From Eubacteriales bacterium (GTDB lineage: Bacteria; Bacillota_A; Clostridia; Christensenellales; Aristaeellaceae), in assembly GCA_029974855.1 (NCBI GenBank), contig JARKQO010000014.1:1-26068 (forward strand): a stretch of DNA of 26,068 nucleotides. Direction: 5' to 3'. Under the pieces are notes generated by a model. It made no database searches. It was not told where the DNA came from and was given only the letters and a program-made list of their open reading frames with translations. The position numbers were made by a program, and so were the translations under genes. Below are positions 1 through 26,068 of this stretch, one piece after another (position 1 is the first letter of the stretch; each line of letters opens with the position of its first letter).

Positions 1-54
1 CCTCGGGGGCCTCAGGGGCCTCGGGGGCCTCGGGGGCCTCAGGGGCTTCAGGGG
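1..54. repeat. 9-nt tandem repeat encoding (PEA)n linker
   Basis: Six 9-nt units of the form CCT C(A/G)GGGG run from the left edge. On the minus strand they encode a Pro-Glu-Ala tandem. The array continues past the window edge, so its full length is unknown. It is a coding low-complexity linker rather than a CRISPR or a regulatory repeat. Confidence 0.85.
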
Positions 55-1015
55 CCGCGGGAGCGGCAGGAGCGGCAGAAATCACCTTGAAGAAATAGGT
101 GCTAACATAGCCTTCCACACCGTCGATCTTCACCTTGGACCAGTTCTCGCCCACTTCCAGCACGGTGATTTCCGTGCCCACGGGGTAGGCCTTGATGATG
201 CTGGTGTTCATGCCGGGGGCCTTGCGGAAGTTCACCACCCAGCCGCCGTTGGGGTTCTTCAGAGCGGCCTGGAAGGGAACGGCCGGGAAGCCGGGGACCA
301 CGGGGGTGGAGCCGGAGGTGACCTTGATGTAGGACTTCATCATGTAGCCATTCTTGCCGTCCACGGTCACCTTGTAGAAGTTGCCGGTTTCGCCCAGCAG
401 CGTCACGGATACGCCGTTGCCGTAGTAGCCGATTACCTTGGCATCGGTGCTGGGGGTTTCCCGAAGCAGAAGCACCTGCTTGCTGCCGGGGTTGTTCACC
501 ACGCCGGTCTTGGGATAGCCGGTGGTGGAGCCGCCGCCGGTGAAGGCGGAGCCGCTGAGGTACTTGTTGGCCATGTAGCCGATGGCGCTGTTGACGCTCA
601 CCTTGGACCAGTTGATGCCCTTCACCAGGACGCTGATCTTGCCGCCGTTAGCGAAGCTGGCAATGACGTCGCCGGTGTAGGAGGGGACGGTGCGCAGGTT
701 CAGGTTGCCGCCGTTGGTGCGGATGTAGGCGGCGGCGGAGCCTTCGGCGCTGGAGAGGTACTTGCTCATCACATAGCCGTTCTTGCCGTTCACCGTCACC
801 CGGCTCCAGCCCTCCGAGGAGGAAGCCACAGCCATCCACGTTCCGGTGGGGTACTGGCCCAGCACCTTGCTGGTAGTGGAAGCCTGTTCACGCAGGTTCA
901 GCAGTCCGCCCTTGACCACCAGGTAGTCTTCCGCCAGGGACAAAGCGGGGAGAGCCAGCATCACCAGGGCTACCATCAACCAGAGGCATCTTTTGTAAAT
1001 AGGGGTCTTTTGCAT
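1..1015 (-). CDS. Secreted multi-SH3b-domain protein, C-terminus cut by the window edge
   Basis: The reading frame opens with ATG at 1013-1015 on the minus strand, behind an AAGGAGGT ribosome binding site, and stays open to the left edge (338 codons seen). Residues 1-28 form a Sec signal peptide: basic start, hydrophobic core, likely cleavage after ALSLA. Four bacterial SH3-like (SH3b) repeats follow, at roughly residues 31-90, 96-160, 176-236 and 250-320. Each shows the usual pattern of an LNLR/LLLRE/VNFRKAP strand, a K-V-x-V strand and a closing G-Y-(M/V) strand. A proline-glutamate-alanine (PEA) linker then runs off the window, so a further domain probably lies outside it. SH3b repeats usually bind peptidoglycan or cell-surface ligands; a wall-associated role is inferred. 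No catalytic domain is visible in the part seen. Confidence 0.9.
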   Translation of the reverse strand, partial: MQKTPIYKRCLWLMVALVMLALPALSLAEDYLVVKGGLLNLREQASTTSKVLGQYPTGTWMAVASSSEGWSRVTVNGKNGYVMSKYLSSAEGSAAAYIRTNGGNLNLRTVPSYTGDVIASFANGGKISVLVKGINWSKVSVNSAIGYMANKYLSGSAFTGGGSTTGYPKTGVVNNPGSKQVLLLRETPSTDAKVIGYYGNGVSVTLLGETGNFYKVTVDGKNGYMMKSYIKVTSGSTPVVPGFPAVPFQAALKNPNGGWVVNFRKAPGMNTSIIKAYPVGTEITVLEVGENWSKVKIDGVEGYVSTYFFKVISAAPAAPAAPEAPEAPEAPEAPEAPE

Positions 1016-1404
1016 CGGGGATACCTCCTTTTTTGTTTGGGCAGGGGGTTATCCCCTTGCCTTCGCCCATCTGACGAACGCACCCCGGCCCATTCATCCG
1101 GGGTTTCGGGCAAAAACCCTGGGAAATCCTGGGTTTATTCGCATTCTTAGGGAGTTTTCTGGAAGGGCCTGGAAGGAAATGTGGAATCCTTGCTAGACTT
1201 TCCAAGACTTTCTGGCCCAAGAAGCTGGAAGAATTTGCCGGGGATGGGTCCTTTTCGCTGGGAGGTTTTTTCCCCTTGGGCAGTAGCGGGGGTTTTGCGG
1301 CCGACAGCAGGGAAAACCTTGACAGGTTTTGCTTGCGGATTCCTGGGCCGCCCGGGACAAAATATCCTTGCGCTCCTGGAGGAAAAAATGGGGGAGGCCG
1401 GAAT
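1016..1404. other. Divergent intergenic region, 389 bp, no gene seen
   Basis: This stretch separates the minus-strand SH3b gene from the plus-strand PRC-barrel gene, so it should carry two divergent promoters. I see the SH3b ribosome binding site (about 1021-1030), a CCCCGG/CCGGGG hairpin at 1083-1103, and the binding site of the next gene (about 1389-1396). A TTGACA lies at 1319-1324, but no matching -10 box sits 16-19 bp downstream. Open frames here are only overhangs of real genes. No convincing promoter pair can be assigned. Confidence 0.6.
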
Positions 1405-1902
1405 GTGACCAGCTTGCAGCGCCTCATCGGCATGCCGGTGGTGGGAGAGGGAAAAACCCTGGGCTTTGTGGAGCGGGGCGTGCTGTCCAAAAGCGGCAAG
1501 CAGCTCCAGGGCCTGGTGATCCGGCGGGGGCTGGGCAGCGCCCGGTGGGTGCCCCGCCGCGCCATCTCGGTGATTGGCAGCGCCTGCGTGCTGGTGTGCG
1601 GGGAAACCACCCGCCTGCCCAAGGAGCCGGAGGTGCGCCTGACCCGGGTGTTCCTCACCAGCGGGGAGAGCGCGGGCATGGTGACCGACGCGCTGATTCA
1701 CGGGGAAACCTTTCAGGTAACGGCCCTGGAGGTAAGCCAGGGGCCGCTGTACCGGCTGATGGGCCGCAGGGCCTACGCCACCTCCTACCGGCTCAGGCCC
1801 CAGGAGAGCGCCGGGAGCAAGGCGGCCTTTGAAATCATCGCCTCGGGGCTGCGCCCATGGGCCCAGCTCCAGGAGAATCAACGAAAGGGGGAAGAGGGAT
1901 GA
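1405..1902 (+). CDS. PRC-barrel domain protein
   Basis: A protein of 165 residues read from GTG at 1405, chosen because a GGGGGAGG ribosome binding site lies 8-9 nt upstream; the frame is open further upstream, but that part has no start signal and looks non-coding. Residues 1-60 form one PRC-barrel unit (IGMPVVGEGKTLGFVERGVL, then a strand-rich stretch ending SVIGSACVLV). Residues about 78-135 look like a second, weaker unit (VRLTRVFLTSGESAGMVTD). PRC-barrels are small beta-barrels found in RNA-maturation and membrane-linked proteins, including the sporulation-associated YlmC/YmxH family. The exact role is unknown. The stop overlaps the start of the next gene (ATGA), so the two are probably translationally coupled. 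Confidence 0.8.
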   Translation: MTSLQRLIGMPVVGEGKTLGFVERGVLSKSGKQLQGLVIRRGLGSARWVPRRAISVIGSACVLVCGETTRLPKEPEVRLTRVFLTSGESAGMVTDALIHGETFQVTALEVSQGPLYRLMGRRAYATSYRLRPQESAGSKAAFEIIASGLRPWAQLQENQRKGEEG

Positions 1903-2042
1903 ACGTTACCAAAATGGCGGTTACGGGTGTTATCGGCTTCGCGGTGGGCGCGGGCATGATGCTGATGCCGGGGAACCAGAAGCTGAAGCGGCAGGTGCAA
2001 AAGCAGGTGGACCAGCTGCGCAAAATCAGCAGGATGTGGTAA
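1899..2042 (+). CDS. 47-residue membrane-anchored small protein
   Basis: Begins at ATG 1899, overlapping the previous stop as ATGA; a GGGGGAAGAGGG tract just upstream serves as ribosome binding site. The product has one hydrophobic, glycine-rich helix at about residues 5-22 (VTGVIGFAVGAGMMLM), followed by a basic amphipathic tail with heptad-like K/Q/L spacing (KLKRQVQKQVDQLRKI). This resembles short YtxH-like proteins, but is too short for a firm family call. Its position between a PRC-barrel protein and a permease suggests a membrane-linked partner role, which is inference. The gene is easy to miss because of its size; tight packing and a good start context support it. Confidence 0.65.
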   Translation: MNVTKMAVTGVIGFAVGAGMMLMPGNQKLKRQVQKQVDQLRKISRMW

Positions 2043-2074
2043 AGGCCCGTCCGCTGGGAGAGGAAGGAACCAGA

Positions 2075-3199
2075 ATGCACACAGCGCGCGGCGCGTCCAC
2101 CCGGAGGCGGATCTGGCAGGGGGGCTTGCTCCTGGCCTTGGCGCTCATGGCCGTGTGGGCGCGGGCGCTGCTGTGGCAGGCGGTATTGCAGCTTTTTTTC
2201 GGGATGCTGGCGGCCATGGCGGCTTTGCCGGTGATGCGCCTGCTGGAGCGGCGCTTGCCGCCGGGCCTGGCGGCGTCCCTTTCCATGCTGGCGCTGGGAG
2301 CGGGGCTGTTGGGAGCCCTCCTGCTTTTGGTGCCCTTTTTGCTGGACCAGTTCCGCCAGCTGATGGGGATGCTTCCCCTATTCTATGCCCAGCTGAGCCA
2401 TTGGATGCAGCAGGGGGAGGCCTGGATGGCGGAGAACGGCATCGGCCTGGGGGAGGATTTCAAGGCCTCGCTACTGGCCCGAGGGCAGACCCTGCTGACG
2501 GACGTGCTGCCCGCCACCATGGCCCGGGCCGGGAATTTGCTGGACGGGTTTAGCAAGCTGCTGCTGGCCCCGGCCTTTGCCTTTTATTTCCTGCGGGACC
2601 GCAAAAGCATCGGCAGCTGGCTGCTGATGACGCTGCCGGTAAGCGCCCGGGAGACGGCTGTGCGGCTGCTGCGGGAAATCCGCCGGGAGCTGGCGGGCTT
2701 TCTGCGGGGCCAGCTGATGATCTCCGCCGTGGTGGGGGGTCTGACGGGCCTGGGGCTGCTGCTGGTGGGCCTGCCCAACTGGCTGCTGCTGGGGATGGTG
2801 ATGGGCGTTTTGGAGCTGATTCCCTATGTGGGGCCCTTCTTGGGGGGCGTGCTGGTGGTGCTGTTCGCTTTGCAGGGGGGCCTGCCCCGGACCCTGTGGG
2901 CCTTGGGGGTGGTGATCGTGGTGCAGCAGCTGGAGGGGGGCATGCTGAGCCCCAAGCTCATGAGCGACGCCACCCGGCTGCATCCGGTGCTGGTGCTGCT
3001 GGCGGTGATGGTGGGGGGCATGGCCGGGGGCGTCATGGGGATTCTGACGGCTCTGCCCGCCGTGCTGTGCGGCCGGGCCGCCCTGCGGGTGCTGTCTTTG
3101 CGGGCCCCCTCCCCCCAGGTGCGGGGAACCGAGATTTTTTCGCAAATCCAGCCCCGGGAGGGGGAGGATGCTTCCAAAAAAAGAAAACATGGTGTATAA
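2075..3199 (+). CDS. AI-2E family transporter (YdbI/PerM-like permease)
   Basis: A 374-residue polytopic membrane protein starting at ATG 2075, about 8 nt after AGGAAGG. The frame extends 82 codons further upstream, but that part overlaps two better-supported genes and is not membrane-like. Two hydrophobic helices lie near the N-terminus, then a long amphipathic extracytoplasmic region (about residues 80-150), then five or six helices. The signature block of the family, an ELIPYVGPFLGG motif, is present near residue 250. Family members export small molecules or act in Na+/H+ antiport; the substrate cannot be read from sequence. The C-terminus is charged and cytoplasmic. The stop codon overlaps the promoter of the ireB operon. 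Confidence 0.9.
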   Translation: MHTARGASTRRRIWQGGLLLALALMAVWARALLWQAVLQLFFGMLAAMAALPVMRLLERRLPPGLAASLSMLALGAGLLGALLLLVPFLLDQFRQLMGMLPLFYAQLSHWMQQGEAWMAENGIGLGEDFKASLLARGQTLLTDVLPATMARAGNLLDGFSKLLLAPAFAFYFLRDRKSIGSWLLMTLPVSARETAVRLLREIRRELAGFLRGQLMISAVVGGLTGLGLLLVGLPNWLLLGMVMGVLELIPYVGPFLGGVLVVLFALQGGLPRTLWALGVVIVVQQLEGGMLSPKLMSDATRLHPVLVLLAVMVGGMAGGVMGILTALPAVLCGRAALRVLSLRAPSPQVRGTEIFSQIQPREGEDASKKRKHGV

Positions 3200-3200
3200 T
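3172..3200 (+). promoter_or_regulatory. Probable sigma-A promoter for ireB-ruvX
   Basis: A perfect TATAAT -10 box (3195-3200) lies 17 bp after a weak TTCCAA -35 (3172-3177). It overlaps the stop codon of the upstream permease gene and lies about 34 bp before the ireB start. Local composition is AT-rich against a very GC-rich background, which supports it. Confidence 0.6.
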
Positions 3201-3233
3201 AGGGCTTGTATGACCGTGAGGGAGTGAGCGACG

Positions 3234-3494
3234 GTGAGCGAAATGAACGGCACGACCAAATTCTCGCCCATAGTGGAGGGAGGTCAGCGCGCCAGCGATA
3301 TCCTGGAGCATGTGTACCGGGCTTTGCAAGCCAAGGGCTACGACCCTGTGACCCAGCTGGTGGGGTACCTGATCTCCGGGGATCCCACCTACATCACCAG
3401 CTACGGCCAGGCCCGCAGCCTCATTTGCCGCCTGGAGCGGGACGAGATCATGGAGGAGCTGGTGCGGGTGTACCTCACCAGGATGGATAGTTGA
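3234..3494 (+). CDS. ireB: IreB family regulatory phosphoprotein
   Basis: An 86-residue protein matching the IreB (DUF965, B. subtilis YrzL) family along its whole length, with the hallmark core [20 protein letters not shown] and the ending YLTRMDS. In Enterococcus, IreB is a substrate of the Ser/Thr kinase IreK and affects cephalosporin tolerance (family knowledge). The conserved N-terminal threonine pair of the E. faecalis protein corresponds to the GTT segment near residue 6. GTG at 3234 is preferred because the GAGGGAG site about 10 nt upstream fits it better than the in-frame ATG at 3243. The stop overlaps the start of ruvX by 4 nt, and ireB next to ruvX is the standard Firmicutes order. 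Confidence 0.92.
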
Positions 3495-4273
3495 CCTTGG
3501 CGCCCCAGGGCCGCCTGATCGCTTTGGATGTGGGGGACGTGCGCATGGGGGTGGCCGTGTCCGACCCTACGGGCACCATCGCCCAGCCCTTGGAGGTATA
3601 CCGCCGGGTGGGCTACGGGCCGGACTGCCGGTATGTGCTCTCCTTGGCCCAGCGCTTTGAAACCCGGCGGATTTTGCTGGGCCTGCCCCTGAACATGGAC
3701 GGCAGCGCCGGGCCCCAGGCCGCCAAGGTGCGGGCCTTTGGGGAGGTGCTGGCCCAGGCGGGCCTCACCGTGCTGTACCAGGACGAGCGGATGACCACCG
3801 TCACCGCCCAGCGGGCGCTGGTGGAGGGCCGCATGCGCCGGGAGGACCGCCGCGATACCGTGGATAAAGTGGCCGCAGCCGTGATTTTGGAGCAGTTTTT
3901 GGCTGCGGAGGCCAAAGAAGAGCCAAGCCCTGGGGGCGGAAAAGAGGACACCATGGAACAGGACCAGGAGCGGATCATTCAACTGCAGGACGAGCAGGGC
4001 AACGACGTGGATTTTGAGCATCTCATGACCCTGGAGCATAACGGGAGCTATTATGTGGTGCTGGAGGCCATGGCGGACATGGAGGATTGCCTCCAGGGAG
4101 AGTCCATCATCCTGAAAATTGTCCAGGACGAAAGCGGCGAGGACACCTATGTGACCATCCAGGACGAGGCGGAGCTTCAGGCGGTGCTGGACAAGTGCAT
4201 CGCCGCCATGGAGGAGGAGGACGCCCGGGAGGACGGGGAGGAGGACCAGGAGGAGGACGACGGGGACCAGTAG
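3491..4273 (+). CDS. ruvX: RuvX/YqgF Holliday-junction resolvase fused in frame to a DUF1292 domain
   Basis: A single open frame of 260 codons starts at TTG 3491, overlapping the ireB stop (TTGA), with AGGATGG upstream. Residues 8-137 are a complete YqgF/RuvX RNase H-fold domain: [15 protein letters not shown] (D13), [11 protein letters not shown] (64-74), DER (98-100, acidic E99) and DKVAA (D125) supply the expected acidic residues. The family acts in 16S rRNA 5'-end processing and/or Holliday-junction cleavage. Residues 155-235 are a DUF1292 (YrzB-like) domain, ending in a very acidic tail. In most Firmicutes these are two genes. Here no stop separates them, yet ATG 3953 (residue 155) has its own AAAAGAGG site, so a separate 106-residue DUF1292 protein could also be made. 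Confidence 0.88.
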
Positions 4274-4313
4274 GGTTCCGGAGCCTTTCTTCTTTGCCAG
4301 TTTCAAAAGACGG

Positions 4314-4340
4314 AGACGGCGCCGGCCAAGCGCCGTCTTT
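4314..4340 (+). terminator. Hairpin after ruvX-DUF1292, weak terminator
   Basis: A 9-bp perfect stem, AGACGGCGC (4314-4322) and GCGCCGTCT (4330-4338), with a 7-nt loop, is followed by only three T. It could be a weak intrinsic terminator or an mRNA end-stabilising hairpin between the ireB operon and the TM2 gene. Confidence 0.5.
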
Positions 4341-4359
4341 GGGAATGAAGGAGTATCCG

Positions 4360-4818
4360 GTGACGATTTGCGCATACTGTAAAAGCCGCGTGTTTCCCAC
4401 GGACCGCCTGTGCCCAGCCTGCGGCAGCCGGGTGTTTGTGAACCTGGGGGAGAATGCCCCGGGTGCGGAAGCGCGGCCTGAGCCCCAGCCTCAGCCCTGG
4501 GCTCAGCCTCAGCCCCAACCCCAGTCCTGGGCTCAGCCCTGGGCCCAGGGCCCGGCCCCGGAGCCCCGGGTGGTGTACCGGACCATTCACCACAGGGTGT
4601 ATGCGGGGCCTGCGGAATCCCCCAGGAACCGGTGGCTGGCGCTGCTGCTGTGCCTGCTGGGGGGCGCTTTCGGGCTGCACCGCTTTTACGTGGGCAAGAT
4701 CGGTACCGGAATCCTGTATTTGCTCACAGGGGGCTTTTTCCTCCTGGGGCCCCTGGTGGACTTTTTCAGCATTCTGGCGGGCAGCTTCCGGGACGCGGAG
4801 GGGTTGCCCCTTCGCTAA
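4360..4818 (+). CDS. Zinc-ribbon and TM2 domain membrane protein
   Basis: The start GTG 4360 is preferred: AAGGAG sits 6 nt upstream, whereas the in-frame ATG 4345 has no such site. The product is 152 residues. Residues 1-30 contain two CxxC pairs (CAYC and CPAC), a zinc ribbon. Residues about 38-72 are a low-complexity linker of Pro-Gln-Trp-Ala units (PQPQPWAQ). The rest is a TM2 domain: two hydrophobic helices around the motif GGAFGLHRFYVGKIGTGILY, with an acidic exit (VDFF). TM2 proteins of unknown function are widespread in bacteria and often carry N-terminal zinc ribbons. It precedes a GNAT gene by 24 nt. Confidence 0.85.
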   Translation: MTICAYCKSRVFPTDRLCPACGSRVFVNLGENAPGAEARPEPQPQPWAQPQPQPQSWAQPWAQGPAPEPRVVYRTIHHRVYAGPAESPRNRWLALLLCLLGGAFGLHRFYVGKIGTGILYLLTGGFFLLGPLVDFFSILAGSFRDAEGLPLR

Positions 4819-4842
4819 GGCCCGCCAAAAGGAGGGAAGCCT

Positions 4843-5397
4843 ATGCCCAGGATCCTGGGGGACAGGGTGATGCTGCGGGAATACCGGCAGGAGGACCTGC
4901 CCGACATCCGCAAATGGGTCAACGACGCTTTGATCACCCGGTTTTTAAGCACCCGCTTCTGGCCGCCCCAAACCATGGCCGACACCCAGCAGTTCCTGGA
5001 CCGGATGCTGGAAAGCAGCCACACGGCCTGCAACTTCGTGATCGCGGATAAGGACACCCAGCGCTACATCGGCCAGCTGGACCTGTTCCGGCTGGACTAC
5101 AGGCTGCGCCAGGGGGAGATCGGCATGGTCATCGGCGACGGGGAGGACCGGGGCCGGGGCCTGGGCACCGAGGCCTTGGGGCTGCTGCTGCGGTACGCGT
5201 TTTTGGCCCTGGGGCTGGAGCGGGTGGAGCTGGAGGTGGACATGGGCAACGGGGCCGCCCGCCGCTGCTACGAAAAGGCGGGCTTTGTGCTGGAGGGCGT
5301 GAAGCGCCACGCCTACTACCGGGACGGGGCCTTTTGCGACGTGGGCATGTTAAGCGTGCTGCGGGGGGAATGGCTGGCCGGGCAGGCAGCCCCGTGA
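4843..5397 (+). CDS. GNAT family N-acetyltransferase (RimJ/RimL-like)
   Basis: A 184-residue protein from ATG 4843 with an AAAAGGAGGG site upstream. It opens with the acetyltransferase_3 pattern (GDRVMLREYRQEDLPDIRKWVND). The acetyl-CoA pyrophosphate-binding loop RGRGLG lies at residues 103-108, and the late motif NGAARRCYEKAGFVLEG is intact. Such enzymes transfer an acetyl group from acetyl-CoA to an amine, often a protein N-terminus or a small metabolite; the substrate here is unknown. It is probably cotranscribed with the TM2 gene, and a terminator follows closely. Confidence 0.9.
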   Translation: MPRILGDRVMLREYRQEDLPDIRKWVNDALITRFLSTRFWPPQTMADTQQFLDRMLESSHTACNFVIADKDTQRYIGQLDLFRLDYRLRQGEIGMVIGDGEDRGRGLGTEALGLLLRYAFLALGLERVELEVDMGNGAARRCYEKAGFVLEGVKRHAYYRDGAFCDVGMLSVLRGEWLAGQAAP

Positions 5398-5424
5398 CAC
5401 CGGACCGCGCAAACCGCATAGGAT

Positions 5425-5468
5425 AAACCATCCTCCGTGGATTGTCCTGGGGATGGTTTTTGTATTTT
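5425..5468 (+). terminator. Intrinsic terminator after the GNAT gene
   Basis: The 9-bp arms AAACCATCC (5425-5433) and GGATGGTTT (5451-5459) are perfectly complementary, with a 17-nt loop, and run straight into a T-rich tract (TTTTTGTATTTT). This is a good Rho-independent terminator. Confidence 0.82.
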
Positions 5469-5492
5469 GACAGGTCTGAAAGGGACCGGGGA

Positions 5493-5522
5493 TTGACTTC
5501 CTGCCATGGATTGGGATAAAAT
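5493..5522 (+). promoter_or_regulatory. Sigma-A promoter for the aspartate kinase gene
   Basis: TTGACT (5493-5498), an 18-bp spacer and TAAAAT (5517-5522) lie 35 bp before the kinase start and just after a terminator. Five of six bases match consensus in each box. Confidence 0.72.
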
Positions 5523-5556
5523 ATCATTTTGTGAGGAAGTTGAAGGAAGGGATCAT

Positions 5557-6885
5557 ATGGGGAAGATCGTTGCCAAATTCGGCGGAAGCTCCCTTTCGGA
5601 CGCGGGCCAGTTCCAAAAGGTCCGCGAAATCTTGCGGATGGACCCCCGGCGCTGCTTCGTGGTGCCCAGCGCCCCGGGCCGCCGGTTCGACGAGGACGAC
5701 AAGATTACCGATCTTTTATACCGCATTTATCAGCTAAGGGAAGAGGGCAAGGACTACCGGCCCACCTTTGAGGCCGTGAGGCAGCGTTTTTTGGATATCG
5801 TGGCGGGGCTGGGCCTGGGGCTGGACATGGCCGGGGTGCTGAAGCAGCTTCAGGAGCAGATCGAGGCGGGGGCCAGCCGGGACTTTTGCGCCAGCCGGGG
5901 CGAGTACCTGAACGGCCTGATCCTGGCGGAGTACCTGAACTTCCCCTTTTTAGACCCCAAGGATTTCGTGCTGTTTGAGCAGGACGGCAGCTTTGCCAGC
6001 GAGCGCACCCAGGAGCTGCTTTCGGCGGTCCTCAAGGACATGGACAGCGCGGTGATCCCCGGCTTTTACGGCAGCATGCCCGGCGGCGAGATCCATACCT
6101 TTTCCCGGGGCGGCAGCGACATCTCCGGGGCCATTGTGGCCCGGGCCGCCTACGCGGAAATCTATGAGAACTGGACCGACGTCAGCGGCTTTTTGATGGC
6201 GGACCCCAAAGTGGTTCCCGCGGCGCTGGCCATCCGCAACATCACCTACCGGGAGCTGCGGGAGCTCTCCTACATGGGGGCCACGGTGCTCCACGAGGAC
6301 AGCGTGTTCCCGGTGCACAGGGCGGGGATCCCCACCAACATCCGCAACACCAACCACCCGGACCACCGGGGCACCATGATCACCCACGGCTCCATCGGGG
6401 AGCACAACCCCTACGTGATCACGGGCATCGCCGGAAAGACCGGCTTCTCGGTGATCTCCGTGGAAAAGGCCATGATGAACGTGGAAAGGGGCTTTGGCCG
6501 CCGGGTGCTTCAGGCCATCGAGGAGGCGGGCCTGTCCTTTGAGCATCTGCCCACGGGCATCGACACCCTGTGCGTGGTGCTGTCCTCGGCGGAGCTGGCC
6601 CCCCGCAAGGAGCGGGTGATCTCCCGGATCATGGAGCTCACCTCCCCGGACACCCTGACCATTCACGACGACATGGGCCTCATCGCCACGGTGGGCCGGG
6701 GCATGGTCCACAACCCCGGCACCGCGGCCCGACTGTTTACGGCCCTGAGCAAGCAGCGGGTGAACGTGCGGATGATCGACCAGGGCAGCAGCGAGCTGAG
6801 CATTCTGGTGGGGGTGGACCACCAGGACTTTGAGCCCGCCATCCGGGCCATATACCAGGAGTTTGTGGAGCGTGACAGGAGCTGA
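5557..6885 (+). CDS. Aspartate kinase
   Basis: A 442-residue enzyme starting at ATG 5557 behind AAGGAAGG. An in-frame ATG at 5506 is rejected because it lies inside the promoter. Aspartate kinase phosphorylates L-aspartate, the first step toward lysine, threonine and methionine (and diaminopimelate for the wall). The N-terminal kinase domain carries KFGGSS (residues 7-12), the substrate block SRGGSDISGA and the DVSGFLMADPKVV segment. Two C-terminal ACT domains follow: one around GKTGFSVISVEKAMM and a second around NVRMIDQGSSELSILVGV. They imply feedback control by an end-product amino acid, probably lysine and/or threonine (family knowledge). Length is normal for a monofunctional enzyme. No homoserine dehydrogenase or other pathway gene lies next to it. 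Confidence 0.95.
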   Translation: MGKIVAKFGGSSLSDAGQFQKVREILRMDPRRCFVVPSAPGRRFDEDDKITDLLYRIYQLREEGKDYRPTFEAVRQRFLDIVAGLGLGLDMAGVLKQLQEQIEAGASRDFCASRGEYLNGLILAEYLNFPFLDPKDFVLFEQDGSFASERTQELLSAVLKDMDSAVIPGFYGSMPGGEIHTFSRGGSDISGAIVARAAYAEIYENWTDVSGFLMADPKVVPAALAIRNITYRELRELSYMGATVLHEDSVFPVHRAGIPTNIRNTNHPDHRGTMITHGSIGEHNPYVITGIAGKTGFSVISVEKAMMNVERGFGRRVLQAIEEAGLSFEHLPTGIDTLCVVLSSAELAPRKERVISRIMELTSPDTLTIHDDMGLIATVGRGMVHNPGTAARLFTALSKQRVNVRMIDQGSSELSILVGVDHQDFEPAIRAIYQEFVERDRS

Positions 6886-6903
6886 CACCAAGGAGGCGGC
6901 GGC

Positions 6904-8553
6904 ATGAAAACGAGCCTGCGGGCTTTTTTCCAGGGCTTTCGCCGGGAGATACCCTGGCAGAACAGGACCCAGAGGGCGCTGTTTCACCTGTGCGGCGGAG
7001 CCCTGTCCTTATCCCTGACCTATGGGCTGTACTGGGCTTCCAGCCCTGTTTTCACCGATGTTCCAGCCACCTTGGCCTCTTTGGCCTGGGGGCTTTTGAT
7101 TGCCGTGGGGATATACGGGGCCCTGCTGTGGGGCTGCCGCCGGATGGCTCGAGGCCTGCCCTGGGCCCGGGCCCAAGGGCAAAGGCTGAGTCCGCGATTC
7201 TTTGCCGCAAGCCTGGGGCTGGGGCTGGTGCTGCTGTCCGCCTCCTTTTTGGCGGCCTACCCCGGAGGCGTGTCCTACGACGTGTACAACCAGTGGACCC
7301 AGGCCAAAACGGGGCTGTACAACAGCTGGCACCCGGTGTTCCATACCTGGCTCATGGGCCTGGGCCTGAGGCTGGCGGGGGACTATCCCCGGGTGGTGGC
7401 CTTGCAAATCCTGTCTTTTTGCGGGGCCATGGCCTACCTGATGGCCGTGCTGCGGGCCTGGGGCCTGCCTAAGGGGTTGCTGCTGGGCTTGCAAAGCCTG
7501 ATTTTGGCCTGCGGCATGGTAAACGGCGGGCTGATGTACCTGTGGAAGGACAACGCCATGACCACGGGGGCCTTGGTGCTGTGCGCCCAGAGCGTGCAGG
7601 TGTACCTGTCCCGGGGTGAATGGCTGCGAAAGGGCCGCAACGCCGCCATGATGGGCCTGGCTTTGGCCTTCACCACCTTGGTGCGGCACAACGCCGTGTT
7701 CTACACGCTGCCCTTGCTGCTGTGCCTGGCGCTGGGCTATGGCAGGCCCCTGAAAAGGCTCGCGCCTTTGGCCGGGGCTTTGGCTTTGGCCTTGGTTTTG
7801 GTCCAGGGGCCCCTGTACGCCAGCCTGGATATCGTGCATCCCCACAATACCTACGAGGAGAGCATCGGCCTGCCCATGACGGTGCTGATGGACGCCCGGG
7901 CCAAAAACCCGGAGGCCCTGGACCAGGAAACCCGGGCTTTTTTGGAGGATTTGGCGGACGAGGCCACCTTTAGGGCCCACTACCGCCCCGGGGACTACAA
8001 CTCCATCAAGTTCACCTACCCCCGGGAGAAGATCAATGCGGTGCCCCCGGCCCGGCTGCTGGCCATGGCGGCCTCCACCGCCGGCAGGGACCCCCGCCTG
8101 GCCCTGGAGGCGGTGAATGCCGTTACCGATTTGGTGTGGGACGTTACCGGGAAAAACGAAGCCCGGATCGCCGTCAGCAACACCGGGGACCTGGCGGAGG
8201 TATCCCCCGGCCATTCCCGCTGGAACCGGGTGGGACAGGCCCTCCAGGCCTTTTTGCGGGGTATGATGGATTTCGCCCCCCTTGCCTGGCTGTTTGAGAA
8301 CATCGGGGTGCAGACGGCCCTGCTGCTGCTGGCCGCCCTGTGGGCCCTGTACCGCAAGGGAACCCGGGCCCTGCTGCTGGCCCTGCCGGTGCTTTTGTAC
8401 AACCTGGGGACCATGCTGCTGCTGTGCGGCAACGACGCGCGGTTTTTCCAGTTTACCATGGCGGTGGCCTTGCCCTCGCTGCTGGCCCTGTGCCAGGGCC
8501 GGCCCGGCCCCGATACCCCGGCCCCCGTCCCCATTACTGCCGAAGAAGCGTGA
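6904..8553 (+). CDS. Polytopic membrane protein, DUF6020-like (possible GT-C glycosyltransferase)
   Basis: A 549-residue integral membrane protein from ATG 6904, preceded by AAGGAGG, 18 nt after the aspartate kinase stop. About ten or eleven hydrophobic helices are visible. After the third lies YPGGVSYDVYNQWTQA, followed by NSWHPVFHTWLMG. This acidic-loop plus tryptophan-histidine pattern is typical of DUF6020 proteins and resembles the first extracytoplasmic loop of GT-C lipid-linked glycosyltransferases. A hydrophilic extracytoplasmic segment lies around residues 310-440, before the last helices. A role in sugar transfer to a surface polymer is plausible but not shown. The stop overlaps the next start (TGATG). 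Confidence 0.75.
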   Translation: MKTSLRAFFQGFRREIPWQNRTQRALFHLCGGALSLSLTYGLYWASSPVFTDVPATLASLAWGLLIAVGIYGALLWGCRRMARGLPWARAQGQRLSPRFFAASLGLGLVLLSASFLAAYPGGVSYDVYNQWTQAKTGLYNSWHPVFHTWLMGLGLRLAGDYPRVVALQILSFCGAMAYLMAVLRAWGLPKGLLLGLQSLILACGMVNGGLMYLWKDNAMTTGALVLCAQSVQVYLSRGEWLRKGRNAAMMGLALAFTTLVRHNAVFYTLPLLLCLALGYGRPLKRLAPLAGALALALVLVQGPLYASLDIVHPHNTYEESIGLPMTVLMDARAKNPEALDQETRAFLEDLADEATFRAHYRPGDYNSIKFTYPREKINAVPPARLLAMAASTAGRDPRLALEAVNAVTDLVWDVTGKNEARIAVSNTGDLAEVSPGHSRWNRVGQALQAFLRGMMDFAPLAWLFENIGVQTALLLLAALWALYRKGTRALLLALPVLLYNLGTMLLLCGNDARFFQFTMAVALPSLLALCQGRPGPDTPAPVPITAEEA

Positions 8554-9320
8554 TGACCTTGATGCTGACCCCCCAAATGCTGCTGACCGTATGCCCGCTG
8601 GTGATGCTGGCGGGCTTTGTGGACTCCATCGCCGGAGGCGGCGGGTTGATCTCCTTGCCCGCCTATTACCTGGCGGGGCTGCCCCCGGCTTTGGCCTCGG
8701 GCACCAACAAGCTGGCGGCGGCCATGGGCACCAGCCTGGCCGCCGTTCAGTATGGCCGGGCCGGGCGGATCGACGGGGCCATGGCCTGGCCCGCGGCTGC
8801 CGGGGCCTTTTTGTGCAGCGCCCTGGGGGCCCTGCTGATGCGGCAGTTGCCCCCGGAGCTGGTGCGCTATTTGGTGATGGGCTGCATTCCCGTGGCGGCG
8901 TTTTTCACCTTGCGGGGCGGCGGAAAAAGCGCCAGCCCTTTGGCCCTGTCCCCGGGCGGGGCCCGGCTGCTGGCCTTTGCCATCGGCTGTGCCGTGGGGT
9001 TTTACGACGGGCTCATCGGCCCGGGCACCGGCACCTTTTTGATTCTGCTGTTCATGCGGCTCTTTGGCAGCGAGGCGGTGCGGGCCAGCGGCACCGCCAA
9101 GGCGGTGAATTTGTCCAGCAACCTGGCGGCCTTGGGCAGCCTGCTGATCACCGGGGATGTGATGATCCCCCTGGGGCTGATAGCAGGGGCCTGCGCCATG
9201 CTGGGGGCCTTTTTGGGCAGCAGGCTTGCCATCCGCCGGGGCGGCGGGGTGGTAAGGGGGATGATGCTGGCGGTGCTGGCGCTGCTGCTTGCCAAACTAT
9301 GCCTGGATATGATACGATAA
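8553..9320 (+). CDS. TSUP family (TauE/SafE) membrane permease
   Basis: A 255-residue protein with about eight hydrophobic helices in two similar halves. Each half shows the family motif: GFVDSIAGGGGLISLP near the start and GFYDGLIGPGTGTFLILLF in the middle, each followed by an SGTNKLA or SGTAKAVN block. The TSUP family moves sulfite, sulfoacetate, taurine-related and similar organic anions; the substrate cannot be told here. ATG 8553 overlaps the previous stop as TGATG; GTG 8550 is an alternative start one codon earlier. It forms the end of the aspartate kinase transcription unit as far as spacing shows. Confidence 0.9.
   Translation: MTLMLTPQMLLTVCPLVMLAGFVDSIAGGGGLISLPAYYLAGLPPALASGTNKLAAAMGTSLAAVQYGRAGRIDGAMAWPAAAGAFLCSALGALLMRQLPPELVRYLVMGCIPVAAFFTLRGGGKSASPLALSPGGARLLAFAIGCAVGFYDGLIGPGTGTFLILLFMRLFGSEAVRASGTAKAVNLSSNLAALGSLLITGDVMIPLGLIAGACAMLGAFLGSRLAIRRGGGVVRGMMLAVLALLLAKLCLDMIR
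9289..9318 (+). promoter_or_regulatory. Candidate promoter for the anti-sigma/sigma pair
   Basis: TTGCCA (9289-9294), an 18-bp spacer and TACGAT (9313-9318) lie at the 3' end of the TSUP gene, about 70 bp before the next start. The match is moderate (5 of 6 and 4 of 6). Confidence 0.4.
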
Positions 9321-9387
9321 AAGGTGCTATCCCGTCTTTTTTCAGGGGAGCCTTGCCAGACGGACGTCCCAAAGGAGGATTTCCTTC

Positions 9388-9780
9388 ATGACGGATCAAC
9401 AGACAAAATCCCAGACCATTTCCCTTTCCCTGCCCGCGGACATGGAGTTCGCCTTGGTGGCCCGGCTGGCCCTGAACGGCTTTGGCCTGCTGGTGGGGCT
9501 GGATGTGGACCTGCTGGATGATTTGCGCACCGTCACCGACGAGTGCTGCGACTGCCTGCTGCACCAGGCGGTGTCTTTGACGGAAATCCTGATTTCCGCC
9601 CAGGTGCGGGAGGACAGGCTCCATTGCCGGTTTTGCGCCGTCCGGGGCCAGGAGCCCACCCGGGAGGAGCTGCAGGACATGGAGATCACCCGGGGCATCC
9701 TGGAAACCCTCTTTCCGGACGTACAGCTCCACTGCGATGAGGACGGGGTTTGTTGCATCGAGCTGTCGATGCCGCTGTAG
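9388..9780 (+). CDS. Degenerate RsbW/SpoIIAB-like GHKL-fold protein (anti-sigma candidate)
   Basis: A 130-residue protein starting at ATG 9388, with AAAGGAGG about 9 nt upstream. The fold order (strand ISLSLPADMEFALVARLALNGF, then the helix DLLDDLRTVTDECCDCLLHQ) matches the RsbW/SpoIIAB anti-sigma kinases. The helix aligns with the N box E-x3-N of those kinases: E52 is present, but the position of the Mg-ATP-binding Asn is Cys56. No DxGxG (G1) box can be found in the C-terminal half (CDEDGVCCIELSM). It is therefore probably not an active kinase. It sits 12 nt before a sigma-B/F/G factor, the standard place for the matching anti-sigma factor, so it may hold the sigma without phosphorylation. 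It is unusually cysteine-rich (C53, C54, C56 and others). Confidence 0.7.
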   Translation: MTDQQTKSQTISLSLPADMEFALVARLALNGFGLLVGLDVDLLDDLRTVTDECCDCLLHQAVSLTEILISAQVREDRLHCRFCAVRGQEPTREELQDMEITRGILETLFPDVQLHCDEDGVCCIELSMPL

Positions 9781-9792
9781 GCGGAGGGCGTG

Positions 9793-10527
9793 ATGAACGA
9801 CGAAGTGCTGTTGCCCATGCTGGACCGTTATGTGACCTCCCGCAGCCAGGAGCTGAGGGACAGCCTTTTCGAGGCTTTTTTGCCCATGGCCAGGTCCGTG
9901 GCCCGGCGCTTCAGCGGCCGGGGGGTGGAGACGGAGGATTTGGAGCAGGTGGCGGCCATGGCCTTGCTGAAGGCTTTGGAGCGCTTTGAGCCGGACCGGG
10001 GCTACCGCTTTGTGACCTACGCGGTGCCCACCATCACCGGGGACGTGCGCAACTACCTGCGGGACAAGGGCAGCGCCATGCGCATGCCCAGGGACGCCCG
10101 CCAGAAGCTCTACCACATGCAGCGGGAGCGGGACCGGTTTTCCCAGGAGCACCTGCGGGAGCCCAGCGCCAAGGAGCTGGCTTTGGCCATGCAGATGTCC
10201 CCGGACGATTTGCTGATGCTGCTGCAAATGCGGGACCACAGCGAAATCGCCTCCTTGGACAGCCCTTTGGCCGAGGAGGGCGGCGAGCTGGCGGATTTGC
10301 TGGGCCGGGAGGAAAGCGGATTCGACCAGGTGGAAAACAGCGCATGGATGCAGTGGGCTTTGAGCAAAGTGAATGATGTGGAGCGCAAGCTTTTGCTGCT
10401 GCGCTACCAGGAGCAGCTGGGGCAGCGGGAAACCGCCAGGCGCATGGGCGTGTCCCAGATGCAGGTGTCCCGGATCGAGCGGCGGATTTTGAACCGCCTG
10501 CGGGCCATTGAGCAGAGCGGGGCGTAA
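9793..10527 (+). CDS. RNA polymerase sigma factor, SigB/SigF/SigG family
   Basis: A 244-residue sigma-70 family factor. ATG 9793 is chosen over GTG 9790 because the GGAGGG site (9783-9788) would sit too close to the GTG. Region 2 is clear: EDLEQVAAMALLKALERF, then the -10-recognition block FVTYAVPTITGDVRNYLRD. Region 3 follows (REPSAKELALAMQMSPDDLL). Region 4 carries the helix-turn-helix QRETARRMGVSQMQVSRIERRIL. Length and architecture fit the SigB/F/G group, not primary or ECF factors. Its place upstream of ylmE-sepF-divIVA mirrors sigG in Bacillus, while a SpoIIAB-like neighbour mirrors sigF or sigB, so the exact identity is open. No SpoIIAA/RsbV gene is adjacent. Confidence 0.9.
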   Translation: MNDEVLLPMLDRYVTSRSQELRDSLFEAFLPMARSVARRFSGRGVETEDLEQVAAMALLKALERFEPDRGYRFVTYAVPTITGDVRNYLRDKGSAMRMPRDARQKLYHMQRERDRFSQEHLREPSAKELALAMQMSPDDLLMLLQMRDHSEIASLDSPLAEEGGELADLLGREESGFDQVENSAWMQWALSKVNDVERKLLLLRYQEQLGQRETARRMGVSQMQVSRIERRILNRLRAIEQSGA

Positions 10528-10537
10528 CGGGGCGTAA
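10518..10537 (+). repeat. 10-bp tandem duplication across the sigma-factor stop codon
   Basis: CGGGGCGTAA occurs twice in direct tandem (10518-10527 and 10528-10537). The first copy ends exactly with the stop codon TAA. This looks like replication slippage at the gene end. Confidence 0.85.
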
Positions 10538-10594
10538 TGAGGCGCCGAAGCCCCCCCAACCGCGTTTTAGCGTTTCAGCGAAAGGAGTGGGACC

Positions 10595-12109
10595 ATGCAA
10601 CCCCAGAACCCCCAGAACCCCCAGAACCCCCTTGGCGGCATGCAGCCCAACCAGCCCTTCGCGCCCTATACGCCGGAGCAGCTTTTGCAATGGCAGCAAT
10701 ACGGCATTCCCCAGCAGCAGTTCACCCCGGAAATTCTGTACCACATGCAGCAGCAGGGCCTGACCCAGCCCCAGGTGACCCCGGAGATGATGGCCCTGTG
10801 GCAGCAGCAGATGTACCAGATGCAGGTGCAGCAGATGCAGCAGGTACAGCAGATGCAAGGGGTGCAGCTTCCCCCGGCCCCCAGGCGGGCCCCGGGGCCC
10901 AGGGCCCGGGACCGGAGAGGCGGGGGCTTTGGGCGCTTTGTGCAAGCCCTGGCCATTTTGGGAGCCGTGGGCTTTTTGGGCTGGTTTATCTTGAACAACA
11001 CCCGGGGCGCGGCCCCCACCACTGCGGTGATCGAGATGGGCACCTTGGGCACCACCTACCGGGGGGACGCCTTGATCGTGCGCAATGAGACCGCCTACAG
11101 CGACGAGGGCGTGCAGAACATTGAATACGTGGCCCAGGAGGGCAGCGTGGTGTACCGGGGCAAGGTGCTGTGCCACGTGTATTCCACCGGGTACAGCACC
11201 AAGGAAATGGCGGTGCTCCAGGACTACCGGGACCAGATCAAGAACTACCAGCGCACCTTGCTCAAGGGCGAAACCGCCTACGACCAGAAGATGACCCAAA
11301 AGGAAAGCGATGTAATCCAGCGGGGCCTGGAGGTGCGCAAGCTGGTCCAGGGGGCCCGGGGCAACCTCATCAACCAGGAGGATATCCTGGACACGGCCAT
11401 CCAGCAGCGGCAGAACTATTTCCGCAGCAAGTATTCCTCGGACATGCGCCTCAACCGCCTCTACGACGACGAAACCACCCAGAAGCAGCGCATTGAAAGC
11501 TGGATCAAGCAGTGGCCCGCCACCCAGGAGGGCATCGTAAGCTTTTACACAGACGGCTACGAGCAGGCCCTGACCCCCATGGACTTTGAGAAATACACCC
11601 CCACCGAGGTCCGGGAGATGATCGGCGGCAAGCGGCCCGAGGGCAGCACCTCCTCCCGGGGCCGGGTGGATATCTGCCGCCTGGTGAAAAAGACCAACTA
11701 CGCGGTGCTGATGCTGATCAAAAACAACACCTGGAACCCGGTGGAGGGCTCCACCCACAAGCTGATGCTGGAGCAGTTTTCCAGCACCGTGGTAAACGCC
11801 CAGGTGCTGTCCTTCACCCGGGCCGGAGGCGAGCTGCTGGTGCGCCTGGCGGTGATGGGGGACGTGACCCCGGTGCTGTACATGCGCACCTGCCAGGCGG
11901 AGCTGGGGGAATACGTGGACGCCATGGTGGTGCCTTCCTCGGCCATTTTCGAGCAAAACGGCAGCAAGGGCGTGGTGATCATTGCCCAGGACAATCAGCA
12001 GCTTTTCGTGCCTGTGCAGATCATCCAGGAGAGCGGGGGAAAGGCCTATATTTCCGCCATTCAAACCGGGGTGCTCAGCGCGGGGCAGACGGTGAGGCTG
12101 TTTCGGTGA
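10595..12109 (+). CDS. HlyD-like membrane protein with Q/M-rich cytoplasmic tail (division-cluster associated)
   Basis: A 504-residue protein from ATG 10595 behind AAAGGAG. Residues 1-95 are low complexity: an (NPQ) repeat from three perfect 9-nt units (10602-10628), then a glutamine- and methionine-rich stretch (QQQMYQMQVQQMQQVQQM). A basic PRRAPGPRARDRR segment precedes a single membrane helix at about residues 115-133, giving an N-in orientation. The outer part has a short beta segment (VIEMGTLGTTYRGDALIVRNE), a long helical region (about 200-300) and C-terminal beta strands, the order of HlyD-type periplasmic adaptor proteins. A HlyD-like gene is often found before ylmE-sepF in Clostridia. 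No ABC transporter genes are adjacent, so an efflux role is doubtful; an envelope or division role is inferred. Confidence 0.75.
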   Translation: MQPQNPQNPQNPLGGMQPNQPFAPYTPEQLLQWQQYGIPQQQFTPEILYHMQQQGLTQPQVTPEMMALWQQQMYQMQVQQMQQVQQMQGVQLPPAPRRAPGPRARDRRGGGFGRFVQALAILGAVGFLGWFILNNTRGAAPTTAVIEMGTLGTTYRGDALIVRNETAYSDEGVQNIEYVAQEGSVVYRGKVLCHVYSTGYSTKEMAVLQDYRDQIKNYQRTLLKGETAYDQKMTQKESDVIQRGLEVRKLVQGARGNLINQEDILDTAIQQRQNYFRSKYSSDMRLNRLYDDETTQKQRIESWIKQWPATQEGIVSFYTDGYEQALTPMDFEKYTPTEVREMIGGKRPEGSTSSRGRVDICRLVKKTNYAVLMLIKNNTWNPVEGSTHKLMLEQFSSTVVNAQVLSFTRAGGELLVRLAVMGDVTPVLYMRTCQAELGEYVDAMVVPSSAIFEQNGSKGVVIIAQDNQQLFVPVQIIQESGGKAYISAIQTGVLSAGQTVRLFR

Positions 12110-12122
12110 GGTGAGTAAAGAG

Positions 12123-12866
12123 ATGAGGGGCCGGGAAGGCGACGCCCCCGGGGCCATGGAGCCCGGGGCCTTGCACCGTCAGGAGTTGGACCAGGAGACC
12201 CTGAAGCGGAACCTGTCGAACGTTTTGGACATTCTCTCCAAAAATTGTTACAAAAGTTTTGCGCCCCCCAAGCTCATCGCCGTAACCAAGGAGGTGGGCC
12301 CCCGGGAGATCCAGATGCTGGAAACCCTTGGCGTGCTTGACATTGCGGAAAACAGGGCCCAGGCCGCCCTGGAGAAGTTGCCAAAAATCGCGCCAGGGTT
12401 TCGTTTGCACTGGATTGGGAGGTTGCAAACCAACAAAGTTAAATATATAATAGGGTATGTCTGTCTGCTGCACACCTTGGACCGGCTGGAGCTGGCCCGG
12501 GAGGTGGACAAGCGGGCCGGGATGGCGGGCCGGGTGGTGCCCGCCTTGGTGCAGGTGAACATAGCGGGAGAAACGCAAAAGGCCGGGCTGGAGCCCTCCC
12601 GGGTGGAGGCCTTTCTGCGGCAGATGAAAGATTTTTCCAATCTCTCCGTCAGAGGGCTCATGGCGATGATGCCCCTTGACGCAAATGAGAAACTGCTGAC
12701 CGGATGGTTCCGGGATATGCGCACCCTTTTTGACCGCATGGGCCAGGAGGGGATCCAAGGGGTCCGCATGGAGGAGCTCTCCATGGGCATGTCCAACGAT
12801 TACGCCATTGCCGCCCGGGAGGGGGCCACCATGGTGCGGATCGGAACCGCGCTGTTCAGGCCCTAG
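12123..12866 (+). CDS. YggS/YlmE family PLP homeostasis protein
   Basis: A PLP-binding alanine-racemase-fold protein of about 247 residues. The PLP lysine lies in KLIAVTKEV (K56 from this start); HWIGRLQTNKVKYI and the phosphate-binding ending GMSNDYAIAAREGATMVRIGTALF are both typical of the family. These proteins have no known catalysis and control the free PLP pool. ATG 12123 is preferred because GAGGTGA lies 8 nt upstream; GTG 12111, adjacent to the previous stop, is an alternative that adds four residues. As in B. subtilis, it precedes sepF. The stretch around 12235-12460 is noticeably more AT-rich than its surroundings and contains a promoter-like motif. Confidence 0.92.
   Translation: MRGREGDAPGAMEPGALHRQELDQETLKRNLSNVLDILSKNCYKSFAPPKLIAVTKEVGPREIQMLETLGVLDIAENRAQAALEKLPKIAPGFRLHWIGRLQTNKVKYIIGYVCLLHTLDRLELAREVDKRAGMAGRVVPALVQVNIAGETQKAGLEPSRVEAFLRQMKDFSNLSVRGLMAMMPLDANEKLLTGWFRDMRTLFDRMGQEGIQGVRMEELSMGMSNDYAIAAREGATMVRIGTALFRP
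12423..12451 (+). promoter_or_regulatory. Candidate internal promoter inside ylmE
   Basis: TTGCAA (12423-12428), a 17-bp spacer and a perfect TATAAT (12446-12451) lie inside the ylmE coding frame, in a local AT-rich patch. If used, it would give sepF-ylmG-ylmH-divIVA transcription independent of the sigma/HlyD promoter. The bases also encode the conserved QTNKVKYI block, so chance is possible. Confidence 0.4.
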
Positions 12867-12900
12867 GGGTTGTGTTAGCTCAAAGTAGGAGGTTCCGCGA

Positions 12901-14256
12901 TTGGGTATGTTCCAAAAGGTAGGAAGTTGGCTGACGGATCAAAGCGAACGCTTCATCCGTGGAGAAGCCCGCCCCGCAGGCAGCTATTACGGCTCCAGCG
13001 AGGCGGAGCAGACCTATGGCCAAATGGGCGCCCAGCAGGCGGAACCGGGGGAGGACCCCCCCGACGTCCTGGAGGAAACCGGCCGCCGGCGGGCGGCGGA
13101 CCCCTTTCAGCGCTCCGGCAAGGATTACGGCGGCCGGGTTCCCTACCGCAGCCAGCGGGACATCCAGGCCCAGCAGGCGGCTTTGGAGGCGGAGCGGCAG
13201 CGGCAGCTTCGCCAGGAGCAGGCCCGGGCCCACGCCGCCCCGGCCCAGGGGGAGCCGGGGGCGTATGGACAGCCCCAGGGAGGATACGGGCAGCCCCAGG
13301 CTGCCGGCGGATATGGGCAGCCCCAGGGGGGCTTTGTCCCCCCGCAGCCCCAAACCGGATATACGCCCCAGCAGCCCGCTTCGGGCTACACCCCCCAGCA
13401 GGCCCAAGGCGGATATACACAACAGCAGGCCCCCGCCGGCTTTCCCCAGCAGCCCCAGGGGAGGCAGCCCCACCGGCCCGCCCAGACCCAGCCCGACACC
13501 AACGTGGTGCTGTTTCCCGGCATGCAGCAAGGCCCCGCCGGCAACGCCTACGCCCATGTGGAGTTTGTGGTGCTGCTGAAAAACCGCAACGAGTGCACCA
13601 AGGTCATCGAGTTCATCCGCAGCAACGCCTCGGTGTTTCTGAACATGGAGTTCATCGCCAGCGACACGGAGCGGCAGCGCTGCGTGGACACCCTGACCGG
13701 GGCCGCCTACACCTTGGGCTGCCAGCTGCTGAAAATCTCCCCCCGGTTCTTCTACCTGATCTCGCCCCCCTCGGTGCACGTGGTCATTGACCCGGCTATG
13801 CAGAAGTTCTCCGTGGGCTCGGAGGCCTACGCCGCCCGGCCCGCCTATGAGGCGGACCACGGGACCCAGCGCTTCGGGGGCTACGGGGCCGGGGGCTACG
13901 CCCAGGCCCAGAGCCAGGCCCAGCGGGAGACCCAAAGCTATGCCCGGCCCCAGAGCTATGCCCAGGCCCAGAACCAGGCCCAGCGGGAGACCCAGGGCTA
14001 CGGCCAGAGCTATGGCCAGCAGGGGGGCCAGGCCCAGAGCTATGCCCAGCCCCAGAGCTATGCCCGGCCCCAAGGCTATGCCCAGGCCCAGGAGGGCTTT
14101 GCCGCCGGGCAGTCCCCCGGGACCCAGGGCCAGGCCACGGCCCGCCGGGCGCCCGGAAGCTTTGGCAGCGTAATGGCGGGGGCCACCGGCGCCTACCCGG
14201 GGGCGGGCTCCTTCCACGGCGCCGGGGGGGCCTCTTTGCAACGGGAATACCCATAG
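12901..14256 (+). CDS. sepF: SepF cell-division protein with very long low-complexity arms
   Basis: SepF anchors and bundles FtsZ at the division site. TTG 12901 is chosen because AGGAGG (12887-12892) lies 8 nt upstream, while the in-frame ATG 12907 would be 14 nt away. Residues 1-14 (MGMFQKVGSWLTDQ) form the usual amphipathic membrane helix. The conserved SepF core lies at about residues 201-297 (VVLFPGM..., VIEFIRSNASVFLNMEFI..., CVDTLTGAAYTLGCQLLKIS). The whole protein is 451 residues against about 150 in B. subtilis. The excess is a Gly-Tyr-Gln-Pro-rich N-terminal arm (about 90-200, units like GGYGQPQ) and a Gln-Ala-Tyr-rich C-terminal arm (about 305-451, units like SYAQAQ), both probably disordered. 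It is followed by ylmG, as expected. Confidence 0.9.
   Translation: MGMFQKVGSWLTDQSERFIRGEARPAGSYYGSSEAEQTYGQMGAQQAEPGEDPPDVLEETGRRRAADPFQRSGKDYGGRVPYRSQRDIQAQQAALEAERQRQLRQEQARAHAAPAQGEPGAYGQPQGGYGQPQAAGGYGQPQGGFVPPQPQTGYTPQQPASGYTPQQAQGGYTQQQAPAGFPQQPQGRQPHRPAQTQPDTNVVLFPGMQQGPAGNAYAHVEFVVLLKNRNECTKVIEFIRSNASVFLNMEFIASDTERQRCVDTLTGAAYTLGCQLLKISPRFFYLISPPSVHVVIDPAMQKFSVGSEAYAARPAYEADHGTQRFGGYGAGGYAQAQSQAQRETQSYARPQSYAQAQNQAQRETQGYGQSYGQQGGQAQSYAQPQSYARPQGYAQAQEGFAAGQSPGTQGQATARRAPGSFGSVMAGATGAYPGAGSFHGAGGASLQREYP
13896..13994 (+). repeat. 60-nt period tandem repeat in the sepF 3' arm
   Basis: The segment 13896-13934 recurs almost exactly at 13956-13994 (period 60 nt, 20 residues), encoding YAQAQxQAQRETQ units; more degenerate copies follow to about 14100. 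It shows that the C-terminal arm of SepF grew by tandem duplication. Confidence 0.85.
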
Positions 14257-14267
14257 GGAATACCCAT
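14243..14267 (+). repeat. 13-bp tandem duplication across the sepF stop codon
   Basis: GGGAATACCCAT occurs at 14243-14254 and again at 14256-14267. The sepF stop TAG (14254-14256) spans the junction. This is a second case in the window of a short duplication at a gene end. Confidence 0.8.
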
Positions 14268-14312
14268 CAAGGATGAATGATACAAAAGCGAGGGAAACGG
14301 GAGGAATCACGG

Positions 14313-14603
14313 ATGTTGGTAGGACTTTTCAACCTGGTGTTCACCCTCTTGGGCTGGGCGCTGACGCTGCTGCAATGGGCGCTGGTGCTGTATGTGATCC
14401 TGTCCTGGGTGCTGCCCCAGCACAAGTACACCCAGCTGCTGGGCAAATACGCGCAGATTCTGCTGGCCCCCGTGCGCAAGGGGATGGAGCGGTATTTGCC
14501 CCAGCTGCGCTCCGTGGGCATGGATTTGTCCCCGGTGGCGCTGTGGCTGCTGATTGCCGTGGCCCGCTGGCTGCTGGGGCTGCTGCGGGGCATTTTGCTG
14601 TAA
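14313..14603 (+). CDS. YggT family membrane protein (YlmG)
   Basis: A 96-residue protein with two long hydrophobic segments separated by a polar loop with the family pattern (ILSWVLPQHKYTQLLGKYAQILLAPVRKGMERYLP). ATG 14313 is chosen because GGGAGGAA lies about 8 nt upstream; a frame opening at 14277 would add 12 polar residues and lacks a binding site. YlmG/YggT proteins lie in division clusters of Firmicutes, cyanobacteria and chloroplasts and influence membrane or nucleoid distribution (family knowledge). The stop TAA abuts the next ATG directly. Confidence 0.9.
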   Translation: MLVGLFNLVFTLLGWALTLLQWALVLYVILSWVLPQHKYTQLLGKYAQILLAPVRKGMERYLPQLRSVGMDLSPVALWLLIAVARWLLGLLRGILL

Positions 14604-15365
14604 ATGTCCGCCAAGGACGAGGCGCTGGCCCCCCGGCGGCTGGAGGAGCTGGCGGAGCGGGCCGGGGCCTCGGGCCAGGCCTGCTTCAGCCCCTTTTTGA
14701 CCCCCGCCGAGGCGGAGCTGGCCCGGCAGGCGGCCCGGAAGGCCGGGGTGACCCTGACCCTGTTTGGGGGCTATCCCGAGGCGGAGCGGCAGATGGGGGG
14801 CTTTGGCCCGGAGCCTTTGCCGGGGGAGGCCTTCCCCCTGGGGGCCCTGGCCCTGCGCTGGCCCCGCCAAACGGCCCCCACCCACCGGGATTTGCTGGGA
14901 AGCGTGATGGGCCTGGGGCTCCAGCGGCAGTGGCTGGGGGACATCGTGCTGGAAAAGGACTGGGCGGCGCTCTTTGCCACCCGGGCCATGGCCCGGCATA
15001 TCGCGGATCATCTGGGACAAGCAGGAAAAGTGAGCCTTCAGGTAGAACTTCTGAAGGAGCTGCCTGTGATGGCGGCCCCGGAGGGTACGCCCTTCCGGGA
15101 TACGGTGCCTTCCCTGCGCCTGGACGCGCTGGTGGCCAGCGGCCTGAGCCTGTCCAGGGCCAAGGCGGCGGCGCTGATTGAGGCGGGGCAGGTAAAGCTG
15201 CGCCATGTGCAAACCCTGCGCCCGGACGCCCGGGTCCAGGAGGGGGACATGATCTCCGTGCGGGGCATGGGGCGCGTGCAGCTCAGCCAGGTGGGCAAGC
15301 CCACCCGCAAGGATCGGTTGCCGGTGCTGTTGCTGCGTTTTGGAATCGGGCCATCCCCGGAGTAG
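14604..15365 (+). CDS. YlmH family S4-domain RNA-binding protein
   Basis: A 253-residue protein whose ATG follows the ylmG stop without a gap, so translation is probably coupled. Residues about 20-100 contain the YlmH N-terminal fold (PFLTPAEAELARQAARKAGVTLTLFGGYPEAERQM). The C-terminal third is an S4 RNA-binding domain (LRLDALVASGLSLSRAKAAALIEAGQVKL, then VQEGDMISVRGMGRVQL). In B. subtilis and S. pneumoniae, YlmH binds the ribosome and has been linked to rescue of stalled peptidyl-tRNA complexes (family knowledge). The region is extremely GC-rich. It ends 28 nt before divIVA. Confidence 0.92.
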   Translation: MSAKDEALAPRRLEELAERAGASGQACFSPFLTPAEAELARQAARKAGVTLTLFGGYPEAERQMGGFGPEPLPGEAFPLGALALRWPRQTAPTHRDLLGSVMGLGLQRQWLGDIVLEKDWAALFATRAMARHIADHLGQAGKVSLQVELLKELPVMAAPEGTPFRDTVPSLRLDALVASGLSLSRAKAAALIEAGQVKLRHVQTLRPDARVQEGDMISVRGMGRVQLSQVGKPTRKDRLPVLLLRFGIGPSPE

Positions 15366-15393
15366 CCGGTTGGATAGGAAAGGAGCGAATCTC

Positions 15394-15960
15394 ATGGGCA
15401 TCACCGTTTCGGACATTGAACAAAAAGAGTTTGCATTCAAGGGACCGGGCTATGATCCCTATGATGTGGATTCATACCTGGATCAGATCTGCGATGAAAT
15501 GATCGCCATGCAGGACCGCATCGACGCCCTGGAGGCGGAGCTCAGGCAGGCCAAGGCGGCCCTGGAGGCCAGCCAGGACGCCGTGCGGCCCATGCCCCAG
15601 GAGGTGACCCGGGCGGCCACCCCCGCCCCGGTGGCCAAAACCAGCGAAACCCTGGAGAGCATTTTGGTCAGCGCCCAGCGGGTGTGCGACGAGGCCATCG
15701 AAAGCGCCAACAAGCGCGCCGGGGAGATCCTGAGCGAGGCCCAGAAAAAGGCCGGGGAGGTTACCGACGCCGCCCAGGAGGAGAAGCTGACCTTGGAGAA
15801 GGAGCTTCAGAGCCTGAAAGCCGCCGCCGGGGATTTCCGCAAGCGCTTTGTGAGCCTGCTGGAGGAGCACAAGGGCCTGCTGGAGGCCAGCAAGGATTTG
15901 TTTGAGGCCGGCAACGGCCCGGGGGCCGGGGACGCCGGCTCTAAAAAGGATCGGAAATAG
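15394..15960 (+). CDS. divIVA: DivIVA domain protein
   Basis: A 188-residue coiled-coil protein starting at ATG 15394 after AAAGGAG. The N-terminal DivIVA motif (ITVSDIEQKEFAFKGPGYDPYDVDSYLDQI) is intact, including the FxxxxxGYDxxxVDxFL pattern, with Tyr in place of the last Phe. A first coiled coil spans about residues 30-70, then a Pro/Ala/Thr linker, then a long coiled coil (about 90-180). The protein recognises curved membrane at poles and septa and recruits division or wall-growth factors. It closes the ylm block, as in other Firmicutes, and a strong hairpin follows. Confidence 0.95.
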   Translation: MGITVSDIEQKEFAFKGPGYDPYDVDSYLDQICDEMIAMQDRIDALEAELRQAKAALEASQDAVRPMPQEVTRAATPAPVAKTSETLESILVSAQRVCDEAIESANKRAGEILSEAQKKAGEVTDAAQEEKLTLEKELQSLKAAAGDFRKRFVSLLEEHKGLLEASKDLFEAGNGPGAGDAGSKKDRK

Positions 15961-16013
15961 GATTCATCAATTGGATTGGGAATAGGCTGGCCGCAGCAAA
16001 AAGGCCGTATCAG

Positions 16014-16052
16014 CGCAGGGGCCGCCGCAGGTTAGCGGCAGCCCCTGCGTTT
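16014..16052 (+). terminator. Strong hairpin after divIVA
   Basis: Arms CGCAGGGG-CC-GCCGC (16014-16028) and GCGGC-AG-CCCCTGCG (16035-16049) pair over 15 positions with one mismatch around a 6-nt loop, then TTT. The stem is very stable although the T-tract is short. It probably ends the division operon. Confidence 0.7.
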
Positions 16053-16064
16053 GGCGTACCCCCT

Positions 16065-17070
16065 TACCTCGATAGGCGGATGCCGAAAACACAAGGTGTG
16101 CCGTCTTTTTATGAATGTGCATCCCATGTGGTTCAGTACATAGGGTGGCGGTTTCAATAATCCTGAGTGAGGATAAATAATGGACATTCAAAAAATATAT
16201 ACGAAAAATGCAGCTTATCAGAAATTTGAGGTACTGCTTACAAACAGGAATAAGCGGCACAGATACAATGAATTCATGATTGAGGGCGTGCGGAATATCA
16301 ACGAAGCGATTCAAAGCCGCTGGCAGATTCATGCCTTTCTGTATCCGCATGGTAAGAAGCTGTCCCGTTGGGCATTGGATTTGCTGCACACTATCAAAAC
16401 AGACGGCAATTATGAACTGCCCGAAAGCCTGATGGCTGAATTAAGCGGCAAGGCGGATACTTCGGAGCTAATGGCAATCGCTGCCATGAAAAGCAATGCG
16501 GAAAATGAAAAAGAATTATCTGGGAATCCCGTTATAGCCTTGTTTGACAGGCCGTCCAACAAAGGCAATTTGGGAACGCTGATTCGCTCATGCGATGCTT
16601 TAGGCATAGAAAAATTGATTGTTACCGGGCATTCGGTGGATATATACGATCCCGATGTCATCAGCGCGTCTATGGGCTCGTTTTTTAAGCTCCCGATGAT
16701 AAGGCTCTCGGATAAAATTGAAATTGACAAATATATTGATGAATTGAAGCAGAAATATCCGTTGCTGAAAATAGTCGGGTCAACCGCCCATGTACAGACG
16801 AATATTGATGCGATTGATATGACAACGCCTGTTTTGCTTTTACTCGGTAACGAAACGGAAGGCCTGAGTCAGTATTATTCTGAAATCTGCGATGTGCTGG
16901 CAACAATACCTATGAGCAAAAATGCTTCGGCTTCCTCTCTGAATGTGAGCTGTGCCGCCACAGTAATGTTTTATGAGATCATGAGGCAAAGGCTAAAAGC
17001 ATGAGTTCCTTTTCTAAAGAGCAGCCCAACAAAGCTTCATGTACGAGCGCGGCAACAGAAACGTGAAGGC
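16065..17070. other. Low-GC segment, probable horizontally acquired insert
   Basis: From about 16065 to 17070 composition falls sharply (a 60-bp sample at 16201-16260 is 40% GC) while flanking genes are near 70%. The segment holds one methyltransferase gene plus short flanks, and breaks the usual divIVA-ileS adjacency. No integrase, transposase or flanking direct repeat was seen, so the exact edges are approximate. Confidence 0.6.
16180..17004 (+). CDS. SpoU/TrmH family RNA 2'-O-methyltransferase, low-GC
   Basis: A 274-residue protein from ATG 16180 behind GTGAGGAT. All three SpoU/SPOUT motifs are intact: motif 1 NKGNLGTLIRSCDALGIEKL, motif 2 LLLGNETEGLS and motif 3 IPMSKNASASSLNVSCAATV. These form the trefoil-knot AdoMet site, so the enzyme should methylate a ribose 2'-OH in tRNA or rRNA. 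An N-terminal substrate-binding domain (FEVLLTNRNKRHRYNEFMIEG) resembles that of rRNA enzymes such as RlmB and TsnR; which RNA it modifies is not clear. Base and codon use (AAA, GAT, ATT, TTA) differ strongly from every neighbour, pointing to recent transfer. Resistance to a ribosome-targeting compound is possible but unproven. Confidence 0.88.
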   Translation: MDIQKIYTKNAAYQKFEVLLTNRNKRHRYNEFMIEGVRNINEAIQSRWQIHAFLYPHGKKLSRWALDLLHTIKTDGNYELPESLMAELSGKADTSELMAIAAMKSNAENEKELSGNPVIALFDRPSNKGNLGTLIRSCDALGIEKLIVTGHSVDIYDPDVISASMGSFFKLPMIRLSDKIEIDKYIDELKQKYPLLKIVGSTAHVQTNIDAIDMTTPVLLLLGNETEGLSQYYSEICDVLATIPMSKNASASSLNVSCAATVMFYEIMRQRLKA

Positions 17071-17074
17071 GCGC

Positions 17075-17965
17075 CTATGCGTCCAGATCCACCCCCAACA
17101 CCTCCAAATCCACCGTGATCTCCGAAAACCTCACCTGCCCCAGCGCCTCCTCCCCCAGGCCAAAGGTCATGGGGGTCATGGCCAAAAAGGCGGCGGCCTC
17201 CTCCCGGCTCACCGGAAGGGTTTGCAGCACGGACCGCCGGGCCACGATCCGTCCATGGGTCCCCAGGTGCTCCAGCACCCGCTCATTGCTGTACGTTCCT
17301 CCGCTCTCACGCAGATGCTCCGCCACCCCGGCCCGCACCTGCTCCAGATACCGGGGCCCGGGCACCACCTTCACCAGAAAGCCCCCCGGAGCCAGCACCC
17401 GGGCGAATTCCCCGTAGTCCGCCGGGGTCAGGATGTTCAGCAGCACGTGGACGCTGCCGTCCGCCAGAGGCAGCCGGGCCAGGTTCCCCACCAGCCAGTA
17501 GAGGGAAAGGTTTTCCCCCCGGGCCTGGCGGGCGGCGGCCAAAATGCCGTCCCGGCTTAAATCCAGCCCCAGGACCCGGGCGGCGGGAAAGCGGCGGGCC
17601 AGCTGCCGGGCATAGAACCCCTCGCCGCAGCCCGCGTCCAGCAAGGTAAAGGGCTGCTCCCGGGGTAACTCCTCCCAGGGCAACTCCTCCTGAATCAAAG
17701 AGGCCACCGCCTCCAGCACCCCGTCGTAAAAGCCCCGGCCCAGCACCAGCCCCCGGGCCTCAAACAGTGCAGCGCCGTATTTTTCCCCCTGCTGGTCATG
17801 GCTGGGGGCCAGGTTCACATACCCCCTGGCGGACAGGTCGTAGCAGTGGCCCTGGGGGCAGACCAGGCTTTGCTCCCCCCGCAGGGAAAAGGCCCCGGCG
17901 CACAGGGGGCAGCGCAGTAAGGGCAAAATGGGGGCCGTGTGGGCGGCCAAGGCGGCAAGCTTCAT
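17075..17965 (-). CDS. RlmA-type 23S rRNA (guanine-N1) methyltransferase
   Basis: A 296-residue enzyme on the minus strand, starting at ATG (complement of 17963-17965) with AAGGAGGG just upstream; 14 further upstream in-frame codons lack a binding site. The N-terminus has the zinc-finger pattern of the family (CPLCAGAF ... CPQGHCYD), followed by GYVNLAP. The Rossmann AdoMet motif is LLDAGCGEGFYARQLA, followed by GLDLSRDGILAAARQ. RlmA(I) methylates G745 and RlmA(II), TlrB-like, G748 of 23S rRNA; which one applies cannot be told, though Gram-positives usually have the second. It runs divergently from the T-box/ileS unit and converges on the low-GC insert. Confidence 0.9.
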   Translation of the reverse strand: MKLAALAAHTAPILPLLRCPLCAGAFSLRGEQSLVCPQGHCYDLSARGYVNLAPSHDQQGEKYGAALFEARGLVLGRGFYDGVLEAVASLIQEELPWEELPREQPFTLLDAGCGEGFYARQLARRFPAARVLGLDLSRDGILAAARQARGENLSLYWLVGNLARLPLADGSVHVLLNILTPADYGEFARVLAPGGFLVKVVPGPRYLEQVRAGVAEHLRESGGTYSNERVLEHLGTHGRIVARRSVLQTLPVSREEAAAFLAMTPMTFGLGEEALGQVRFSEITVDLEVLGVDLDA

Positions 17966-18015
17966 GGGGACCCTCCTTACCGGAAGGGGTTTCGACGCGG
18001 AAAGCAAACCTCCTG

Positions 18016-18044
18016 TTTACTTTTGCGGGTTTCTGTGCTATAGT
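18016..18044 (+). promoter_or_regulatory. Promoter of the T-box/ileS unit
   Basis: TTTACT (18016-18021), 17-bp spacer and TATAGT (18039-18044), with an extended -10 TGC directly before it (18036-18038). The start of transcription would be near 18051, immediately ahead of the T-box leader. Confidence 0.7.
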
Positions 18045-18050
18045 ACGGAA

Positions 18051-18290
18051 CAAGGCCATGATGGGGACGGGCGCGCGGCTCCCCTCGCCAAGCGAGCTTG
18101 GGACGGTGCAAGCCAAGCCGAGGCGGCGCGCCGGATCACCCCGGAGCTTCTTGCCCCAGGGCAACCAGGGCGGGACGGACGCCCCCGATACCGGGCAGCC
18201 GCGCAAGCGGCATGAGCTGGGCGGCTGAGGCCGCCAAGATGGGTGGTACCGCGGAGCTTGCTTCCGTCCCGTTGGGGCGGTTTTTTTGCG
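18051..18290 (+). promoter_or_regulatory. T-box leader, isoleucine specificity
   Basis: The leader senses uncharged tRNA and controls ileS by antitermination. The T-box core AAGATGGGTGGTACCGCGG lies at 18236-18254, right before a terminator. Stem III is visible as GGCGGC-TGAG-GCCGCC (18220-18235), and another hairpin at 18198-18211. In Stem I, arms 18070-18076 and 18126-18132 pair perfectly (7 bp), and GGGG 18063-18066 pairs with CCCC 18139-18142, leaving an asymmetric internal loop whose 3' side contains ATC (18135-18137) followed by A: an Ile specifier codon. A GGTGCAA apical-loop motif lies at 18105-18111. The usual AGTA bulge on the 5' side of the specifier loop is not present there. Confidence 0.88.
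18264..18287 (+). terminator. Regulated terminator of the T-box leader
   Basis: CCGTCCC (18264-18270) pairs with GGGGCGG (18274-18280), including one G-T wobble, around a 3-nt loop, followed by seven T (18281-18287). Its 5' side can alternatively pair with the T-box bulge region to form the antiterminator when uncharged tRNA-Ile binds. Confidence 0.88.
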
Positions 18291-18353
18291 CCCGGGCAAG
18301 GGGCGCGGTTTTGGGAAAATCCAGCGACAATGCGTCAGCAGCGGAGGGGTTCC

Positions 18354-21300
18354 ATGTATCAGAAGGTTTCGACGGATCTGAATTTTGCGGCCAGGGAAAA
18401 GGAAGTGCTGGAGCTGTGGGAGCGGGAGGGCATCGTGCAAAAGTGCTTCCACCACCGGGACGGGGCGGAGCGCTTCACCTTCTACGACGGCCCCCCCACG
18501 GCCAACGGCCGCCCCCACATCGGCCATATCGAGACCCGGGCCATCAAGGACCTGATTCCCCGCTTCCAGGCCATGAAGGGGAAGGACGTGCTGCGCAAGG
18601 CCGGCTGGGACACCCATGGGCTCCCGGTGGAGCTGGAGGTGGAAAGGCAGCTGGGCCTGGACGGCAAGCCCCAGATCGAGGCCTACGGCATTGAGCCCTT
18701 CATCGAGCAGTGCAAAAAGAGCGTGTGGAAGTACCTGGGGGAATGGGAGGACATGTCCCGCCGGGTGGGCTTCTGGGCGGATATGGAGAACCCGTACGTC
18801 ACCTACCATGACGACTACATCGAGTCCATCTGGTGGAGCCTGAAGGAAATTTGGAAGAAGGGCCTGCTGTACAAGGGCCACAAGGTCGTGCCCTACTGCC
18901 CCCGCTGCGGCACGGCCCTGTCCAGCCACGAGGTGGCCCAGGGCTACAAGGACGTCACCGACCCCTCCGCCTTTGTGCGCTTTCCCATCAAGGGCCGGGA
19001 CAACGCCTATTTGCTGGCCTGGACCACCACCCCCTGGACGTTGCCCAGCAACGTGGCCCTGTGCGTGAACCCCAAGGAGGACTACGTGGAGCTGGAGGTA
19101 GACGGCGCTTCCTATATCTTAGCCAAGGCCTTGGCGGGCCCGGTGCTGGGGGAGGAGGCTGCTAAAAGCGCCAGGGTGCTCCGCACAGTGAAGGGCCGGG
19201 AGCTCCGCGGCCTGGAATATGAGCCCCTGTACGCCTTTGAAACTCCCAAGGAAAAAGCCTGGTATGTGGTGGCGGACGAGTACGTCACCCTGACGGACGG
19301 CGCGGGCATTGTGCACATCGCCCCGGCCTTCGGCGAGGACGACGCCCGGGTGGGCCGGGAGAACGGCCTTCCCTTTGTGCAGCTGGTGGACCCCCAGGGC
19401 AAGTTTGTGGATTCCACCCCCTGGGCCGGAGACAGCGTGCAGGTGGTGAACGAAAAGGTCCTGGAGGACCTGAAGGCCCGGGGCTTGCTGCACCGGGTGG
19501 CCCCCTACGACCACAGCTATCCCTTCTGCTGGCGCTGCGACACCGCGCTGCTGTACTATGCCCGGGCCACCTGGTTCATCCGCATGACCGCCCTGAAGGA
19601 CCAGCTGGTGGCCAACAACCGCTCCGTTCACTGGATGCCCGACAACATCAAGGAAGGCCGCATGGGCAACTTCCTGGAAAACGTGCTGGACTGGGGCCTC
19701 TCCCGGGAGCGGTACTGGGGCACCCCGCTGCCCATCTGGGTCTGCGAGGAGGGGCACCTCCACGTCATTGGCAGCAAGCAAGAGCTTCACGACATGGCCA
19801 CGGAGCCCTTTGAGGACGTGGAGCTGCACCGGCCCTACATCGACGCCATCCGCATCGCCTGCCCCCACTGCGGGAAGCCCATGGAGCGGGTGAAGGAAGT
19901 TATCGACTGCTGGTACGACAGCGGCAGCATGCCCTTCGCCCAGTGGCACTACCCCTTTGAGAACAAGGAAATCTTTGACAGCCGCTTCCCGGCGGACTTC
20001 ATCAGCGAGGCCATCGACCAGACCCGGGGCTGGTTCTACACCTTGCTGGCCATCTCCACCTTGATCTTTGACCGGGCTCCCTTTGAAAACTGCATCGTCA
20101 TGGGCCACGTCCAGGACAAGGACGGCCAGAAGATGAGCAAGCACAAGGGCAACGTGGTGGACCCCTGGACCGTGCTGGACAAGCAGGGCGCGGACGCGGT
20201 GCGCTGGTATTTCTATACCGCCGGGGCCCCCTGGCTCCCCAGCCGCTTCAGCGACGAGGCCGTCAACGAAGGCCAGCGCAAGTTCATGGCCACCTTGCAC
20301 AACACCTACGCATTCTTCGTGCTCTACGCCAACATCGACGGCTTTGACCCCAAGGAACACCCCATGGCCCAGGCCAAGCTCACCCTCATGGACCGGTGGA
20401 TTCTCTCCAGGCTCAACCGCCTGGTAGCCAGGGTGGACGAGGACCTGACCCAGTACCGCATCCCCGAGCCCGCCCGGGCCATCACCGAGTTTGTGGACGA
20501 GCTGAGCAACTGGTACGTGCGCCGGGGCCGGGAGCGCTTCTGGGGCAAGGGCATGGACGACACCAAGGAAGCCGCCTTTGTGACCCTGTACACCGTGCTC
20601 ACCACCCTGTGCAAGCTCATCGCCCCCTTCGTGCCCTTCATGGCCGAAAGCATGTACCAGAACCTGGTGCGCTCGGTAGACCCCGCCGCCCCGGAGAGCG
20701 TGCACCTGTGCGATTTCCCTGTGGCGGATGAGTCCCTCATCGACGAAAACCTGAACCGCCAGATGGCCGACCTCCTGGAGGTGGTGAGCCTAGGCCGGGC
20801 CAGCCGCGCCGCCGCCGGCCTGAAAATCCGCCAGCCCGTCTGCGCCCTGTACGTAAAGGGCGCGCGCCTGGACCCCGCCTTCGCGGACCTGGCCGCCGAC
20901 GAGCTCAACGCCAAGCAGGTGGTATTCACCGACGACGCCCGGGCCTTTACCACCTACAACCTGAAGCCCCAGATGCGCACCTTGGGCCCCAAGTACGGCA
21001 AGCTCCTGGGCCCCATCGGCAGCGCCCTGAAGGACATGGACGGCAACCAGGTGGTGGATACCTTCGCCCGGGGCGAAAACCTCGTGTTCACCGTCAACGG
21101 CACCGAAGTAACCCTCGCCAAGGACGACGTGCTCACCGAGGCCGCCCAAAAGCCCGGCTTCGCCGCCCAGATAGGCGGGGACCTCACCGTGGTGCTGGAC
21201 TGCAACCTCACCCCGGACCTCCTGCGGGAGGGCTACCAGCGGGAGCTCGTCTCCAAGCTCCAAACCATGCGCAAGGAAGCCGGCTTTGAGGTCAGCGACC

Positions 21301-21482
21301 GCATCCAGGTCACCTACCAGGCCGGCCCCGAGCTCTCCGCCGCCATCGAGGCGGGCCGGGACTTCATCATGCAAAGCGTCCTCGCCACCCACTTCCAAAG
21401 CGCCCCCGCCCCCGCCTCCGCCCAGACCAAAACCTGGGATATCAACGGCCTGGAGGCTGAGCTGAGCGTGCATCGGGGGTAG
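18354..21482 (+). CDS. ileS: Isoleucyl-tRNA synthetase, type 2 (IleRS2)
   Basis: A 1042-residue class I synthetase from ATG 18354, preceded by GGAGGGG. Charges tRNA-Ile with isoleucine. The HIGH motif is HIGH at residues 55-58 (PTANGRPHIGH), and the KMSKS loop is KMSKH at 593-597. The block GWDTHGLPVELEVERQLG and CKKSVWKYLGEWEDMSRRVGFW mark the type 2 (eukaryote-like) form; B. subtilis has the shorter type 1. The editing domain (WTTTPWTLPSN) is present. Cys pairs occur in CPRCGTALSSHE and CPHCGKPMER. The C-terminus has the anticodon-binding and DUF5915 regions (LTPDLLREGYQRELVSKLQTMRKEAGF). Type 2 enzymes are often insensitive to mupirocin (family knowledge). The in-frame ORF extension back to 18243 is leader RNA. 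Confidence 0.95.
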   Translation: MYQKVSTDLNFAAREKEVLELWEREGIVQKCFHHRDGAERFTFYDGPPTANGRPHIGHIETRAIKDLIPRFQAMKGKDVLRKAGWDTHGLPVELEVERQLGLDGKPQIEAYGIEPFIEQCKKSVWKYLGEWEDMSRRVGFWADMENPYVTYHDDYIESIWWSLKEIWKKGLLYKGHKVVPYCPRCGTALSSHEVAQGYKDVTDPSAFVRFPIKGRDNAYLLAWTTTPWTLPSNVALCVNPKEDYVELEVDGASYILAKALAGPVLGEEAAKSARVLRTVKGRELRGLEYEPLYAFETPKEKAWYVVADEYVTLTDGAGIVHIAPAFGEDDARVGRENGLPFVQLVDPQGKFVDSTPWAGDSVQVVNEKVLEDLKARGLLHRVAPYDHSYPFCWRCDTALLYYARATWFIRMTALKDQLVANNRSVHWMPDNIKEGRMGNFLENVLDWGLSRERYWGTPLPIWVCEEGHLHVIGSKQELHDMATEPFEDVELHRPYIDAIRIACPHCGKPMERVKEVIDCWYDSGSMPFAQWHYPFENKEIFDSRFPADFISEAIDQTRGWFYTLLAISTLIFDRAPFENCIVMGHVQDKDGQKMSKHKGNVVDPWTVLDKQGADAVRWYFYTAGAPWLPSRFSDEAVNEGQRKFMATLHNTYAFFVLYANIDGFDPKEHPMAQAKLTLMDRWILSRLNRLVARVDEDLTQYRIPEPARAITEFVDELSNWYVRRGRERFWGKGMDDTKEAAFVTLYTVLTTLCKLIAPFVPFMAESMYQNLVRSVDPAAPESVHLCDFPVADESLIDENLNRQMADLLEVVSLGRASRAAAGLKIRQPVCALYVKGARLDPAFADLAADELNAKQVVFTDDARAFTTYNLKPQMRTLGPKYGKLLGPIGSALKDMDGNQVVDTFARGENLVFTVNGTEVTLAKDDVLTEAAQKPGFAAQIGGDLTVVLDCNLTPDLLREGYQRELVSKLQTMRKEAGFEVSDRIQVTYQAGPELSAAIEAGRDFIMQSVLATHFQSAPAPASAQTKTWDINGLEAELSVHRG

Positions 21483-21755
21483 GGGACGACGGGGGGCGGA
21501 ACGGAGGACGGGGGAACGGTCAGAGGCTCCGCCTCCGACACCTCCGCCAGGGATTTCATCCCTGGACCCGCATTTGACCGCTCTGCGCGCGGTCAAGGGA
21601 TATTATTATTTTTGTTGCACTGTTGGACACCCTGAAAGGGTGTCCAATGAACGGGTTCTTAGGGGCTTAGCCCCTAAGCGGGAGGCCGGAGGGCAGAGCC
21701 CTCCGGATCGTATCCTCCCCCCGTCCCCGTTCGCATCCCCTCATAAGGAGAAAAC
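21483..21755. other. Intergenic region between ileS and methyltransferase, 273 bp
   Basis: No gene is seen. It holds the six-palindrome run (21523-21706) and a T-rich tract (21601-21614) after the third palindrome that could end ileS transcription. A TAAGGAG ribosome binding site for the next gene lies about 21744-21750. A short open frame crosses the palindromes but has no start signal and no family resemblance. Confidence 0.7.
21523..21706. repeat. Run of six perfect palindromes
   Basis: Six non-overlapping perfect inverted repeats in 184 bp: GAGGC/GCCTC (21523-21535), CCAGGGAT/ATCCCTGG (21547-21565), TTGACCGC/GCGGTCAA (21574-21596), TTGGACACCC/GGGTGTCCAA (21623-21647), CTTAGGGGC/GCCCCTAAG (21658-21678) and CCGGAGGGC/GCCCTCCGG (21686-21706). 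Loops are 3, 3, 7, 5, 3 and 3 nt. The arms differ from hairpin to hairpin, so it is a composite element, not one repeat copied. A dispersed REP/MITE-like intergenic element is the likeliest explanation. Confidence 0.85.
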
Positions 21756-22614
21756 ATGTATCTTTGCGATCAATGGCGGGACTACGAGGTGTTGGACACG
21801 GGAGACGGCGAGAAGCTGGAGCGCTGGGGTCAGGTGGTGCTGCGCCGTCCCGATCCCCAGGTGATTTGGCCCAAGGCTGTGCCGGAGCTGTGGAAGCGGG
21901 CCCAGGCGGCCTACGAGCGTTCGGACACCGGGGGCGGGCAGTGGAGTTTCCACGAAAAGCTGCCGGAGCGGTGGGTGGTGGCCTTGGGGAGGCTGCAATT
22001 TTATGTGAAGCCCACGGGCTTCAAGCACACGGGGCTGTTTCCCGAGCAGGCGGAGAACTGGCGCTTCATGGCGGAGCGCATCCGCAGGGCCGGGCTGGGG
22101 CAGCCCAAGGTGCTGAACCTGTTCGCCTACACCGGGGGGGCCACCTTGGCCTGCGCCGAGGCCGGGGCCCATGTGACCCATGTGGACGCGGCCAAGGGCA
22201 TGGTGCTGTGGGCCAAGGAAAACCGGGATTTGTCCGGCATTCCCCAGGAGCGCACCCGCTTCATCGTGGAGGACGCGGCGGCCTTTGTGAAGCGGGAGCT
22301 GCGCCGAGGCAGCCGCTACGACGGCATTGTGATGGACCCGCCCAGCTATGGCCGGGGACCCGGGGGCGAGGTCTGGAAGCTGGAGGACGAGCTGTACGGC
22401 CTGGTGGACTTGGCGGCCCAGGTACTGTCGGACACGCCGCTGTTTGTGGTGATCAACGGGTACACCACGGGGTTCGCCGCCTCTGTGCTGGGCAACATCG
22501 CCCAGCGGTGCCTGTGCGGCCGCTACGGGGGGAAAGCCGAGGCCGGGGAGCTGGCTTTGGCCGTTACCAGCGGCGGGGTGCTGCCCTGCGGCGCTACGGC
22601 CCGCTGGATTCCCG

Positions 22615-22622
<8 letters not shown>
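21756..22622 (+). CDS. Class I SAM-dependent methyltransferase (RlmI/YccW-like)
   Basis: A 288-residue enzyme from ATG 21756 with TAAGGAG upstream. The AdoMet motif I is VLNLFAYTGGATLACAEAG (about residue 113), followed by VTHVDAAKGMVLWAKENRD. The catalytic-site motif is DPPSYGRG beginning at D194, similar to the RlmI/RlmK large-subunit rRNA cytosine-C5 methyltransferases. The PUA domain found at the N-terminus of E. coli RlmI is not evident; residues 1-90 look distinct. An rRNA target is likely but not certain. The last 8 nt overlap the pseudouridine synthase gene, which supports a common RNA-modification operon. Confidence 0.82.
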
Positions 22623-24488
<1,866 letters not shown>

Positions 24489-24496
24489 GAGGCCCT

Positions 24497-24892
24497 ATGG
24501 ACCGGGTGGAGGTGGCCGCCGGGGTGGTGGTGGATTCCCGGGGCCGGGTGCTGCTATGCCAGCGCCGGGGGGAGCTGGCGGGGCTGTGGGAGTTTCCCGG
24601 AGGCAAGCGGGAGATAGGGGAGAGCTTTGCCCAGTGCCTTGCGCGGGAGCTGATGGAGGAGCTGGGCCTGGAGGTTGTGGTGGAGCGGGAGCTATGCTCC
24701 ATGCCCTTTGACCAGGGCCCCAAGGGGCTGCAATTCCGGTTTTTGCGGGCCAGGCCCAGGCGGGAGGCCCCGGACCTGGCGCTGCACGCCCACCAGGAGG
24801 CCCGCTGGGTGGAGCCGGGGGAGATTGAGGCCTATGCCCTGTGCCCGGCGGACGACTTTTTTGTGCGGGAATACGGGCATTTGCTCCGCTGA
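24497..24892 (+). CDS. Nudix hydrolase (MutT-like)
   Basis: A 131-residue protein, ATG 24497, with TAGGAGG at the end of tgt as ribosome binding site. The full Nudix box is present from GGKREIGESF to the REL-MEE-LGLEV segment, matching GX5EX7REUXEEXGU. The N-terminus (VEVAAGVVVDSRGRVLLCQRR) and length match 8-oxo-dGTP/CTP diphosphohydrolases of the MutT group, which clean the nucleotide pool. Substrate is inferred only. It ends the RNA-modification operon, just before the hairpin/promoter region. Confidence 0.9.
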   Translation: MDRVEVAAGVVVDSRGRVLLCQRRGELAGLWEFPGGKREIGESFAQCLARELMEELGLEVVVERELCSMPFDQGPKGLQFRFLRARPRREAPDLALHAHQEARWVEPGEIEAYALCPADDFFVREYGHLLR

Positions 24893-24909
24893 TCCATTGC
24901 CCAGGGGAA

Positions 24910-24938
24910 TTGACAAAACTCGACACCCTTGCTATACT
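24910..24938 (+). promoter_or_regulatory. Strong promoter of nagB
   Basis: A consensus TTGACA (24910-24915), exactly 17 bp spacer and TATACT (24933-24938), with an extended -10 TGC (24930-24932). Transcription would start near 24945, about 65 bp upstream of nagB. Confidence 0.85.
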
Positions 24939-24967
24939 GGCAAGGGTGTATTATATTTTTTTCTTTT
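24923..24967 (+). promoter_or_regulatory. Palindrome plus T-tract: possible operator and upstream terminator
   Basis: ACACCCTTGC (24923-24932) and GCAAGGGTGT (24940-24949) form a perfect 10-bp inverted repeat with the -10 box of nagB as its 7-nt centre. The sequence after it (ATTATATTTTTTTCTTTTC) is a T-tract, so RNA coming from the upstream operon could terminate here. As DNA, the same palindrome could bind a repressor that blocks the -10 region. Confidence 0.6.
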
Positions 24968-25011
24968 CTCAAAAGGATTTGGCTTAGAACGTATTATCGG
25001 GAGGGTGCTTT

Positions 25012-25737
25012 ATGCAGGTTCACGTTTTCGACAATCCGGACCAGGTGGCCCAGGCTGCGGCTTTGCTGGTAGCGTCCCAGGTGCTCCGCAAGCCAGACAG
25101 CGTTTTGGGGCTGGCCACAGGCTCCTCCCCCATCCCCACCTATCAGGAATTAATCCGCCTGCACCGGGCCGGGGTGCTGGATTTGTCCCAGGTCCGCACC
25201 TTCAACCTGGACGAATATTGCCGCCTTCCCCCGGAGCATCCGTGCAGCTATCATTTTTTCATGGGCCAAGAGCTGTTTGACCATGTGAACATCCCGGCGG
25301 AAAACACCCGTCTGCCCGACGGCAACGCCGAAAACCTGCTGTGGGAGGCCGCCCGCTACGACGGGGCCATCGCCGCCTCGGGGGGCATCGACGTGCAGCT
25401 GCTGGGCATCGGCCACAACGCCCACGTGGGCTTCAACGAGCCCGGGGACCAACTGGTGTACGGGGCCCATGTCAGCGATCTGACCCCCAGCACCATCCAG
25501 GCCAACCGCCGCTTTTTTGACCGGGAGGAGGACGTGCCCCGCCAGGCCGTCACCGTGGGCATCGGGGCCATCATGAACGCCAGGTGCGTACTGCTGCTGG
25601 CTACGGGCCAGGACAAGGCCCAGGCCGTGTACGAATCCATCCGGGGGGAGATGTCCCCCCGGGTGCCCGCCAGCATGCTCCAGGCCCATGCCAACGCGCT
25701 GTTTTTGCTGGACAGGGAGGCGGCCCAGCTGCTGTAG
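25012..25737 (+). CDS. nagB: Glucosamine-6-phosphate deaminase
   Basis: A 241-residue enzyme from ATG 25012 with GGGAGGG about 8 nt upstream. It converts glucosamine-6-phosphate to fructose-6-phosphate and ammonia, in amino-sugar use. The phosphate-loop block GLATGSSPIPTYQELI, the NLDEYCRL block and the active-site block GIGHNAHVGFNEPGD are all in place; most relatives read NGH where this one has NAH (Gly to Ala). Length matches Gram-positive NagB, without the longer allosteric C-terminus of E. coli. It has its own strong promoter and stands alone, with no nagA next to it. The adjacent minus-strand gene may be a sialic-acid aldolase, which would fit amino-sugar use. Confidence 0.95.
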   Translation: MQVHVFDNPDQVAQAAALLVASQVLRKPDSVLGLATGSSPIPTYQELIRLHRAGVLDLSQVRTFNLDEYCRLPPEHPCSYHFFMGQELFDHVNIPAENTRLPDGNAENLLWEAARYDGAIAASGGIDVQLLGIGHNAHVGFNEPGDQLVYGAHVSDLTPSTIQANRRFFDREEDVPRQAVTVGIGAIMNARCVLLLATGQDKAQAVYESIRGEMSPRVPASMLQAHANALFLLDREAAQLL

Positions 25738-25792
25738 GGGAAGCTGGATAGAGCAAATAGAACAAACAGAGCCAATAGAAACGGGCGCTGAA

Positions 25793-25827
25793 AAGGGCCG
25801 CTGGGGAGCGATTCCCCGGCGGCCCTT
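25793..25827 (-). terminator. Strong convergent hairpin between nagB and the aldolase gene
   Basis: AAGGGCCGC-T-GGGGA (25793-25807) and TCCCC-G-GCGGCCCTT (25813-25827) pair with a single T/G wobble step around a 5-nt loop. On the minus strand it is followed by a run of T (complement of 25791-25794), so it fits best as terminator of the minus-strand gene, but it can stop both converging transcripts. Confidence 0.75.
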
Positions 25828-25849
25828 AGACGATCACGTTGTGGCTTGA

Positions 25850-26068
25850 TCAGGGCAGGATGTTCAGCTCGTGCATGGTCCGCTTCAGGTTCTCCAGCTC
25901 CTCGGGCCGGATGGGGGCCAGAGGGCCCCGGGCCGGGCCCAGCTTCAGGCCGGTTTTCAGCTCGATGGCGGGCCGCAGCACCGGGTTGGGGTGGATGCGG
26001 CCAAAGCTGGCCCAGGTGCGGCAGAACCGGTACAGCTTGGTGAAAACCTCCAAAGCCAGCCGGTTGTC
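25850..26068 (-). CDS. DapA/NanA family aldolase, C-terminal fragment
   Basis: The minus-strand frame is open from the right edge (26068) to TGA at 25850-25852, giving the last 72 residues of a longer protein; the N-terminus lies outside. The segment NPVLRPAIELKTGLKLGPARGPLAPIRPEELENLK matches the C-terminal helix-loop of the dihydrodipicolinate synthase / N-acetylneuraminate lyase family (typically G-x-x-R-x-P-L-x-P-L-x-x-E-E-x-x-x-L). Which reaction applies cannot be told from this part. A sialic-acid lyase would fit the nagB neighbour; a DapA role would fit the aspartate kinase in the same window. An internal ATG at 26051-26053 is not a likely start. Confidence 0.75.
   Translation of the reverse strand, partial: DNRLALEVFTKLYRFCRTWASFGRIHPNPVLRPAIELKTGLKLGPARGPLAPIRPEELENLKRTMHELNILP

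Follow-up and report, generated by a model that had tools for sequence, protein, structure and literature searches.

A long-armed SepF in a Christensenellales lineage and the correlation of its arm length with that of the FtsZ linker

The stretch of DNA analyzed here (26,068 nucleotides, referred to as the window) carries a ylm-type division cluster. In order, this cluster encodes a HlyD-like membrane protein with a Gln-rich N-terminal tail (10595–12109, PF12700), YggS (ylmE-type; 12111–12866, TIGR00044), SepF (12901–14256), YggT (14277–14603, PF02325), a YlmH-type S4 protein (14604–15365, PF17774 and PF01479) and DivIVA (15340–15960, PF05103), the true start of which is probably located 3′ of the ORF start. 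All these genes, and all the features described below within sepF, are on the forward strand. The sepF gene was assigned from its ORF, its PF04472 match and its fold. Its reading frame is intact, encodes a long-armed variant of 451 aa and starts with a TTG codon preceded by an AGGAGG Shine-Dalgarno sequence (12887–12892). A gene for a SigB/SigF/SigG-type sigma factor (9790–10527) lies upstream of the division cluster and is itself preceded by a 130-aa ORF (9388–9780) without Pfam match at E 0.001. One ORF (3491–4273), perhaps a fusion, combines RuvX and DUF1292 domains, which are usually encoded by separate genes elsewhere. A TM2-domain protein (4087–4818) carries a short Pro/Gln/Trp-rich stretch (QPQPQPWAQPQPQPQSWAQPWAQ) ahead of its membrane part.

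The PF04472 SepF profile matches residues 226–294 (E 1e-10, 42.1 bits for a cut-off of 27). An AlphaFold2 model built on an alignment of 59 sequences (mean pLDDT 54, pTM 0.32) places the elements of the core between residues 208 and 288, and Foldseek assigned to this core the fold of solved SepF structures (3zih_A, E 3.9e-05, TMt 0.82; also 6sat and 3p04), among which 6sat is SepF with the FtsZ C-terminal domain. A profile search likewise matched the SepF entries 8hzt, 8hzq and 3zih, while phmmer with the whole 451-aa protein against the PDB and a search against NCBIfam both gave no match at E 0.001. From Pfam, Foldseek and conservation we delimit the core to residues 199–300 (13495–13800), which is 0.88 conserved (conservation meaning here and below the share of the most frequent residue in a column, averaged over the segment in the 59 sequences). 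The initial annotation was therefore right to describe a normal SepF core, given the 42.1-bit match and the fold shared with 3zih. In C. glutamicum SepF, the residues contacting FtsZ include K125 and F131 (PMC7118173, excerpts). Both B. subtilis and C. glutamicum SepF resemble the window protein in having an N-terminal helix, a linker and a core, the modeled core matching 3zih and 6sat, and in lying in a ylm-type cluster with yggS, yggT, ylmH and divIVA.

What differs is the length. SepF of B. subtilis and C. glutamicum is around 150 aa and that of M. smithii 149 aa (PMC8178401, excerpts), and the median length for 30 order-level SepFs is 169 aa, so that the approximately threefold excess reported in the initial annotation is confirmed. 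The linker between the N-terminal helix and the core is about 180 residues long, compared to about 50 in the B. subtilis/C. glutamicum type (PMC7118173, excerpts), and the window protein differs further by an arm of about 150 residues past the core and by conserved islands within its arms. In C. glutamicum, the core is followed by a C-terminal helix alpha3 (PMC7118173, excerpts). At this place, the model of the window protein has a three-residue helical turn (307–309) of low pLDDT, and alpha3 is not seen in this low-confidence part of the model. Conservation just past the core is 0.66 in the 59 sequences.

The N-terminal helix region (residues 1–21; 12901–12963) is 0.72 conserved and contains the invariant W10. 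A helix is predicted at residues 4–16 with a modest pLDDT of about 60, and its hydrophobic moment ranks 19 of 439 windows. The amphipathic N-terminus described as normal in the initial annotation is thus kept. The two arms extend over residues 22–198 and 301–451, approximately. The N arm, trimmed to 178 residues, is composed of 20% Gln, 15% Gly, 13.5% Ala, 13% Pro, 8% Arg and 6% Tyr, and the C arm, trimmed to 151 residues, of 19% Ala, 18% Gln, 17% Gly, 9% Tyr and 9% Ser. Asn is nearly absent (0% and 0.7%, respectively). A pLDDT below 50 was obtained for 249 of the 451 residues, and a FoldIndex-type charge-hydropathy score gave −0.19 and −0.08 for the arms and 0.30 for the core; our disorder call is based on these two measures.

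Within the arms, several segments are conserved. A YYxSxEAEQxYG island (residues 28–43; 12982–13029) is 0.59 conserved and includes a short predicted helix (34–39). The DPF..YGGRVPYRS island (residues 66–88; 13096–13164) reaches 0.73, with 11 columns at or above 0.9, and R79, P81, Y82 and S84 are invariant in the 59 sequences. The corresponding pattern [GR]RxPYxS is present in 117 of the 120 listed homologues, two of the three exceptions being without N-terminus. It is followed by a predicted helix (residues 85–111; 13153–13233), which is confident according to its 10-residue pLDDT blocks (80, 93 and 87), though the sequence of residues 89–111 is only 0.42 conserved. Near the C-terminus, the SFGSVMAGATGAY island (residues 419–435; 14155–14205) is 0.59 conserved with 5% gaps and carries SFGSVMAG in the window. 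The YY-island pattern is found in 39 of the 59 sequences and M[AS]G in 35 of 59; the stricter SFGxxMAG pattern is found in 5 of 12 analyzed genomes among G001–G013. Between these islands lie a variable Q/G/P/Y spacer in the N arm (residues 112–198; 13234–13494; 0.25 conserved, 56% gaps), with 27-nt repeats at 13317–13451, and a variable Q/A/G/Y spacer in the C arm (residues 321–418; 13861–14154; 0.24 conserved, 53% gaps), whose DNA is made of 12- and 18-nt repeats. These C-arm repeats differ even in P0001, a homologue with a core 99% identical to that of the window. Judged from the alignment, the arms consist of short conserved islands alternating with fast-changing, length-variable repeat spacers. 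The description of the arms as low-complexity and disordered in the initial annotation thus holds in part: they are real, lineage-wide and mostly predicted to be disordered, but they contain conserved islands and the confident helix 85–111.

The resemblance of the arms to prion-like sequences also needs to be qualified. They are long, polar, of low complexity and low charge, and rich in Gln and in Tyr/Gly. This composition, which we take to be FUS-like, is accompanied in the trimmed arms of the window by 9 occurrences of [GS]Y[GASTV]Q for 0.5 expected from shuffles, and the simpler [GS]Y exceeds expectation in many, though not all, of 20 relatives. However, the arms are Q/G/A/P/Y-rich and not Q/N-rich. 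As in bacterial prion-like proteins, among which the Rho of a Clostridium species is reportedly counted, a protein that is conserved in other respects carries polar low-complexity sequence, but the arms differ from them in being Gln-rich with hardly any Asn. A word search of the main text of a survey of bacterial prion-like candidates found neither FtsZ nor SepF (PMC4606120, main text).

To place the window protein among its relatives, homologues were searched with scoring on the core, within 0.55–1.75 times the length of the window SepF. Of 192 candidates, 159 matched; the 120 homologues listed among them range from 253 to 510 aa with a median of 321.5. Since this length range excluded short proteins, short SepFs were searched separately with a core profile. 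This gave 13 matches; of the eight that were read, most are pieces with a terminus falling within the core or within one of the arms, and one of 93 aa (P0128) could be a truly short SepF. A scan of genome contigs showed a long SepF in 20/20 related loci, two of which (L002 and L010) have frames that run off the locus and hence incomplete C arms. Codon-position GC of the sepF ORF is 0.72/0.53/0.85, and because of this profile and of the homologues we consider the ORF truly coding. A frameshift or a wrong start is ruled out by the long homologues, the 20/20 long loci, the coding GC and the conserved N-terminal helix and motifs. The initial annotation had proposed to compare arm length among homologues, as done here, and had itself considered that close relatives might lack the arms because of a frameshift in this genome, or that translation might start close to the core. 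Neither is the case: the relatives carry the arms, and a start near the core would leave out an N-terminal helix and motifs that are conserved.

According to our start rule, a TTG start behind a strong Shine-Dalgarno sequence is found in 20/20 loci of the lineage. In 12 of them no ATG or GTG is present in the next four codons, and a later start would therefore cut into the helix; the other 8, as well as the window, have an ATG or GTG two codons downstream of the TTG. Because overproduction of SepF is lethal in B. subtilis (PMC5717166, excerpts), the weak TTG start may damp the SepF dose, possibly as a conserved translational damping. Among the 30 order-level SepFs, 26 have an ATG start, versus TTG in the lineage of the window.

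The nearest named relatives of the window, which belongs to a group of gut bacteria that are uncultured, are metagenome-assembled genomes, namely a Clostridiales bacterium (locus L001 in genome G001, SepF core 96% identical) and Candidatus Limiplasma, which NCBI places in Eubacteriales incertae sedis. An order-level draw gave a SepF match in 123/151 genomes, most stop-to-stop frames being about 100–260 aa, and a family draw gave one in 107/120 genomes, from 111 to 502 aa. On a poorly resolved tree of SepF cores (143 rows, 80 columns), two changes are required for the long-C label, compared to about 46 with shuffled labels. TTG is the start codon in the clade of the window; in the remaining long-C members it is mostly ATG, with TTG in L146. 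One distant order-level SepF (L100 in G054) has an N arm built of nearly identical repeats (RESGTQRYSYPNASEPK) that seems to have expanded independently.

The distribution of the islands bears on the idea that they primarily recruit partners, e.g. FtsA, DivIVA, YggT, the HlyD-like protein or cell-wall enzymes, any match with FtsZ being secondary. The four invariant residues of the GGRVPYRS island and its conservation (0.73 for 0.88 in the core) are what such a role would predict, and sepF is found beside the HlyD-like gene in 20/20 loci. However, conservation is lower in the other islands (0.59), and the only genome outside the TTG clade with the GGRVPYRS pattern is G178 (short-C), long-C members there being devoid of it. 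The islands therefore cannot account for arm length in the wider group, and we consider recruitment as the primary role of the arms very unlikely.

We then compared the arms with FtsZ, for which all data come from relatives, the nearest to the window being G001. In 13/13 relatives (G001–G013, loci L168–L185), the segment after the FtsZ core, i.e., the linker and the C-terminal peptide, is 170–222 aa long. These tails are Q/M/P/G/Y-rich, share the recurring islands DWTRSFG, YEDMSF and MEYGQ and end in the usual C-terminal peptide (LGVPAFLRRP or LGIPAFLRRP, the P varying). SepF as the only anchor of FtsZ is ruled out, as an FtsA-type match was obtained in 13/13 relatives, 11 of them above the family cut-off; the same was true of 120/120 family genomes, 16 above cut-off, where weak matches may be paralogues.

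Within the family draw, the length of the SepF frame is correlated with that of FtsZ (rho 0.63, n 100) but not with that of FtsA (rho 0.05, n 102). Six FtsZ rows (G249, G214, G202, G263, G259 and G228) were omitted here, being cut by a contig end, fragmentary, interrupted by a stop or unusually short in frame. We do not rely on the order-level values (rho 0.46 with n 111; rho 0.36 with n 103 once the family is removed), for which four further rows were left out, as was G117 by oversight. Segments were then measured individually: of 100 FtsZ loci inspected, 99 could be parsed, and 96 with a usable SepF were retained. Total SepF arm length correlates with FtsZ tail length in these 96 genomes (rho 0.75). 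Much of this raw correlation is due to one deep split between long-C and short-C genomes. Phylogenetic contrasts, computed on a tree of FtsZ cores only, retained the association (r 0.37, p 0.00017, n 96), with r 0.28 (p 0.005) for the C arm alone and r 0.20 (p 0.056) for the N arm alone. The length controls gave no such result, whether FtsA (r 0.10, p 0.33, n 88) or SSB (r −0.05, p 0.68, n 81). Contrast signs agree at 0.61 for arms and FtsZ tail and likewise at 0.61 for the arms–FtsA control; the length result therefore rests on large contrasts. Within the 54 long-C genomes, total arms and FtsZ tail remain modestly correlated (r 0.37, p 0.005), single arms not being significant (N arm, r 0.15, p 0.27; C arm, r 0.23, p 0.089), and in the 42 short-C genomes the N arm and the FtsZ tail are uncorrelated (r 0.16, p 0.32).

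The two proteins also differ in chemistry between these groups. From the 42 short-C to the 54 long-C genomes, the medians of the SepF arms go from 17.5 to 5.4% Arg, from 5.0 to 22.3% Gln and from 34.5 to 14.2% charged residues, and those of the FtsZ tails from 13.2 to 4.7%, from 5.5 to 12.7% and from 35.1 to 16.9%, respectively. One deep transition dominates this shift. SSB tails do not show it (Gln 6.7 vs 3.9%, Arg 4.7 vs 4.5% in short-C vs long-C) in a control of 41 genomes (21 short-C and 20 long-C sequences). In contrasts between arms and FtsZ tails, Arg gave r 0.31 (p 0.002), still 0.31 with GC as covariate, and Gln r 0.25 (p 0.013), or 0.23 (p 0.028) with GC; no correlation was detected for total charge (r 0.10, p 0.32). 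The composition of the FtsZ core does not follow the arms, with r −0.09 for Arg and, of opposite sign, r −0.24 (p 0.018) for Gln. With these SSB and GC controls, a genome-wide drift of disordered composition is less likely.

These data allow us to evaluate whether the arms could be entropic spacers only, which extend the reach from the membrane through the core to FtsZ and space the docking motifs, with chemistry minor and the FtsZ linker answering the same need. The poor conservation of the spacers, which are over half gaps while the islands stay, is consistent with this, as are the length correlation, the strongest of the contrast results, and the lack of correlation of total charge after contrasts. 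Against it, Arg and Gln of the arms and FtsZ tails co-vary after contrasts where FtsZ core and SSB tails do not follow, and the window arms show an excess of [GS]Y[GASTV]Q. We therefore regard a purely entropic role as possible, yet rather less than likely.

Immediately upstream of yggS, the HlyD-like protein of the window has about 117 residues ahead of its first hydrophobic stretch, with a Gln fraction of 0.34 in the richest 80. This tail (10595–10945) is Gln/Met/Pro-rich and contains the repeats TPEQLLQWQ, TPEILYHMQ and TPEMMALWQ; TPEQxxQWQ-type repeats are found in several homologues. From its position ahead of the first hydrophobic stretch, the tail is probably cytoplasmic. A HlyD-like homologue lies upstream of sepF in 20/20 loci, and a tail of 105–257 residues with 16–33% Gln precedes the hydrophobic stretch in 19/19 loci covering that part (L009 is cut at the contig end, and the tail length of L010 includes a doubtful early start). 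The protein was detected in 115/120 family genomes, with a median frame of 530 aa in long-C and 411 aa in short-C genomes and a raw rho of 0.73 with the arms. After contrasts, its length is marginally correlated with the SepF arms (r 0.20, p 0.057) and not correlated with the FtsZ tail (r 0.14, p 0.20); for HlyD and SSB, rows containing a stop, a fragment or a split match were excluded, which leaves 88 and 81 genomes, respectively. Some long-C genomes (G170, G191, G219, G241 and G110) have short HlyD frames of 405–422 aa.

We also ranked ORFs by the Gln content of their richest 80-residue window, keeping those that passed a codon-position filter. In G001 (267 kept ORFs), the HlyD-like protein and FtsZ hold the two most Gln-rich windows; in G005 (256 kept ORFs), FtsZ is first and the HlyD-like protein third; in the window (21 kept ORFs), the HlyD-like protein is first and SepF second. 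The rank of SepF comes from the window set alone, as the G001 and G005 sets kept antisense ORFs over SepF instead. Survey rows that look antisense are 14307–15440 minus in the window, L001 10526 minus, L008 8780 minus and perhaps L189 11126 minus.

This survey is relevant to drift, according to which slippage-prone repeats expanded without selection in a tolerant lineage and the FtsZ match reflects shared ancestry or a lineage-wide shift of disordered composition. The 12-, 18- and 27-nt repeats of the spacer DNA, the different repeats of the near-identical P0001, the single deep split, which leaves few independent events behind the match, and the Gln-rich tail of the HlyD-like protein all fit such a process. 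On the other hand, the islands within the arms are conserved, SSB length and tail composition and FtsA length do not follow, the Arg result is the same with the GC covariate, and 20% Gln in any 80 residues is reached by only 5/267 kept ORFs in G001 and 4/256 in G005. We consider drift unlikely.

We propose instead, with a probability of slightly less than one half, that the window SepF is a genuine lineage-specific variant whose arms are motif-bearing tethers compatible with the FtsZ linker. The usual layout is kept, with an N-terminal helix, a linker and a core folding like FtsZ-binding SepF, except that the linker has about 180 residues and that a C arm of about 150 residues is added. That the SepF arms and the FtsZ linker appear to have changed together, in length as well as in chemistry, suggests that the division ring is held together in a manner particular to this lineage. 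The core and the FtsZ C-terminal peptide would still anchor FtsZ. Through its arms, SepF would in addition make weak multivalent contacts to the FtsZ linker and perhaps to the HlyD-like tail, and in the resulting cohesive layer filaments would be bundled and their distance to the membrane would be variable. The islands, in particular GGRVPYRS and SFGxxMAG, are candidate docking motifs for partners, and the helix 85–111 may self-associate or bind. The conserved motifs, this predicted helix and the matching FtsZ change had been missed in the initial annotation.

Condensation of the arms is plausible by analogy, on the basis of the linked change of the FtsZ linker and of the precedent of A. tumefaciens, where a long FtsZ linker favors condensates and widens the conditions for foci (PMC13170164, excerpts). 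The functional interpretation given in the initial annotation is thus partly supported, its other two suggestions, a brush at the septum and a control of ring size, being speculative. The long-linker FtsZ of A. tumefaciens and C. crescentus is similar to the present case in that a Z-ring protein carries a much lengthened disordered segment. In Alphaproteobacteria, however, the long region is on FtsZ, whereas in the lineage of the window both the anchor and the filament are long and similar in composition. The word SepF is absent from the main text of the A. tumefaciens condensate paper (PMC13170164, main text). Searches of the literature on SepF linkers, condensates and coevolution, mostly open-access and at the level of titles and abstract openings, returned no long-armed SepF and no matching of SepF and FtsZ arms, and a search for HlyD, sepF and divIVA together returned no paper. 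What is new here is that SepF arm length follows FtsZ linker length and that both share a shift from Arg-rich to Gln-rich sequence. The FtsZ linker varies greatly between bacteria, for reasons that are unclear; if anchor arms track its length and chemistry, this variation is in part a matching problem between partners. The family offers a natural series for studying it, since the same SepF–FtsZ pair occurs there in a version with short, Arg-rich tails and in one with long, Gln-rich tails. Condensate-type thinking about the Z-ring, so far applied to the long FtsZ of Alphaproteobacteria, would thereby extend to Bacillota in which both anchor and filament are long, and the strong conservation of GGRVPYRS points to a further divisome partner.

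A broader version of the tether reading, which we hold to be doubtful, is that the Z-ring sits in a mixed Gln/Tyr/Pro-rich disordered layer made of SepF arms, FtsZ linker and HlyD-like tail, with chemistries matched by selection. Anchor and filament would then co-evolve via their disordered regions and not only via the core and the C-terminal peptide, and the ring would be coupled to the envelope via the HlyD-like protein.

In G001, a membrane-protein-like ORF (L215:13684–14781; no Pfam match at E 0.01) has a Gln/Trp-rich stretch (AFTPQQLALWQAQQQWQQQ) resembling the repeats of the HlyD-like protein, and lies directly 5′ of genes for an FtsW/RodA-family protein and a penicillin-binding transpeptidase.
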